Below, piece by piece: positions 1-64,000 of a DNA stretch of 64,000 nucleotides; the first letter of the stretch is position 1; each line of letters begins with the position of its first letter. A program made the translations under genes and the position numbers. The stretch lies in the NCBI RefSeq assembly GCF_000153825.1, contig NZ_DS022299.1:2535707-2599706 (forward strand), read 5' to 3'. Source of the DNA: Synechococcus sp. RS9916 (lineage in GTDB: Bacteria > Cyanobacteriota > Cyanobacteriia > PCC-6307 > Cyanobiaceae). A model generated the notes under the pieces. It was given only the letters and a program-made list of their open reading frames with translations, had not been told where the DNA came from and did no database searches.

Positions 1-1711
1 CGCGGCTACTGCTATTGCCGATCACCAGCACGGTGAGCATGTCGACAGCCTCCACGGGCAGTGAACCCAGTTCCTGCAGTTCCACGGACTCCTCACGCCG
101 ACCCAACTGCCGTGCCAGGACTACTGGTGTGGATCCGGGGCGTCCTTTGAGCAGAATCTGGCGGGCCTTCTCAAGCTGCCAGTCACGGCCCTTGGAGCGC
201 GGGTTGTATAGGGTGACCACGAAATCTCCGGATGCGGCGGCTTCTAGCCGTTTCTCAATCACGTCCCAGGGGGTCAGTCGGTCGCTAAGGCTGATGGTGC
301 AGAAATCGTGCATCAGCGGTGCTCCGGCCCTGGCGGCGGCTAGTTGCAGGGCGGAAATTCCAGGGTGCACCGTGAAGCGAGGCCGCTCCTGCTCCGGAAG
401 AGAAAGCCAAAGTTCCAAGGCCAGGCCGGCCATGCCATAGATGCCGCTGTCGCCCGATGACACCAGCGCCACCTTGGTGCCCTGGCGGGCCAGCTCCAGA
501 GCCTGCAGACAGCGGTCCCGTTCCCGGGTGAGTTGCCCATCGATCCGCACTTGATCGGCACGGCGCAAGGGTTCGAGCAGATCGAGATAAAGGCCATAGC
601 CCACCCAGGCCACGCAGCGGCTGAGGGCACTGCGGGCATCCGGGGTCAGCAAGGCCAGATCACCAGGCCCGCTGCCGATCAGGTGCAGCTCACCGCGTTG
701 GGGTGCAAAGGGTTCCGGGGCTTCCGCGATGGCCACGGTGACGGCTCCCTGCTCACCCGGGCCGGCTTTTTCAATCCGTTTGGGCAGTCGCAGTTGGGCT
801 TCGGGCCCGGCGGCTCGCAGGGCGGCCGCTTCGGCCACCGATCCCGTGCCCATCTCCGCCTGCACCACCGGGGATGGCGTGGGCACTGTGATGGCGTCCA
901 GCTCAGCAGCGGTGTGAAGTCTGAGGGGCCATTCCCGCTGGTTGGTCAGTTCCAGCAGCGCGGTTTCATCCCCCTTGCGGTCGATGGTGCTCAGGCCTGC
1001 CACCGCTTGCTGTGCCAGTCCCGCCTCCTTCAGGGCCGCCGCGATGGCACGTTCGATCAGGCTGAGGCTGGTGTTGCGTTCACACCCCACTCCGAGCCAG
1101 AGCACGGGGGGGTGCCAGCGACACGGTATTGCCCCACGGCCGGTGGCCCGTTCACTCGTGATCAGCAAGCCTTGCTGTGGATGCGTGCTCTCGGTGCTGT
1201 TTGCGCTGTCGCTGAGGCTGGCCGCGGCGCCCTTGGATTGGCGCCAGAGCAGGCTTCCGCAGTTCTGCTCGGCCGCCAGCTGCTCTCCCTGAGACTGCCC
1301 CACCATCAGCTGCCGCCAGCTGCTGCTGTCGCCGCTGGGTGTCCAGCCCCAGTCGCGCCCGAAGGCATCGAGTGCCAAGCGCTGCTGGCTGGTGCAGTCG
1401 CCGGTGATCACCGCTGTCGCACCCAAGAGGCTGGCGAGTTCCTGGGCCAGGGCTTCTCCTCCAGCCTGATGCCCTCCCAGCAGTGGCACCACCATCTGTG
1501 CCGATGCATCCAGCACCAGCACCGCTGGATCCTCTTGCTTGGTGCCGATCAAGGGCGCAATCAGTCGGGTCACGGCCCCGATCGCCCCAATCACCAGCAC
1601 AGTCCCGTGCCAGTGCTGCTGCAACAGCTCCGCAGCCTTGCCTCGAATCAGATCGCTGGGAACTGTCGTCAGTGTTGAAGCGGCCCCTGCGCTAAGGGCG
1701 ATTTGATCCAC
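1..1711 (-). CDS. cobJ: CbiG-CobJ fusion (cobalamin ring contraction), 3' partial
   Basis: Bifunctional corrin-ring enzyme, cut by the left window edge. From the first GTG (1709-1711) roughly 335 residues resemble CbiG (cobalt-precorrin-5A hydrolase), followed by a CobJ/CbiH domain (precorrin-3B C17-methyltransferase, SAM-dependent). The CobJ part shows GSGPGD near its start, then SSGDSGIYGMAG and VTLYNPRSKGRDW, all typical of the tetrapyrrole methylase fold. The protein still runs in frame at base 2, so the C-terminus is missing. CbiG-like sequence (RFALGLSRSALPLLERL) continues upstream of the GTG without any ATG, GTG or TTG until an in-frame TGA at 1847-1849, so the true start is probably upstream. 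A CTG at 1832-1834 overlaps the stop of the upstream gene. Function is confident; the start is not. Confidence 0.85.
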   Translation of the reverse strand, partial: MDQIALSAGAASTLTTVPSDLIRGKAAELLQQHWHGTVLVIGAIGAVTRLIAPLIGTKQEDPAVLVLDASAQMVVPLLGGHQAGGEALAQELASLLGATAVITGDCTSQQRLALDAFGRDWGWTPSGDSSSWRQLMVGQSQGEQLAAEQNCGSLLWRQSKGAAASLSDSANSTESTHPQQGLLITSERATGRGAIPCRWHPPVLWLGVGCERNTSLSLIERAIAAALKEAGLAQQAVAGLSTIDRKGDETALLELTNQREWPLRLHTAAELDAITVPTPSPVVQAEMGTGSVAEAAALRAAGPEAQLRLPKRIEKAGPGEQGAVTVAIAEAPEPFAPQRGELHLIGSGPGDLALLTPDARSALSRCVAWVGYGLYLDLLEPLRRADQVRIDGQLTRERDRCLQALELARQGTKVALVSSGDSGIYGMAGLALELWLSLPEQERPRFTVHPGISALQLAAARAGAPLMHDFCTISLSDRLTPWDVIEKRLEAAASGDFVVTLYNPRSKGRDWQLEKARQILLKGRPGSTPVVLARQLGRREESVELQELGSLPVEAVDMLTVLVIGNSSSR

Positions 1712-1830
1712 CTGGCCGGCCTGCTGAAGACGCTCCAGCAGGGGCAGGGCACTCCGCGATAGGCCGAGGGCAAAGCGATGGTTCGCCAGGGAGGGAGAAG
1801 TGGGGGCGTTCAGGGCGGCAGGCTCGTAAC

Positions 1831-3216
1831 TCAGCGCTGGGTGCCGTCAGGGTTCAACAGCTCCCGCGCTGATCCTCCCAGGCTGCTGGTGGGCCCCAAG
1901 CGCTCTTCCTTGGAGTCGGGCGTCAAGGGTGCGGGTGGGCGAGGCTTGCTGCTGGTGGTGTTCTGTGGTGCAGCGATGGCAGCTTCCTGCTGCTGTGGCT
2001 CCGGCCTGGCCTGATTGTTGTTGTCAGTGGTCTTGGCTTGCGCATCCGCATCGGACCCTTTCGCTGTTGCTGTCTCCTCGTTCTTCAAAGGGTCTGCTGC
2101 CTTTGTGGGTGCTGCGTCCGCCGCCGGGACTTTGTTCCCGTCAGGGCCAGTGCCGGCGTCATCCGGAGCGGCGCTGGTCGGGCTGGTCTTTTGCGGTGCG
2201 ACCTGCGTTGCAGGCAGACTCTCGTCGTCTGTTTGGGGTTCTGGTTTGGGTTCTGGTTCGCCCAGAAGGCGCGCCAGTTCGTTCTCCGTCAGTCGCGACT
2301 GCAGCCAAATGGGCCGTTGCTTCGGCCGCTCTGGGATCGCCCGCAGTTGATTGTTGAAACTCGGCGTGATGGGATCCCCTAAACCGTCCAGTAGCTCCAT
2401 TTGCACGCTGCCCTGGGTGGTGCTGCTGCCGCTTTGGCGGATCCAAACGGCTTCCTGACGGTCGACCAGGAAACTGTCTCCATTCACGGTCAGGCGTAGG
2501 CGCCAGCGCCCATCGCCTTCGCGCAGGTTCTGCAGCGGGGCATTCCACACCAGCCAGTCGAGCAGCAGAGGATCTCCACTCCTCAGATCTGCAGGGCTGA
2601 CCATCACGAGCCAGGGTTCGTCACGCTCTGGTTGGGTGCCCTTGAGGGCCTGTAGTTGATGGAGGCGCCATTGCAGGCTGGCTCCAGGGCTTTTGACGGC
2701 TTCTCCCCAGGGGTAGGCGGCATAGGCGCTGAGCCTATGGCTGCCGGGAGCTAAGGCGGGAAGGGTGATCTGGATGGACGAGCCGCCGCCAGGTTTCGGG
2801 CTGGCTTCGCTGAAGCGCAGCGGTGGCTGGTCATCGATCTGAAGGGCGACATGGGGGCCGATGCCCAGATCGGGGTCACTGGCGAGGGGCCAGTCCTCCA
2901 CGTCGAGCTCCAGGGTCCACTCCGCCCCTTGAATCACGCTCCCATCGCTGGGGGCTTTCACGGTCAGCCGCGGTTGATGGCTTGCCAGGTGATTGCGGAG
3001 CTGCTCCACACCTCCCGGGGCGGCCACTTCCTGGAGGCGACCACTCGGTCCAGCGGCGGGAATGGGCCTCCCGGCCTTTGCGCGGGGCACGGTTGTGCTG
3101 CGGTCCCCCCAGGGAAGGCCGGGCAAGGCGAGTGCTGGTGGTGGAGCCATTCCTGCTATGGCGATCAGCAAGCTGATCAGGATGGCGGCAGCGCGGCGTC
3201 GTGCCAGCGGGGCCAT
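1831..3216 (-). CDS. secreted/periplasmic conserved hypothetical protein with Pro/Ala-rich tail
   Basis: 461-residue protein of unknown function. Residues 1-30 form a signal peptide or membrane anchor: an Arg cluster, a hydrophobic stretch and an ALA-L boundary. A globular, beta-rich part follows (about 60-310), including a segment that looks like an Ig-like carbohydrate- or protein-binding fold (VALQIDDQPPLRF, then SHRLSAYAAYPWGE). The last 150 residues are low-complexity, rich in Pro, Ala, Glu, Asp and Thr, and probably disordered. The stop codon lies within one or two codons of the possible start of the CbiG-CobJ gene, suggesting joint transcription and possibly translational coupling. No catalytic motif is visible. 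It is next to psaA but transcribed away from it. Confidence 0.75.
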   Translation of the reverse strand: MAPLARRRAAAILISLLIAIAGMAPPPALALPGLPWGDRSTTVPRAKAGRPIPAAGPSGRLQEVAAPGGVEQLRNHLASHQPRLTVKAPSDGSVIQGAEWTLELDVEDWPLASDPDLGIGPHVALQIDDQPPLRFSEASPKPGGGSSIQITLPALAPGSHRLSAYAAYPWGEAVKSPGASLQWRLHQLQALKGTQPERDEPWLVMVSPADLRSGDPLLLDWLVWNAPLQNLREGDGRWRLRLTVNGDSFLVDRQEAVWIRQSGSSTTQGSVQMELLDGLGDPITPSFNNQLRAIPERPKQRPIWLQSRLTENELARLLGEPEPKPEPQTDDESLPATQVAPQKTSPTSAAPDDAGTGPDGNKVPAADAAPTKAADPLKNEETATAKGSDADAQAKTTDNNNQARPEPQQQEAAIAAPQNTTSSKPRPPAPLTPDSKEERLGPTSSLGGSARELLNPDGTQR

Positions 3217-3634
3217 GGAGGCTGAAGCAGTTCAAAGACATTCTGATCAATCCATCAACCCTCGATCGCAGTCGCCGAGTTTGTGTTAGCGAAGCCTTAA
3301 AAGTGGGCGTTTGAATATTATTGATTGGTCAAAAGTGCCTGCCTGGCGATGTTAGTCATCCTCAGGCAGACCCCCTGCCCCGACTGGCGCGCAGACGGAT
3401 TGAACCTTTGTAACTCCCTGGGTCTTTGGGTAGGGCTCCGCCTCTATGCTTCCGCCAGCGGTCCCCTCTTTGGGGCCCTAAAGCTCCAGTGGTGGTAAGG
3501 GGTTTCGGCTTCTGAAAACCACTGGCGCCCGGATGCGGCAAGGCCATGCCGAGCTGCGACCGGGGCCCCGATGAACTCCGGTTCGTCGGAGGGGTGGCCC
3601 TCCACCTCGATCCCGTCCCTCGAGGAACGACTCG
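3217..3634 (+). promoter_or_regulatory. psaA-psaB promoter and long structured 5' leader
   Basis: 418-bp divergent intergenic region holding the psaA control region. A TATTAT -10-like hexamer lies at 3316-3321 without a good -35 box. A perfect 8-bp inverted repeat, CCAGTGGT (3486-3493) and ACCACTGG (3518-3525), closes a 24-nt loop, and further GC-rich arms lie around 3462-3475. The ribosome binding site GAGGA (3622-3626) is 8 nt before the psaA ATG. Long leaders and light-regulated transcription are known for cyanobacterial psaAB. The exact promoter and any RpaB site could not be assigned by eye. No protein gene is seen here. Confidence 0.45.
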
Positions 3635-5938
3635 ATGACCAAAAGCCCACCAGAGCGTGGGAGCACTCGCAAGAGCAAATTCGTCAAGGTCGACAACCCT
3701 GCGACCTTTGAGCTGTTCGGCAAGCCCGGACACTTCGACAGAGCTCTTGCGAAAGGTCCCAAAACCACCACCTGGGTTTGGAACCTCCACGCCAATGCTC
3801 ACGATTTCGACTCACACACGAGTGACCTCCAAGAGGTTTCTCGCAGAATTTTCAGTGCACACTTCGGCCACCTTGCCGTTGTGTTCATTTGGCTGAGCGG
3901 CGCCTTCTTCCATGGTGCCCGCTTCTCCAACTACTCCGGCTGGCTCGCCGACCCCACCCACGTGAAGCCAAGTGCTCAGGTGGTGTGGCCGGTGTTCGGT
4001 CAGGAGATCCTCAACGGTGACATGGGTGCCGGTCATCAAGGCATTCAGATCACCTCCGGCCTCTTCCATATGTGGCGCGCCTGGGGCATCACGACTGAAA
4101 CTCAGTTGATGGCCCTTGCAATCGGCGCTCTGGTGATGGCCGGCCTGATGCTCAATGCAGGTGTCTTCCACTACCACAAGGCAGCTCCAAAGCTGGAGTG
4201 GTTCCAAGACGCTGAAGCCATGCTGAACCACCACCTGGCGGTTCTGTTCGGTATGGGTTCCTTGTCATGGGCCGGTCACCTGATCCATGTCTCGGCTCCC
4301 ACGACCAAGTTGATGGATGCCATTGATGCCGGCCAGCCGCTGGTGCTCAACGGCAAAACCATCGCTTCCGTGGCAGACATTCCTCTGCCCCACGAATTTT
4401 TCAACCAGGATCTTCTGGCTCAGCTTTATCCGGGAATTGGTTCCGGTATCGGTGCCTTCTTCAGTGGTAACTGGGCTGCTTACAGCGACTTCCTCACCTT
4501 CAAGGGTGGTCTGAATCCTGTGACTGGAAGCCTCTGGATGACGGACATCGCGCATCACCATCTGGCGATTGCTGTGATGTTCATCGTTGCTGGTCACATG
4601 TACCGCAACAACTACGGCATCGGTCACTCCATTAAGGAGATTCACGAAGCCCATCAGGGAGATCCTCTTCTCTTCCCTGCAAGCAACGGCCACAAAGGCA
4701 TTTACGAGTTCATGACGAACTCCTGGCATGCCCAGCTGGCCGTCAACCTTGCAATGGGCGGCTCCGTTTGTATCGTCGTCGCCCAGCACATGTACGCGAT
4801 GCCTCCGTATCCGTACATCGGTATCGACTACCCGACTCAGATCGGTCTGTTCACCCATCACATGTGGATTGGTGGATTCTTGATCGTTGGTGGTGCAGCA
4901 CACGCTGCGATCGCCATGATCCGTGACTACGACCCCGCGCAGCATGTGGACAACGTGCTCGACAGGGTCCTCAAGTCTCGCGATGCCATCATCAGCCACC
5001 TGAACTGGGTTTGCATCTGGCTTGGAGCCCACAGCTTCGGCCTCTACGTCCACAACGACACGATGCGTGCCCTGGGCCGTCCCCAGGACATGTTTAGTGA
5101 TTCGGCGATTTCCATTCAGCCGATCTTCGCTCAGTGGATCCAGGGAATCCATGCTGCTGCAGCCGGCAGCACCGCTCCCAACGCCCTCGCCGGTGTGAGC
5201 GAAGTGTTCAACGGGTCCGTCGTCGCTGTCGGTGGCAAGGTCGCCGCTGCTCCGATCCCCCTGGGCACTGCGGACTTCATGGTCCACCACATCCACGCCT
5301 TCACGATTCACGTGACGGTGCTGATCCTGCTGAAGGGTGTTCTCTACGCCCGTAACTCCCGCCTTGTGCCCGATAAGGCGAACCTCGGCTTCCGCTTCCC
5401 TTGCGATGGCCCTGGTCGTGGCGGCACCTGTCAGGTTTCGGCTTGGGACCACGTGTTCCTGGGTCTGTTCTGGATGTACAACTCCCTCTCCGTCGTGATC
5501 TTCCACTTCTCCTGGAAGATGCAGAGCGATGTGTGGGGCACGGTGAATGCGGATGGTTCCGTCCAGCACATCACCAATGGCAACTTCGCCAACAGCGCCA
5601 TCACCATCAATGGCTGGTTGCGTGACTTCCTGTGGGCTCAGGCCGCACAGGTGATCAACAGCTATGGCTCCAACACCAGCGCCTATGGCCTGATGTTCCT
5701 TGGTGCCCACTTCGTCTGGGCATTCAGCCTGATGTTCCTGTTCAGTGGCCGTGGCTACTGGCAAGAGCTGATTGAGTCCATCGTCTGGGCTCACAACAAG
5801 CTGAAGGTGGCTCCTGCCATCCAGCCCCGTGCGCTGTCCATCACCCAGGGCCGTGCCGTGGGTGTCGCTCACTACCTCTTGGGCGGCATCGCGACCACGT
5901 GGGCCTTCTTCCACGCCCACATTCTTGTGGTCGGCTGA
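3635..5938 (+). CDS. psaA: photosystem I P700 apoprotein A1
   Basis: Core reaction-centre subunit of photosystem I in the thylakoid membrane. With PsaB it binds the P700 chlorophyll pair, the primary acceptors and, through two cysteines per subunit, the FX 4Fe-4S cluster. The protein is 767 residues, the usual length, with many His-containing membrane helices. The FX loop [12 protein letters not shown] starts near residue 588. The N-terminus (MTKSPPERG) matches the family, and a GAGGA Shine-Dalgarno lies 8 nt upstream of the ATG. It is followed after 22 bp by psaB, with which it forms a dicistronic operon. Confidence 0.99.
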
Positions 5939-5960
5939 CCTCTCCTGACCTTTCCCTCTA

Positions 5961-8174
5961 ATGGCAACGAAATTTCCTTCGTTTAGCCAGGGTCTGGCAC
6001 AGGACCCGACAACCCGCCGCATCTGGTACGGGATCGCCACGGCTCACGACTTCGAGAGCCATGACGGAATGACGGAGGAGAAGCTTTATCAAAAGCTCTT
6101 CTCCACTCATTTCGGTCACCTCGCGATCATCGGCCTCTGGGTTTCGGGAAACCTGTTCCACATCGCCTGGCAGGGCAACTTCGAGCAGTGGGTCGCCGAC
6201 CCCCTGCACGTTCGCCCGATCGCTCACGCAATCTGGGATCCCCACTTCGGTCAAGGCGCTATCGACGCCTTCACTCAGGCGGGTGCTTCCTCCCCGGTGA
6301 ACATCGCCTATTCAGGCCTGTATCACTGGTTCTACACAATCGGCATGACCACCAATGCCGAGCTGTATCAGGGATCCATCTTCATGATGATCCTGTCGGC
6401 TTGGGCACTGTTTGCCGGTTGGCTTCACCTTCAGCCCAAGTTCCGTCCTTCCCTGGCATGGTTCAAAAACGCTGAATCACGCCTCAACCACCACCTCGCC
6501 GTTCTCTTCGGCTTCAGCTCGATCGCTTGGGCCGGTCACCTGGTTCACGTGGCCATCCCTGAATCCCGCGGTCAGCACGTTGGTTGGGACAACTTTCTGA
6601 ATGTTCTGCCCCACCCTGCAGGTCTTCAGCCCTTCTTCACCGGTAACTGGGGTGTGTATGCCCAGAACCCTGACTCCACAGGTCAGATTTTTGGCACCGC
6701 CGAAGGTTCTGGCACCGCGATCCTCACCTTCCTGGGTGGCTTCCACCCCCAGACCGAAGCTCTGTGGCTCACCGACATCGCCCATCACCATCTGGCCATC
6801 GGTTGCCTCTTCGTGATCGCTGGTCACATGTACCGCACCAATTTTGGTATCGGTCACTCCATCCGCGAGATCCTCGAAGCCCACAACCCACCCAAGGGCA
6901 CCCCTGGTGACCTTGGTGCTGGTCACAAGGGTCTCTACGACACCCTCAACAACAGCCTGCACTTCCAGCTGGGTCTTGCCCTCGCCTGCCTTGGCGTTGT
7001 CACCAGCCTGGTCGCTCAGCACATGTACGCCATGCCGTCGTACGCCTTCATTGCGAAGGACTACACGACTCAGGCAGCGCTGTACACCCATCACCAGTAC
7101 ATCGCCATCGCCCTGATGTGCGGTGCCTTTGCTCACGGTGCGATCTTCTTCATCCGTGACTACGACCCCGAAGCCAACAAGGACAACGTCCTGGCTCGGA
7201 TGCTCGAGCACAAGGAAGCGATCATCAGCCACTTGAGCTGGGTCTCCCTCTTCCTCGGATTCCATACCCTCGGCCTCTACGTCCACAACGACGTGGTTGT
7301 TGCCTTCGGTACTCCCGAGAAGCAGATCCTGGTTGAACCTGTGTTCGCCCAGTTCGTGCAGGCCGCCTCTGGTAAGGCCATGTACGGCATGGACGTGTTC
7401 CTTTCCAATGCGTCTAGTTCTGCAAGCCTTGCTTCCCAGAACATCCCTGGTGAGCATTACTGGCTCGATGCCATCAACGGCAACACCGATGTGTTCCTGC
7501 CGATCGGCCCTGGTGACTTCCTCGTGCACCACGCCATCGCCCTCGGACTGCACACCACCACCCTGATTCTGGTCAAGGGTGCTCTGGATGCCCGTGGCTC
7601 CAAGCTGATGCCCGATAAGAAGGACTTCGGTTACTCCTTCCCCTGCGACGGCCCTGGCCGTGGCGGCACCTGTGACATCTCTGCCTGGGACGCCTTCTAT
7701 CTGGCTGTCTTCTGGGCCCTGAACACGGTGGGTTGGCTGACCTTCTACTGGCACTGGAAGCACCTCGCCATTTGGCAGGGCAACGTTGCTCAGTTCAACG
7801 AATCCAGCACCTACCTAATGGGTTGGTTCCGTGATTACCTCTGGCTCAACAGCTCGCAGCTGATCAACGGCTACAACCCCTTTGGCAGCAACAACCTGGC
7901 AGTCTGGTCCTGGATGTTCCTGTTCGGTCACCTGGTTTGGGCAACCGGCTTCATGTTCCTCATCTCCTGGCGTGGCTACTGGCAGGAGCTCATCGAGACC
8001 ATCGTTTGGGCTCACCAGCGCAGCCCCATCGCCAACATGATGGGATGGCGTGACAAGCCTGTGGCTCTGTCCATCGTTCAGGCTCGTGTTGTGGGTCTTG
8101 CTCACTTCTCAGTTGGCTACGTGCTCACGTACGCGGCCTTCCTGATCGCCTCGACTTCAGGCAAGTTCGGCTAG
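5961..8174 (+). CDS. psaB: photosystem I P700 apoprotein A2
   Basis: Second half of the PSI heterodimer, 737 residues, homologous to PsaA throughout. The FX-binding loop [12 protein letters not shown] occurs near residue 560, supplying the other two cysteine ligands. The N-terminus ([20 protein letters not shown]) is typical of the family. It lies 22 bp after psaA and has no clear Shine-Dalgarno of its own, which fits translation from the shared psaAB mRNA. Transcription ends at the strong hairpin starting at 8220. Confidence 0.99.
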
Positions 8175-8219
8175 GTCTTTCGTCCAAGCCGTCCGATTCT
8201 TCAAGAGTCGTTCCTTGAG

Positions 8220-8249
8220 CCCCGTCCAGTTATCTGGACGGGGTTTTTT
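8220..8249 (+). terminator. Rho-independent terminator of psaAB
   Basis: A perfect 10-bp stem (8220-8229 with 8234-8243), a TTAT loop and six T residues (8244-8249), 45 bp after the psaB stop. This is a textbook intrinsic terminator on the plus strand. Confidence 0.95.
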
Positions 8250-8621
8250 CATTGGCTTCACTGGCCTGTCTTTCGCTTCAAAGGCGGCGGGGGCCAGTCA
8301 ATGGGATCACCTCTTGCGGCACATTGGCGAATAGCACGGCACCTATGCGTCGCTTGATTCCCAGCAGCAGGAGCCGTGACGCATCAGGTCGATTCTCAAT
8401 CGGGAGCCAGGAAATGAGACCAAGACCGTCTCAGGTCGCGCTGTCCCATCCAGTGCCATACGGCACGTCATGCCGGCACTGATGCAACTGCTGCATCTTC
8501 AGCGCCTCTGACGAGGCGTTTGGCTACATGAATGGCGACCGTCGACAGTGACTGGTCTGGTGCGACGACGCGAATGGCGCCTGGCCTTCGCTCAGCCAGG
8601 CGGTGCTGACGGGGCTCTGAG
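8250..8621. other. 372-bp intergenic stretch without a supported gene
   Basis: Lies between the psaAB terminator and the end of the cupin gene. Open frames on both strands are short and give low-complexity Ser/Arg-rich translations. One minus-strand frame (about 8625 down to a TGA at 8468-8470) has protein-like composition but no start codon. Hairpins are present at 8500-8516 (CGCCTC/GAGGCG) and 8578-8602 (8-bp stem CGCCTGGC/GCCAGGCG); the latter lies just beyond the cupin stop but has no T-run. It may hold a small RNA, a gene relic or nothing. Confidence 0.4.
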
Positions 8622-9587
8622 TCAGGGATTTAGTGAAAGGGTGCGTTGTCCGCCCTTGCCGCTGCGGCTAAAGGCGATGTCCAGCGTGCGCAGATAGGTG
8701 TGCAGCCCCGCGTCCTGAATCGGCAGCACATAGGCATCGGCCCCAGATTCATTGTGGTGCGAATGCCAGTAACCAGGAGGTGTCACGAAGGCGGCGCCGG
8801 CGACCCAGTCTTCCCGGTGGCCGTTGCGGATCATGCCGTTGTCATCTAGCTCGGTGCCGATCATGGTGTAGCAACCGGGTTTGCAGGCCACAGCGAAATC
8901 GAGGGCAATCGATTGGTGGCGGTGCGGGCGTTGCACCTGACCCGCCGGCAGGATGCCGAGCATGGCCCATAGGGTGTGGGTGACGGTGCGGGTCTGGGGG
9001 AAGGCGTTATTGCCCAGCAGCACGCTGACGCGATTTGCATTGGCGCCACGGGGATTGCTTGCAATGGCCTCCAGTTCGGCGCGAGCGTCGCGGTGGCTGT
9101 AGAAGCAAGGTTCGAACACGGGCTTCACCGTGCTCACCCCGAGATAGCGCAGCAGGGGGGCGTCATGAACCCAATACAGGCCCGCTTTGTCATCGCTGCT
9201 GTGTACGGCTTCGCCACCGGCGGGCAGCACAAATGTGTCGCCTTCGCTCCAATGGAAGGTCTGGCCGCAGGCCTCGGTGCACCCTTCCCCTCGCGCGACA
9301 AAGAACAACTGACTGGTCGCGTCGGCACTCGTGCGTAGGGATCCCTGATCGAGACGGATGAAATTGCCGCAGAGTGACGGACCGGTGGCAGGCCCCTCGC
9401 AGCCCAGCTGGGTGCTCAGATCGAGGGGCTGCAGTTCGGTGCCGTTCCCGTCGAAGAAGCTGGCCGAGAAGCTGTAGTAAGGAATTCGGCTGATCAGGCC
9501 CTTCTGCAGGGGATTGGCAGCGGAGCCATAGTCGAAGAATTGCGCCTGAGAGCTGGTGGCCGTTGTTGCCCGTGGGGTCAGGGTCAT
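8622..9587 (-). CDS. bicupin domain protein (gentisate-dioxygenase-like fold)
   Basis: 321-residue protein with two cupin barrels. The first carries HWSEGDTFVLPAGG near residue 109. The second carries the metal-binding-type motif PHRHQS near residue 220 and ends with PPGYWHSHHNESG. This arrangement resembles gentisate 1,2-dioxygenase and related bicupin oxygenases, which use Fe(II), but the substrate cannot be read from sequence and no aromatic catabolic genes are nearby. It follows the RND transporter on the same strand with an 87-bp gap, so the two may be co-transcribed. Family is confident; the reaction is not. Confidence 0.8.
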   Translation of the reverse strand: MTLTPRATTATSSQAQFFDYGSAANPLQKGLISRIPYYSFSASFFDGNGTELQPLDLSTQLGCEGPATGPSLCGNFIRLDQGSLRTSADATSQLFFVARGEGCTEACGQTFHWSEGDTFVLPAGGEAVHSSDDKAGLYWVHDAPLLRYLGVSTVKPVFEPCFYSHRDARAELEAIASNPRGANANRVSVLLGNNAFPQTRTVTHTLWAMLGILPAGQVQRPHRHQSIALDFAVACKPGCYTMIGTELDDNGMIRNGHREDWVAGAAFVTPPGYWHSHHNESGADAYVLPIQDAGLHTYLRTLDIAFSRSGKGGQRTLSLNP

Positions 9588-9674
9588 CGCTCCTTCAGGC
9601 CGCTATAACTGCGACAAATGAGAATGGCACGTCACCTTAAAGGTTTGTTGAACAGTCCCCCCCCCTGTTCAGCG

Positions 9675-12600
9675 TTAACGCGAGGCTTGGAGGATCTCCT
9701 GTTGCGGCCTTTGTGGCCGTTTGAGGAGCCAATACATCGCCGGAACCACAAACAACGAGAGCAGCGTCGACACCAAAAGCCCGCTGAAGACCACCGTGCC
9801 AATGCTGATGCGGCTGGCGGATCCAGTGCCGCTGGCCAAAAGCAGAGGTAGAAACCCTGCGAGTGAGGTGATGGCCGTCAACAGGATGGGACGCATGCGG
9901 TTGACCGCTGCCGACTGAATCGCTTCCAGCAGTTCCATGCCCTGAGCCAGACGCTGGTTGGCAAATTCCACGATCAGAATGCCGTTTTTTGCTGCCAGGC
10001 TCACGAGCACCAGGAGACCCATCTGGCCATAGACATCGAGCGCCAGGCCTCGCAGTTTCAATCCGATCAATGCCCCGAGAAGGGCGAGTGGAACTGTCAG
10101 CAGGATGATCAGCGGGTCAAGAAAGCTCTCATACAGACCGGCCAGCAGGAGGTAGACCACCACAAGACTGAGGCTGAACAACACCCATGAGACGCTTTCG
10201 GCCTGGGTTTCCTCCCGAGCGAGCCCGGTGAAACTGAGCCCGAGGTTGGAGCCCCCATTGGCTTGATTGATGGCTTCCAGGCGGTCAATGGCCTGGCCAC
10301 TGCTGATGCCATCGGCAGGAATGGCTGTAATGCGGATGGAGCGGTCCTGGTTGAAGTGATTGATGCTGCTGGCCCCTTCCTCGGGCACCAGGCGCATCAC
10401 GGTGCTGACACTCACCAGTTCCCCCTGGCGGTTGCGCACCATCAGATTGGTGAGATCGGCGGCCTGAGAGCGCTCATCTCCCTCCAATTGCACGTAGATG
10501 GTGCGGATCTTCCCTCCTTCGAAGGTGTCGTCGATGTAGCGACCGCCAATGGCAGTGCCGATGTCTCGCAGGGTTTGGCTCAGGGGGAGATCCAGAGCGG
10601 CCATGGTGTCGCGGTCAATCTCCAGTCGCCAGCGGGGAGAGGAGGCATCGAAGCGGGTGCTCACCCGTTCAAAGACTCCACTGTCTTGGGCTGTCTTGAT
10701 GAAGCGTTGGGCTTGTTGCTCGAACTCCGCCAGGGTGAGTTGGCCGCCACTGCGATCCAGCAGTTGCATCTGCAGTCCCGATTCGCTGCTGAATCCCCGC
10801 ACGGTGGCCGGTGTCGTCACGATCACGCGCGCGTCCTCGACCTGGCTGCGCAACGCTGCATTGAGTCGATCTTTCACCGATTCGTTGCTGTTGCTCCTTC
10901 CAGGACGCTCCGTCAGGGGCACCAAGCGCAAATAAAACGAGCCGGTGTTCTCACCGCTCTGCCCAAAGGATCGACCGGCGTAGAAATTGCCAGTGCGGAC
11001 CAGGGGTTCTGCTGCCACCACCTGGCGGACCGTCTCCATCACGGCTTCGGTGCGTTCCAGGCTGGCTCCATCCGCCAGGGTGAAGTAGCCCCTGACTTCG
11101 CCCTGGTCTTCATCAGGGATGAAGGCTGTGGGCATGGTGGTCAGGCCGATGGCGGTGATGATCAGGCCACTGAGCAGCAGGCTGAGCACCAGCCGACCAC
11201 GGCCAAGCCAATCGGTTAACAGCACCGCATACCGCTCCTGGAGCCCATTCATCCCACGGCGTAGCCCTGCGCTCAGTCGTCGAACAGGGCCAGGAAGGCG
11301 GCCTCCGCCGGGCCCCAGCACCCTGGCGCAGGCCATGGGCGTGAACGTGAGGGCATTGAAGGTGGAGAACACAATCGCTCCACTGATGGCCAGCGCGATG
11401 GGCTCATACAGCCGGCCAATCGATCCTGGGATCAAGAGGACCGGCACAAAGACAGCGGCCAGCACCAGCGAGGTGGCGATCACGGCGCCTCCCAGCTCGG
11501 CCATGGCATCGTCGGCGGCCCGTTGGGAACTGGCCCCCTGTTCAATGCGTCCGGCGATGTCTTCGCTCACGACGATGGCGTCATCCACCACGATCCCGGT
11601 GGCGAGCACCAAGCCGAACAGAATCAAACTGTTGAGGGTGGACCCGCTCAGACGGATCACCACCAGGCTCCCGATCAGTGCCACGGGCACAGCGATGCCA
11701 GGGATCAGGGCGAGGCGCCAGCGTCCGAGAAACAGCAACAGCAGCGCCAGCACCAGAAGCACGGCATCGCGAAGGGTGGCGGTGGTGCGATCGAGATTGG
11801 CCTGCACCGTGTCGGCCACGTCCACAATCGTTTGCATGGTCAGGCCTGGAGGGAAACTCTCCTCCAGGCGCTTGAGTTCGCTGCGCACGGCCCGGCTCAC
11901 AGCCAGGGCGTTAGCACCATCGCGTTGGTAGATCCCGACGGCCACCGTTCGTTCCCCTTGCAGATTCAGGGCGCTGCTGCCATAGCTGGTGGTGCCCAGC
12001 TCGACGCGACCCACATCGCCCAAGCGCACCAGGCCTCCTTGGTCAGTGCGGTTGACCACCATCGCTTCGAAGTCGCTTTGGCTGCGCAGGCGTCCCTCCG
12101 CTTCCACCGGCAGGCTGAAGGCCTGGCCACGCGGGGCCGGGGCCTCACCGATGCTGCCGATCGCTGCGAGAACGTTCTGCTCGGCCAGTGAGGCAGTGAT
12201 GTCGTTGCTTGTGAGGTTGAACTGTTCGAGCTTCTGCGGATCCAGCCAGAGCCGGAAGGCCAAATCGCTGCTGCCGAAAATTCGGATATCACCGACTCCC
12301 GGCGTGCTGCGAAGGGCGTTGCGGAGGTTTTGGTCGAGCCAGCCGCCCACGAAGGTGGGGGCATAGAGCTCTTTCGGCGTACTGAACCCGAGGATCAGCA
12401 GGATGTCGTCAGAGGAGCGCCGCACCGTGATCCCTTGGCGGCTGACGGACTGAGGCAGGCGGCGGGTCGCCAGGCTCACCTCGTTTTGCACCTTGATGGC
12501 ATTGAGCTCTGGGTCCCCGCTGTCAAAGCGAAGGCTGAGGCTGGCTCCTCCCTGGCGGCTGGTGGAGCTCATGCTTTCCAGACCTTCAAGTCCGCTGAGC

Positions 12601-12812
12601 TGCTGCTCAAGGACTGCGGTCACGCTTTGCTCAACGACTTCCGGTCCGGCCGCGGGAAACGTTGCACGCACACTGACGCGAGTCGGTGCCAGTTGTGGAA
12701 GATCTTCGAGCCCGAGCCCGGCCAGCGAAACAAGTCCGGCCAGTAGAACCAGAAGGCTGCAGACCACTGTGAATACAGGGCGGCGCAGAAATGGACCAGA
12801 GATTGACCGCAC
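9675..12812 (-). CDS. RND-family efflux transporter, inner-membrane pump
   Basis: 1045-residue proton-driven multidrug or solute efflux pump of the AcrB/HAE1 class, in the cytoplasmic membrane. TM1 is at residues 10-30, followed by a large periplasmic loop. The TM4 proton-relay motif GIVVDDAIVVSED near residue 400-413 keeps both aspartates (about 407 and 408), and the second half repeats the topology. No periplasmic adaptor (HlyD/AcrA type) or outer-membrane channel gene is adjacent, so partners must be encoded elsewhere. The cupin gene follows. The substrate is unknown. Confidence 0.93.
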   Translation of the reverse strand: MRSISGPFLRRPVFTVVCSLLVLLAGLVSLAGLGLEDLPQLAPTRVSVRATFPAAGPEVVEQSVTAVLEQQLSGLEGLESMSSTSRQGGASLSLRFDSGDPELNAIKVQNEVSLATRRLPQSVSRQGITVRRSSDDILLILGFSTPKELYAPTFVGGWLDQNLRNALRSTPGVGDIRIFGSSDLAFRLWLDPQKLEQFNLTSNDITASLAEQNVLAAIGSIGEAPAPRGQAFSLPVEAEGRLRSQSDFEAMVVNRTDQGGLVRLGDVGRVELGTTSYGSSALNLQGERTVAVGIYQRDGANALAVSRAVRSELKRLEESFPPGLTMQTIVDVADTVQANLDRTTATLRDAVLLVLALLLLFLGRWRLALIPGIAVPVALIGSLVVIRLSGSTLNSLILFGLVLATGIVVDDAIVVSEDIAGRIEQGASSQRAADDAMAELGGAVIATSLVLAAVFVPVLLIPGSIGRLYEPIALAISGAIVFSTFNALTFTPMACARVLGPGGGRLPGPVRRLSAGLRRGMNGLQERYAVLLTDWLGRGRLVLSLLLSGLIITAIGLTTMPTAFIPDEDQGEVRGYFTLADGASLERTEAVMETVRQVVAAEPLVRTGNFYAGRSFGQSGENTGSFYLRLVPLTERPGRSNSNESVKDRLNAALRSQVEDARVIVTTPATVRGFSSESGLQMQLLDRSGGQLTLAEFEQQAQRFIKTAQDSGVFERVSTRFDASSPRWRLEIDRDTMAALDLPLSQTLRDIGTAIGGRYIDDTFEGGKIRTIYVQLEGDERSQAADLTNLMVRNRQGELVSVSTVMRLVPEEGASSINHFNQDRSIRITAIPADGISSGQAIDRLEAINQANGGSNLGLSFTGLAREETQAESVSWVLFSLSLVVVYLLLAGLYESFLDPLIILLTVPLALLGALIGLKLRGLALDVYGQMGLLVLVSLAAKNGILIVEFANQRLAQGMELLEAIQSAAVNRMRPILLTAITSLAGFLPLLLASGTGSASRISIGTVVFSGLLVSTLLSLFVVPAMYWLLKRPQRPQQEILQASR

Positions 12813-12858
12813 CGCCTGCGATTTTTTGGATCAAACTCAATCAATCCTGCCAGTGAAA

Positions 12859-12889
12859 AGCCCCCGATGCGTGAAACGCATCGGGGGCT
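12859..12889 (-). terminator. terminator of psaI-psaL
   Basis: A perfect 14-bp stem (12859-12872 with 12876-12889) with a 3-nt loop. On the minus strand it is followed by CTTTTC. It lies 50 bp after the psaL stop and before the RND gene start region, isolating psaL from the pump gene. Confidence 0.9.
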
Positions 12890-12938
12890 GAGGGATCGTT
12901 TTGAAATCCCTTTTCGGAGAATCCTTTAAGGCAAGGAT

Positions 12939-13430
12939 TCAGCCGACGCTCCAGACACCACCGGCGATTTTCACGAGGTCCTGAACGTGCAGGGTGTCGC
13001 AAAGAAGCCAAGCGAACACGGCGCCGCCGCAACCGCCAAGCCAGAAGCCACTGGTGAACTCAGACCAACCGTTTCTGGTGAAGAGATCCGAAGGGGGATT
13101 CTCGACGGTGACGTCAGCGGGAGGAATGTGAGGTTGCTTACCGGGCTGGTTGTAAAGCAGGAACAGCAGAGTCAGCAGATGAACCGCGCCGATGGCAGCA
13201 AGGAGGCCTGCTGTCGCGGAATACTCAGTGTTTCTGAGGGGGCCACAAATCGTGTAGGGGCCGTAGAGCAGATATCCGAAGGCAGCGCCTGTCTCAATTC
13301 CTCTGAAATTGGGTGAGATTCCCTGGCGGTAAAAAGGCAGGTTATTGATCAGCCACTTCATGAAATACCCGCTGTTCACGGGAGTGGCGAGGTTGCCGAC
13401 GCAGGGATCGGAAGGAGGAGTGACAGTCAT
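12939..13430 (-). CDS. psaL: photosystem I subunit XI
   Basis: Thylakoid membrane subunit that forms the centre of PSI trimers. 163 residues with an N-terminal stretch ([20 protein letters not shown]), a chlorophyll-binding region ([18 protein letters not shown]) and hydrophobic helices at about 75-95 and 125-155. The length is normal. It follows psaI with a 46-bp gap on the same strand and ends before the 14-bp terminator at 12859-12889, so psaI-psaL is a two-gene unit. Confidence 0.98.
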
Positions 13431-13476
13431 TGACTTAGAAGGCTCGAATCAAATGGATCGATTGGGTTTTGAATGC

Positions 13477-13593
13477 TTATTCGGCTGCGGTAATCGCACG
13501 GCCGACCAGAACAATGAAGACCGCGGGAAACACGATTCCGATCATTGGCACGAACATCACAGGCAGCCAGGCTGCTGCAAAATCTCCAGTCAT
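13477..13593 (-). CDS. psaI: photosystem I subunit VIII
   Basis: 38-residue single-helix PSI subunit, easily missed because of its size. The translation starts MTGDFAAAWLP, continues with VPMIGIVFPAVFIVL, a classic PsaI membrane segment, and ends RAITAAE. It lies directly upstream of psaL on the same strand, the conserved cyanobacterial order; PsaI contacts PsaL in the trimerisation domain. A TAAAAT -10-like box at 13618-13623 precedes the ATG. The divergent HEAT-like gene starts about 120 bp away. Confidence 0.96.
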   Translation of the reverse strand: MTGDFAAAWLPVMFVPMIGIVFPAVFIVLVGRAITAAE

Positions 13594-13711
13594 GATCAAG
13601 CCCAGGGTGTCGTCAGGATTTTAGAGTCGGCTCGCTGGGGTGACCCTTTCGGGTGATTCCCCACGACATAAAAGTTCAACTCCGCCGGTCCGATCGTGGG
13701 CCGCTTCCCTG

Positions 13712-14182
13712 ATGTCCCAGGCTTACGTCGGTGGTGCTGCTGCCGTTGTCCTTGCTGCTGTTCTTTATGCGGTTGGACGCAAGCCGAGCAAGCCATTTCT
13801 GCGCAACCCAGACGTCACGTCCGTCGCCGCTTTGAATCGCGCCCAAGTGGAGCTTGTGCAAGCTGCAGTGGCTGATGCTGAACGTGGTGAGGGGGATGAG
13901 GATGACTGGCAGCCTCCCGCGAGTTCAGGCGAGGTGCTCGCCCTGCAGAAGCAACTTCGCGCAGCGATGAACGCTGGTCCCGATCAGCGCCTTGAGGCGG
14001 TGACCCTTGCTGGTCGTTGGGGGCATCGTGCGTTGCTCCCGTTGCTGCGCCGCGGCCTGCGGGATTCCGACAGCCGTGTGGTGGAAGCAGCAGCTGCTGC
14101 CCTTGATGGTCGCCGAGGTGCCTCTGTACAGCAGGTCGCCAAAGCGGGTCGTCCCCCACGGAATGTGGCCCGGCTTGCGTGA
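13712..14182 (+). CDS. small membrane-anchored HEAT-like repeat protein
   Basis: 156 residues from the ATG at 13712. Residues 4-22 form one hydrophobic segment (AYVGGAAAVVLAAVLYAVG). The C-terminal half carries a helical pattern like one or two HEAT/PBS-lyase repeats (RWGHRALLPLLRRGLRDSD, then VVEAAAAALDGRRG). An upstream frame extends to 13640 but its composition is poor and it intrudes on the psaI promoter. Function is unknown; such repeats mediate protein contacts. Confidence 0.75.
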   Translation: MSQAYVGGAAAVVLAAVLYAVGRKPSKPFLRNPDVTSVAALNRAQVELVQAAVADAERGEGDEDDWQPPASSGEVLALQKQLRAAMNAGPDQRLEAVTLAGRWGHRALLPLLRRGLRDSDSRVVEAAAAALDGRRGASVQQVAKAGRPPRNVARLA

Positions 14183-14228
14183 GCAATAGCCTTCGGTTCT
14201 GTCTGAATGATCGCTTCGGGTTGCTTGC

Positions 14229-15188
14229 TTACCGAAGCGTTTCCCGGATCCGATAGATCGGCCTGTCCTGGCTTTCGTGGTACGTGCGGATCAGCAGCTC
14301 GGCCAACAGGCCGAAGCAGAACAGCTGAATGCCTGCCAGCCCCAGGACCACAGCCAGGGTGAGCAGGGGCCGATTGCCGATATCGGCGCCCATCAGCTTG
14401 ATCACCAATAAATAGGTGCTGGCGATCAGGCTGCCGGCAATGGCCACCAGTCCCCCGAAGCCGAACACGTACATCGGACGGGTCAGGAAGCGCTTCATAA
14501 ACCAGACCGTCAGGAGGTCCATCAACACCCGGAAGGTGCGATCGATCCCGTACTTGCTTGTGCCGTACTGGCGGGCCCGGTGATTGACCTTCACCTCGGT
14601 GATCCGGGCTCCCTCGATGAAGGCGAGGGCCGGCAGGAAGCGGTGCAGTTCGCCGTAGAGACGCATGTCGGACAGCACCTCGCGCCGGTAGGCCTTGAGG
14701 GAGCAGCCGTAGTCGTGGAGCCGCACGCCTGTGACCCGGCCAATCAAGCGGTTGGCGATCTTGGAAGGAAGCTTGCGCTGCAGTGCAGCGTCCTGACGTT
14801 GATGGCGCCAGCCGCTCACCAGGTCATAGCCCTCCCGCAAGGTGCTTAGCAGCAACGGGATGTCTGCAGGATCATTCTGCAGGTCACCATCCAGGCTCAC
14901 GATCACGTCGCCCTGGGCCTCATCAAAGCCGGCTGCCATGGCAGCGGTCTGGCCGTAGTTTTTGCGCAGCAGAACCCCCACCAGTTCCGGCACCTCTCTG
15001 CTCAGGCGTTCGAGCACCTCAGCTGTGCGGTCGCTGGAGCCATCGTTCACCAGAACCAACTCAAAGCGTTCGCCCGTCGGACGGAGCGCTTGGAGAAGTT
15101 GTTCAACGAGATGGGGAAGGCTTTCCTCTTCGTTGTAGAGGGGAACCACCACGGAAAGATCGAGCGTGGAGGCGGGGCTGGGGACCAT
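14229..15188 (-). CDS. family 2 glycosyltransferase with two C-terminal membrane helices
   Basis: 319-residue inner-membrane transferase of the polyprenyl-phosphate glycosyltransferase type (DPM1/ArnC/GtrB-like). The GT-A domain begins LSVVVPLYNEEESLPHL, shows VNDGSSDRTAEVL and the metal-binding SLDGDLQNDP, and includes DYGCSLKAYRREV. Two hydrophobic helices lie near 235-262 and 268-300. These enzymes typically move a sugar from a nucleotide to undecaprenyl phosphate for envelope glycans; donor and acceptor are not predictable here. Confidence 0.9.
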   Translation of the reverse strand: MVPSPASTLDLSVVVPLYNEEESLPHLVEQLLQALRPTGERFELVLVNDGSSDRTAEVLERLSREVPELVGVLLRKNYGQTAAMAAGFDEAQGDVIVSLDGDLQNDPADIPLLLSTLREGYDLVSGWRHQRQDAALQRKLPSKIANRLIGRVTGVRLHDYGCSLKAYRREVLSDMRLYGELHRFLPALAFIEGARITEVKVNHRARQYGTSKYGIDRTFRVLMDLLTVWFMKRFLTRPMYVFGFGGLVAIAGSLIASTYLLVIKLMGADIGNRPLLTLAVVLGLAGIQLFCFGLLAELLIRTYHESQDRPIYRIRETLR

Positions 15189-15253
15189 CCCATCAGTGGA
15201 TCAGTAACAGCAACCTAGGCCCAAGCGCTTTGGCCCTTGGTCAAGCCTCGGGA

Positions 15254-15877
15254 TCACCAATAGGAGTAGCGGCGGTAAATCGTTCGCCTGCCCAGTTGCA
15301 CTTTCGTGCCGTCCGGGCAGACGCCCTCCCGCTCTTCCACGTAGGAGCGACCGGGACAGCGATCGAGAGGAGTTCGATTCCAGGTGTTGTATTTCTCCCC
15401 AGTGCAGTAAGCGTCCTCGTTGATGCTTCTGAAGTCTCGATAGCGCGTGCGTTCATCAATGCGGATATCGAGCCAGGCTTCGCCTTCCGTCGGCAGGCTG
15501 CTGTCGACAGGGTTTTGCACCGACCAGGTGAAGCGGTTTTCTCCCGGCTGAACGGAGAGAAAGCTGCCGTGTTGGCGGTTGCCAATGCTGATCCAGAAAC
15601 TCTCCGAACGATTGCGCCCTTCGTTGTATTCCCGGTCCGTGAAGCCGCCGGTGCGTTGGTTGCGCACCACGATGCGTTGTCGTCCGCCGGGAGGGGTGGG
15701 TGCCAGGAAGCTGAGGTTTTTGATCGGTGTCACGCTTTCCCCAGGGCAATCCCCTTGGAAGATCGTGCGCACCAGGGTCAGATGGTTGATCGGCTGGCGA
15801 TATTGAAGGAACTCACCTTCGACGAAGGCCTCGGCCTGGGCGATGAGGGCAGAGGCCATCAGGGAGAGCGGTTCCAT
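15254..15877 (-). CDS. conserved hypothetical protein, probably exported
   Basis: 207 residues. The N-terminus (MEPLSLMASALIAQAEAFVEG) could be a short signal peptide with cleavage near AQA. The remainder is polar and beta-rich, with repeated Arg/Tyr motifs and a C-terminus (RRTIYRRYSYW) similar in style to a family of uncharacterised cyanobacterial periplasmic proteins. Four cysteines could form two disulfides. It lies 33 bp after the NlpC/P60 gene on the same strand. No function assigned. Confidence 0.7.
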   Translation of the reverse strand: MEPLSLMASALIAQAEAFVEGEFLQYRQPINHLTLVRTIFQGDCPGESVTPIKNLSFLAPTPPGGRQRIVVRNQRTGGFTDREYNEGRNRSESFWISIGNRQHGSFLSVQPGENRFTWSVQNPVDSSLPTEGEAWLDIRIDERTRYRDFRSINEDAYCTGEKYNTWNRTPLDRCPGRSYVEEREGVCPDGTKVQLGRRTIYRRYSYW

Positions 15878-15910
15878 GGCGGATCGTTCATCTCCTTTCC
15901 ATCTTCGCCC

Positions 15911-16642
15911 TCAAGGCAAGGTGCTCCCGTCATGGCAGCGTTCCACCCTTCCGGCGCCTCTGAGTTCGCCTCGGTAGTGGCAGGCCACTGGATGCTGGTC
16001 ATGGGGATGGATGCTGTCGACGCCGATTCCATTGCGGCCATGGTCTTGACCGGAACTGTGCCAATAGCGCCCCGCGCCCTGGTGGATCGCTACGTGGGTG
16101 CAGCGTCGTGGCGTTCCAAAGAACAGCAGGTCTCCGGGCTGTAGTAAGTGGTCATTGCCGGGATGGACCGCCACCGGGGTGCAGAGGCGCTCCTGCTGGT
16201 AAGCGTCACGGGGGAGCCAGATGCCTTGGCTTGCAAAGGCCGTCTGCACCAGGCCGGAGCAGTCAAGGTCAGGGCCGATGGTGCCCCCCCAGAGGTAAGT
16301 GTTGCAGCTGTGGGCCGCTGCCTCCACCCAATCCAGCACCGCTGGGATGCGAGCGGCAATGGTTGTGGCGTCCAGCAACCGCGGGCGCCAGGCATCACAG
16401 GCACGTGCGCTTCCCACCACGGCATCGAGATCCAGCCAGCAGGGGTAGCCGTCCTCTAGCAGCCGTACCGCCACGCGCCCGTGGCTGGGGGGAGCGACCA
16501 CCTTGAAGCGTCGGCCTGATGCGGCCTGGGTGGCCAAGCCTGAGCCGTCGACGCGCGCATAGCCGTTGACGCCGCGGGTCAGGATCCAGCAGCTGCCGGG
16601 ATGCAGCAGTTCAGGAGCGAGAGGTGTGCCTAGGGTCAGCAT
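15911..16642 (-). CDS. NlpC/P60-family cell-wall endopeptidase
   Basis: 243-residue peptidoglycan hydrolase of the gamma-D-glutamyl-diamino-acid endopeptidase class. An SH3-like domain covers about residues 10-85 and the papain-like NlpC/P60 domain follows. The catalytic Cys is in DCSGL (about C128), with His in THVAIH (about H183) and a third polar His in YWHSSG (about H195). No signal peptide is evident, as in some cyanobacterial homologues. It is divergent from the beta-lactamase-like gene, which starts only 17 bp away, so the two share a promoter region. Confidence 0.9.
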   Translation of the reverse strand: MLTLGTPLAPELLHPGSCWILTRGVNGYARVDGSGLATQAASGRRFKVVAPPSHGRVAVRLLEDGYPCWLDLDAVVGSARACDAWRPRLLDATTIAARIPAVLDWVEAAAHSCNTYLWGGTIGPDLDCSGLVQTAFASQGIWLPRDAYQQERLCTPVAVHPGNDHLLQPGDLLFFGTPRRCTHVAIHQGAGRYWHSSGQDHGRNGIGVDSIHPHDQHPVACHYRGELRGAGRVERCHDGSTLP

Positions 16643-16659
16643 TGCCAGCTGCCATTGCT

Positions 16660-17553
16660 ATGGCGTTCTACCGCCCCGACCAGGTCATGCAGGAGTACCT
16701 GGTGGCCCAGATCAAGCGATTGGCTGCCGATGGTCGCGACGGTTTGTTGGAGCGCCTGGCGGTGACTTGGGTTCGCTACGACACCGATCAGCCTGTGACG
16801 GGTAGTGGCCAGGGGGCTGCCTGGGGGGATCAACGGCAGATCTACCCAGCCAGCGTCGTCAAGCTTATTTACGCCATGGCTGCTGAAGCCTGGCTTCAAC
16901 AGGACTTGCTGCCGGAGGAGCCGGAATTGCGTCGGGCCATGCGCGACATGATTGCTGATTCCAGCAATGACGCCACCGGCTTGCTTGTGGATCTGCTTAC
17001 CGGCACCACCAGTGGACCAGCGCTCCAGGGGGAGGCCTGGGAGCTTTGGCAACGTCAACGTCGCCTGGTGAATGACTGGCTTCAGGGGTTGGGTTGGCCT
17101 GAGCTGGAGCACGTCAATTGTTGCCAGAAAACCTGGGGAGACGGCCCTTTTGGCCGTGAGCGGGTGTTCTACGGAGTTGATCTAGAGAACCGCAATGCTC
17201 TGAGCACCGCGGCCACGGCGAGGGTCTTGGAGGCGGTGATGACCGATGGGCTGCTGTCTCCCCCCGCCTGTCAACGGCTTCGGGAGCTGCTGGCACGTTC
17301 CCTCGATCAAGCGCAGCGGGCGGCAGATCCGGAGAATCAGGTGGATGGCTTTCTTGGTGCAGGTCTGCCCGAAGGCAGTCGGCTGTGGAGTAAGGCCGGT
17401 TGGATGAGTAAGGCGCGCCACGATGCTGCTTGGTGGCGTGCTCCTGACGGTTCTCCAGCCTTGTTGGTGGCTTTTTCCGACGGAGCGGCCTGTGCCAAAG
17501 ATGAGCAGCTTCTCCCTGAGCTGGCCAGGCAGTTGGCTGCCTTCAAGGGGTAG
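16660..17553 (+). CDS. class A beta-lactamase-like serine hydrolase
   Basis: 297 residues from ATG 16660; a longer start at 16624 would overlap the divergent NlpC gene. The penicillin-binding fold motif SxxK is present as PASVVK (Ser65, Lys68), and SSND near residue 104 matches the SDN-like motif. The third motif, normally KTG, reads SKAGW. No signal peptide is visible, which argues against a secreted resistance enzyme. It may be a D-ala peptidase- or esterase-like protein. The divergent NlpC gene suggests a link to wall metabolism. Confidence 0.8.
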   Translation: MAFYRPDQVMQEYLVAQIKRLAADGRDGLLERLAVTWVRYDTDQPVTGSGQGAAWGDQRQIYPASVVKLIYAMAAEAWLQQDLLPEEPELRRAMRDMIADSSNDATGLLVDLLTGTTSGPALQGEAWELWQRQRRLVNDWLQGLGWPELEHVNCCQKTWGDGPFGRERVFYGVDLENRNALSTAATARVLEAVMTDGLLSPPACQRLRELLARSLDQAQRAADPENQVDGFLGAGLPEGSRLWSKAGWMSKARHDAAWWRAPDGSPALLVAFSDGAACAKDEQLLPELARQLAAFKG

Positions 17554-17687
17554 CGAGGGCAGGTGTCCTCGCTGCGATCCGAAGAAGCAGTGTTTTGACC
17601 CATGCGCGGACCTCAACAGGCTGTCTAGACCGAAGGCATCCCCAGTGAGACCGCCACAACTGGTTCGACAAAGGAGGTCTCAAGGGC

Positions 17688-17712
17688 AAGGGGTGGTTCT
17701 CCCACCCCTTTT
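17688..17712 (+). terminator. probable terminator after beta-lactamase-like gene
   Basis: A perfect 9-bp stem (17688-17696 with 17702-17710), a 5-nt loop and a short T-tract (TTTTC). It lies 135 bp after the hydrolase stop and just before the convergent gene ending at 17776. Confidence 0.7.
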
Positions 17713-17775
17713 CACTGTCAGCGCCGGGGCAGGCTTGCCTTTCGCCGGGATCTGCCGCAGTGGTGACGTTGACGC

Positions 17776-18153
17776 TCAGAGCTTGGGCGTGTGCTTGGGT
17801 TCATCGCGAGGGGATCCGAGCCGTGTTTCCAGCGCTTCCACGCGATGGATCAGCACCTCGAAGGCGTGCACAAATTCGCGGTCGTCGCACTCCAGTCGTT
17901 CGATTCGTTCAATCAGTTCGCTGGTGGTTTCCTCTGGCAGGGGAACCGGCGCTGGAGGAATCGAGTGATGGCCACCTTCGAGGCCTGAGGCCTGAAGCAC
18001 GGATCCCTCGGAATTCACATACAGCTCAGCGAGCTGATCGAGCACCGAGCGAGGCGACAACCCTCGCGAACGGCAAAACTCCTTGAATTGTTTGCGGGAA
18101 GGAGACACGAGCAAGGGTTCGCGGGGATTGAACAATCCCGAGAAGGAACACAA
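17776..18153 (-). CDS. small hypothetical protein
   Basis: 125 residues, no recognised family. The first half (LVSPSRKQFKEFCRSRGLSP, then RSVLDQLAELYVNSEG) looks like a short helical, possibly helix-turn-helix-like segment. The second half predicts a coiled coil (SELIERIERLECDDREFVHAFEVLIHRVEALETRL). A start a few codons downstream is possible. It stands alone between a terminator and tRNA-Ser. Confidence 0.6.
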   Translation of the reverse strand: MCSFSGLFNPREPLLVSPSRKQFKEFCRSRGLSPRSVLDQLAELYVNSEGSVLQASGLEGGHHSIPPAPVPLPEETTSELIERIERLECDDREFVHAFEVLIHRVEALETRLGSPRDEPKHTPKL

Positions 18154-18252
18154 ATCAATCGTCTTTGGTGCTGGGACGATCCCAGGTCAGCCGTTGCCGA
18201 TTGATACGCCAGAAGTGTCTGAAGGCCGGTGGCCTCCAGGACTTCAATTCAA

Positions 18253-18341
18253 CGGAGAGGGAGGGATTCGAACCCTCGACAGAAGTTGCCTCCTGTAACT
18301 CCTTAGCAGGGAGCCGCTTTCAACCACTCAGCCACCTCTCC
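18253..18341 (-). tRNA. tRNA-Ser(GCT)
   Basis: An 89-nt class II tRNA on the minus strand. Acceptor arms GGAGAGG/CCTCTCC, anticodon loop CTGCTAA giving anticodon GCT (Ser AGC/AGT codons), a long variable arm and a T loop GGTTCGAATCC. CCA is not encoded. It lies between the small hypothetical gene and alr. Confidence 0.97.
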
Positions 18342-18410
18342 AGCGGCTCGCACAACATACCAAGCGGTTGGCCCCTCCAGCTCTTTCGGTGGTCGGAAGA
18401 GGGCCTCAAA

Positions 18411-19643
18411 TCAGACCGTCACCCTGGGTAGGCGGTGTTTGAAGCCGCAAAGCACCTCCCAGGGAATCGATTCGCTGAGCTCACTCCAGGACCGAGGGCT
18501 GATCTCCTGGTCTCCATCACGGCCCAGGAGGGTCACCACATCTCCGCTGTCGAGATCGGGATGATCGGTGGCGTCGAGAATTAACTGATCCATGGTGATG
18601 GCCCCCACCTGGAGCAGCGAATGTCCCCTATGTAGAGCGGTGATTTTGCCGGAAAGACAGCGGCTGACCCCGTCGGCATAGCCGATGCCCACGACCGCCA
18701 GACGACTGGGGCGTTGGGTGACGAAACGATGGCCGTAACTCACACCGACACCAGTCCCCACCTCGCGAATCAGGGTGACGCGTGCTTTGACGCCCATGGC
18801 GGGTTGGAGCGGAACAGCAGCGTCGAGATGGGGGCTTGGGCTGTGGCCGTAGAGGGCGAGTCCCACGCGCACCAGATCGTGATGCAGGCCCGGATCCCGC
18901 AGGGTGCCGGCGGAGTTGGCAAGGTGGTGAAGGGCTTGGTGCTCGGGCAAATGGTGCAGCACCTCGTTGAAGCGGGTCTGCTGTAGGCGGGTTACGCGAT
19001 CTCCATCACCTTCCGGGTCACCATCCGCCAGGGCCAGATGGCTGTAGATGCCGCAGAGGTGCAGCTGGTTCAACTGCTGGATCGCCTCCGTCAGACGGGG
19101 AGCGTCCTCCCAGGCGCAGCCCAGCCTGTTCATGCCGGTGTCGAGCTTGAGTTGCACGGCGAACTGGCGGCCACTGCCATCAGCAAGGTTCTGGCAGAGC
19201 AAGGCCTCACGCATGCTGCTCAGGGTGGGCATCAGCTGCCACTGAAGACAGGCGCGCAGGTCATCCGGCTGAGTGAGATTGCCCAGCACAAGGATCGGTT
19301 GTTCCAGGCCGGCGCGGCGCAGGTCGATCCCTTCCTGGAGGGTGGCGACTCCCAGTTGCGCAGCTCCTCCCTGAACAGCAGCGCGGGCCACGGTGGTTGC
19401 GCCATGGCCATAGCCATCGGCTTTGACCACCGCCATCAGGGCACAGGTTGGCTTCAGCAGCCGCCTGAGGGCGCGCGCATTGCTTTCAATGGCCGCGGGC
19501 GAGACCTCCAACCAGGCCCGTTGGCGCGGGTCGAGCGTCTGCTGCTCGCTGAAGCCGGAAGGCTCCTGGCCACTGCTGATCAGGTCACGCATGGAGCGAT
19601 GGTCGCGCAGGCCACGGACCAAACCGTGGATTGCCTCTAGCAT
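18411..19643 (-). CDS. alr: alanine racemase
   Basis: PLP enzyme interconverting L- and D-alanine for peptidoglycan. The PLP lysine is in AVVKADGYGHG (about residue 74), and the second-base Tyr region is GVGVSYGHRF. LDTGMNRLG and the C-terminal AITMDQLILDA are family hallmarks. The start at 19643 has an AAGG element just upstream. A longer frame from 19688 would run into the divergent HNH gene (ATG 19666), and a shorter one begins at 19592. Catalytic function is secure; the N-terminus is not. Confidence 0.96.
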   Translation of the reverse strand: MLEAIHGLVRGLRDHRSMRDLISSGQEPSGFSEQQTLDPRQRAWLEVSPAAIESNARALRRLLKPTCALMAVVKADGYGHGATTVARAAVQGGAAQLGVATLQEGIDLRRAGLEQPILVLGNLTQPDDLRACLQWQLMPTLSSMREALLCQNLADGSGRQFAVQLKLDTGMNRLGCAWEDAPRLTEAIQQLNQLHLCGIYSHLALADGDPEGDGDRVTRLQQTRFNEVLHHLPEHQALHHLANSAGTLRDPGLHHDLVRVGLALYGHSPSPHLDAAVPLQPAMGVKARVTLIREVGTGVGVSYGHRFVTQRPSRLAVVGIGYADGVSRCLSGKITALHRGHSLLQVGAITMDQLILDATDHPDLDSGDVVTLLGRDGDQEISPRSWSELSESIPWEVLCGFKHRLPRVTV

Positions 19644-19665
19644 GCCTTGGAATCTGGGGGCTGGC

Positions 19666-20166
19666 ATGGGCCAGGTTCTCGTTCTCAATGCGTCCTACGA
19701 GCCGCTCAACATCACCTCCTGGCGACGCGCCACCGTGATGATGTTGAAAGGCAAGGCTGAAGGGTTGGAGCACGACCCCCACCATTGCCTGCGGGACGAT
19801 TTTCATGTGCCCACGGTGATCCGGTTGCGCCAGTTTGTGCACGTTCCGTTCCGCCAGCTGGCGCTGACCCGTCGCAACCTGTTCCAGCGCGATCACCACT
19901 GTTGTCAGTACTGCGGCAGTCGTGGCGGGCAGTTATCGATTGATCATGTGCTGCCCCGTAGCCGCGGTGGTGCTGACACCTGGGAGAACGTGACCACTGC
20001 ATGCCTGCGTTGCAATGTGCGCAAGGGCAATCGCACCCCTCAGGAGGCCAACATGCCCCTGCGCCATCAGCCCCATCGCCCTGCTGGTCACCTCAGTTTT
20101 GAGGCGCGCCGTCAGATCCAGTCTGGGCAGCGGGCCGACTGGGCGAAATACATGATCGGCAGTTAA
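19666..20166 (+). CDS. HNH endonuclease family protein
   Basis: 166 residues. The N-terminus (MGQVLVLNASYEPLNITSW) is the conserved opening of a widespread cyanobacterial/actinobacterial HNH family. The beta-beta-alpha metal fold follows: a Cys pair CQYC (80-83), the catalytic IDHVLPRSRGG, ENVTTACLRCN with the second Cys pair, and KGNRTP. It is a chromosomal, stand-alone protein with no toxin, phage or restriction partner nearby, so a housekeeping DNA-processing role is more likely than defence. It is divergent from alr and convergent with prfA. Confidence 0.92.
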   Translation: MGQVLVLNASYEPLNITSWRRATVMMLKGKAEGLEHDPHHCLRDDFHVPTVIRLRQFVHVPFRQLALTRRNLFQRDHHCCQYCGSRGGQLSIDHVLPRSRGGADTWENVTTACLRCNVRKGNRTPQEANMPLRHQPHRPAGHLSFEARRQIQSGQRADWAKYMIGS

Positions 20167-20177
20167 GACTGCCGATC
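20154..20177. terminator. hairpin between convergent HNH gene and prfA
   Basis: A perfect 9-bp inverted repeat (20154-20162 with 20169-20177) with a 6-nt loop that includes the HNH stop codon, ending 2 bp before the prfA stop. There is no T-run on either side. It may end or stabilise both converging transcripts. Confidence 0.45.
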
Positions 20178-20179
20178 GC

Positions 20180-21274
20180 TCAGTCGTCAGCGCGGCTGAG
20201 GGCTTCCAGCTTCTCGCGTTGCTCTTCGGCGATGCAGGCGCCGATGACATCGTCCATCTGGCCCTCCAGCATTGGATCAAGGCTGAAGTTGCGGCCAAGA
20301 CGGTGATCGGTAACGCGATTGTCTTTGGCGTTGTAGGTGCGGATTTTCTCGCTTCGATCACCGGTACCGACCTGGGCTCGGCGGGCCGAGCTCTCCGCGG
20401 CATTGGCTTCCGCTAGTTGGCGTTCGTAGAGCTTGGCCCGAAGGATTTCCAGGGCCCGTTCGCGGTTTTGCAACTGCGATCGTTCCTGCGTGCAGAACAC
20501 GCGGATTCCGGTGGGTTTGTGCAGCAGGTCCACGGCTGTCTCCACTTTGTTCACGTTCTGGCCACCGGCTCCTCCGGAGCGAGCGGTGCTGATTTCAAGC
20601 TCGGTGGGATCGATTTGCACCTCCACAGGATCTGCTTCTGGCATCACGGCAACCGTGGCGGTGGAGGTGTGAACCCTCCCCTGGGATTCGGTGGCTGGCA
20701 CCCGTTGAACGCGGTGCACGCCAGCTTCAAACTTCAATTGACTGAATACGGCGTCGCCTTTCACCGAAAGAATCAGCTCGCGGTACCCGCCAAGATCAGC
20801 CGCATTGGCGCTGACTGGCTGGACATTCCAGCCCTGTCGACTGCCATAGCGTTCATACATGCGGGCCAGATCCCCGGCCCAGAGACAGGCTTCGTCACCA
20901 CCAGCCCCGGCTCGGATTTCCAGCATCACGCTGCGTTCATCGCGGGGATCACTGGGAAGCAGCGCCAGCGTCACGCGTTCGATCAGGGTCGCCTGGCGTT
21001 CATTCAGATCCTGAATCTCAAGACGAGCGAGCTCTTCCATGCCGCTGTCCCCGCGGCTCTCCTTGAGCAGGCTCTCAGCTTGCTGGCGCTCCTCCTCCAC
21101 CTGCTGAAGGCTCTGATAGTCCTGCACCAGAGGTTCAAGGCGCGATCGCTCACGGGCGATTGATTGCAGCCGCTTGGGGTCGGATGCCACGTCGGGATCC
21201 GCCAGTTGCCGCTCCAGATTGTGAAAACTGTTGGTAGCCGCATCAAGCCGGCTGATCAGGGTTTCGAGGTCCAT
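20180..21274 (-). CDS. prfA: peptide chain release factor 1
   Basis: Recognises UAA and UAG stop codons and triggers peptidyl-tRNA hydrolysis on the ribosome. 364 residues from the ATG at 21274; a TTG four codons upstream is less likely. The catalytic GGQ lies in [18 protein letters not shown] near residue 235, followed by the class I release-factor domain. It is the last gene of the ribosomal cluster on this strand but lies beyond the rpmE terminator, so it may have its own promoter. Confidence 0.98.
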
Positions 21275-21301
21275 CCCGTTCGGCAAGCAGTGATAAAAAC
21301 A

Positions 21302-21335
21302 CCCCCGATCGCAGAACGAACTCTGCGGTCGGGGG
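21302..21335 (-). terminator. terminator at the end of the ribosomal supercluster
   Basis: A 14-bp stem (21302-21315 with 21322-21335, one T-G wobble) with a 6-nt loop. On the minus strand it is followed by a T-rich tract (TGTTTTTATC). It lies 42 bp after the rpmE stop and upstream of prfA. Confidence 0.92.
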
Positions 21336-21377
21336 CAAGAGGATGAACAACGGCGTCGGATCCGTTGCGGGTTGAGC

Positions 21378-21605
21378 TCAGGCTTCGGCCTTGGTGGCGC
21401 TGCCCATGCCGTACTTCTTCATGAAGCGATCCACACGACCCTCGGTATCGAGAATCTTTTGGGTGCCAGTGAAGAAGGGGTGGTTGCCGCTCCAGACGTC
21501 GACGTGAATCTCGGGCTGGGTGGAGCCAGTGGTCATCACCACTTCTCCGTTGCAGATCACCTTGGCATCGGGGTACCAGGTGGGATGAATGTCGGACTTG
21601 GGCAT
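21378..21605 (-). CDS. rpmE: 50S ribosomal protein L31
   Basis: 75-residue large-subunit protein. Family signatures are the N-terminus ([20 protein letters not shown]), [17 protein letters not shown] and the C-terminal RFMKKYGM. Only one Cys is present, so this is a zinc-free (C-minus) L31. It is the last gene before the 14-bp terminator, 8 bp after rpsI. Confidence 0.97.
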
Positions 21606-21613
21606 GACAGGGA

Positions 21614-22018
21614 TCAGCGCTTGGAGAACTGAGGAGCTTTGCGGGCTTTCTTGAGGCCGTACTTGCGACGTTCCTTGGCGCGGGGGTCGCGGCTGAGGTG
21701 ACCCTCAGTTTTCAGAGGCTTGCGGTTGTCGGCGGACAGCTCGCAAAGGGCGCGGGCTGCACCCTGCTTGATGGCATCGGCCTGGCCGGTGAGGCCACCA
21801 CCGCGCACATTCACCAACACGTCGTACTCGCCAGTCAGACCCAGGGTTTGAAGGGGAGCTTTGACCGCTGAGATGTAAGCGGGGTTGTAGTTCAGGTAAT
21901 TGTCGCCAGGGCGACCGTTGATGGTGATCGTGCCGTTGCCGGGGACAAGGCGAACACGAGCCACGGAGGTCTTACGACGACCGGTGCCCCAGTAGACGAC
22001 GGAGTTGGAAGTGCTCAT
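21614..22018 (-). CDS. rpsI: 30S ribosomal protein S9
   Basis: 134-residue small-subunit protein whose basic C-terminal tail reaches the decoding P site. [14 protein letters not shown] and the tail [12 protein letters not shown] are diagnostic. The ATG overlaps the rplM stop codon by 4 bases, showing translational coupling in the conserved rplM-rpsI pair. Confidence 0.98.
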
Positions 22019-22467
22019 TGGGCAGAAGCGGCGGGATCGAGCTGGAGGGGCTTGGGCTGCTGGGCGGCATGGGGATGCTCGCTGCCCTTGTAGACCTTGA
22101 GTTTGCGGAACAGCTGACGACCAAGAGCGTTGTGGGGAAGCATGCCTTTGATGGCTTTCTCCACGATGCGCTCAGGCAGGCGCTCCTGCAGGTGCTCAAA
22201 CGTTTCCACCTTCATGCCGCCGGGACGGCCGGAATGGCGGCGATACAGCTTCTGCTGAGATTTGCTGCCGCTGACGCGAATCTTGTCAGCGTTCACCACG
22301 ACGACGAAATCGCCGGTGTCGAGGTGGGGGGTGTAGGTGGCCTTGTTTTTGCCACGCAGGACAGAAGCAACCTCTGTGGCCAGGCGGCCGAGGGTTTGAT
22401 TCTCAGCGTCCACCAGGTACCACTGGCGGTCGATTGAATCGATTGAGGGAACGGATGTCTTGTTCAT
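22015..22467 (-). CDS. rplM: 50S ribosomal protein L13
   Basis: 150 residues from the ATG at 22467; the frame extends upstream without a good start. [21 protein letters not shown] and the motif [20 protein letters not shown] identify L13, an early assembly protein. It follows truA with a 193-bp gap that contains a hairpin (22585-22610), so expression may be separately controlled. Confidence 0.98.
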
Positions 22468-22584
22468 CGCGCCGGCGTGCCGGTTCGGGTATGCCCCACC
22501 TGAGCTGGCGGAGCTGGGCAAAAAGGATCGGTCCGCCCAGGGCGTCCTGATCAAAGCTCAATGAATGAGCTTACCTCGTGGGGG

Positions 22585-22610
22585 GTCTCAGTCTCGATGA
22601 GAGCTGAGAC
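22585..22610 (-). promoter_or_regulatory. candidate rplM leader hairpin
   Basis: Inverted repeat GTCTCAG/CTGAGAC (22585-22591 and 22604-22610) extended by an inner 4-bp stem and a one-base bulge. It lies 118 bp before the rplM ATG and 50 bp after truA, with no T-run. It could be an autoregulatory or processing element. Confidence 0.35.
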
Positions 22611-22660
22611 AAGAGGTGTGCGGGCCGATTGCGCCGGTGCAGTTCTGCGGCCGGCAGAGT

Positions 22661-23497
22661 TCAGTCTGTTTTCGGCAGTGGAGGAGGATCCTGCGCTGCC
22701 AGAAAATACCGCGGTTGGCAATCGTACCACCCGCCTTCACTGAAGATGGGCTCGCCGTAGCCAGCCCTGAGCAAGCAGAGGCCTTGCGGTGGGGCGGCGT
22801 CTTTGACCTCGCTGCGGCGCCGTTCTCGCCAGCGTCGTTCGAAGGCTTCAAGGCTGAGGCGATGTTCCCCCACGGCCACCAGTTGGCCCATCAACAGTCG
22901 CACCATGCCGTAAAGAAAACCGCTGGCCTGGATTTCCACCGTGACCAGATCACCCTCCCGCTCGAGACTGACGTCTTGAATCGTGGTGCGCGAGTGGGCT
23001 CGGCGACTGCCGGCGCGCATGAAAGCGCCGAAATCATGGAGTCCGAGCAGACCCTGCAGCGCCTCGCCCATCAGGCTGTCATCGAGGCGGGCTTGGTAGC
23101 GATGCCACGTCCAGGGAGTCAGAAACAGGTTCGGTCGCCGCCCGTTGTAGATGGTGTAGCGATAACGCCGGTAGGTGGCTGAGTAGCAGGCATGCCAGTC
23201 CAGTGGACGTTCCACTGCTTCACGCACACGGATCGTCCCCGGCAAACGCCCATTCAGAGCTGGAGCCCAGCGCCAGGCTGGAATCGGCCCGCAGCAATCG
23301 AAATGCACCACCTGCCCGGCGGCATGGACGCCTGCATCGGTTCGACCTGCGGCAACCGTGTGCACTGGGCGGATGGGGTCCAATTGGCTGATGGCTTCGT
23401 CCAATGCGGCTTGCACACTGTTGCCTTGGCGTTGCCGTTGCCAGCCACAAAAAGCAGAACCCTCGTACTGCAGGCTGAGGGCAATCCGTCGAATCAA
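22661..23497 (-). CDS. truA: tRNA pseudouridine synthase A
   Basis: Modifies uridines 38-40 in the anticodon arm of tRNAs. 278 residues with N-terminal [14 protein letters not shown] and the catalytic Asp in [17 protein letters not shown] (about residue 53). The rest of the fold, including [10 protein letters not shown] and [11 protein letters not shown], is complete. It sits between rplQ and rplM, as in many bacteria with the fused alpha-L13 arrangement. Confidence 0.97.
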
Positions 23498-23549
23498 CGG
23501 AGGCTCAGTTGCAGTCGAGGGTTCTGAAGGATTCAGGAGTCAGTCCTGA

Positions 23550-23900
23550 TCAGACCAGTTCGATAATGGCCATTTCGGCATTGTCACCACGACGAGGCAC
23601 GGTGCGGGTGATCCGGGTGTAGCCGCCCTTGCGATCGCCATAACGATCCTGCGCCTTGTCGAACAGGGCGTGCACCAGCTGCTTGTCGTACATGTAGCCA
23701 ATGGCACGACGACGAGCGGCGAGGCTGCCGTCTTTGGCCAGGGTGATCATGCGCTCAGCTTCATCACGCAGAGCCTTAGCTCGCGCTTTGGTGGTGGTGA
23801 CGCGACCTTCACGGATCAGCTGGGTGGTCAAGCCACGGAGCATGGCTTTGCGCTGGTCAGCCGGGCGGCCCAGCTGGGGAACTCGACATTGGTGACGCAT
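23550..23900 (-). CDS. rplQ: 50S ribosomal protein L17
   Basis: 116 residues. The start [21 protein letters not shown] and the motif [22 protein letters not shown] define L17, located near the exit-tunnel side of the large subunit. It follows rpoA by 36 bp, the standard alpha-operon order. Confidence 0.98.
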
Positions 23901-23936
23901 GGTTCTGGCAGACGCTGGTTAAAAAGAACGAAAAAA

Positions 23937-24875
23937 TCAGGCGCTGGTGCGGCTCTGAGGGATCGAGATGCCGATGCGCTCGAGAGCTTCGATCACCTCG
24001 TCGGCCGACTTGGAACCGAAGTTCTTGATCTCCAGCAGGTCTTCGTAGCTGAAGCCCATCAGGTCGGACACGGAATTGACCTGTGCACGCTTGAGGCAGT
24101 TGTAGGCCCTCACGGACAGGTTGAGCTCTTCCAGGGGAATCTGGGCCTCTGCGGAAGGCTCAGGCTCCAAGCCGGGCTCTTCCACCATGGTGACAGTGGC
24201 GAGGGGCTGGAACAGTTCGATCAGCTGGTTGGCTGCTTCAGCGATGGCATCATCAGGGGTGATGGAACCATCGGTGACCACTTCCATGCGCAAACGCTCA
24301 CGGGCGGAGCCGCCTTCGGCAACAGCGGTTTCATCGATGGAGAAGTTCACCCGATGCACAGGCATGAACACGGCATCGATCTGGAGGAGATCGATGGCAT
24401 TGGTGTCTTCGCTGTGGCGGTCAACCGGGCGGTAGCCGATGCCTCGCTCAACATGCAGTTCGAGCTCGAGGCTGTGGCCATCGCTGACCGTGGCGATGGT
24501 GCGCTCGGGGTCGACCACCTGAACCTGGGAGGAGAACTGCAGATCGCGAGCTTTCACTTCCGAAGGGCCGGCCACCACAAGGCGACCGATTTCCAGTTCG
24601 GAGGAACGGCTGTTGACGCTCAGCTGTTTGCAGTTGAGCAGGATGTCGAGCACGTCTTCACGCACACCGGGAACGGTGGCGTATTCGTGATTGACACCAG
24701 CAATGCGAACGGCGGTGACGGCACTGCCTTCAAGGCCTCCCATCAGCACACGACGCAGGGAGTTGCCCAGCGTGGTGGCCTGACCGCGCTCCAGCGGACC
24801 GATGAGGAACACGCCGGTTTGGGCGCGATCGTCAGCGATCTGATGCTCGATACGGTCGATCTGGTATTGCAGCAC
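23937..24875 (-). CDS. rpoA: RNA polymerase alpha subunit
   Basis: 312-residue scaffold for RNA polymerase assembly. The N-terminal dimerisation domain contains [13 protein letters not shown]-type sequence ([18 protein letters not shown]) and spans about residues 1-230. The alpha-CTD ([19 protein letters not shown], then [18 protein letters not shown]) contacts promoter UP elements and activators. A Glu/Pro-rich linker joins them. It is in the order rpsM-rpsK-rpoA-rplQ. Confidence 0.99.
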
Positions 24876-24920
24876 GATCTGAAGCGGGGTTAAGGGAGAA
24901 ATCCAGGAGGACGTCGCGAA

Positions 24921-25313
24921 TCAGACGCGACGACGCTTGGAACGACGGCAGCCGTTGTGGGGCAGAGGTGTGACGTCGCGAATCAGGGTGATTTCCAGGC
25001 CGGCCACTTGAAGGGCGCGGATGGCGGTTTCACGGCCTGAACCAGGGCCGCGCACCAGTACTTCGATTTGACGCATGCCTTGCTCAAGAGCACGGCGGGC
25101 AGCAGCTTCAGCTGCGGTCTGTGCAGCGAAAGGGGTTCCCTTACGGGCGCCCTTGAAGCCGCTGGCACCAGCCGACGACCAGGAGATCACTTCTCCGGTG
25201 GTGTCGGTGATGGACACGATCGTGTTGTTGAACGTGCTCTGAATGTGGGCAACGCCGTTGGGGACATTGCGCTTGGCCTTTTTGGGGCCAGATTTTTTGA
25301 CGGTCTTGGCCAT
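24921..25313 (-). CDS. rpsK: 30S ribosomal protein S11
   Basis: 130 residues with a basic N-terminus, the conserved [20 protein letters not shown] and the C-terminal [19 protein letters not shown]. Part of the small-subunit platform near the E site. Lies 77 bp after rpsM in the alpha operon. Confidence 0.98.
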
Positions 25314-25390
25314 GAACTGGGGCCTGAAGGCAGGGAAAGGGGGACGATCGAAGTGGGGAGTGGCTCACCTGGAAGGTGATGCCGAACGCC

Positions 25391-25756
25391 TTACTTCTTC
25401 TTACCGGCCACGGTTTTACGAGCGCCGCGACGGGTGCGGGCATTGGTACGAGTGCGCTGACCGCGAACCGGAAGGCTCATGCGGTGGCGACGGCCGCGCA
25501 CGCAACCGATGTCCTGCAAGCGCTTAAGGGCCATGCCCTCCTGACGGCGCAGGTCACCCTCGATCGTGAAGCCTTCAGTGGCACCACGCAACTTCTGAAC
25601 GTCGCCGTCCTCAAGGTCCTTGACGCGGGTGTCGGGGTTGACTCCGGTCTGGGAGAGGATGGTGCGGGCCCGGGTGGGTCCGATTCCGTAGATGTAGGTG
25701 AGGGCGACTTCAACACGCTTGTCGCGGGGAATGTCGACACCAGCAATCCTTGCCAC
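25391..25756 (-). CDS. rpsM: 30S ribosomal protein S13
   Basis: 121 residues, head protein that contacts S19 and the large subunit. [21 protein letters not shown] and [13 protein letters not shown] are diagnostic. It is the first gene of the alpha-operon block. Two tandem hairpins at 25784-25830 lie in front of it, the position where E. coli has its S4-binding leader. Confidence 0.98.
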
Positions 25757-25783
25757 TGAGCAAACAATCGAGGGGGGACGGGG

Positions 25784-25830
25784 GCCGCCTTCAGGCGGCT
25801 GTTGAGGCGATGGTCAGCGGTCGGCTGACC
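25784..25830 (-). promoter_or_regulatory. tandem hairpins in the rpsM leader
   Basis: Two GC-rich hairpins between rpmJ and rpsM: GCCGCC/GGCGGC with a TTCA loop (25784-25799), and GGTCAGC/GCTGACC with a 5-nt loop (25812-25830). Neither has a T-run. They are candidates for a ribosomal-protein (S4-type) feedback element or an RNA processing site. Confidence 0.4.
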
Positions 25831-25843
25831 GGCAGTCGGGGGA

Positions 25844-25957
25844 TCAACCCTGGCGCTGCTTGTGCTTGGGGTTGGCGCAAATGACCATGACCCGGCCGTG
25901 ACGGCGAATCACGCGGCACTTTTCGCACATTTTCTTGACCGAGGCGCGCACCTTCAT
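25844..25957 (-). CDS. rpmJ: 50S ribosomal protein L36
   Basis: 37-residue zinc-ribbon protein, the smallest ribosomal protein here. The start [19 protein letters not shown] and the ligand set Cys11, Cys14, Cys27, His32 are intact, so it is the zinc-binding type. It lies between adk and rpsM; infA, often found at this place, is absent. Confidence 0.98.
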
Positions 25958-26008
25958 GGGGTGTGGCTCTCCAAAATTCCAAACAACTACCTTACCACAG
26001 GAGGGTAA

Positions 26009-26575
26009 TCAAGACCCTGTCAAGGCTTGTTGGATGCGGTCGGTGATGGCCTCGATGTTGCCCTGGGCTTCCACCGAGATCAATTGGCCCTTCTGACGAT
26101 AGTGATCGATCAGCGGAGCTGTCTTGTCGCGGTAAACCTCAAGGCGGTGGCGGATCACGTCTTCGTTGTCGTCTTCGCGTCCGCGGCTGAGCATCCGCTC
26201 CATCAACACGGCGTCGTCCAGCTCGAGAAGCACCACGGCTTCCAGGGGTTGACCAATCTCCGTCAGCAGCGGCTCGAGCGCTTCGGCCTGGGCCACGTTG
26301 CGGGGGAAGCCGTCAAGCAGCCAGCCTCCATCGCCAAGGGCGCCGAGCTGCCCTTTGACGATTGCCAGTACTAAAGCGTCGCTCACCAGTTCGCCGCGAT
26401 TCATCACGGCTTTGGCTTCTTTGCCCAGGTCGGTGCCGGCGGCTACTTCGGCTCTGAGTAGGTCGCCGGTGGAGAGGTGCTTCATGCCGTGCTGTTCGCA
26501 CAGGCGTGCGGCCTGAGTGCCTTTGCCTGCACCGGGAGGGCCAAGGAAAAGAAGGCGTTTTTTCATGGATGACAT
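26009..26575 (-). CDS. adk: adenylate kinase
   Basis: Interconverts ATP + AMP and 2 ADP. 188 residues with the P-loop GPPGAGKGTQ near residue 11, STGDLLRAEVA in the AMP-binding part and LLDGFPRN. The LID region is short and lacks the zinc cysteines, the short-form enzyme. A second ATG three codons in (26566) is an alternative start. Position after secY is the conserved spc-operon arrangement. Confidence 0.97.
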   Translation of the reverse strand: MSSMKKRLLFLGPPGAGKGTQAARLCEQHGMKHLSTGDLLRAEVAAGTDLGKEAKAVMNRGELVSDALVLAIVKGQLGALGDGGWLLDGFPRNVAQAEALEPLLTEIGQPLEAVVLLELDDAVLMERMLSRGREDDNEDVIRHRLEVYRDKTAPLIDHYRQKGQLISVEAQGNIEAITDRIQQALTGS

Positions 26576-26662
26576 TCGGATGAAACTGAACTTGCAGAGC
26601 TTGAGGTACGTTTTCGTCTCGCTAGCGTGTTGGCTGCGTAACTTTTTTGTCTCGGGTGCTGC

Positions 26663-27970
26663 TTATCCGCGCACCATGCCTTCGTAGCGCTGCGACACCA
26701 CGTAGGTCTTGACCTGTTTGGCTGTTTCAATCGCCACGCCCACCAGGATCAGCAGCGATGTGGATCCAAGGCCGCCGAGAACAATTCCGCTTGAGTTCTC
26801 CAGCAATGAGGGAATGATCACCACGGCGCCGAGGAACAGACCGCCAAGAAGGGTCAGACGGGCCTGTACTCCAGAGATGTAGTTCGCTGTCGCGGTACCG
26901 GGACGGACACCAGGGATGGCCACACCGCCGCGTTTGAGGTTGCTGGCAATGTCGGTTGGATTGAGCGTTAGGGACGCATAGAAATACGAGAACCCCAGGA
27001 TCAGTGCGAAATAGAGCACGTAATAGGCCGTTTTGCCGGGCTGGATCGCTCCGACGGCTTGGGCCAGCCATTCTTGCTTCGTGACCTGGGCAAGGGTTGC
27101 CGGAAGGAAGAGCATGGCTGAGGCAAAAATGATTGGCATCACGCCACCAGCATTGAGCTTCATCGGCAGGTAGCTCTGGCGGCTGGGCAGGGTTCCCGTG
27201 CCACCGATTTGTCGCTTCGCGCTCACGATGGGCAGGCGCCTTGACGCTTCTTGCACGAACACGATCCCCACAATCGTCGCCAGAAACACCAGCGTGAGAG
27301 TGGCCAGGCCGATCACAGCCTGGCGGCCCCCAAGCTGCGCCTGAGAAATGGCATTGCCCAAAGTGCTGGGCAGGGTGGCCACGATGTTCAGAAAAATCAC
27401 CAGCGAGGCTCCCTGACCAATGCCCCGCTCGGTGATCACTTCACTGATCCACATCACCACCATGGCCCCTGTCACGAGGGCCAGAGCGGTCTGAATCACG
27501 AACACCACTTCGCTCAACCCCTCCGTGGCGTACTGCTTGAGGATCAGAGCGAACACGACGCTCTGAATCAGACCCCATCCCAGGGCCACATAGCGGGTGA
27601 TCTGGGCGATCTTGCGTCGGCCGGCTTCCCCCTCGTTTTTCTGCAGGTCTTCGAGCTGAGGCAGGGATGCCGTCAGCAGTTGCATGATGATCGAGGCGTT
27701 AATAAACGGCAGGATCCCCAGGGCAAACACGCCAAGGCTCGAGACGCCTCCTCCCGTGAAGATGTCGAGGAACCCGATCAGGTTGCCTCCACCTTGGAGA
27801 AACTCTTGGAACCGGACGCGATCGATGCCTGGCATCGGGATGTAGATCCCGATGCGGACCAGCAACAGCAGGCCGATGGTGGTGAGGATCCGGTTTCGCA
27901 GCTCCGGGCTGGTCACCGCCTGGCTGATCACTTCTCCGGCGCTGGGGTTGCGTCCCCGACTGACGAGCAT
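26663..27970 (-). CDS. secY: preprotein translocase channel subunit SecY
   Basis: 435-residue, ten-helix channel of the Sec translocon; cyanobacteria use it in both plasma and thylakoid membranes. The start at 27970 gives MLVSRGRNPSAGEVI, the form seen in relatives; an upstream frame reaches 28033. IPMPGIDRVRF, the plug-region sequence LGVFALGILPFINASIIMQLL and RGIGQGASLVIFLNIV are characteristic. It follows rplO. Confidence 0.98.
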   Translation of the reverse strand: MLVSRGRNPSAGEVISQAVTSPELRNRILTTIGLLLLVRIGIYIPMPGIDRVRFQEFLQGGGNLIGFLDIFTGGGVSSLGVFALGILPFINASIIMQLLTASLPQLEDLQKNEGEAGRRKIAQITRYVALGWGLIQSVVFALILKQYATEGLSEVVFVIQTALALVTGAMVVMWISEVITERGIGQGASLVIFLNIVATLPSTLGNAISQAQLGGRQAVIGLATLTLVFLATIVGIVFVQEASRRLPIVSAKRQIGGTGTLPSRQSYLPMKLNAGGVMPIIFASAMLFLPATLAQVTKQEWLAQAVGAIQPGKTAYYVLYFALILGFSYFYASLTLNPTDIASNLKRGGVAIPGVRPGTATANYISGVQARLTLLGGLFLGAVVIIPSLLENSSGIVLGGLGSTSLLILVGVAIETAKQVKTYVVSQRYEGMVRG

Positions 27971-28080
27971 GACTGGGTGAGGGTGGGGTGAGAGGGGCTT
28001 GCTACCAAAAAGCCGTCCGATGACCGAAGTCATGCGGACGGCTCAGACCTTAGATCTGCTTGGGCAAATCAGACTGAAAC

Positions 28081-28533
28081 TCAGTCGAGCAGTTCGCAGC
28101 TGCCACCGGCAGCTTCGATCTTGGTGCGGGCTGATGCAGTGAAGGCAGCCGCCTGAACGGTCAGCTTGACCTTCAGCTCACCATTGCCAAGCACTTTCAG
28201 GGGATGCTTGGGGCTGGTGACCACGCCGTCCTTGACCAGAGAGTCGAGGTTGACGGTGCTGCCTGCCTTGAGCTCATTGAGAGCAGACACGTTCACCACC
28301 GTGAAGAACTTGGGGTTCACCAGGGGGAAGTGCTTGAGCTTGGGCACCCGGCGGTAGAGGGGCATCTGGCCACCTTCGAAGCCGGGGCGGGTGGGACGAC
28401 CCGAGCGGGACTTCTGACCACGCATGCCGAAGCCGCAGCTGGCCCCCTGGCCGGCGGCGATGCCACGGCCCTTGCGCAGTTTGCGGCGACGGGCGCCTTT
28501 GTTGGCTTGGAGGGAATCGAGACGAAGGGTCAT
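28081..28533 (-). CDS. rplO: 50S ribosomal protein L15
   Basis: 150 residues. The basic, Gly-rich N-terminus ([19 protein letters not shown], then [10 protein letters not shown]) and the C-terminal [19 protein letters not shown] are typical of L15, which organises 23S rRNA. It lies 6 bp after rpsE. No rpmD (L30) gene lies between them, as is normal in cyanobacteria. Confidence 0.98.
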
Positions 28534-28539
28534 GGGGAA

Positions 28540-29184
28540 TCAGGAATAGATCTGCTCGAGGGAGATCCCCCGTTCCTTGGCGGTGTCCTTGTGGGTACGG
28601 AGCTCAGACAGGGCCACCATCGCAGCGCGAGCGTTGTTCAGGGGCGTCTTACTGCCGAGACGTTTGGCCAGCACATTCTTAATGCCGGCAAGCTCGAGCA
28701 CCGTGCGGATGGAACCACCCGCGATCACACCGGTACCAGGGGCTGCGGGACGGATCAGCACGCTGGCTGCACCGTCGCGACCGTTGGAGAGGGTGGGGAT
28801 GGAGTTGTGACGGGTGAGAGGCACCTTGACCAGGTGCTTCTTGCCGTCGGCAACGCCCTTGCGGACGGCACCGATCACGTCACCAGCCTTGCCGACACCA
28901 ACGCCGACCTGGCCGCGCTCATTGCCGACCACGACGATGGCGCGGAAGCTCATCTTCTTACCGCCTTTGACGGTTTTGGACACGCGGCGGATCTGCACCA
29001 CGCGCTCCTGCCATTCGGAGTCACGCTCCTGTCCACGGCGGTCGCCGCGGCGGCCACCACGACGGTCGCCACGGTCACGGCCACCGCGACGCTGCTCCTG
29101 CTGCTGCTGGCCTTCGGCCGCTGCAGGAACGTCGGATGCTGCCGGGACGTCGTTGGGGTTGGTCTGGGAGTTGGTTTCGGTCAT
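28540..29184 (-). CDS. rpsE: 30S ribosomal protein S5
   Basis: 214 residues, long for S5 because of an N-terminal extension of about 65 residues rich in Asn, Gln, Arg and Gly ([19 protein letters not shown]). The S5 core begins at [19 protein letters not shown] and includes [10 protein letters not shown]-type and [11 protein letters not shown] segments. It acts in decoding accuracy and mRNA entry. The Arg/Gly tail is probably disordered and RNA-binding. Confidence 0.98.
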
Positions 29185-29197
29185 GTTGAGAGCAGGA

Positions 29198-29566
29198 TCA
29201 GAACTGAAGGCCCGCTTCCCGGGCGGCGTCGGCGAGGGCTTTCACCCGACCGTGGTACAGGTTGCCGCCGCGATCGAAGACCACCTGTTGGATGCCCTTG
29301 GCCAGGGCACGCTTAGCCACCAGTGCGCCAACGGCAACGGAGGCATCGCAGCTGCTGCCGTCAGCCTTCAGGCTGGTGCGCAGCTCCTTGTCAATCGTGG
29401 ATGCAGAGCACAAAGTGCTCTGGGCATCGTCGTCGATGACCTGGGCGTAGATGTGGTTGTTGGAGCGGAACACGGCGAGACGAGGGCGCTCGGCGGAACC
29501 GATGAGATGACGACGCAGGCGCCGGTGGCGCTTCTGAGTCTGCTGTTTGCGGGAAAGGGTCGACAT
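29198..29566 (-). CDS. rplR: 50S ribosomal protein L18
   Basis: 122-residue 5S rRNA-binding protein. [29 protein letters not shown] and the C-terminal [21 protein letters not shown] are diagnostic. Lies between rplF and rpsE. Confidence 0.98.
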
Positions 29567-29599
29567 GGTGGGAGAAACGGAGGGTTGCCTGGCAGGGGA

Positions 29600-30139
29600 T
29601 TACTTCTTGCCTGACTTGCCTGCCTTGCGCAGGATGCGCTCGCCCGCATATTTGATGCCCTTGCCCTTGTAAGGCTCAGGGGGACGAATGGCGCGGATCT
29701 TGGCAGCTTCGTTGCCGACCAGTTCCTTGTCGGTGCCGGAAACGGTGACGTTGGTGTTGTTCTCCACGGCGAAGGTGATGCCTTCGGGGGGAACGACCTC
29801 AACGGGGTGGCTGTAACCAGCACTCACCACAAGGGTCTTGCCCTTGACCTGAGCACGGTTGCCCACACCAACGATTTCGAGCTTCTTGCTGAAACCGTTG
29901 TTCACACCCTCGACCATGTTGGCCACCAGGGTGCGGCACAGGCCGTGACGCTCGCGGGAGCGACGCTTGTCGCTGCTAGGAGCCACAACAATGGTGTTGT
30001 CCACCTGGCTGACGGTGACACCATCAGGAAGGGTGCGCTTGAGTTCACCCTTAGGGCCTTTCACCGTGACGGCGAGGCCGTCGAGGGTGACATTCACCTT
30101 GTCGGGAATGGGAATTGGGGATTTACCAATACGAGACAT
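29600..30139 (-). CDS. rplF: 50S ribosomal protein L6
   Basis: 179 residues at the GTPase-associated side of the large subunit. [21 protein letters not shown] starts the first domain. The second includes [22 protein letters not shown], ending with the [14 protein letters not shown] motif. It sits 15 bp after rpsH. Confidence 0.98.
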
Positions 30140-30154
30140 AGTTCTGGCTCCGGA

Positions 30155-30556
30155 TCAGTACACGTAGCAGAGCACTTCACCGCCGACGCCCTGCTTGCGG
30201 GCATCGCGGTCGCTCATCACACCTTTGGAGGTGGAGATGATTGCCACCCCCAGACCGCCAAGGACCTTGGGAAGGCCGCGGGTGTTTTTGTAGATGCGCA
30301 GGCCAGGCTTGCTCACCCGTTGCATGGAACGGATGGTGGGCTGACGGTGCTTGCCGCTGTACTTCAGCTCGAGCACCAGGTTGCTGTGAATGCCTTCGCC
30401 TTCTTCGCTGATTTCAGCGATGAAACCCTCCTGTTGAAGCACCTTGGCGATGCTGCGCGACATGCGCGAGGCGGGGATTTTCGTGGATTGGTGACGTTTC
30501 TCACTCGCATTGCGAATGCGGGTGAGCATGTCGGAAATAGGGTCGTGGTTGGCCAT
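30155..30556 (-). CDS. rpsH: 30S ribosomal protein S8
   Basis: 133 residues from ATG 30556 ([17 protein letters not shown]). The C-terminal motif [21 protein letters not shown] binds helix 21 of 16S rRNA. In E. coli S8 is the spc-operon repressor and binds in the rplE leader. The frame continues upstream but overlaps rplE without sense. Confidence 0.98.
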
Positions 30557-30575
30557 AGTGGTTTCCGAGGGGGGC

Positions 30576-31115
30576 TCAGTTGCTGCGGAATGGCATTCCC
30601 ATCTCGCGGAGGAGGGCCCGGCCCTCTTCATCCGAACGGGCAGTGGTCACGATGGTGATGTCCATGCCCCTGATGGCGTCGATTTGATCGAACGAGATTT
30701 CAGGGAAAATGATTTGTTCCCTCACCCCCAGGGTGTAGTTGCCACGTCCGTCGAAGCTCTTGGGGCTGACGCCGCGGAAATCGCGGATGCGGGGCAGCGC
30801 CAGGTTGATCAGGCGCTCCAGGAAGGCATACATGCGGTCGCCGCGCAGGGTGACGGCACAGCCGATCGGCATGCCCTGGCGGATTTTGAAGCCTGCGATG
30901 GCCTTCTTGGCGCGGGTGACCACAACCTTTTGGCCGGTGATCTGCGCCAGCTCATTCACCGAAGCCTCAAGAGACTTGGCGTTTTGAGCAGCTTCACCGA
31001 GGCCCCGGTTGACGGTGACCTTGAGAACCTTGGGAACTTCGTGAACGTTGGAGAGAGACAGATCCTTCAGCAATTTGGGCTGAATGGTCTCCCGATAGCG
31101 CTGTTTCAGTGACAT
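30576..31115 (-). CDS. rplE: 50S ribosomal protein L5
   Basis: 179-residue 5S rRNA-binding protein of the central protuberance. [23 protein letters not shown] and the C-terminal [20 protein letters not shown] match the family. It lies 47 bp after rplX. Confidence 0.98.
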
Positions 31116-31162
31116 AGCTGGGGGATGGACTTCTGGGCTTGGTCAGAAGACGGGTCGAGTGA

Positions 31163-31519
31163 TCAGTCGATCACTTCGCCGGTTTTCTTGAGGCGACGCT
31201 TTTTGGTGCCGTCTTTTTCGGTGATCAGCTCAACGCGGCTGGCCACTTTCTTGTCGGTGGAATACAGCATCACGTTGGAGGCATGGAGGGATGCTTCCTC
31301 AGTGACGATGCGACCGGACTCACCCTCCTGGGTGGGCTTGACGTGACGGGTGCGCAGGTTGATGCCCTGAACGATCACGCGGTTTTCGTTCGGCAGGGTG
31401 CGCAGCACCTCACCGGTCTTGCCCTTGTCCTTCCCGGAGATCACCTGGACGGTGTCGCCTTTGCGCAGACGCATCTTGATGCGCTGGGTCGTGCTGGATT
31501 TAGGGGTTGCGGTAGCCAT
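31163..31519 (-). CDS. rplX: 50S ribosomal protein L24
   Basis: 118 residues containing the KOW motif ([21 protein letters not shown]) that lets L24 initiate large-subunit assembly. Only one base separates it from rplN, so translation is likely coupled. Confidence 0.98.
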
Positions 31520-31520
31520 C

Positions 31521-31886
31521 TCAGATCACCTCCGGTGCGAGGGAAACGATCTTGGTGAAGTTGCGCTCGCGCAGTTCACGGGCAACGGGACCAAAGACGC
31601 GGGTTCCCTTGGGGTTGTTGTCGGCGTTGATGATCACCGCCGCGTTGTCGTCAAAGCGGATGGAGTTGCCGGTGTCGCGACGCATGGTGGCTTTGGTGCG
31701 CACCACAACGGCCTTGACCACATCGGACTTCTTCACACCCATGTTGGGCATGGCGTCCTTGACGGCAGCCACGATCACATCGCCCACGTGGGCGTAGCGA
31801 CGGTTGCTCCCCAGCACGCGGATGCACTGGATGCGCTTGGCGCCGCTGTTGTCAGCGACGGTGAGGAAGGTTTCCTGCTGAATCAT
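31521..31886 (-). CDS. rplN: 50S ribosomal protein L14
   Basis: 121 residues, part of the intersubunit bridge. [19 protein letters not shown] and [20 protein letters not shown] are diagnostic. Its ATG overlaps the rpsQ stop by 4 bases. Confidence 0.98.
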
Positions 31887-32149
31887 TTCGCGGCCTCCTC
31901 AGCCTTGGGGCTGTGGCTGAGCACCTCGGCGATGGCCCAGCGCTTGTGACGGCTCATGGGACGGGTCTCAGTAATGCGAACCCTGTCGCCAACGCGGCAG
32001 TTGTTGCCTTCGTCGTGAGCCTTGTAACGGGTGGTGCGGCTCACCGTCTTTTGATAGATGGGGTGGGGGAAGCGGTTCTCCACCGCGACCACCACCGTTT
32101 TGTCCATCTTGTCGCTGACGACGGTGCCGACCCTTTCTTTGAGTGCCAT
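31883..32149 (-). CDS. rpsQ: 30S ribosomal protein S17
   Basis: 88-residue OB-fold protein binding the 5' domain of 16S r[22 protein letters not shown] and [20 protein letters not shown] are typical. A 19-bp gap separates it from rpmC. Confidence 0.98.
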
Positions 32150-32168
32150 GGATGGTTCTCCTTAGGGA

Positions 32169-32381
32169 TCAGGAAGCAGTGGAGCGCTGGCGCTCCGATT
32201 GCACCGTCAGCAATTGAGCCAGCTTGATGCGGCTCTCCTTGAAGCGGTGCGTGTTGCCCAGCTGGCGCGTGGCCTGCTGAAAACGGAGTTCGAACAGTTC
32301 GCGACGCAGGCCGTCGATCTGATCATTGATGTCTGCGTCGGAGAGTTGACGCAGCTCGGATGCGTTAGGGCGTGCCATCAA
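32169..32381 (-). CDS. rpmC: 50S ribosomal protein L29
   Basis: 70-residue coiled helical protein beside the exit tunnel. [20 protein letters not shown] and [20 protein letters not shown] identify L29. It starts immediately after the rplP stop with no intergenic base. Confidence 0.97.
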
Positions 32382-32858
32382 TCAGGCCTCCACGGATGCG
32401 GTGGACGCAGCCTTGGCATCACTGCCTTCGGCGGCTTTCTCCTGGTCTTCCAGGGTGATGAACTTGGTCTTCACAGGCAGCTTGTATTGCGCAAGGCGCA
32501 TGGCTTCCCGTGCGATTTCGGGGGTGATTTCATCACCACCCATCTCGAACAGAATCCGGCCCGGCTTGATCACGGCCACCCAAAATTCTGGGTTGCCCTT
32601 ACCGGAACCCATCCGGGTTTCAGCAGGACGCATGGTGATCGGCTTGTCGGGGAAGATCCGGATCCAGATCTTGCCGCCCCGCTTGACGTAGCGGGTCATG
32701 GCACGACGGCTGGCCTCGATCTGACGCGAGGTGATCCAGCCGCACTCCTGGGCCTGCAGTGCGAACTGACCAAAGGCAATGGTGTTGCCTCTGGTGGCGA
32801 CGCCGCGCATGCGGCCGCGCTGCTGCTTACGGAATTTGACGCGTTTTGGACTCAGCAT
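32382..32858 (-). CDS. rplP: 50S ribosomal protein L16
   Basis: 158 residues; binds near the A-site tRNA and peptidyl transferase centre. [19 protein letters not shown] and [20 protein letters not shown] are diagnostic. The C-terminal 20 residues (Ala/Glu-rich, ending [10 protein letters not shown]) extend beyond the usual end of the family. Confidence 0.98.
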
Positions 32859-32874
32859 GGTTCAGGCCTCCTGT

Positions 32875-33606
32875 TCAACCCTCGTTAGAGCGGTCTTCGA
32901 ACTGTTGGGGCCTGCGACCGGCCCGGCGCCGCGGGGTTGCCCCCACTGGCAGTTGCTGCCGGGCTTCATCACCCAGCACCTCGCCTTTGAACACCCACAC
33001 CTTGATGCCCAGCACGCCGTAGGTGGTGCTGGCCACTTTGGTGGCGTAATCAATGTCTGCGCGGAGGGTGTGCAGAGGCACACGACCTTCGCGGGTCCAT
33101 TCGGTACGGGCGATTTCCGCACCATTCAGACGGCCACTCACCTGAATTTTCAGGCCGAGGACGCCAGCGCGCTGGGCCCGTTGCACGGCCATGCGGATGG
33201 TGCGGCGGAAGGCCACGCGTTTTTCCAGTTGCTGGGCGATGTACTCAGCAAGCAGGAAAGCGTCAGCGTCGACGCGTTCCACCTCAACGACATTGATGCG
33301 GACCTGACGGCTGTTATCACCGACGGTCTTCTGGATGCCGCTGCGCAGCTCTTCAATGCCGCTGCCTTGGCGGCCTACCAACACGCCGGGGCGTGCTGTT
33401 TTCAGCTCAACCTCAAGTTGATCAGCTTTGCGAGCGATCAGCACATCGCTGATGCCGGCGGAGCCGTACTTCTTGTGGATGAACCTGCGGATCCGATCGT
33501 CTTCCTGAAGAAGAGAGGGATAGTTTTTGCTGGAGGCATACCAGCGGGACCGGTGCTCCTGGGTGATCCCCAGGCGTAAGCCGGTTGGATGGATTTTGTG
33601 TCCCAT
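32875..33606 (-). CDS. rpsC: 30S ribosomal protein S3
   Basis: 243 residues from ATG 33606 ([15 protein letters not shown]); upstream codons up to 33705 overlap rplV and are not used. It forms the mRNA entry channel and has the KH domain [14 protein letters not shown]. The C-terminal extension is basic ([12 protein letters not shown]). Confidence 0.98.
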
Positions 33607-33625
33607 CAGTCGGTGTGCTCGGGGG

Positions 33626-33991
33626 TCAGGAGTCGGTCTGGGCTGCCACAGCGATGCTGATGTGGCAGGTCTGCTTCTTGATCTGGTAAGCCCGGCCTTG
33701 GGCACGGGGCCGATACCGCTTCATGGAAGGACCCATGTCGGCGGTCGCAGTGGTGATCACCAGGGTGGAAGGATCCATGCCCAGGTTGTGTTCGGCGTTG
33801 GCGACTGCCGAACGCAGAACTTTGGTGATCGGGCCAGTGGAGCGGTAAGGCATGAACTCGAGCATGATCAGCGCGTCGCGATAGCTGCGACCGCGGATCT
33901 GATCGAGGACCCGCCGCACCTTCGACACGGAACCGCGGATGAAGCGACCGTGGGCCTGAGCGGTGGGGGCTGTTGGGGATGACGTGGTCAT
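33626..33991 (-). CDS. rplV: 50S ribosomal protein L22
   Basis: 121 residues; its long hairpin lines the peptide exit tunnel. [20 protein letters not shown] and the C-terminal [20 protein letters not shown] are typical. Four bases separate it from rpsS. Confidence 0.98.
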
Positions 33992-33995
33992 GGTC

Positions 33996-34271
33996 TCAGC
34001 GGCCTCCTTTCTTGTCTTTGATGTGGCCCTTGAAGGTGCGGGTCGGGGCGAATTCGCCCAGCTTGTGACCCACCATTTGCTCGGTCACGAAGACCGGCAC
34101 GTGGGTCCTGCCGTTGTGGACGGCGATGGTGTGGCCGATCATCATCGGCAGGATGGTCGAAGCCCGTGACCAGGTCTTGATGACGGACTTGTCGTCGGCC
34201 GCATTTTGCTTTTCAACCTTGCGAAGCAGGCTGTCAGCGATGAAAGGGCCTTTTTTGAGTGAACGTCCCAT
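33996..34271 (-). CDS. rpsS: 30S ribosomal protein S19
   Basis: 91-residue head protein contacting S13. [20 protein letters not shown] and [20 protein letters not shown] are diagnostic. Lies between rplB and rplV. Confidence 0.98.
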
Positions 34272-34306
34272 GGCGGTTTAAGCGAAAAGCAGAACAGTGA
34301 TTTGCA

Positions 34307-35170
34307 TCAGGAATCGCGTCCGCCACGGCTCCGCTTGGAGGTCTTACGACGCTTGCGGAGGACGAACTTATTGCTGGGCTTGTTCCGCTTGCGGGTCTTG
34401 AGGCCGAGGGCGGGTTTGCCCCAGGGAGTCACAGGACCGGAGCGACCGATGGGTGCGCGTCCCTCACCACCACCGTGGGGGTGATCGCAGGGGTTCATCA
34501 CACTGCCTCGGACCTGAGGACGACGGCCGAGCCAACGACGACGTCCGGCCTTGCCGAGGCTGGTGTTGCGGATTTCGGAGTTGCCCACTTCGCCGAGGGT
34601 GGCGTAGCACTCGCGGCGGACAAGGCGCACCTCAGTGGAGGGCAACTTCAGAGCGACATAGTCGCCTTCCTTGGCCATCACCTGGGCGCTGGCACCGGCG
34701 GTCCGCACCATCTGTCCACCACGACCGGCATAGAGCTCAACGCAGTGAACGCTGGAGCCGAGGGGGATGGCGGAGAGGGGCAGGGCGTTGCCGTTCTCGA
34801 TCGGTGACTCGGGTCCGGAGACCACGGTCTGACCGACGGTCACACCAGCAGGAGCCAGGATGTAGCGCTTTTCCCCGTCTGTGTAGAAGAGCAGCGCGAG
34901 GTGCGCATTGCGGTGCGGGTCGTAGTGGATGGCTGCGACCTTTGCGGGAACGCCGTGCTTGTTGCGGCGGAAATCCACCACGCGATACAGGCGCTTGTGA
35001 CCGCCGCCACGGTGACGGCAGGTGATCACACCGCGGTTGTTACGACCCTTGCGGCGGTGCTTGGCCACCACAAGAGAGCGTTCCGGCTTGCGGCCGGTGA
35101 CTTCGCTGAAGTCGGTGACCACCCGGGTGCGGGTACCGGGGGTGTAGGGGCGGAATGTACGGATTGCCAT
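34307..35170 (-). CDS. rplB: 50S ribosomal protein L2
   Basis: 287-residue core large-subunit protein needed for subunit association and peptidyl transferase activity. [20 protein letters not shown] starts the OB fold. The C-terminal conserved loop [20 protein letters not shown] contains the critical His. The tail [15 protein letters not shown] is basic. Confidence 0.99.
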
Positions 35171-35185
35171 GACGTTTCAGACCCC

Positions 35186-35488
35186 TCAGGACTCAGGGAA
35201 GAGTTGGATGGAGTTGCCCTCGGCCAGGCGCACCACAGCCTTCTTCACCTGGGCGCGTTTGCCGGCGAAGCGACCGACGCGACGGGCGCGACGGGGTGGG
35301 TTCATGGTGCTGATGCCTGTGACCTTGACATCGAACAGCTGCTCAATGGCGGCTTTGATGTCGGGCTTGGCGGCGCGAGGATCCACCTCGAAGGTGTACT
35401 GGTTCAGTTCCAGTGCGCGGGTGGCCTTTTCGGTGATCAGCGGGCGGCGGATCACATCGGCCAGACGTCCGGTGAAGCGCTCAGTCAT
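35186..35488 (-). CDS. rplW: 50S ribosomal protein L23
   Basis: 100 residues from ATG 35488 ([21 protein letters not shown]). L23 at the tunnel exit is the docking site for trigger factor and SRP. Its start overlaps the rplD coding end by 8 bases, indicating coupled translation. The longer frame to 35584 is not needed. Confidence 0.98.
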
Positions 35489-36116
35489 CGCCGTAGACCT
35501 CCTGAATCGTTGCGAGTGCGGTCTCACCCACCACCAGGTTGTTGGCGTTGAGCAGATCGAAGACGTTGAGTTGATCCGCGGCAATCAGCTTCACCTTCTC
35601 CAGGTTGCGCACGGAGCGGCGCACCACTTCGGAGGGATTGGTGAGAACGAGCAACACCTTTGCGTCTGCGGCGATGCCGAGACGACCAAGGGCGTCGGTG
35701 ATTTCGCGGGTTTTGGGGGCCTCAAGGTTGGTTCCGAAATCCTTCACCACCACCAGGTCCTCAACACGCGCCATCAGTGCGGTGCGCAGGGCAAGACGAC
35801 GTTCCTTGCGGTTCATCGCCAGGTTGTAGGTCCGGGGCTTCGGTCCGAAGACGATGCCGCCACCGGGGCGAAGGGGAGTGCGGATCGAACCCTGACGGGC
35901 GCGGCCAGTTCCCTTTTGCTTGTAGGGCTTGCGGCCGCCACCACGAACTTCAGCTCGGGTGAGGGTGCTGGCGGTTCCCTGACGGCTGTGGGCCTGCTGA
36001 CGCAGCACAGCACGGTGCATCAGGTCGTTGGCGGTGGTTTCCTTGGCCACCTTCAGCTCGAGGCTGGCCTTGCCAGCGTCTTTGCCCTGCCAGTCTTTTA
36101 CGACGCAATTAGCCAT
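35481..36116 (-). CDS. rplD: 50S ribosomal protein L4
   Basis: 211 residues from ATG 36116, whose A is shared with the rplC stop (TGATG). The conserved [20 protein letters not shown] loop reaches the exit tunnel. In E. coli L4 also represses the S10 operon; whether it does here is unknown. A GTG one codon upstream is an alternative start. Confidence 0.98.
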
Positions 36117-36772
36117 CACTTACCTCCATTGGCAGGCTTGGCACCCACCCGGTTTGCGGGGCGGATGTTGAGCAGGGAACCGGGCTTGCCGGGAACGCTG
36201 CCTTTCACCACCAGCAGGTTGCGCTCGCTGTCCACCTTGATGATGGTCAGGCCACGAGTGGTGATTTTCTTGCCGCCGTAGCGACCAGCCATCCGCTTGC
36301 CTGGATAGATCCGGCCGGGCGTGGTGCCGGCGCCGGTTGAACCAGGCTCGCGGTGGTTCTTGGAGCCGTGGGTCATTGGACCGCGGCTGAAGCCGTGGCG
36401 CTTCTGATAACCCGCGAAGCCGCGACCCATGCTGTCGCCGCTCACGTCCACTTTCTGGCCAGCTTCGAAATCACCAACGGTGACTTGGTTGCCCAGTTCG
36501 AAACCGCTGACGTCATCGACGCGGTATTCGCTGAGGTGGCGCAGAAGTTCCTCGCCGGACTTGGCGAGGTGACCCTTGGCGGGTTTGTTGATCAGCTTGT
36601 CGCGCGTTTCGCCGAAGCCGATCTGAACGGCGGAATAGCCGTCTGTTTCAGATGTTTTGAGCTGGGTGATGCGGCAAGGGCCCGCCTCGATCAAAGTGAC
36701 CGGGACGGCTTTGCCTTGCTCGTCGAAGAACTGGGACATACCCAGCTTCTTCCCAAGGATGCCGATGGACAT
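36116..36772 (-). CDS. rplC: 50S ribosomal protein L3
   Basis: 218 residues from ATG 36772 ([21 protein letters not shown]). The loop [20 protein letters not shown] reaches the peptidyl transferase centre. It is the first gene of the ribosomal supercluster in this window; rpsJ (S10), which precedes it in E. coli, is not here. A hairpin (36801-36821) lies in its leader. Confidence 0.98.
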
Positions 36773-37143
36773 GGGGAGGTAAGAACGCCAGCGTGGACGG
36801 CCTCCGTTCCAGGAACGGGGGCTGGGGTGCTGATCGTGGTGACGCAGTCGTGACCGAAGGAGTGCGCTCGCAAAGCGAGGCATTTCTTCTGGATGGAGCT
36901 AGCGAGCGAATCAGCGGGCTGGGACTTTTCCGAAGTTGTCGGTCAGTTTCCCGGCAGATTGGGCGAACCCTCACTGCTCTGGCCTGGGATCCGGCGCAAT
37001 CGCCGAACCTGCTTTGCGATCTGGAGGCCCGGCTAGCGGACGGGCACAGAAACACGAAGCAAACAAAAACACTACACCACAGCCCGACACCTCTCTTAGT
37101 GGGCTCTTCAACTGCCAGACTCCCAACCAGCCGTTTTGGGTCC
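36773..37143. promoter_or_regulatory. divergent control region of rplC operon and ndhN
   Basis: 371 bp between the outward-facing rplC and ndhN starts, with no supported gene although frames stay open on both strands. An 8-bp hairpin (36801-36808 with 36814-36821, one T-G pair) sits 29 bases before the rplC ATG and could be a leader structure. An A-rich tract around 37050-37076 may be part of promoters. No -10/-35 pair was convincing. Confidence 0.4.
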
Positions 37144-37605
37144 ATGCCTCTGCTCCTCTCTGGCCGGGGATTCCGCCGCGAGCTGGAGGCCGCAGGCTGC
37201 ATGGCGGTCCACGTTCCACTGGAAGGTGGAGCGGAAACCAGGCTGCTCCGTCGTTTGCGTGCTGCTGGCTACAACACTCACATCACCTCGGCGCGTGGAC
37301 TTGGAGATATAGAGGTCTACTTATTCGAGAAGCACGGTGTGCGACCTCCTCACCTCGGGCATCAGAGCGTGGGGCGTGGTGCCGCTGTCGGTGAGGTGCA
37401 AGAGGTCATGCCTCTTCTTGGAGAGCGCCTTCTTGGCGAGAAGCCAGTTGTGATCTGGTTGCTTGAAGGCCAGGTTCTTTCGCGCTCTGAATTGCTCTCG
37501 CTCTGTTCCCTGTGCGAGCGCGAGCCCCGTTTGAAAGTGGTGGTTGAGATGGGCGGTGCCCGCAACCTGCGTTGGCAATCCATGCCCAGTCTTCTTGGTG
37601 CTTGA
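37144..37605 (+). CDS. ndhN: NAD(P)H-quinone oxidoreductase subunit N
   Basis: 153-residue oxygenic-photosynthesis-specific subunit of NDH-1, which works in respiration and cyclic electron flow around [39 protein letters not shown]-like sequence, SARGLGD and [20 protein letters not shown] are diagnostic. The ATG at 37144 is chosen over an upstream frame because family homology starts here. It is followed after 10 bp by ldpA. Confidence 0.96.
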
Positions 37606-37615
37606 GCGATAACGG

Positions 37616-38674
37616 GTGACCCGCTCCCGTCCCTGTCGTGCCGAGCAGGCGCTTCTGAATGGCACCTGGGTGAAGCTGATTTGTGGTGCCAGCAATCAAG
37701 ACCTCCTCAGCATTGGCGATCTCTGCGCTCTCTATGCATGCGCAGGAGTGCATTGCGTTGATGTCGCTGCTGATCCTGCCGTTGTGCGGGAGGCCAGAGC
37801 AGGGCTCTCTTGGGCGAAGACGCACGGTGCCGCTGATGTGTGGCTGATGGTGAGCGTCAGTGACGGCCGTGATGCTCATTTTCGCAAGGCCAGCTTTGAT
37901 CCTCAGCAATGTCCAACGTCATGCCCGCGTCCCTGCATGCGGGTCTGCCCTGCTGAAGCGATTCCTTCACTCCCCTCCACTGTGGGGGTAGATGCCGCCC
38001 GTTGTTATGGCTGTGGTCGTTGCTTGCCTGCTTGCCCGCTGGGGTTAATCGTGGCCCATGATCACCAGCAGAGCCGTGAGGATCTGGGCAGTTTGTTGGC
38101 CACCCTGACCCCTGATGCGGTGGAGGTCCATACCGCTCCAGGGCGGGGGCTGGAGTTTTCCCACACGATCGATGCGCTGCTCAGTACACAGCAGCCTTTG
38201 AAGCGGCTTGCTGTCAGTTGTGGTCTTGAGGGGCATGGTCTGACGACTTCGCTGTTGGCCCAGGAGCTCTGGCAGCGTTATTCCGTGTTGCGCAGGCATG
38301 GCCTGCGCCCCCTGTGGCAATTGGATGGACGACCGATGAGTGGGGATGTGGGCCGCGGAACGGCTCGGGCTGCGATTCAGCTCTGGCAAAGCCTTCGGCC
38401 GATGGCGCCGCCAGGGCCCTTGCAGCTGGCGGGAGGTACGAATGCGAGCACTTGGAGGTTGCTGCAAGAGGCGCCGCATCCGATGGGGTGGCATCCCGCA
38501 GGTGTTGCGTTTGGGGGGCAGGCACGCGCTCTGGTTCAACCCTGGTTGCAACAGGCTTTGGAGCGGGGGGAGAGGTTGGTGGATTGGCCTGAAGGTTGGG
38601 CACAGGCCCTTGCGCAGGCGCGCACACTTGTGGATCCCTGGCTGAAAGCCCGTGCGGGGTCACCAGCCTGCTAG
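37616..38674 (+). CDS. ldpA: LdpA, Fe-S circadian input protein
   Basis: 352-residue homologue of light-dependent period protein A, which in Synechococcus elongatus senses redox state and adjusts the Kai clock period. Two Fe-S motifs are seen: [14 protein letters not shown] near residue 99 and [14 protein letters not shown] near residue 130, together a ferredoxin-like 2x4Fe-4S domain. The start is a GTG 10 bp after ndhN, so the two genes are probably co-transcribed. Kai genes are not in this window. Family assignment is strong; the clock role is by homology. Confidence 0.92.
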
Positions 38675-38721
38675 AAGGCGGTCAAAGCGACGTTCGTCCC
38701 TGGGGGGCGCTGGGCTTGGCG

Positions 38722-40398
38722 ATGATCACGGAACGCATCACCGACGATCTCGATCGCTTGCTGGCTTTGTTGCCGGCTCCGTTGCAGGTGGCGCTGGAAC
38801 CTGCGTCCAGCCGGGATCAGCTGCTGGAGGTGGTCTTGGATCTGGGACGGGTTCCGGAGGCCCGTTACCCAGGCCGCTCCATGCCCCTTGGAGATATCTG
38901 CCTCAGTCGCGAGGAGCTGCTGGCCACTGTTGAACGTCTTGGTCAATTCGGGGCTGACAATCGAGCCGGGATTGAACGCACCCTGCATCGCATCAGTGCG
39001 ATTCGCAACCGTCGCGGCGATGTGGTGGGCCTTACCTGCCGAGTCGGCCGTGCTGTGTTTGGCACTGTGGCGATTGTTCGGGATTTGCTCGACAGTGGTG
39101 AGTCGCTGCTGTTGATGGGCCGGCCGGGTGTGGGCAAAACCACGGCTTTGCGGGAAATCGCTCGCGTGTTGGCCGATGAGCTTGGCAAGCGGGTTGTGGT
39201 GATTGACACCAGCAATGAGATTGCCGGCGATGGAGACATCCCTCACCCCGCGATTGGTCGGGCGCGGCGCATGCAGGTGGCCCGGCCGGAACTGCAGCAT
39301 CAAGTGATGATCGAGGCGGTGGAAAACCACATGCCCGAGGTGATCGTGATCGACGAGATCGGCACCGAGCTCGAAGCGCAGGCTGCCCGCACCATTGCCG
39401 AACGGGGCGTGATGCTCGTGGCTACCGCCCATGGCAATGCCCTGGCCAATCTGATTAAGAACCCCACCCTCTGCGACCTGGTGGGGGGAATTGAGTCCGT
39501 GACCCTTGGTGATGAGGAGGCGCGGCGTCGCCGCAGTCAGAAAACCGTGCTGGAGCGAGCGGCTGAACCCACCTTTCCCCTGGCGGTGGAAATGCATCAA
39601 CGCCATCGCTGGGCTGTCCATCCCGACGTCGGTGCCACCGTGGATCTGTTGTTGCGGGGACACGCGCCGCGGGCTCAGCTGCGGGAGCTCAGTCCTGACG
39701 GCCAGGTGCGTCTGGTCGAGATCGAGCCGGCTGGGACGGGCCCTCGGCGCCCTCAAACGCCCCCCTCCCCCTCCCCTGGCTTGCTCAGGGACAAACCAGT
39801 CTTGGCTGTGGTGCCATCGCCAGACCCCGCTGCTGATCCGGTTGGTTCTGATCTCTCCCTCGCTGAGGGTGAAGCGGTGTCGTTGCAAGACGACGGCGAG
39901 GGCGCCGAATTCGATGGCCTGCAGGTGCTCTGTTGCGGCCTCACTCCCCGTCTTGTGGAGGAGGCCACGCGTCGTCATGACTGGCCGGTACGCCTGGTGG
40001 AGGAGTTGGAGCAGGCGGATGTGGTGTTGAGCGTGCGTCAGGGCATGGGGCAGCAGCCGGGGTTGCGACGTCAGGCCCGGGAGGCGCGGGTTCCGATCCT
40101 GGTGATCAAATCCGACACATTGGCCCAGGTGGAGCGCGCCTTGGAGCGCTTGCTGGCCAGACGGGCCGATCAAACGCCCCCGGCCAGCAGTGAAGACCGC
40201 GCGGATGCGTTTGCGGCGTTGGAAGAGTGCCGCCTGGCGGTGGAACAGGTGGTGGTGCCTCTGGGGCGGCCCGTGGAGTTGCTACCGCGCACTGAGGAGG
40301 TTCGGCGCATGCAGGCCGATCTGGTGGAGCGCTATCGCCTGCGCAGCGATGTGTTTGGCCAGGCCGATCAGCGTCGGTTGCGGGTTTTCCCGCCCTGA
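38722..40398 (+). CDS. Ycf45-like AAA ATPase with R3H domain
   Basis: 558 residues from ATG 38722. The SpoIIIAA/Ycf45-type ATPase domain has Walker [14 protein letters not shown] (about residue 133) and Walker [17 protein letters not shown] Pro-rich linker (about 345-365) leads to a C-terminal region whose end ([23 protein letters not shown]) fits an R3H single-stranded nucleic acid-binding domain. Plastid ycf45 encodes a relative. The molecular role is unknown. It follows ldpA by 47 bp. Confidence 0.88.
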
Positions 40399-40502
40399 TT
40401 CGGTCGAAGGCTTCGCGGCAATGGATTGACGAAGGTCACTCCGCTGTGGGTAACTATTCAGGCACCAATCAGCAGTCCTCCGGGAACGCCGATTGCGCGC
40501 GT

Positions 40503-40574
40503 TGGGCCGTCGCCAAGTGGTAAGGCAGCGGGTTTTGGTCCCGCCATTCCTAGGTTCGAATCCTAGCGGCCCAG
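40503..40574 (+). tRNA. tRNA-Gln(TTG)
   Basis: 72-nt cloverleaf. Acceptor TGGGCCG/CGGCCCA, anticodon stem GCGGG/CCCGC around TTTTGGT giving anticodon TTG, and T arm TAGGTTCGAATCCTA. Position 1 is U, as expected for bacterial tRNA-Gln. CCA is not encoded. In plants and many bacteria the charged form is made via Glu-tRNA-Gln. Confidence 0.97.
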
Positions 40575-40590
40575 TTTTGAATCCTTCTCC

Positions 40591-41361
40591 GTGTTGGATC
40601 GCCCTCTGTTGGTCTTCGACTTTGACGGCGTCATCGTTGATGGCATGAATGAGTACTGGTGGAGTGCCAGTGCTGCCTGCGCTCAGCTGACGGGGTCTCA
40701 GCCCCCTTCATCCTCCGAGGGTGTTCCTGCTGCGTTTCGGGCGCTGCGTCCTTGGATTCACCACGGTTGGGAGATGGTGCTGATGGCGGCTCTCCTGCAA
40801 GATCGTGATGGCCTGTTGCAGCGTCTGGGAGTCAATGCCTTTGTTGAGGCTTACTCCGATCACTGCAGTCAGGCCCTGCAGGCCAGGGGCTGGACGGCGC
40901 CTCAGTTGCAGCAGGCCTTAGAGCAGGTGCGTCAGGACGCTGTCGCGTCGCATCGGGGTGACTGGTTGGCGCGACATCAGCCATTCTCAGGGGTGCCGGA
41001 GCGGTTGCGCTCTCTGGCCGATGACGGGGTGGACTGGGCCGTGCTCACCACCAAAGGCCGCCGCTTCACTGCTGAATTGCTCGACGGTTTTGATCTGCAC
41101 CCCTCTCTTTTGTTTGGCCATGAGGATGGAACCAAGCCTGAGGTGTTGCTGCGATTGAAGTCCCAGCGACCGTTGCGCGGGTTTGTCGAGGATCGCAGGC
41201 CGACGTTGGAGACGGTCTTGGCAACGCCAGGCCTCGAGGCGGTTCCCTGTTTTCTCGCTGATTGGGGGTATCTGCGGCCGGTGGACCGTGACGGATTGCC
41301 GCAGGGGATCGCTCTTTTGGGCCTGAGCCGCCTGGCATCCCCCTTGGCGGAGTGGCCCTGA
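40591..41361 (+). CDS. HAD-superfamily hydrolase
   Basis: 256 residues, GTG start. HAD motif I is FDFDGVIVDGM near residue 9-19, motif II is VLTTKGR near 152, and motif IV is a weak EDRRPT. Phosphatase activity on a small metabolite is likely, but the cap domain does not reveal the substrate. It starts 16 bp after tRNA-Gln and ends just before the recA LexA box. Confidence 0.88.
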   Translation: MLDRPLLVFDFDGVIVDGMNEYWWSASAACAQLTGSQPPSSSEGVPAAFRALRPWIHHGWEMVLMAALLQDRDGLLQRLGVNAFVEAYSDHCSQALQARGWTAPQLQQALEQVRQDAVASHRGDWLARHQPFSGVPERLRSLADDGVDWAVLTTKGRRFTAELLDGFDLHPSLLFGHEDGTKPEVLLRLKSQRPLRGFVEDRRPTLETVLATPGLEAVPCFLADWGYLRPVDRDGLPQGIALLGLSRLASPLAEWP

Positions 41362-41370
41362 TTCGTTAAC

Positions 41371-41384
41371 AGTACATCTGTACT
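41371..41384 (+). promoter_or_regulatory. LexA (SOS) box upstream of recA
   Basis: The 14-mer AGTACATCTGTACT fits the cyanobacterial LexA consensus RGTAC-N3-DGTWCB at every position and has 6-bp inverted arms AGTACA/TGTACT. It lies 130 bp before the recA ATG. No lexA gene is in the window. Confidence 0.85.
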
Positions 41385-41513
41385 ACATGGGACGGTTGGC
41401 CGTGGCCGGGGCACTGGATAAACAGTTCAGGTTCCGCTCGTCCGGTTGCAGCGCTTTGTGCTCCGTCCTGCTTGCGGCCTGTAACGCCCGTTAGCCCCTT
41501 AGCTTTTCCTGCC

Positions 41514-42698
41514 ATGCCAGTCGACGTGAAAGCCGCTCAGTCCTCCGGATCCGATTCCCGCCCAGGCGACCGCGATAAAGCCCTCAACCTTGTGCTCGGC
41601 CAGATCGAGCGCAATTTCGGCAAGGGCTCGATCATGCGCCTCGGCGACGCGTCCCGGATGCGGGTCGAGACCATTCCCACCGGCGCCCTCACCCTCGACT
41701 TAGCCCTGGGCGGTGGATATCCCAAGGGCCGGGTTGTTGAGGTTTATGGCCCGGAAAGCTCCGGTAAGACCACGCTCACGCTTCACGCCATCGCTGAGGT
41801 GCAGAAGCGCGGTGGAGTGGCTGCCTTCGTGGATGCAGAGCACGCGTTGGATCCGGTCTATGCCGCGTCCCTCGGCGTCGATATCGAGAATCTGTTGGTC
41901 TCTCAGCCGGATACCGGTGAGATGGCGCTGGAAATTGTCGATCAGCTGGTGCGTTCGGCTGCTGTCGACATCGTGGTGGTCGACTCTGTTGCTGCCCTCA
42001 CACCCCGGGCCGAGATTGAGGGGGAAATGGGAGATCTGGCGGTGGGGAGTCAGGCTCGGCTGATGAGTCAGGCGATGCGCAAGATCACCGGCAACATCGG
42101 CAAGTCGGGCTGCACGGTGATCTTCCTGAACCAGCTTCGTCTCAAGATCGGTGTCACCTACGGCAACCCGGAGACCACGACCGGCGGTAACGCCCTCAAG
42201 TTCTATGCCTCGGTGCGTCTCGATATCCGCCGCATCCAGACCCTTAAGCGTGGCACTGAGGAATACGGCATTCGAGCCAAAGTGAAAGTGGCCAAGAACA
42301 AAGTGGCCCCCCCGTTCCGGATCGCTGAATTTGACATCCTGTTCGGCCGCGGCATCAGCACCCTGGGCTGTCTTCTCGACCTCGCTGAAGAAACTGGTGT
42401 GGTGATTCGCAAAGGTGCCTGGTACAGCTACGAAGGCGACAACATCGGCCAGGGGCGCGACAACACCATCGGCTGGTTGGAACAAAACCCCGAGGCCAAA
42501 GACGCCATTGAGGTGTTGGTGCGCCAGAAGCTCACCGAAGGTTCCGAGGTCACGTCCAATTCGATGCGTCCTCTTGCCGCCGCAGCGCGCAGCGCCGCAG
42601 CCAAGGGAGGTTCGGCCTCGAAGGCGGCGTCCGCTGCAGCTGGCAAAGGAGGTGACGGGGCTGCCGCGGATGCCAAATCACCCTCGGCGGCCGCCTGA
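41514..42698 (+). CDS. recA: recombinase RecA
   Basis: Strand-exchange ATPase and SOS co-protease. 394 residues from ATG 41514. Walker A GPESSGKT near residue 79, [19 protein letters not shown]-binding loop 1 with [18 protein letters not shown] and loop 2 region INQLR-like [22 protein letters not shown]. The C-terminus carries a low-complexity Ala/Gly/Lys tail ([20 protein letters not shown]) instead of the acidic tail of E. coli RecA. It is preceded by a LexA box. Confidence 0.99.
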
Positions 42699-42741
42699 TT
42701 GCGCGCAGTGCACGGATCAGGGATCACGCCCTACTGAGAGA

Positions 42742-43110
42742 TCAGCGGGGAAGCTCAGCGACCTCGTTGATCTCTTTGCTCGTCAGGGATGTGGCTGCTT
42801 GCCCGTGATCTTGAAGGAACTGGGCCATGCGCTGCAGCTCCTGGATGGCTTCGGCGCCTTCGAGCTTCACCAGTTCATGGCCGTTCCGCGACTCCACCCA
42901 GCTGATGCCGAAGTCAGACACCAGAAAGCGGACGAGATGCTGGTCCCCCAGGTCGGCCACGAAAGAAGCTCCTTGGCCGTCACGGCCGTCTTCGCAGATG
43001 TAGCAGGTGGCTGTAAAGCCTCGCTTTTTGAGGCTGCTGGCCAGGGCTTGAAGGCTCATCACCAGGTCATTCACCACCGAGCGGTACTGCTGAGCCAGGC
43101 GTTGAAACAT
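42742..43110 (-). CDS. DUF1815 family protein
   Basis: 122 residues from ATG 43110. MFQRLAQQYRSVVNDLVMSL, a Cys pair in ATCYICEDG and the core DLGDQHLVRFLVSDFGISWVE match cyanobacterial DUF1815. Function unknown; distribution is limited to cyanobacteria as far as known. A frame extension to 43131 is less likely. Convergent with recA. Confidence 0.88.
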   Translation of the reverse strand: MFQRLAQQYRSVVNDLVMSLQALASSLKKRGFTATCYICEDGRDGQGASFVADLGDQHLVRFLVSDFGISWVESRNGHELVKLEGAEAIQELQRMAQFLQDHGQAATSLTSKEINEVAELPR

Positions 43111-43222
43111 GGGGCAGGCCGATAGACCCATGAATCTTAAATGTTTCCTTTAGATTCCCGCGAGCCTGTGTGAGGACGGGAACACGGCCCTTGGGAGTTG
43201 TCTCAGCTGGATCTCAGTTGTG

Positions 43223-43462
43223 TTAGGGCATGTCAGCCAAGGTCCACCAGCCTGCGGCTGGACCGATAAAGCGCACCACCACCCAGAGCACCACCAGTGC
43301 GCCGATGCCGACCCAGGCTCCCCGGGTGGTGATCGCCATGAACTGGCTTGTTTGCTGCTTGGTCAGAGGGAGCCAGCTCACCACGCGTTCCGATGAGCCG
43401 CTGGATGTTTTCGGATTCCTGGGCGGTAGACCCTGGCTGGCGCGGCGTCGGGCTTCTCCCAT
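43223..43462 (-). CDS. DUF2839 family small membrane protein
   Basis: 79 residues from ATG 43462 (MGEARRRASQGLPPRNPK). One membrane helix (WVGIGALVVLWVVVRFIG) is followed by PAAGWWTLAD, the family signature. Basic, soluble N-terminus, helix at the C-terminus. Function unknown. It follows the DinG-like gene on the same strand. Confidence 0.87.
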   Translation of the reverse strand: MGEARRRASQGLPPRNPKTSSGSSERVVSWLPLTKQQTSQFMAITTRGAWVGIGALVVLWVVVRFIGPAAGWWTLADMP

Positions 43463-43500
43463 GCAGGGCGTCTCTTGGCTGGCCAGCAGCCTAAAGGCAA

Positions 43501-44955
43501 TCACTGCGGCAACAGTCTTTGCAGCGGTGTCCAGGGTTGCAGGGCCGTCAGCACCTGCTCTCCCCAGCTGCGGCTCCGTACCCTGCCATCCAGGATCGCC
43601 AGGCGGCCGCCATTGCGTCGCAGCGGTGACACGGCCGGTGCCAGTTGGCTGAGGGCTTCGGGCAACAGCAGTTCTCGGAACCAGTCACGTCCCTGGCGCT
43701 TGAGGGCTTCGACCCGCGCTGCGGTGAGGGGCGATTCCAGGCTGGCGAGTGGGAGGAGGGCGACGATCAGTTGTTCCGGGAGCGGTAGCTGGTGGTGATG
43801 GTGGTGCCACCACTCCCAGCGGCAGCAGATCACCCCATTGCTGTCCGGGCCGGTGGTTTCGTGGATCACCCGGCTGCCGAATTCCCCCGCCAGTTCACTG
43901 GTCAGGCGATGACGCAGCGCGTCATCGTTGAGTAGCACCACGGTGAGCCCTGCTCTGCCGAGGATGAGTCGACGCGCTTGGTCGAGGAGGTGTTCAGCAA
44001 AGATCTCCGAGTTGGGGAGTGGCTGGCGACGGGGGGCGAAGAGCGGCAACGGCTCCAGCAACGACGGCTCGCGCAGGTGCACGCAGACATCCAGTTCCAC
44101 CCCGGTCGCCTCCAGTTCCTGTTGAAGCTGATCGGCCTGGCCGTTGGCGCTAATCAGCAGATTGGGCTGGCCTTGCAGCAAGGTTTGTAGTTCCTGGAGC
44201 GGTTCCAGGACATCCAGGTGCCACTGCCACTGCAGCAGGCGATGGTCGAGGGCGGCCCAGCTCACCCAGCGATCCCCATGGGTGTCGAGCAGCTTGGGCC
44301 ATGGATCAGGAAGCGGACCCAGCATCCGCACCAGATCATTGAGGGCCTGGAGTTCGCTGCCATCGAGCCGCACCTGGGCATCGCATCGGGGGGCCTGGGA
44401 AAACAGGCGCCGGCTGAGGCGTTCGTGCAGGTCGAGCAGCGCCGCATCAGCACATGGATGGGCTTGGCGCAGCTGTTCCCAGTCGCCGGGACCGATGGTG
44501 ATGGACAAGGCCTCGCGCAGGCGTTGGCTGAAGTGTTCGGCTTCGGGGATCACCAGCTGGTGGTCGGCGTTCAGCAGCCCCCGCTGATGGGCTTGCACCA
44601 GCCTGGCCGTTGACAGCACCCAGAGTTGATCCCCTTCGGGAGGGGTCTCCGCTGTCCAGCAGGCCAGCTTGAAGCCTGCATCACGCAGCCGGGGCAGTTC
44701 CAGCTGCAGGAGCCTTTTCTGTAGAGGCTCTTCCAGCACTAAAACGGCCCGGCGGCTTTGGAGGCACAAAGGCACGAGGACACCGAGCCACCACTGCTCC
44801 TGGCTCCCGGGAACCAATTGGAACAAGGCCTGATCGCGGCGCCGCAAGCCTCGTGCGATCAGACGACTGAGGGTGAGGTGGTGAGGCCAGGTGGATTGAT
44901 CCCGCTGCAGCAGGTGCTTGAGATGCTGATGGGCGAGCGCTTCCAGCATCGACAA
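43501..44955 (-). CDS. DinG-like helicase homologue lacking ATPase motifs
   Basis: 484 residues. The layout resembles the XPD/DinG superfamily 2 helicases found next to tyrA in cyanobacteria. The Walker A position reads LVPGSQEQWW (no GKT), the DEAH position reads VIPEAEH, and the C-terminal motif VI, normally QGVGRLIR before VVVLDxR, reads SPLRRNGGRLAILDGRV. The four-cysteine Fe-S cluster is also not evident. The protein is full-length and open, so it is probably a non-catalytic relative rather than a broken gene. Assignment is by pattern only. Confidence 0.65.
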   Translation of the reverse strand: MSMLEALAHQHLKHLLQRDQSTWPHHLTLSRLIARGLRRRDQALFQLVPGSQEQWWLGVLVPLCLQSRRAVLVLEEPLQKRLLQLELPRLRDAGFKLACWTAETPPEGDQLWVLSTARLVQAHQRGLLNADHQLVIPEAEHFSQRLREALSITIGPGDWEQLRQAHPCADAALLDLHERLSRRLFSQAPRCDAQVRLDGSELQALNDLVRMLGPLPDPWPKLLDTHGDRWVSWAALDHRLLQWQWHLDVLEPLQELQTLLQGQPNLLISANGQADQLQQELEATGVELDVCVHLREPSLLEPLPLFAPRRQPLPNSEIFAEHLLDQARRLILGRAGLTVVLLNDDALRHRLTSELAGEFGSRVIHETTGPDSNGVICCRWEWWHHHHHQLPLPEQLIVALLPLASLESPLTAARVEALKRQGRDWFRELLLPEALSQLAPAVSPLRRNGGRLAILDGRVRSRSWGEQVLTALQPWTPLQRLLPQ

Positions 44956-45045
44956 AGCCTAGTGGGGCTGCTCCAGGACCACTGTTCGTGGGTGACCGTT
45001 GCGCGGCAGCGTCGACCAACATGGATGCGATTGGTGTGGAAGGGG

Positions 45046-45918
45046 ATGCAGCACGTGGCCACTGGCACAACGGCACTGCCTGCAACGGTCGGGCTGGTGG
45101 GGCTTGGCTTAATCGGTGGGTCCCTTGGCCTTGATCTTCAGGCGCTCGGTTGCCGTGTTCGAGGGGTGGCTCACCGGCAGGAGACGGCGGATCGCGCCCT
45201 AGAACGCGGATTGGTGCAAGCGGTCAGTACGGATCCGCAAACTCTCCAGGGTTGTGAGCTGGTGATTCTTGCTTTGCCGTTGGAGCGTCTGCTGGATCCA
45301 GACCCCGCTCTTGTCGCGGCGCTCCCACAGGATGCCGTGGTGACCGATGTGGGATCGGTGAAGGGGGCTGTGCTGGAGACATGGGGCGCCTTGCATCCTC
45401 ACTTTGTGGCCAGTCATCCGATGGCCGGTACAGCGGAATCCGGTGTGGAAGCCGGCCTCCATCACCTGTTCCGGGGACGTCCCTGGGTGGCGACTCCCTG
45501 TCCCAGCACTGATATGGCGGCTCTCGCCATGGTGGAAGCGGTTGCCCGCGCGCTGGGCAGTCACTGGTTGGTGGCGGAAGCTGAGCGCCACGACCAGGCC
45601 GTGGCCTTGATTTCCCATGTGCCGGTGTTGGTCAGTGCGGCGTTGCTGCAAGCGGTGGGATCGGAGCGGGATCCCTCCGTGCTGGCGTTGGCCCGACAAC
45701 TGGCCTCCAGCGGCTTCGCCGATACAACCCGCGTTGGCGGTGGCAATCCTCAGTTGGGTACGGCGATGGCCGCGCGCAACACCGCCGCCGTTCTGCGCGG
45801 TTTGGCTGCCTACCGCTGGAGCCTGGAACAGCTGGAAGAGGCGATTTTGGAGTCCAATTGGGAGCAGTTAGAGAGCGTGCTGAATCACACCAAGGCGTTG
45901 CGTCCTGAGTTCCTCTGA
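45046..45918 (+). CDS. tyrA: prephenate/arogenate dehydrogenase
   Basis: 290-residue NAD(P)-dependent enzyme of tyrosine synthesis; cyanobacterial relatives are usually arogenate dehydrogenases. The Rossmann motif GLVGLGLIGGSLG is near residue 15. VTDVGSVKG, ASHPMAGTAESGVEA and AERHDQAVALISHVP are family hallmarks. The ATG at 45046 is preceded directly by AAGGGG; 45025 is an alternative. Divergent from the DinG-like gene. Confidence 0.95.
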   Translation: MQHVATGTTALPATVGLVGLGLIGGSLGLDLQALGCRVRGVAHRQETADRALERGLVQAVSTDPQTLQGCELVILALPLERLLDPDPALVAALPQDAVVTDVGSVKGAVLETWGALHPHFVASHPMAGTAESGVEAGLHHLFRGRPWVATPCPSTDMAALAMVEAVARALGSHWLVAEAERHDQAVALISHVPVLVSAALLQAVGSERDPSVLALARQLASSGFADTTRVGGGNPQLGTAMAARNTAAVLRGLAAYRWSLEQLEEAILESNWEQLESVLNHTKALRPEFL

Positions 45919-45953
45919 TCGCGTCAGCCCCCGCGCGGATCGTTTCGCTTTCT

Positions 45954-47450
45954 TTAGCGGAGGGTCAACGATTGTCCCCGCGCGGCCATTAGCTGTTGGC
46001 AGGCCATCAGCGCCGACAGGCTGACTCCGGCAGTGCCTTCTCCGGGGTAGATCGAATCACCGCAGAGCCAGAGGTCAGGCATCGGCGTGCGGCTGGCGAG
46101 GCCAAAGGGGCCAAAGCGGCTGGGGTGTTGGCCGAGCCCACCAACGATTCCCTGGGGCCGTCCGGTCCAGTGGGCAAAGGCCCTGGGGGTGGAGAGCTCG
46201 ACGTGATTCCAGGCGTCTGACGGGAAGCCGAGCCAATGCTCGAGCGTGCTGCACATCTTCTGCAGCGCGCTGGCCTTGCGTTCCTGGTGTTCCGTTTCCG
46301 ATAGATCAACCCATCGATCTGGGTCGGTGAACACACTGGCGATCACGGTGGCTTGACCTTTCGGGGCACGACCATCTCCATCTCGGCTGATGGACACGAA
46401 CAGGGAGCCAGGATCCTGCCCATCCCGTTGCAGGTGGGCGGGGCAGTCAGCAGGCAAGCAATCACGATTCACCGCGCCGTAAAGCACCAGTGCACCGCTC
46501 GGTGCTTTCAACCTGTTGATGCGCTGCTTGTATCCCTCAGGCATCGGCGTCAGCGCTGGCAGGCATTGGGGCGGAAGACTGCTGATCAACTCGTTGCAGT
46601 GCAAGCTCTGGCGACGACCATCGGGATGTTGGCTGTGCACACGCCATCCGTCCGCGTCGCAGCGTTCCAGCTGGGTGACCCGCTGGCGCAGTTGAATCGT
46701 GCCTCCGTCACGGCGCACCGCACCGGCGAGTTGCTCGCTCAACACCTGCATCGATCCCTGCAGATGCCAAAGCCCCAGGGGGGCTTGCACCATTTGCAGC
46801 ACGGTGGCGCCGTAGAGCGCTGCGGTGCGCTCACAGGGCTCTTGGGAGTACAGCCGCAGCTGGAGGTCGAGGAAGCGGCGCAGGCGTTGTTGCTGAGCGC
46901 AGCCGGTGAGTCGCAGCAGATCCGCTACGGTCATCAGACTGAATGGGGCGCTGGCCAGGGTGCCGAGTCCGACGGCTTGCAGGGTGCGCTGGAGATCCCA
47001 GCCGCTGCGGACCGGTAGCACTGGATCCTGTTCGGCAAACGACCAGTTGTGGCGGTGCAGCCAGGCACAGAGGGCCCAGAACCGTTCTGAACCAGGAAAT
47101 TGCCGCAGCCGTTCCTGGTGCCAGCGGGTCGGCTCGTGCCAAATCCTGATCGGATCACTGCCGTCGGCGAGATCCACAACGCAGCCGGGATCGAGCTGCT
47201 CTGCAGCGGGGAGCGGCAACTGCAGGTGGCGGAAGATGCGCGCATGGCTGCCACCGACCTCAAAGCCTGCGACCTGGGTGGCGCCGACATCAAAGGTGTA
47301 AGGCCCTCGCCGGAACGTACCGGCGCAGCCGCCTAGTTGGTGATGCGCCTCGAGCAGGGTCACGCGGGTGCCTGCATGGGCGAGCAGGGCGGCAGCGGTG
47401 AGACCGGCGATGCCACCGCCGATCACGATCACGTCCTGGTCGTGCTCCAT
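45954..47450 (-). CDS. crtD: carotenoid C-3',4' desaturase-like oxidoreductase
   Basis: 498 residues from ATG 47450. FAD dinucleotide motif VIVIGGGIAGLTAAALLAHAG at about residue 7, then GGCAGTFRRG and YTFDVGATQVAGFEVGG, a block shared with cyanobacterial CrtD of myxoxanthophyll synthesis. CrtD and CrtISO are related; the DVGATQVAGFE block and the PGSERFW segment favour CrtD, but the product in this organism is not known. The C-terminal GDSIYPGEGTAGVSLSALMA is the conserved CrtI-type motif. Divergent from the kinase-like gene. Confidence 0.85.
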   Translation of the reverse strand: MEHDQDVIVIGGGIAGLTAAALLAHAGTRVTLLEAHHQLGGCAGTFRRGPYTFDVGATQVAGFEVGGSHARIFRHLQLPLPAAEQLDPGCVVDLADGSDPIRIWHEPTRWHQERLRQFPGSERFWALCAWLHRHNWSFAEQDPVLPVRSGWDLQRTLQAVGLGTLASAPFSLMTVADLLRLTGCAQQQRLRRFLDLQLRLYSQEPCERTAALYGATVLQMVQAPLGLWHLQGSMQVLSEQLAGAVRRDGGTIQLRQRVTQLERCDADGWRVHSQHPDGRRQSLHCNELISSLPPQCLPALTPMPEGYKQRINRLKAPSGALVLYGAVNRDCLPADCPAHLQRDGQDPGSLFVSISRDGDGRAPKGQATVIASVFTDPDRWVDLSETEHQERKASALQKMCSTLEHWLGFPSDAWNHVELSTPRAFAHWTGRPQGIVGGLGQHPSRFGPFGLASRTPMPDLWLCGDSIYPGEGTAGVSLSALMACQQLMAARGQSLTLR

Positions 47451-47486
47451 GGCGGCATGCTGGCAGTGCAGCGGGTGGGGCCGTGG

Positions 47487-48371
47487 ATGCAGCCTGAATT
47501 GGAACGACTCCTGAAGGCCGATTCGGCGTTGTTGGCCGGGGCCAGCCTGGATCAGTGCCATGCCCTTGGTGGGGGCTGCAGTCAGCAGGCCTGGCGGTTG
47601 CAGCTCAGCGATGGTCGCTGTTTGTTTGCGAAGCAGGGTGACGCGGCGATGCTTGAAGCCGAGCAGATGGGTTTGGCTGCGCTGCATGCCGCTGCGGATC
47701 CTGCCGACCTGGTGGTGCCTGAGCCTTTGGCGCTGTTGGTTGACTCAGCCGGCTCCGCTCTGTTGGTGCTGCCTTGGCTCGAGCAGCAATCGGGGGATCA
47801 GCAGGCTCTCGGCCGTGGTCTGGCTCGGTTGCACCGCCGCTCGCTTGCGCAGGGTTGTGGACGTTTTGGCTGGGCGACGGATGGATTCATTGGACTGGGC
47901 CCCCAGCCCGCCGGTTGGCGAGATCACTGGGGTGAAGCATTTGTGGAGTTGCGGTTGCGTCCTCAGCTTCAGTTGGCTCGCTCCTGGGGGCTTTCGTTGG
48001 CGCCGCTGGAGTCCTGGCTTGCCAGGCTCGCAGAGCTGTTGGACCAGCACGGAGCCGAACCGGTTCTCGTGCACGGGGACCTCTGGGGAGGCAATGCCGG
48101 TGTGCTCGGCGATGGCCGCGGCCTCTTGATTGATCCGGCCAGCTGGTGGGCTGATCGTGAGGTGGATATCGCGATGACCCACCTCTTTGGTGGCTTCAGC
48201 CGATCCTTCTATACGGCATATGAGCAGGAATGGGCCCTCGCACCAGGGGCTTCAGATCGTGTCGCGATCTACAACCTCTATCACCTGCTCAATCACGCCA
48301 ATCTGTTTGGCGGTGGTTATCAGCAACAAAGTCGCCAAGCCATCCGCCATCTTCAGCAGCAGTTTGGCTGA
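47487..48371 (+). CDS. fructosamine kinase family protein
   Basis: 294 residues of the ketosamine-3-kinase/aminoglycoside-kinase fold. A Gly-rich GGGCSQQAW near residue 30, catalytic HGDLWGGNAG (196-205) and the Mg-binding IDPASWWADREVD near 217-229. These enzymes phosphorylate glycated amines for repair of glycation damage. The ATG at 47487 is chosen because homology begins here and crtD starts divergently 36 bp away. Confidence 0.92.
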   Translation: MQPELERLLKADSALLAGASLDQCHALGGGCSQQAWRLQLSDGRCLFAKQGDAAMLEAEQMGLAALHAAADPADLVVPEPLALLVDSAGSALLVLPWLEQQSGDQQALGRGLARLHRRSLAQGCGRFGWATDGFIGLGPQPAGWRDHWGEAFVELRLRPQLQLARSWGLSLAPLESWLARLAELLDQHGAEPVLVHGDLWGGNAGVLGDGRGLLIDPASWWADREVDIAMTHLFGGFSRSFYTAYEQEWALAPGASDRVAIYNLYHLLNHANLFGGGYQQQSRQAIRHLQQQFG

Positions 48372-48372
48372 A

Positions 48373-48762
48373 TCAGCCGAGATACTCCTTCCGCAGCGTT
48401 TGGACGCGGTTCACCAGGGCAGAGCGCTTGTCGCTGGTGGTGAGGTTTTTCCAGCTCCATTGGCCGACAACAACCACACCCAGCAGTTCCAACAAACCGG
48501 GAACAACAGGCAGGAGATTGATGGTGTCGAGGATGCCCTTGATCAGAATCTGGGCAACGATCACCGCAGCAAAAATGCCGACCACTTTGCCCATACGGCC
48601 GACCTGGTTCCAGTCGACCTGGTCGAGGGTGGCGTTCACCTTGCCCAGCACTTCGCTGTAGCGCTCAGTGAAATTGATGGTTTCGCTGGTGCTGCCTGCG
48701 TCGCTCTCAGAGGTGGTCTGCGAGGTTGCAGGATCCTGGACTGCGGTGGTGTCCTCACTCAT
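48373..48762 (-). CDS. CAAD-domain (CURT1-like) membrane protein
   Basis: 129 residues from ATG 48762. A polar N-terminus rich in Thr, Ser, Glu and Asp is followed by an amphipathic helix (ERYSEVLGKVNATLDQVDWN), two hydrophobic helices (VVGIFAAVIVAQILI; VVPGLLELLGVVVVG) and the ending NLTTSDKRSALVNRVQTLRKEYL. This is the CAAD domain, also found appended to cyanobacterial aminoacyl-tRNA synthetases and related to the thylakoid-curvature protein CURT1. Stand-alone role is likely thylakoid membrane shaping or anchoring. Confidence 0.87.
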   Translation of the reverse strand: MSEDTTAVQDPATSQTTSESDAGSTSETINFTERYSEVLGKVNATLDQVDWNQVGRMGKVVGIFAAVIVAQILIKGILDTINLLPVVPGLLELLGVVVVGQWSWKNLTTSDKRSALVNRVQTLRKEYLG

Positions 48763-48782
48763 GAGCCTGATGCGCAAACCAA

Positions 48783-49316
48783 ATGTTGGTTGAGCGTATC
48801 GGTCAACCTGCAGAAACGCCATGGTCGTTGGCGTTCGATCCCGAAGTGCTCATCATTCTGCGCAGCACCCTCCAGGTCGCGTTGCCCGAAGAGGGTTGTG
48901 CACTCTTACTGGGATGCCGGCAGCCTTCGGGGTGGCTGCTCCAGCACATCTGGCCCTGCCGCAATGTCTGGCACCCAGGCATCGCAGCGTTGCCGGAAGC
49001 AGTAGGGGAATGCATGGATGGCACCCCGCCTCCGTCCCGTTGCAATCGGTTCGCCTTGGATCCGCGGGAGCAGCTGTTGGCGCAGCGTTGGGCGCGGCAA
49101 CGCGGCTTCGACGTGATTGGGACTGCCCATTCCCACCCCCAGGGGAATGCGACCCCATCCCGGCGCGATCGGGACTGGTTGCGCTTCCCGTCGTTGATGG
49201 TGATTCAGGGGGCTGACCTGCGGCTGCGGGCCTGGTGGCTCGAACCTGAGACGGCCCTTTGCACGGCCCTGGTGAAAGACACTGACGAAAGTGATCTCCC
49301 ACTGCGCAGTGTCTGA
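48783..49316 (+). CDS. JAMM/Mov34 (M67) metallopeptidase
   Basis: 177 residues. The JAMM zinc motif is exact: His116-Ser-His118-Pro-x6-Ser126-x2-Asp129, with a likely upstream Glu in the LPEEGCALLLG segment near residue 36. Bacterial JAMM proteins beside E1-like genes can trim C-termini of ubiquitin-like sulfur carriers. Its stop overlaps the start of the MoeZ-type gene, so the pair is translationally coupled. Divergent from the CAAD gene with a 20-bp gap. Confidence 0.9.
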   Translation: MLVERIGQPAETPWSLAFDPEVLIILRSTLQVALPEEGCALLLGCRQPSGWLLQHIWPCRNVWHPGIAALPEAVGECMDGTPPPSRCNRFALDPREQLLAQRWARQRGFDVIGTAHSHPQGNATPSRRDRDWLRFPSLMVIQGADLRLRAWWLEPETALCTALVKDTDESDLPLRSV

Positions 49317-50484
49317 TGACCCCGGGTTCCCATCCAACCTCAGTGCTGATCTCAGCGCAGAGGAACGGGCCCGCTACGCCCGGCATCTGACCCTGCCCGA
49401 GGTGGGGCTTGAGGGTCAACGCTGCCTGAAGGGGGCATCCGTGTTGTGTGTGGGCAGTGGTGGCCTGGGATCCCCTCTGCTGCTCTACTTGGCTGCCGCC
49501 GGAGTCGGCCGCCTCGGAATTGTGGATTTCGATGTGGTCGACCACTCGAATCTGCAGCGACAAGTCGTCCATGGCACGGCCACGGTCGGAATGGCCAAAA
49601 CGAGCTCAGCGCGGCATCGGATTGAGGACCTCAACCCCCACTGCCGTGTCGAGGAGCACAACCTGAAGCTCACGGCAGCCAATGCTCTCGAGCTGCTGGC
49701 CTCCTACGACTTGGTCTGTGATGGCACCGATAACTTCCCTAGCCGCTACCTGATTAACGATGCGTGCACCTTGTTGGGCAAACCTTGCATCTATGGCTCT
49801 GTTCAGGGATTTGAGGGGCAGGTGAGCGTGTTCAACCTCACCGCCTCCAGCCCTAACTATCGCGATCTGGTGCCTGAGCCTCCACCGCCAGGTCTGGTGC
49901 CCTCCTGTGCCCAGGGAGGTGTTCTGGGTGTGATGCCGGGTCTGATTGGGATCCTGCAGGCCACGGAAGCCATCAAGGTGATTACTGGAATCGGCAGGCC
50001 ACTCGATGGGCGCTTGCTGCTGGTCGATGGGCTGGCCATGCGTTTTCGCGAGTTGCAACTGCAACCGATCCCTGGCCGGCCTCAGGTCAAGCAACTGATT
50101 GACTACGAAGCGTTCTGCGGCGTGACTGGCGCCGCATCTGAAGAGGTGGCTGCCATGGACAGCATCAACGTGCAGGAGCTCAAACAGCGCCTTGATGGGG
50201 GCGAGGCCCTCGTGCTGCTCGATGTGCGCAATCCGCCTGAAGCGGAGGTGGCGGTGATCCCCGGAGCCGAATTGATTCCCCTGGCCACGATCGAAAGCGG
50301 TGAAGCGGTTGAGCGGATTCGCGACCTCGCTGCGGGCAAGAGTCTTTACGTGCATTGCAAGCTCGGGGGGCGCTCCGCCAAAGCCGTGGCCCTGCTGGCA
50401 GGGCATGGGATCGATGCCATCAACGTGGCCGGGGGGATCGACGCCTGGTCGCAGCAGGTGGATCCCACTGTTCCCCGCTATTAA
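49309..50484 (+). CDS. moeB: MoeZ-type E1-like adenylyltransferase with rhodanese domain
   Basis: 391 residues from the GTG at 49309, 8 bp inside the JAMM gene (a GTG at 49291 is possible). The ThiF/MoeB domain has the ATP-binding GSGGLGSPLLLYLAAAG, DFDVVDHSNLQRQ and the crossover-cysteine region PPPPGLVPSCAQGGVLG. A C-terminal rhodanese domain has the active-site YVHCKLGGRS near residue 349. This architecture activates MoaD- and ThiS-like carriers and transfers sulfur for molybdopterin, thiamine or tRNA thiolation. Which carrier it serves is not clear; none is adjacent. Confidence 0.94.
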   Translation: MSDDPGFPSNLSADLSAEERARYARHLTLPEVGLEGQRCLKGASVLCVGSGGLGSPLLLYLAAAGVGRLGIVDFDVVDHSNLQRQVVHGTATVGMAKTSSARHRIEDLNPHCRVEEHNLKLTAANALELLASYDLVCDGTDNFPSRYLINDACTLLGKPCIYGSVQGFEGQVSVFNLTASSPNYRDLVPEPPPPGLVPSCAQGGVLGVMPGLIGILQATEAIKVITGIGRPLDGRLLLVDGLAMRFRELQLQPIPGRPQVKQLIDYEAFCGVTGAASEEVAAMDSINVQELKQRLDGGEALVLLDVRNPPEAEVAVIPGAELIPLATIESGEAVERIRDLAAGKSLYVHCKLGGRSAKAVALLAGHGIDAINVAGGIDAWSQQVDPTVPRY

Positions 50485-50496
50485 TCGCGAAACGTC

Positions 50497-51651
50497 TCAG
50501 TAATCCACGCCGCGCTTGAGGTCGACCCCTTGCTCGGCGTAATGCTTGTGGCACACCATCTCGGAGTGGACACTGGCGAGATCGAAGTAGGCGGGAGGGT
50601 TCTTGCAGCGGCCGGTGATGATCACTTCGGTCTCGGCCGGTTTACGCAGCAGCGTTTGCATGATCGGCTCCACCGGCAGCAGTTCGAGATCCACGCTCGG
50701 GTTGAGCTCGTCGAGAATGACCGTTTTGTAGAGGCCGCTGGAGATGGCAGCGCGGGCAATTTCCCAGGCCCGTTCCGCTTCCACGTAGTCGATCGGTTCC
50801 TGCTGGCCTCGCCAGACGATGGCGTCGCGGCCGGAACGCAGATGGTCGACCAGGTGGGGGTAGCTCTCCCGTAGGGCCGCGATGGCGGCGTCTTCGGTGT
50901 AGCCGGTGCCGCCTTTGAGCCACTGGAGAATCAGCACACGATGGCTCTTGTCCTGGCTGATACCGCGCCCGATCGCTTGCAACGCCTTGCCAAGAGCGCT
51001 GGTGGATTTGCCCTTGCCTTCTCCGGTGTAGATCTCGATCGCTCCCTGCGCATCGAACCGTTGCGCATCCCCCGGGTCGGGGCGGCGGTGGGCGCGCATT
51101 TCTGAGTGCAGATCCGCCATCTGCACCAGAGGCCGGGGTGCACCCCGGCCAGTGACGATGATTTCCATCCCCTCAGGCCGAGCCTGCAGGCTGCGCACCA
51201 CATCATCGATGTCAAGCAGCCCGAGATCCAGCACGGGATTCAGCTCATCGAGCACCACCACGGAATAGAGGGCACTGGCGATGGCGCCCTTGGCGATGTC
51301 CCAGCCCCGCTGCGCTTCCTGGCGGTCGAAACGGGTGACATCCTCCGCTCCAAAATGCTCACCGCGGCCGGTGCGCACCTGATCGATCAGATGGGGGAAG
51401 CCCTGTTGAAGGGCTTCGATCGCGGCGTCTTCGTCGTAAGCACGACCCGGGCCCTTGAGAAAGCGCAGCAAAAGCACCCGGGTGCGGCGCTGTTCGCAGA
51501 TGCCCAGACCGATGGTGCGCAAGACGACGCCAAGGGCGGCCTGGCTCTTGCCTTTACCCTCGCCGTCATACACGTGCAGTTGCCCGAGACTGCGCTCACG
51601 GCTGTCAGCGGCGGTGACGATGCCGACGGCTGGTCTGCGATTCCCTGCCAT
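50497..51651 (-). CDS. cobO: tandem-domain corrinoid adenosyltransferase
   Basis: 384 residues made of two CobO/BtuR-type domains fused head to tail, each with a P-loop: DGEGKGKSQAALG at about residue 29 and TGEGKGKSTSALG at about residue 207. Each half also repeats the LDELNPxxDLxLL and EVIITGRxxPxxLxxLAxLxSEM blocks. The enzyme adenosylates cob(I)yrinic acid a,c-diamide or cobinamide. Both halves look intact. Single-domain enzymes are about 190 residues, so this is a full duplication. The other corrin gene in the window is the CbiG-CobJ fusion. Confidence 0.92.
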   Translation of the reverse strand: MAGNRRPAVGIVTAADSRERSLGQLHVYDGEGKGKSQAALGVVLRTIGLGICEQRRTRVLLLRFLKGPGRAYDEDAAIEALQQGFPHLIDQVRTGRGEHFGAEDVTRFDRQEAQRGWDIAKGAIASALYSVVVLDELNPVLDLGLLDIDDVVRSLQARPEGMEIIVTGRGAPRPLVQMADLHSEMRAHRRPDPGDAQRFDAQGAIEIYTGEGKGKSTSALGKALQAIGRGISQDKSHRVLILQWLKGGTGYTEDAAIAALRESYPHLVDHLRSGRDAIVWRGQQEPIDYVEAERAWEIARAAISSGLYKTVILDELNPSVDLELLPVEPIMQTLLRKPAETEVIITGRCKNPPAYFDLASVHSEMVCHKHYAEQGVDLKRGVDY

Positions 51652-51775
51652 GGACCGACCGGACGTTCCCGGAGCTTACCGAGTGCAGGCCTTTTGCGGT
51701 GTTCTGACCGGCACGGCGTTGCCGATGGCCACCAATGCCTAGCTTGGCGCCAGAATTCACTCCTGCCAGGCGCCC

Positions 51776-52648
51776 GTGGTTGAAGTCAACGCATCGTCGC
51801 CGGGGGTGCCGTCCACAGGGTCGCTGATGCGTCAGCTCGAGCCGTTGCAGGCAGATGACCAACGTCAGTTGGAGCGTCTGCGCCACGAGATCCGTGCCTA
51901 CGGGCGGGTCGTTGTGGCGTATTCCGGCGGGGTGGACAGTGCGCTGGTGGCCACCATCGCCCAGGAGCAGTTGGGTGCCCAGGCCACGGCGATCACGGGC
52001 GTTTCTCCCGCTCTGGCTCCCCATTTGCTGCAGGAAGCCCGCCAGCAGGCGGCCTGGTTGGGCCTGCGCCATCAGGAAGTGGCCACCGAAGAACTCAAGG
52101 ATCCGCACTACAGCAGCAACCCCACCGACCGCTGCTTTGCCTGCAAACGGGAGTTGCATCGCCACCTGGGGCCTCTGGCCGCGGCGGCCGAGGGGGCGCA
52201 GGTGCTTGATGGTGTCAACGCCGACGACCTCAGTGACCACCGGCCAGGCATCCAGGCGGCTCGGGAGGCTGGGGTGATGTCTCCCTTGGCGGATCTCGGC
52301 ATCACCAAAATGCAAGTCAGAGAGCTGTCGAAGGCGCTGGGGTTGCCGTGGTGGGATAAGCCAGCCCAACCCTGTCTGGCCTCACGTTTCCCCTATGGAG
52401 AGGGAATCAACGCCGAACGCCTGCAGCGGGTCGCCCAGGCCGAGGCGTGGTTGATCGCCCGCGGCTTCGCTGCAGTGCGGGTGCGCAGCCAGGGCCTGGC
52501 AGCTCGCATTGAGGTGCCCGCCGATCAGATTGTGGCCTTGGCGCAGCATCCGGAGCGGGATGCGTTGGTGGAGGCGTTTTTGGATCTGGGATTCACGGCC
52601 GTCAGCCTGGATTTGGAGGGGTTGGTCAGCGGCAAACTCAATCGCTGA
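51776..52648 (+). CDS. larE: ATP-dependent sacrificial sulfur transferase LarE
   Basis: 290 residues, GTG start (an ATG at 51827 is possible). PP-loop AYSGGVDSALVATIA near residue 50; NPTDRCFACKRELH; and the C-terminal PCLASRFPYG near residue 200 holding the sulfur-donating Cys. LarE builds the nickel-pincer cofactor of lactate racemase by sacrificing its own Cys sulfur. larA, larB and larC are not seen nearby, so the cofactor user is unknown. Divergent from the cobO gene. Confidence 0.92.
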   Translation: MVEVNASSPGVPSTGSLMRQLEPLQADDQRQLERLRHEIRAYGRVVVAYSGGVDSALVATIAQEQLGAQATAITGVSPALAPHLLQEARQQAAWLGLRHQEVATEELKDPHYSSNPTDRCFACKRELHRHLGPLAAAAEGAQVLDGVNADDLSDHRPGIQAAREAGVMSPLADLGITKMQVRELSKALGLPWWDKPAQPCLASRFPYGEGINAERLQRVAQAEAWLIARGFAAVRVRSQGLAARIEVPADQIVALAQHPERDALVEAFLDLGFTAVSLDLEGLVSGKLNR

Positions 52649-52744
52649 AGCGGTCGTGATTGGTGTCGCTTCGTCGCGGGGGTGTGACGGCCGACGGCAG
52701 GGTTGGACCGCTCTGGATACCTTCCCAATAGAAGCACTCCTTCC

Positions 52745-54139
52745 ATGGGGATTCATCGCTCCAGGCATCACCTGATCGACAGCGGCGAGCAGGCGCTCGT
52801 CGATGCGATGGTCGATCCCCTTCCGCGGGATCACTTCCCTGTCGATGGCCGCGCTGCGGACACCACCGTTCAACTGCTGAAGGAAGAGTTGTTGCTTGAT
52901 GGCAACAGCAAGCAGAACCTGGCCACGTTTTGCCAGACCTATCAGGGCTCTGCAGCGATGGAACTGATGGCCCTCGGCGTGGATAAAAACCTGATCGACA
53001 AAGACGAATACCCCCAGACCGCTGAGGTGGAGCGTCGTTGCGTGTCGATGATGGCCGATCTGTGGAATGCCCCGGGGGAGGCTATTGGGTGTTCCACCAT
53101 CGGCAGCAGCGAAGCCTCAATGCTGGGGGGGATGGCCGCGAAATGGCGGTGGCGCAAGAAGCGACAGCAGGCAGGCCTGCCCACCGATCAACCCAATATG
53201 GTTTGCGGCAGCGTGCAGATCTGTTGGAAGAAATTTGCCCGCTACTGGGATATCGAGATGCGGGAGCTGGAGATGCGTCCCGGAGATCTGTGCATCACCC
53301 CTGAGCGGGTGCTGGAGGCCGTGGATGAAAACACCATCTTTGTGGTGCCCACGCTGGGGGTGACTTATCACGGCCTTTACGAGGATGTGGAGGCCATCAG
53401 CCGTGCCCTCGACGACTACCAGGCCCGCACCGGCATTGACATTCCGATTCACGTCGATGGAGCGAGTGGTGGTTTTCTTGCTCCGTTCTGTGCCCCTGAT
53501 CTGCCGCCCTGGGATTTCAGGCTGGAGCGGGTCAAGTCGATTAATGCATCAGGCCACAAGTTCGGTCTTGCCCCCTTAGGTGTGGGTTGGGTGATGTGGC
53601 GTAGTCCGGAGGATCTGCCCGATGAGCTGGTGTTTCACGTCAGCTATCTGGGTGGCGACATGCCCACGTTTCAAATCAACTTCTCACGGCCTGCCGGGCA
53701 AGTGATTGCGCAGTACCACGAGTTTGTGCGTCTCGGCCGCGAGGGTTACCGGCTCCTGCATCAGGCCAGCCACAGCAATGCGCAATACGTCGCCAAGGCC
53801 CTCGGGCAGATGGGGCCTTTCCAGCTGATTCACGACGGCGCACCTGAGAAGGGCATACCCACGGTGGTGTGGACGCTCAAGGAGGGGGTGGACCCCGGGT
53901 TCAACCTCTATGACCTTGCGGATCGGCTGCGGATGCGTGGTTGGCAGGTGCCGGCTTATCCCTTCACCGGCGATCTCGCCCATCATGCGTTTCAACGCAT
54001 CCTGGTGAAGCGCGATTTCACCCGCGAAATGGCCGATCTGCTGCTGGATGACATCCGGACGGCATTGGCCCATTTCCAGAAGCACCCGATCACCAGCAAT
54101 CTGCAGGCATCGGAAGCGGCGTCCTACAACCACCTCTGA
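52745..54139 (+). CDS. gadB: glutamate decarboxylase
   Basis: 464-residue PLP enzyme converting glutamate to GABA plus CO2. The PLP lysine is in INASGHKFGLAPLGVGWV (about Lys272), preceded by HVDGASGGFLAPFC. CSTIGSSEASMLGGMA and TYHGLYEDVEAI fit the group II decarboxylase family. ATG 52745 fits the homologous start; the frame opens upstream. GABA can feed the succinate-semialdehyde route that completes the cyanobacterial TCA cycle. Ends at a bidirectional terminator shared with speD. Confidence 0.95.
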   Translation: MGIHRSRHHLIDSGEQALVDAMVDPLPRDHFPVDGRAADTTVQLLKEELLLDGNSKQNLATFCQTYQGSAAMELMALGVDKNLIDKDEYPQTAEVERRCVSMMADLWNAPGEAIGCSTIGSSEASMLGGMAAKWRWRKKRQQAGLPTDQPNMVCGSVQICWKKFARYWDIEMRELEMRPGDLCITPERVLEAVDENTIFVVPTLGVTYHGLYEDVEAISRALDDYQARTGIDIPIHVDGASGGFLAPFCAPDLPPWDFRLERVKSINASGHKFGLAPLGVGWVMWRSPEDLPDELVFHVSYLGGDMPTFQINFSRPAGQVIAQYHEFVRLGREGYRLLHQASHSNAQYVAKALGQMGPFQLIHDGAPEKGIPTVVWTLKEGVDPGFNLYDLADRLRMRGWQVPAYPFTGDLAHHAFQRILVKRDFTREMADLLLDDIRTALAHFQKHPITSNLQASEAASYNHL

Positions 54140-54163
54140 TCCAAGCCAGTTCAGCGCCATCAA

Positions 54164-54197
54164 AAACCCGTGGTCAGCGGATGCCGGCCACGGGTTT
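54164..54197. terminator. bidirectional terminator between gadB and speD
   Basis: Inverted repeat AAACCCGTGG (54164-54173) and CCACGGGTTT (54188-54197), perfect 10 bp. T-tracts occur on both strands: TTTTTG beyond the stem on the minus strand, and TTTTT five bases after it on the plus strand. It lies between convergent gadB and speD. Confidence 0.88.
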
Positions 54198-54222
54198 GGA
54201 GGTTTTTGTGTGCTGCCTGTGT

Positions 54223-54711
54223 TCAGGCCAGCGACGCGATCAATTGGGGATCGCGCTGCGCATTGGCCACGGCTGCTGGAGTTTCCCGCAGGAAGCTCTT
54301 GAGCTGGTGGCGTTGAGCGCCAAGGGCGCAGCGCAGAACATCACAGGCCCGTTCGGGCATGGTGTGATCGCCGCAGGTGAACACATCAACAGCTGCGTAG
54401 CCGTTTTCAGGCCAGGTGTGGATGGAGATGTGGGATTCAGCCAGGAGAGCCAGTCCCGTCACGCCCTGCGGTTCGAACCGGTGGGTGATCAGGTTGAGCA
54501 GGGTTGCACCAGCACTTTTGGCTGCTGTGGTGATGGTGTCCCTGAGGAAGGCTTCGTCGTCGAGCTTGGCGTGGTCGCAGTCGTAAAGCTCGAGAATGCA
54601 GTGTTTGCCCACCATATCGGTGGCACTGGGCGCAGTGGAACTGAGGGCCGAAGGGGTTGCTCCGCCGCCCCATCCCGGGTTGGGATGCAGGCAAGACAGG
54701 TTCTGCTTCAT
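54223..54711 (-). CDS. speD: S-adenosylmethionine decarboxylase proenzyme
   Basis: 162 residues. The self-cleavage site [13 protein letters not shown] places the pyruvoyl-forming Ser at about residue 93. [13 protein letters not shown] and the Cys in VFTCGDHT complete the family pattern. It supplies decarboxylated SAM for spermidine synthesis. The first 30 residues (Gly/Ser/Ala-rich) are longer than in most relatives; a start at 54615 is an alternative. Convergent with gadB. Confidence 0.95.
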
Positions 54712-54740
54712 CAGGATTCAGATGAAAAGAGTTCGTAACG

Positions 54741-55859
54741 TTACCTCAGGTTTCCTTCAGGTTTCAACGTTCCTGCGTCCACCACCTGGGATTGCCTGCA
54801 CCAGTCCCCTTCGAAGGCGTCCAGGTGGGTGGCGCTGACAAGGCATTGGTGCTCGTCGCCCACAGCTTCCAGCAGGGTGAGCTGGCGTTCGGGGTCCAGC
54901 TCGGCCAGCACGTCATCCAGCAGCAACAGAGGCGGCTGACCCCACAGTTCCCCCACGAGTTCCAGTTCCGCTAGCTTCAGGGCCAGCACCAGGGTGCGTT
55001 GCTGGCCAGCCGAGCCGAAGCGCCGGGCTGGGTTGCCATTGAGGTCGAGGCTGATCTCATCGCGGTGCGGCCCGACCCGGCAACTACCCAGTCGCTCCTC
55101 CTCGCTGCGCTGCAATTTCAGTTGTTCGCCAATCGCTAATCGCCAGGGTTCTTCCGCTTCCTCCCCTTCCAGCCGGCTGCCCGGTTGATAACGCAGGGTC
55201 AGCTGTTCGTTCCCTTGGCTGAGATGGGTCTGCCACTGGCTGGCCAAGGGCTCCAGTCGGGCCAGGGCTCGGCGTCTGCGGCGGTGGATCCGGGTGCTGA
55301 TCAGCGCCATCTGCAGGTCAAAAGTGTCGAGCAGAGCGTCCCGTTCCGCCGAGGGCATCCCGCGTCCACGACGCCAGAGTTGGGCGCGCTGACGCAGCAG
55401 CCGGCTATAGCGACTGATCAGCTCGGCATAGATCGGCTCCAGCTGCAAGACCACGCGATCCAGCCATGACCGACGCAGTGCCGGTTCGCCGCGCACGAGA
55501 TGCAGATCGAGGGCGCTGAAGCCTACGCAGCGCAGCGGTCCGATCAGATCCAGCTGACGTTCCAGGTTTTTGCCGTTGCGCTTTGCTTGACGACCTCCTT
55601 TGCGTCGCAGCTGGAGCTCCAGCTCGTCGTGATCGACGGTGCGGGCCTTGAGCCGTGCTTCGCGGGCATCCCAATGGATCAGGTCTTGATCTTGGCTGGC
55701 CCGGTGCGACCGCAGGCTGCCGAGCAGCTCGACCGACTCCAGCAAATTGGATTTCCCCACACCATTGCGACCAATCACCAAGAGGCGAGGTGCCTCAATC
55801 TCCAGCTGCAAATTGCTGTAGTTGCGAAACCCCTGCAGTTCCAGCTGGAGAAGCCGAAT
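54741..55859 (-). CDS. recF: DNA replication/repair protein RecF
   Basis: SMC-like ATPase that loads RecA at gaps. Walker [14 protein letters not shown], signature [20 protein letters not shown] and Walker [17 protein letters not shown] are intact. The usual N-terminus is present as [19 protein letters not shown], but this sequence has no ATG, GTG or TTG; it begins after TAG with an ATT at 55857-55859. The first canonical codon is the TTG at 55809-55811, which would cut the conserved start. I use the ATT as an inferred start. Confidence 0.93.
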
Positions 55860-55941
55860 GGGTCCGGGTGCGGCGTGTCGCTAAGGTACCTGCACCGGAG
55901 CGGCCTGCGGGCTGACTTCACGCAGCGGCATCAGCCGATGT

Positions 55942-56015
55942 GGGCATGTAGCTCAGTTGGATAGAGCATCAGATTCCGGTTCTGAGGGTCGCAGGTTCGA
56001 GTCCTGCCATGCTCG
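55942..56015 (+). tRNA. tRNA-Arg(CCG)
   Basis: 74-nt cloverleaf. Acceptor GGGCATG/CATGCTC (one G-U), anticodon stem TCAGA/TCTGA around TTCCGGT giving CCG, T arm GCAGGTTCGAGTCCTGC. CCA not encoded. It lies just upstream of the divergent recF and next to the GNAT gene end. Confidence 0.97.
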
Positions 56016-56020
56016 TGATC

Positions 56021-56044
56021 AGGCTCCACCGGTTATCGGAGCCT
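56021..56044. terminator. weak hairpin after tRNA-Arg
   Basis: A 7-bp stem AGGCTCC/GGAGCCT (56021-56027 with 56038-56044) with a 10-nt loop, 6 bp after the tRNA. It contains the GNAT stop codon. No T-run, so termination is uncertain. Confidence 0.35.
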
Positions 56045-56494
56045 TAACCCCATGGCTCTGATGCCACCGGGGTCCAGTACAAAACCTTGGCTCTTCAGGG
56101 CTTCCAGTGCTGCTGGGGGAGCGGCAATCGAGATGCTGCATCCAGGCAACTCCTTGCGCAGGCTGCTCAATGACCTGTGCACCAGCACCGCCAGGAGCGC
56201 GGCCTGATGGGGGCCTGGGCGGGCCGCCAGATTCCACAAGTTGGCGTTCAGTGCCTTGTCGCTGGTGATGCGTACAAACCCCATCAGTTCGCCGCTTTCG
56301 CAGTCAAGGATGCAGAGTTGGCCATAGCTGTTCTGCAAGGCGGCGGCCCATCGATCAGCGGGAGGGATCGCTTCATTGCATGCCGCTAAGAGCTGATTGA
56401 TAGCTTCAGCTGAGGGGATGTAGTCGTTGCGGAGTTCAAAGCCCCCGGGCAGGGCGGGGGCTGGGGGTTGCTGACGAAAGGGAAGGAAGGACAC
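56033..56494 (-). CDS. GNAT-family acetyltransferase
   Basis: 153 residues of the Gcn5-related N-acetyltransferase fold: FELRNDYIPSAEAINQLLAAC at the start, LCILDCESGELMGFVRITSD as beta 2-3, and a helix plus ISIAAPPAALEALKSQGFVLD near the end. Substrate unknown. It starts one base before the ppc stop on the same strand, so it is probably the last gene of the trpE-gshA-ppc unit. Confidence 0.82.
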   Translation of the reverse strand: MSFLPFRQQPPAPALPGGFELRNDYIPSAEAINQLLAACNEAIPPADRWAAALQNSYGQLCILDCESGELMGFVRITSDKALNANLWNLAARPGPHQAALLAVLVHRSLSSLRKELPGCSISIAAPPAALEALKSQGFVLDPGGIRAMGLRLR

Positions 56495-59400
56495 TCAGCC
56501 TGTGTTGCGCATGCCGGCAGCGATGCCATTGATGGTGAGCAGCGCCCCGCGCAACAGTTCGCTGCGGCTGTAAGTGCGGCCATCGCTATCACCTGACGTT
56601 GCCTCCCGCATGGGGGGCTGCCGGTTTTGGTCGCGCAGGCGGCGCAGTAACGCGACCTGCAGGAATCCAAGCGGCACAATCGTGCGATTGCGCAGATCGA
56701 CAGACAGTTGGAGGCCAGGATCGCCATCGAGTAGACGTTCCTGACCGGTGATGTCGAGCACCAGCTGGAGCGTGAGGGCATGCTCGCGAGCAATGGTGCT
56801 GTAGATGCGCTCGAAGGCGTCGCGGTGCTCGCTGCGGCCCAGGCTGGTCACGTAGTGACGGGCCAGTTCGAGATCCACCTTGGAGAGAGTCATCTCCACT
56901 TTGGAAATCAACATTCGGAAGAAAGGCCAGCGTTGATGCAATCGCCGCAGGACATCCAGTTGTTCGGGGTCTGAAGCCACTTCTTCTGCCAAGGCCGTGC
57001 CGACACCAAACCAGCTGGGGAGCAGGAAACGACTTTGGGTCCAGCCGAACACCCAAGGGATGGCTCGCAGACTGGAGAGATCCTTCGCCCCCGTTTTGCG
57101 CCGTGCTGGGCGACTGGAGATCTGCAGTTTGCTGATTTCTTCGATCGGTGTGACCTGCTGGAAGAAGGCCACCAGATCGGGATTGTCATGCACCAGAGCC
57201 CGGTAGTGGCTGCGTGATCGCGCGGCGAGTCGGGCCATCAGTTCGTTCCAGCTCGGGGTGGCATCGAGCTGGTTGGTGACCAGGCTGTTTTGCACAACAG
57301 CGGTACTCACCGTCTCGAGGTTGTACAGCGCCAGTTCGGGCAGGCTGTATTTCGACGCCAGCACTTCACCCTGCTCGGTGATCTTGATACGACCCTGAAG
57401 CGTGCCGCTTGGTTGGGCGAGGATGGCCTGATAGGCCGGGCCACCACCACGCCCCACCGAGCCGCCCCGACCATGGAACAGACGCAGGGCCACACCGTGG
57501 CGGCTGGCCAGGTCTTGAAGGGCAATCTGGGCTTGGTGAATCTCCCAGTTGCTGGAGAGGAAGCCTGAGTCTTTGTTGCTGTCGGAATAGCCCAGCATCA
57601 ATTCCTGCAGGGGCTGCACGTGCTCACCGACTTGGGGCAGGAGCTTGCGGTAGAGGGGGTTCTCGAACAGCTGCTCCATCACCGCAGGAGCGCGCTGGAG
57701 ATCCTCCACGGTTTCAAACAGGGGAACGACCAGCAGATCGGCATGCTCGGCGGCCGGATCCACAAGGCCAGCTTCTTTGGCAAGGAGCAGCACCTCGAGC
57801 AAATCCGAAGCGGAGTTGCTCATGGAGATCACATAGGTCCGGCAGATGCGACTTCCGAACTCCTCCTGCAGGCGATGCAACATGCGGAAGACGGCAATCG
57901 TCTCCGCGGTGCCGGGGGACCATTGAACAGCCGGTGGAATGAGAGGGCGGCGTGTCTGCAGTTCCTCCAGCAACCAGGTCACGCGTTCGCTCTCATCCAT
58001 GTCCTCGTAGGACTTGGGAAGCCGCAAGTAGCGGGTGAGTTCGTCGAGGGCGTCGCTGTGGCGGGTGCTCTCCTGGCGAATGTCCAGGCTGGCCAGGGAG
58101 AAGCCAAAAATGTGCACCTGCGTCAGCAAGGTGTCGAGTGGTTCGCAGCTCAGCTCGGTGCTCACCAGGCTGTTGCGGATCAGTTCGAGGTCACTGCGGA
58201 ATTCAGCGACAGAGCCGTAGTGGAGTTCCTCTTGGCCGCCGGGGGTGGTGCTGTTGGCCACAAGCCCTTCGGTGGGGGTCTGCCAGCCGGCTTCCGCCAA
58301 TTGCTTGTTGCGCAGCTGCGTCAGCCGGAGGCGCTCCAGCATGTAGCTGAGCTTGAGGCGGTAGGGCTCCAGCCGATAGCGCGCTGCCCGCTCCTCATAA
58401 ACATCCGGGAAACGCAGCCGATCCATTTCCAGTGACTCGAGCAGTGGGGCGCTCACCTGGCTCCACTGCATGGAAATACTGAGCTGGTCGCGCAGGGCCT
58501 GGACGGCGGCGATGTAGCGCTCCAGCATCAACTGGCGCTGATAACAAGATGTTCTCCAGGTGATTTCAGGAGTCACCGAAGGGTTGCCATCGCGGTCGGA
58601 TCCCACCCAGGAGCCGAAGGTGCAGAAAGCGGAGGGTGGAAGACGAACGTCGGGATAGCTGCTGGCCAGGGCGCTGCTGATGCGACGACGCAGTTGGGGC
58701 ATCGCATCGAAGAGCACCTGCTGGAAGTAATGGAGGGCGTAATCGACCTCGTCCAGCACCGTGGGTTTGAACTGGTGCAGCTCGTCGGTGCGCCACCAGA
58801 GGCGGATCTCTTCTTCTAACTGCTGCCGCAGACTGGAACTTTCACTGCTGCTGACGGCTGGTGTGGCCTGCAGCTGCTGCAGCAAGGTGGCCACCCGGCG
58901 CTGCTTATGGCGCACGGTGTGACGGACGATTTCGGTGGGGTGCGCGGTGAACACCAGCCGAATGTCCAGATTCTGGAGCAGTGCTTCCAGTTGGGCGGGG
59001 GGCACATTCAGGTGCCGCAGCCGCTCGAACAGTTCGCGGAACGTGGCTGGTTCGGTTTGGCTGGCTAGCGGCGGAGCGAAGGGGTCCACCGCTTCGGCAT
59101 GGTCGTGGGAGCGGCTGATGCTCTCCAAATAGCTGTCTTCCTCAATCCGCTGCTCGAGGATGTTGACCAGCTGGAAGTAAAGAGAGAAAGCCCGCGCTGC
59201 GGCGATCGCTTCCACCAGATCCATTTCCCGGATCAGCTGGGCTACGGCATCACTGCTCACCGCAGCACCGTCGCTGGCCACCGGGTCACTGAGCTGCTTC
59301 ATCCGCAGCAGACGCTCGGCCTGATCCGGCGGGCATTCACTGCGCAGCACCGTTTCCCACAGGTCCTCCACCAAGGCCAGACGCTGCTTTAGCAGCTGCC

Positions 59401-59506
59401 CACCGGCCTGGAAAGGCTCAGCGATCCCCGACCGGTCACTCTCAGGAGTCTGGGCGTGGGTCGAGAGCATCGAGGAAGGGTCCGAATCAGCTGAATCCAT
59501 GATCAT
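56495..59506 (-). CDS. ppc: phosphoenolpyruvate carboxylase
   Basis: Anaplerotic enzyme fixing bicarbonate onto PEP to form oxaloacetate. 1003 residues, the usual cyanobacterial length. [14 protein letters not shown] with the catalytic His near residue 189, [15 protein letters not shown] near residue 668-680 and the C-terminal AGMRNTG are intact. It overlaps the gshA stop by 4 bases (ATGA). Confidence 0.99.
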
Positions 59507-60645
59507 CCCAAAACGCCGGTTTGCTCTGCCTCGCCGCGTTCCTCATCAGCCATGGTGCGAATTCCGGCTTGGAGTACTTCTGGGAGGGTGGCGCCTGAGT
59601 TGACCGCTGCCAGCCAGCGCATCGCCTGGTTTCCATCCTGAAGCACGCGATGGATCGGCTCGAGCTGCTGGATAAGGCCGAGTTCCTCAGCCAGAGGACT
59701 GACCGTCTCACAGAGTTCCGCAATCCAGTCACGGCAGAGCAGCGAGCGACCATCACGCCAGTGGTGCAGCGGCGCATCGAGGCTGGCGCGGGCCGCTGCC
59801 GCATCATTGGCATCGCTCAGGCTCTGCAGTTGCTCAGGGCTGAGCTGGCTGGCGCGGAAAGGATCAAAGCGTTCAGGAGACTCGATCACCATCAACACCC
59901 GCAGCTCCAGAAGGGTGGTGACCGCCAGCAGTAAGCCAGAGTCGGTGATCAGATCACAAATGCGCAACTCCAGGCGATTCAGGTCGAGAGGGCGGCTCGG
60001 ACCATTCGGCCGCACCGAGGTCCAGAGGTGCCGCACGTTGTGCATCGTTCCGGCTTGCAGTTGCTCGTCGACCCAGCGGATGTAATGCCCATGGTCCTGA
60101 AACAGGGGGACGGACGATGGCGTGAGGGGAAATTGCAGCCACCGTTGGGAGTGGACGCCGGTGACCGCGCCACCGAGAAAGGGTGAGCTGGCACTCAGAG
60201 CCAGCAGGAGTGCCGCCTCACAGCGAATCAGTCGCAGTGCGGTGAACAGGGCGCTCGTGTCATCGATGCCCAGATTGATGTGAATGCTGGCGGTCACCAC
60301 CCTGGTGCCGTAGGTGGCTTCGATCAGGGAGTGATAAGCATTGCCCGGGTTGGAGCGTTCAAACCGGTTTGGGTCTCCCAGGCTGAGAGTGCTGCCTGGA
60401 AGCAAGGTCAGAGCCCTTGCTTCCAACCACGCACGCAACTGGCGTCTGGGCGCGAGCAGGGCTTCGCTGAGCGGGGCATAGTTGTACTCCGGGGCCGTGA
60501 TGTATTCGAGGTTGCGGTTGTCGGGCTCGGTGACGAACCCTTCAAGCGCTCGCGCTGCTTCTGCGGCGATGCCGACGTTTTCCCCGCTGGGGTTGCCTGT
60601 GAACAGCTCGATTTCAAAGCCTTTGAGCAGCAGCGATCCCGTCAT
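59503..60645 (-). CDS. gshA: glutamate-cysteine ligase, cyanobacterial type
   Basis: 380 residues. First step of glutathione synthesis, ATP-dependent coupling of Glu and Cys. [28 protein letters not shown] and [11 protein letters not shown] match the cyanobacterial GCS2-like family. Overlaps trpE by 4 bases upstream and ppc by 4 bases downstream, so the three genes are one coupled operon. Confidence 0.96.
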
Positions 60646-62168
60646 GCCGATGGATCCTCGAGGCAGGCGAGGGCGGTGAGCATGCCCTTGGCCTTGTTGA
60701 GTGTTTCCTGGTATTCCGCCTCAGGCTTGGAATCGGCCACCACTCCGGCGCCTGCTTGCACTTGAATCCTCCAGCCACCTTCGGGATGGGGGCGCACCAC
60801 CATCGTGCGGATGGTGATCGCAGTGTTGAGAGCACCTGCCAGATCGACTGACCCATACACCCCTGAATAGGGACCGCGGGCATCGGGTTCGAGCTCGTTG
60901 ATCAGTTGCATCGCTCGGATCTTCGGAGCACCGCTGACCGTGCCGGCGGGGAATGCGGCCATCAATAAATCCCAGACGTCGTGCTCGGCGGCCAGGCGAC
61001 CTTCCACCTGGCTGACGATGTGCATCACATGGGAGTAACGCTCGATCACCATCAGGTCCTTGACCTCGACGGAGCCCGGTTGGCACACCCGGCCAAGGTC
61101 ATTGCGGCCCAGATCCACCAGCATCACGTGCTCGGCCCGTTCCTTGGGGTCGGCCAGCAGATCGGCCTCGAAGTTGCGATCCTCCAGTTCCGAATGGCCT
61201 CGCGGGCGGGTGCCGGCGATTGGTCGCAGGCTTGCCTTGACCCCTCCCGGGACTGGGTCGGCCTTGACCATCACCTCGGGGCTGGAGCCGATCAGCTGCC
61301 AGTCGCCGAAGTCGAAGAAGGCCATGTAGGGCGATGGATTCACCATCCGCAGGCTGCGATAAAGCTCCAGAGGCTTTTGGGGCACGCGAGCCTCAAGGCG
61401 CTGGCTGAGCACGAGTTGGAACACATCACCCGCTGCGATGTGGTCGCGTCCCCGCTCCACGGCGGCTTCAAAATCTTCGCGGCTGCGGTTGCTGATGGTC
61501 TGTGGCGAGTTCTGGCTGGTGGGTTGCCAGCGCAGCGGGCGGATCGCTGGCAACGGTGCCGCCATTCGCTCCTCCAGACGCGAAATGCGGGCCATGGCGT
61601 CATTCCAAGCCGCTTCCGCACTGGGCGGATTGCTGCCACTGAGGTCGCCGTAGGCCACGGCTGTGATCAGCCGTTTCACCTGATCGAAAATCAAGATGCT
61701 GTCCATCAGCATCCAGACGCCATCGGGAGGAGATCCTTCCGGCAGGGGATGGGTGGGCACGGAGGGTTCGATCCAGCGGATCAGTTCGTAACTCCAGATG
61801 CCGAACAACTGGCCGATCGACGGCAGCCCCGGTAAGGCCCCAGGTTGGTAAGGAGCAAGTGCTTCACGCAGCACATCGAAAGGATTGCCGCTCAGTTGCT
61901 CGCAATGGCCATCACGCCACTGCCGTTGAATCTCGTCATTGCGGACCGTGAGGGTCCAGAGCGGATCGCAGGCCACCACGCTGTAGCGACCGAGGGTTTC
62001 ACCACCCTCAACGGATTCCAATAAAACACCTGGAGGACGTCCCTCTCCCACTTTGAGCCAGGTGGTGAGGGGGGTCTCCAGGTCTGCCGGCCAGCTGCGT
62101 GCCACGGGAATAAACGTGGCACCAGCGGCTGCGGCCTCAAGGAACGCGGCGCGGTCGGGGCTGAGCAT
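60642..62168 (-). CDS. trpE: anthranilate synthase component I
   Basis: 508 residues. Converts chorismate (with glutamine-derived ammonia) to anthranilate, the first step of tryptophan synthesis. The tryptophan feedback motif LLES is at 49-52. Chorismate-binding motifs PFVVLSQRL-like FQLVLSQRLEARV, PIAGTRPRG and DLGRNDLGRVC are intact, ending with AGAGVVADSKPEAEYQET. TrpG is elsewhere. Stop overlaps the gshA start. Confidence 0.98.
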   Translation of the reverse strand: MLSPDRAAFLEAAAAGATFIPVARSWPADLETPLTTWLKVGEGRPPGVLLESVEGGETLGRYSVVACDPLWTLTVRNDEIQRQWRDGHCEQLSGNPFDVLREALAPYQPGALPGLPSIGQLFGIWSYELIRWIEPSVPTHPLPEGSPPDGVWMLMDSILIFDQVKRLITAVAYGDLSGSNPPSAEAAWNDAMARISRLEERMAAPLPAIRPLRWQPTSQNSPQTISNRSREDFEAAVERGRDHIAAGDVFQLVLSQRLEARVPQKPLELYRSLRMVNPSPYMAFFDFGDWQLIGSSPEVMVKADPVPGGVKASLRPIAGTRPRGHSELEDRNFEADLLADPKERAEHVMLVDLGRNDLGRVCQPGSVEVKDLMVIERYSHVMHIVSQVEGRLAAEHDVWDLLMAAFPAGTVSGAPKIRAMQLINELEPDARGPYSGVYGSVDLAGALNTAITIRTMVVRPHPEGGWRIQVQAGAGVVADSKPEAEYQETLNKAKGMLTALACLEDPSA

Positions 62169-62209
62169 TAAGGGATTGTCGCAGCCCTAACCGACGCTTG
62201 TCGACGGGA

Positions 62210-62641
62210 TCAGGCGTCGAAGGTGTTCCGACCGCTGAACTTGATGTTTGCGGGGTTGGTGTTCTCGCCAATGCGGCGGGGGTTGTGGCCCACCATCTGG
62301 CGACCTTCGTTCACCTTCTCGGGGAACACACCATCGCTGGGATGCAGGAACTCGGTGTCGCCACCAGGGAAGATCCGGTAGATCTTGTAGTCCTCGATCC
62401 GGGGCTTGAACTTGGTGCGCAGCTGGGTGCCAAGGGCCAGGCACTGCTCTTTGCGGGCGAAATACATGATGTTTTCGCCTTGGCTCATCATCGCTGCGCC
62501 ACCTGTGGGCAGCTCAAAAGCCTGCGCAGAGGAGCTGGTCCAGGTGATGGCGTACTTCTCTTCAGTCTCCGCGGCATTCAGAAGTCCACCGGTGCTGCCG
62601 ATGAACTGGGGGAGCTGACCGTTCAACGCCGTTGCTGTCAT
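62210..62641 (-). CDS. psaD: photosystem I subunit II
   Basis: 143-residue stromal/cytoplasmic-side PSI protein that docks ferredoxin and stabilises PsaC. The family motifs [19 protein letters not shown] and [19 protein letters not shown] are present, as is the basic [19 protein letters not shown] good Shine-Dalgarno GAGGA (62647-62651 on the opposite strand) lies 5 nt upstream of the ATG. 41 bp before trpE on the same strand. Confidence 0.99.
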
Positions 62642-62744
62642 GGCTGTCCTCGAAAAATCGGCATGCCGTTACGGCTGGAAAGTAGCACCGTGATTCGGTC
62701 CTGATCCCCTGTGCCGTCAGCAAGCTTCACACCCGTCAACATTG

Positions 62745-64000
62745 TCAGGCCACAGGGAAGAACACCGTCAGCCCGCGGTCCCGTTGCTGAATCAGTCGTC
62801 CTCCCAGGCTGGCCAGGAGTCGGCGGGTCGCGCCCTGGCTGAGTTGCAGGCTGCCGGTGCCTGGATTCCAGCTCAGCACCGGCCCCAGCTCTGCGGTGCG
62901 TTCGGCTGTGTTGTCTGCGGCGCGTCCATTGCGCACCTGGCCGCGGAGATGCAGCTTGAGACGCGCGCCAGCGGGCCGCAGTTGGATCAACAACTGGGCG
63001 CCGTCGGGAAGGCCGCGGCTGCTGCGGTCGATCAGGCCGCCGAGCATGGGTTCAAGCCGTCCGGGATCACTCAGCACCGCCGGCAAATTGGCGCTCAGGT
63101 CGAGCTGAAGGGTGATGCCCCGCCGCTGCAACTGCTGCTCCCATCCCGGAGCCAGATCCTTAAGCATGCGCCCCAGGTCGGTGCGAGCGAGGTCTCCGGG
63201 TGGGGGCGGTTGCCGTTGAAGTTCTGCGGCATGGAAGATCAGCCCGAAGCGATCGATCTGCTCGGTGCATTCGCTGTCAATCTGTTGCAGCCGGCTCATC
63301 ACCACAGCTGGAAGGTCTTTTCGGCGCAAGAGGGATCGGATCAGGGTGCGGATGGTGGCTAGGGGTGTCCGGACTTCGTGGGTGATCGCCTCCAGCAACG
63401 ACAGCTCCGCTTCCGCGGGATCGTTGCTGGTGTCTGGCTCTCGAAGGGTCTGAAGCGTCAGGCTGGGCGCCATCGAGGCCAGGCGTTCCGCCAGGCCTGG
63501 CCAGAACCGCTGGCCGAATTGTTCGCTGCTCTGCAGTGGGCCGAGTGCTCCGATGGCGCGCCTTAGGGCCATGGCTTGCTCAGGGGCCTGATCCTGCAGG
63601 CGTTGATCCAGCATGGCCAGCAGGGCTCCCAGGGTTTCTGGGTCGGAGCGCATCAGCAATTGGCGCCGGTTGCTGTCTCCATGCAGCGCTAAGGCCACCT
63701 GGCGCTCCGCGGTGATCACGATCAGCAGCGGGTCAAGGCCATCGCTGTCCAGCAGGGACAGGCGTTGATAGGGGCTGCTTGTTGTGCTGTTTTGATCGGC
63801 GCGATGCAAGCGATCCGGCGGCAGGAGGGCGCTGGGCCCACCTGTGTTCAGCTGGAGTTGATCCGGGGTCCAAACCCATCCCTCGAATCCAGCGAGCAGG
63901 TCGGGGTCGTAAAGCGCAGGTAGGGGGGCTGCGATCCAGACACCACGCGGGGGGGTGTGGGTGCCAACGGGCAGCAGTTCGGCCTGAATCGTTTCCAGCG
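62745..64000 (-). CDS. sensor histidine kinase with degenerate ATP-binding domain, 5' partial
   Basis: The frame runs off the right window edge, so the N-terminus is missing. The DHp helix carries a standard H-box (ITHEVRTPLATI) with the phospho-acceptor His. In the ATPase domain the N-box Asn is replaced: the position of LLDNA reads LIDRSS. No DxGxG G1 box is visible, and G2 reads PGTGSLQLS. The N-terminal part (WIAAPLPALYDPD, then LIVITAERQVAL) resembles a sensory domain. It may be a weak kinase, a phosphatase or a scaffold. The C-terminus (RGLTVFFPVA) is normal. Confidence 0.75.
   Translation of the reverse strand, partial: LETIQAELLPVGTHTPPRGVWIAAPLPALYDPDLLAGFEGWVWTPDQLQLNTGGPSALLPPDRLHRADQNSTTSSPYQRLSLLDSDGLDPLLIVITAERQVALALHGDSNRRQLLMRSDPETLGALLAMLDQRLQDQAPEQAMALRRAIGALGPLQSSEQFGQRFWPGLAERLASMAPSLTLQTLREPDTSNDPAEAELSLLEAITHEVRTPLATIRTLIRSLLRRKDLPAVVMSRLQQIDSECTEQIDRFGLIFHAAELQRQPPPPGDLARTDLGRMLKDLAPGWEQQLQRRGITLQLDLSANLPAVLSDPGRLEPMLGGLIDRSSRGLPDGAQLLIQLRPAGARLKLHLRGQVRNGRAADNTAERTAELGPVLSWNPGTGSLQLSQGATRRLLASLGGRLIQQRDRGLTVFFPVA

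Follow-up and report, generated by a model that had tools for sequence, protein, structure and literature searches.

We propose that the JAMM/MPN+ metallopeptidase encoded in the analysed window (the whole stretch of 64,000 nucleotides) is a ThiS-uncapping protease, and that the MoeZ-type E1 adenylyltransferase-rhodanese protein encoded by the overlapping gene is the enzyme that would thiocarboxylate the uncapped ThiS (and MoaD). Judging from the two genes, the C-termini of the carriers and their distribution among cyanobacteria, we consider it likely that JAMM removes the cap before E1 thiocarboxylates ThiS-GGG. The JAMM and E1 genes are intact (Table 1), ThiS of the same genome is capped while its MoaD is not, and ThiS tails occur in about half of the JAMM-carrying cyanobacterial genomes and in a single genome that lacks JAMM.

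Table 1. Features of the JAMM-E1 gene pair and its divergent neighbour (positions within the window).
Feature	Position	Strand	Basis
CAAD-domain gene, divergent neighbour	48373..48762	-	PF14159 70 bits; synteny
JAMM/MPN+ metallopeptidase gene P0001, 177 aa	48783..49316	+	Prok-JAB, invariant motif, JAMM1-SAMP2 fold match
Catalytic Glu37 codon, JAMM motif	48891..48893	+	sequence, homologue alignment
Zinc motif H116-S117-H118, S126, D129	49128..49169	+	sequence, homologue alignment
MoeZ-type E1 adenylyltransferase-rhodanese gene P0002	49291..50484	+	ThiF 254 bits, rhodanese 48 bits
Overlap of JAMM 3' end and E1 5' end	49291..49316	+	in-frame starts: GTG 49291 = 26 bases; GTG 49309 = 8 bases
E1 nucleotide-binding loop GSGGLG, residues 55-60	49453..49470	+	sequence
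Rhodanese active-site loop CKLGGR, C356	50356..50373	+	sequence

The product of the upstream gene is confirmed as a JAMM/MPN+ metallopeptidase. It matches Pfam Prok-JAB with 58.7 bits (cutoff 25), and residues E37, H116, S117, H118, S126 and D129 of the ExnHSHx7SxxD motif are unchanged in 22/22 aligned cyanobacterial homologues. Both hallmarks of the JAMM/MPN+ family are present, namely the ExnH[S/T]Hx7SxxD zinc motif and, in an AlphaFold model with a mean pLDDT of 80.5, the MPN fold. The best structural match of this model is Pyrococcus JAMM1 with SAMP2 (5lda, E 3.3e-8; TM-score 0.59 on the query and 0.79 on the target), with other JAMM enzymes ranking lower. The sole NCBIfam match at E <= 0.001 was the halophile desampylase (NF041370), to which the protein does not belong, scoring 33.8 bits against a cutoff of 130.

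The downstream gene product, P0002, combines a ThiF domain with a C-terminal rhodanese domain that carries the active-site cysteine, as do MoeZ/MoeZR proteins, and no CxxC motif was found in it, while MoeB/MoeBR have two; the lack of these two motifs is the criterion that sets MoeZ/MoeZR apart (PMC3227635). The nucleotide-binding loop, the rhodanese C356 and the missing CxxC motifs are therefore the grounds on which we call this E1 MoeZ-type. It falls short of the MoeZ equivalog PRK07878 (472.6 bits vs. a cutoff of 647) and is therefore MoeZ-type only, not a member of the equivalog; among the MoeB models, it stays under the cutoff of PRK07411 (564 vs. 633) and exceeds that of the subfamily PRK05690 (288 vs. 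266).

The pairing of JAMM and E1 genes exceeds chance, because 52 of the 60 JAMM loci examined have an E1 motif no more than 400 bases downstream, and in two more a carrier gene separates the two. The earlier note had read this locus as a JAMM protease with an exact zinc motif, whose gene overlaps the start of a MoeZ-type E1-rhodanese gene and has no ubiquitin-like carrier beside it. This description stands: the JAMM open reading frame is intact with all motif residues in place, the genes share 26 or 8 bases, according to which E1 start is used, and a Pfam scan of the neighbouring ORFs detected a fructosamine kinase, the CAAD protein, a corrinoid adenosyltransferase, an ATP-pyrophosphatase-like protein and a PLP decarboxylase, and no carrier among them. 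The absence of an adjacent carrier, which the note had pointed out, is thus real, but it is usual for the cyanobacterial pair, as judged from the 60 loci and from the operon table of Iyer 2006 (PMC1779556). Neither did the scanned neighbours provide the carrier and cysteine synthase genes that would stand beside a JAMM gene of the Mec+/CysO type. The corrinoid adenosyltransferase gene (window 50497-51651) matches its family in two stretches, and it looks like an internal duplication.

The genome containing the window (2.66 Mb, a single contig, of the marine Synechococcus kind) yielded one Prok-JAB protein and two ThiF-fold proteins in whole-genome searches, the JAMM partner being the only MoeZ-type one. 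A whole-genome PF02597 search detected two carriers of the ThiS/MoaD family, ThiS and MoaD. The ThiS C-terminus (...IVTIVGGGS) extends one serine past the glycines, i.e., it is capped, and the thiS gene lies far from the pair, adjoining a ThiD2-ThiE gene; the closest named ThiS among the matches listed belongs to Synechococcus sp. UW140 (79% identity). The MoaD C-terminus (...PPFTGG) is exactly GG. Hence, both companions of an uncapping protease of the QbsD/PtmS1 type were found, a capped carrier in the same genome (ThiS, VGGG-S) and a linked MoeZ-type E1 (the overlapping E1-rhodanese gene). The earlier note had suggested a carrier encoded elsewhere that extends beyond its terminal glycines, ThiS being one of the candidates named; the genome search for tailed beta-grasp carriers that it suggested led to ThiS, and the situation which it regarded as fatal to the idea, in which all carriers already end in GG, does not occur here. 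Its expectation of residues after Gly-Gly was right as to the tail, but the cut is likely to fall after GGG rather than GG. MoaD, also named as a candidate, is not a capped substrate.

Indeed, MoaD-type carriers were untailed in 40/40 cases, i.e., in this genome and in 39/39 fetched matches from others, the latter being all PF02597 matches that are neither ThiS nor the 261-base third carrier, taken as a class and not scanned individually; MoaD was therefore rejected as the capped substrate. The SAMP1-like third carrier was likewise rejected as the substrate in this genome, where PF02597 yields ThiS and MoaD only. The second ThiF-fold protein is unlikely to activate ThiS, since it is divergent and extended at its N-terminus, falls far short of the MoeB/ThiF equivalog cutoffs and is encoded by a gene that overlaps that of a peptidase S66 (LD-carboxypeptidase; L005:1177-3200, G000 contig 1, approximately 1026460-1028483). 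The latter arrangement recalls microcin C-like or other peptide-modification loci.

The earlier note had also suggested a co-occurrence test, which we ran within cyanobacteria and which agreed with the idea of a tailed substrate. Among 239 ThiS C-termini read, 96 of the 190 from JAMM+ genomes were tailed (94 untailed), as against one of the 49 from JAMM-less genomes (48 untailed). Outside the window's family, which by its content we take to be the Cyanobiaceae, tails were found in 10/98 JAMM+ genomes (88 untailed) and in 0/40 JAMM-less genomes, the latter spanning 13 families, and varied ThiS tails occurred in eight JAMM+ genera. Fisher tests on genomes take no account of kinship; with the counts collapsed by genus and JAMM state, the tailed fractions were 36/99 vs. 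1/25 (p = 0.001), and the genus-level table outside the family alone gave 8/67 vs. 0/22 (p = 0.19). A tree-aware pair test on the ThiS tree found three to four independent pairs on well-supported branches and none opposing, too few for significance. Phylogenetically independent tail/JAMM events are thus few. Furthermore, ThiS is untailed in 94 JAMM+ genomes, 88 of which belong to other families, and in these JAMM must do something else.

In these comparisons, JAMM+ was scored by a family match and not by linkage to E1, and in the three Microcystis-coded genomes inspected (G072, G101, G171) no JAMM motif was found upstream of E1. In the class set, a Prok-JAB match of at least 50 bits (our own cut) defined 138/195 genomes as JAMM+, and other types of JAMM give weak matches in some of the 57 JAMM-less ones; in the family set, the eight genomes without any match were scored as JAMM-less, and with G199 and G231, which lie outside the 57, the JAMM-less genomes total 59. 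A strong E1 match is kept in 58 of these 59 (the exception is G070), so E1 is kept without JAMM. Carriers were searched with the PF02597 and TIGR01683 (thiS) profiles. Of 274 genomes, 35 are without a usable ThiS end: in G095 ThiS was dropped as a partial match under the cutoff, no ThiS match was obtained for G135, G164 or G241, 18 matched genomes (eight of them JAMM-less) were left unread and 13 unsearched. As a result, 10/59 JAMM-less genomes are missing from the tail table. Genome G135 (3.8 Mb) is a case of an E1 without a visible carrier: its E1-rhodanese match is clear, PF02597 detected no carrier, and no JAMM match reached 50 bits. No ThiS relative was found in viral contigs by the ThiS search.

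Within the window's family, a ThiS end was read in 101 genomes, of which 45 have no third-carrier (261-base) match among the matches listed (lowest listed E 1.6e-12). In these 45, ThiS was tailed in 37/37 JAMM+ genomes and untailed in 7/8 JAMM-less ones; in approximately 10 genomes with two carriers, the second match is not among the matches listed. The relation was complete in the 26 family genomes with a single PF02597 match, where 21/21 JAMM+ genomes had a tailed ThiS and 5/5 JAMM-less ones an untailed ThiS, and where no MoaD or SAMP1-like carrier was detected for JAMM to serve. Six family genomes are JAMM+ with an untailed ThiS; all six have the third carrier and retain an intact JAMM motif. 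Where the third carrier is present, JAMM thus appears to do a second job that does not depend on a tail, and this is the main limit of a simple ThiS-uncapping model.

Natural losses of JAMM were seen in seven genomes (coded g2), which we take to be Prochlorococcus-like (1.6-1.7 Mb, GC of the E1 loci 0.31-0.33, no JAMM match). The CAAD gene marks the conserved locus: all seven keep it together with E1 in the window's arrangement, with JAMM gone from between them. In G231, JAMM was likewise cleanly lost at this locus, with the CAAD gene and E1 kept. In 7/7 g2 genomes and in G231, ThiS ends at GGG. In G209, from the same genus as G231, JAMM is present and the ThiS tail is already gone, as expected if the loss of the tail precedes that of JAMM. 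The exception is G199, which has a serine tail, no JAMM match and an E1 without the CAAD neighbour; its assembly is 90% complete, and its JAMM gene may be either unassembled or truly absent.

The tails themselves vary in a manner consistent with their removal. In all 239 ThiS read, the profile match ends in GG, and in every tailed one VGGG precedes the tail, while in six JAMM+ untailed genomes of one family ThiS ends in AGG or VGG instead. Tail length in the scored genomes ranges from 1 to 22 residues; of the 97 tails, 72 are one residue long, 80 start with serine and 67 are a lone serine, and six genomes of one genus have six different tails of 3-22 residues. Varied tails after a constant VGGG are as expected if the tails are removed, and they suggest that cleavage falls after GGG and is tolerant of the residues that follow. 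The best 80 named ThiS loci, in which the tail alone was scored, agree with the distribution above: marine Synechococcus have serine tails, as do most of the Prochlorococcus single cells (Prochlorococcus AG-409-A22 has no tail). Longer tails were read in several other cyanobacteria of this set, Trichodesmium and Okeania included. ThiS of Okeania (L534) and Trichodesmium (L543) ends in the tails VEVRS and VEVKS, respectively, and Trichodesmium does not appear in row 4b of the JAB-E1 table of Iyer 2006 (PMC1779556); these tailed ThiS proteins are possible counterexamples. The longest extension seen, of approximately 77 residues past VGGG, belongs to ThiS of Aphanothece hegewaldii (L496).

A cluster of JAMM, a capped carrier and E1 does exist in another group of cyanobacteria. 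In two f13-coded genomes, of a family which we take to be Gloeobacter-type, the gene of a SAMP1-like carrier ending in AGG-D or AGG-SSCA lies between JAMM and E1; in both, ThiS is untailed, and the capped carrier is the one of the operon, which narrowly passes the SAMP1 cutoff (61 vs. 60). The third carrier of other genomes ends exactly in GG in 59/60 loci read, and it adjoins threonine synthase in the three loci inspected (L007, L048, L063), where a SAMP1-like or MoaD-like carrier ending in AGG was observed. In G196, the genome of L063, JAMM and E1 lie within approximately 3 kb on the same strand, an arrangement that suggests a carrier-linked sulfur or conjugation pathway.

Given that E1 enzymes adenylate the terminal glycine of their carrier, a residue beyond this glycine must go first. 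We infer the cleavage, its site after GGG, the order of the steps and a thiamin phenotype as follows. ThiS would be synthesised as a capped proprotein, in which a short tail, a single serine in this genome, follows VGGG; JAMM would hydrolyse the Gly-tail bond and so expose the last glycine. Next, this glycine would be adenylated by the overlapping gene's E1, whose rhodanese domain would supply the sulfur to form the ThiS thiocarboxylate (ThiS-COSH), the presumed provider of the thiazole sulfur of thiamin. As to how such a dependence may have arisen, we tentatively speculate, with somewhat more doubt than conviction, that a carrier-processing JAMM made the loss of the thiS stop codon harmless, so that arbitrary tails piled up and JAMM became locked in for thiamin synthesis in marine Synechococcus and most Prochlorococcus, from which high-light-like Prochlorococcus would have escaped by regaining a bare GGG and deleting JAMM. 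Under such a ratchet, the lone serine may also have been selected as an activity lock on the thiazole sulfur supply.

The uncapping of ThiS has to be weighed against the view that the main role of JAMM is to take carrier adducts apart, as a deconjugase or hydrolase that either resembles a desampylase or releases an amino acid as Mec+ does; it would act chiefly on the SAMP1-like third carrier and trim ThiS as a side activity. The desampylase as the only NCBIfam match, albeit far below its cutoff, JAMM1-SAMP2 as the top structural match, the SAMP1-like operon carrier of the Gloeobacter-type genomes and the third carrier in 6/6 family JAMM+ genomes with an untailed ThiS all speak for such an activity; however, the genome studied here and 44 others of its family have no listed third-carrier match, and it is precisely there that every JAMM+ genome is tailed. 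Since, moreover, the third carrier almost always ends exactly in GG and some JAMM-less genomes, e.g., G231, retain it, we regard this view as rather unlikely.

It is less probable still that the true substrate is another carrier and the ThiS tail a coincidence: very divergent beta-grasp proteins could escape the two profiles used, but the tail and JAMM are concordant in 26/26 family genomes with a single PF02597 match. We give marginally less credit still to the absence of any functional link, in which the tail would be neutral or would be trimmed by housekeeping peptidases, with the tail and JAMM having been lost independently in streamlined lineages. The small number of phylogenetically independent events and the exception of G199 would fit such a coincidence, yet not one of the JAMM-less genomes from the 13 other families is tailed while tails recur in JAMM+ genera outside the window's family, and an untrimmed tail should block E1 loading at the terminal glycine. 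Hence, we favour the uncapping of ThiS by JAMM.

If this is true, many of the abundant phototrophs of the ocean depend for vitamin B1 synthesis on a proteolytic activation step, which E. coli ThiS is not known to need. The Prochlorococcus-like genomes would then represent a natural gene-loss experiment. In row 4b of Table 1 of Iyer 2006, the combination of JAB and E1-rhodanese is given as an uncharacterized cyanobacterial operon, for organisms including Anabaena, Gloeobacter (with a ThiS/MoaD-like gene), Nostoc, Prochlorococcus and Synechococcus (PMC1779556); it is the same gene pair as that of the window, and in the portion of the paper available no substrate is assigned to it. The same paper states that neither the thiamine nor the molybdenum-cofactor pathway contains any JAB proteins (PMC1779556). 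Thus, an operon that was uncharacterized in 2006 gains a proposed substrate and pathway, and a JAMM protease is placed in thiamin synthesis, a pathway said to be without such proteases (PMC1779556). The gene pair itself was already known, and what would be new is capped-carrier processing placed in thiamin synthesis; among the matches listed from the open-access literature, no title on JAMM processing of ThiS was found, a search in which subscription journals lie mostly outside and 'this', as a common word, is a poor filter.

Capped carriers are also used by HcyD/HcyS of Wolinella, which feed homocysteine, and the mycobacterial Mec+ is itself a JAMM protease. Mec+ frees cysteine from a CysO-Cys adduct, whereas the window's pair has no adjacent cysteine synthase gene. 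Mec+/CysO/CysM with MoeZR resemble the window's pair in that a JAMM protease and a MoeZR-type E1 act on one carrier. MoeZR serves several carriers in mycobacteria (PMC3227635). The desampylases HvJAMM1 and PfJAMM1, as well as DRJAMM, which cuts a MoaD-MoaE fusion, cleave after the carrier C-terminus, as proposed here, but their substrates are conjugates or the MoaD-MoaE fusion, in contrast to a ThiS tail of 1-22 residues (PMC8832034). A close likeness is offered by QbsD (quinolobactin/TQB) and by PtmS1 with PtmS2/PtmS3/PtmS4, which, like the window's system, comprise a JAMM protease, a sulfurtransferase E1 and a beta-grasp carrier with one or a few residues past its glycines, the protease exposing the glycine ahead of thiocarboxylation (PMC6006322). 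In that study, knock-out of the JAMM PtmS1 or of the MoeZ-like PtmS4 in Streptomyces abolished thioplatensimycin, and its authors concluded that capped carriers are used (PMC6006322). These carriers feed secondary metabolism and may cluster with their protease (PMC6006322), whereas the window's JAMM would serve a distant ThiS, encoded beside ThiD2-ThiE, with a predicted cut after GGG.
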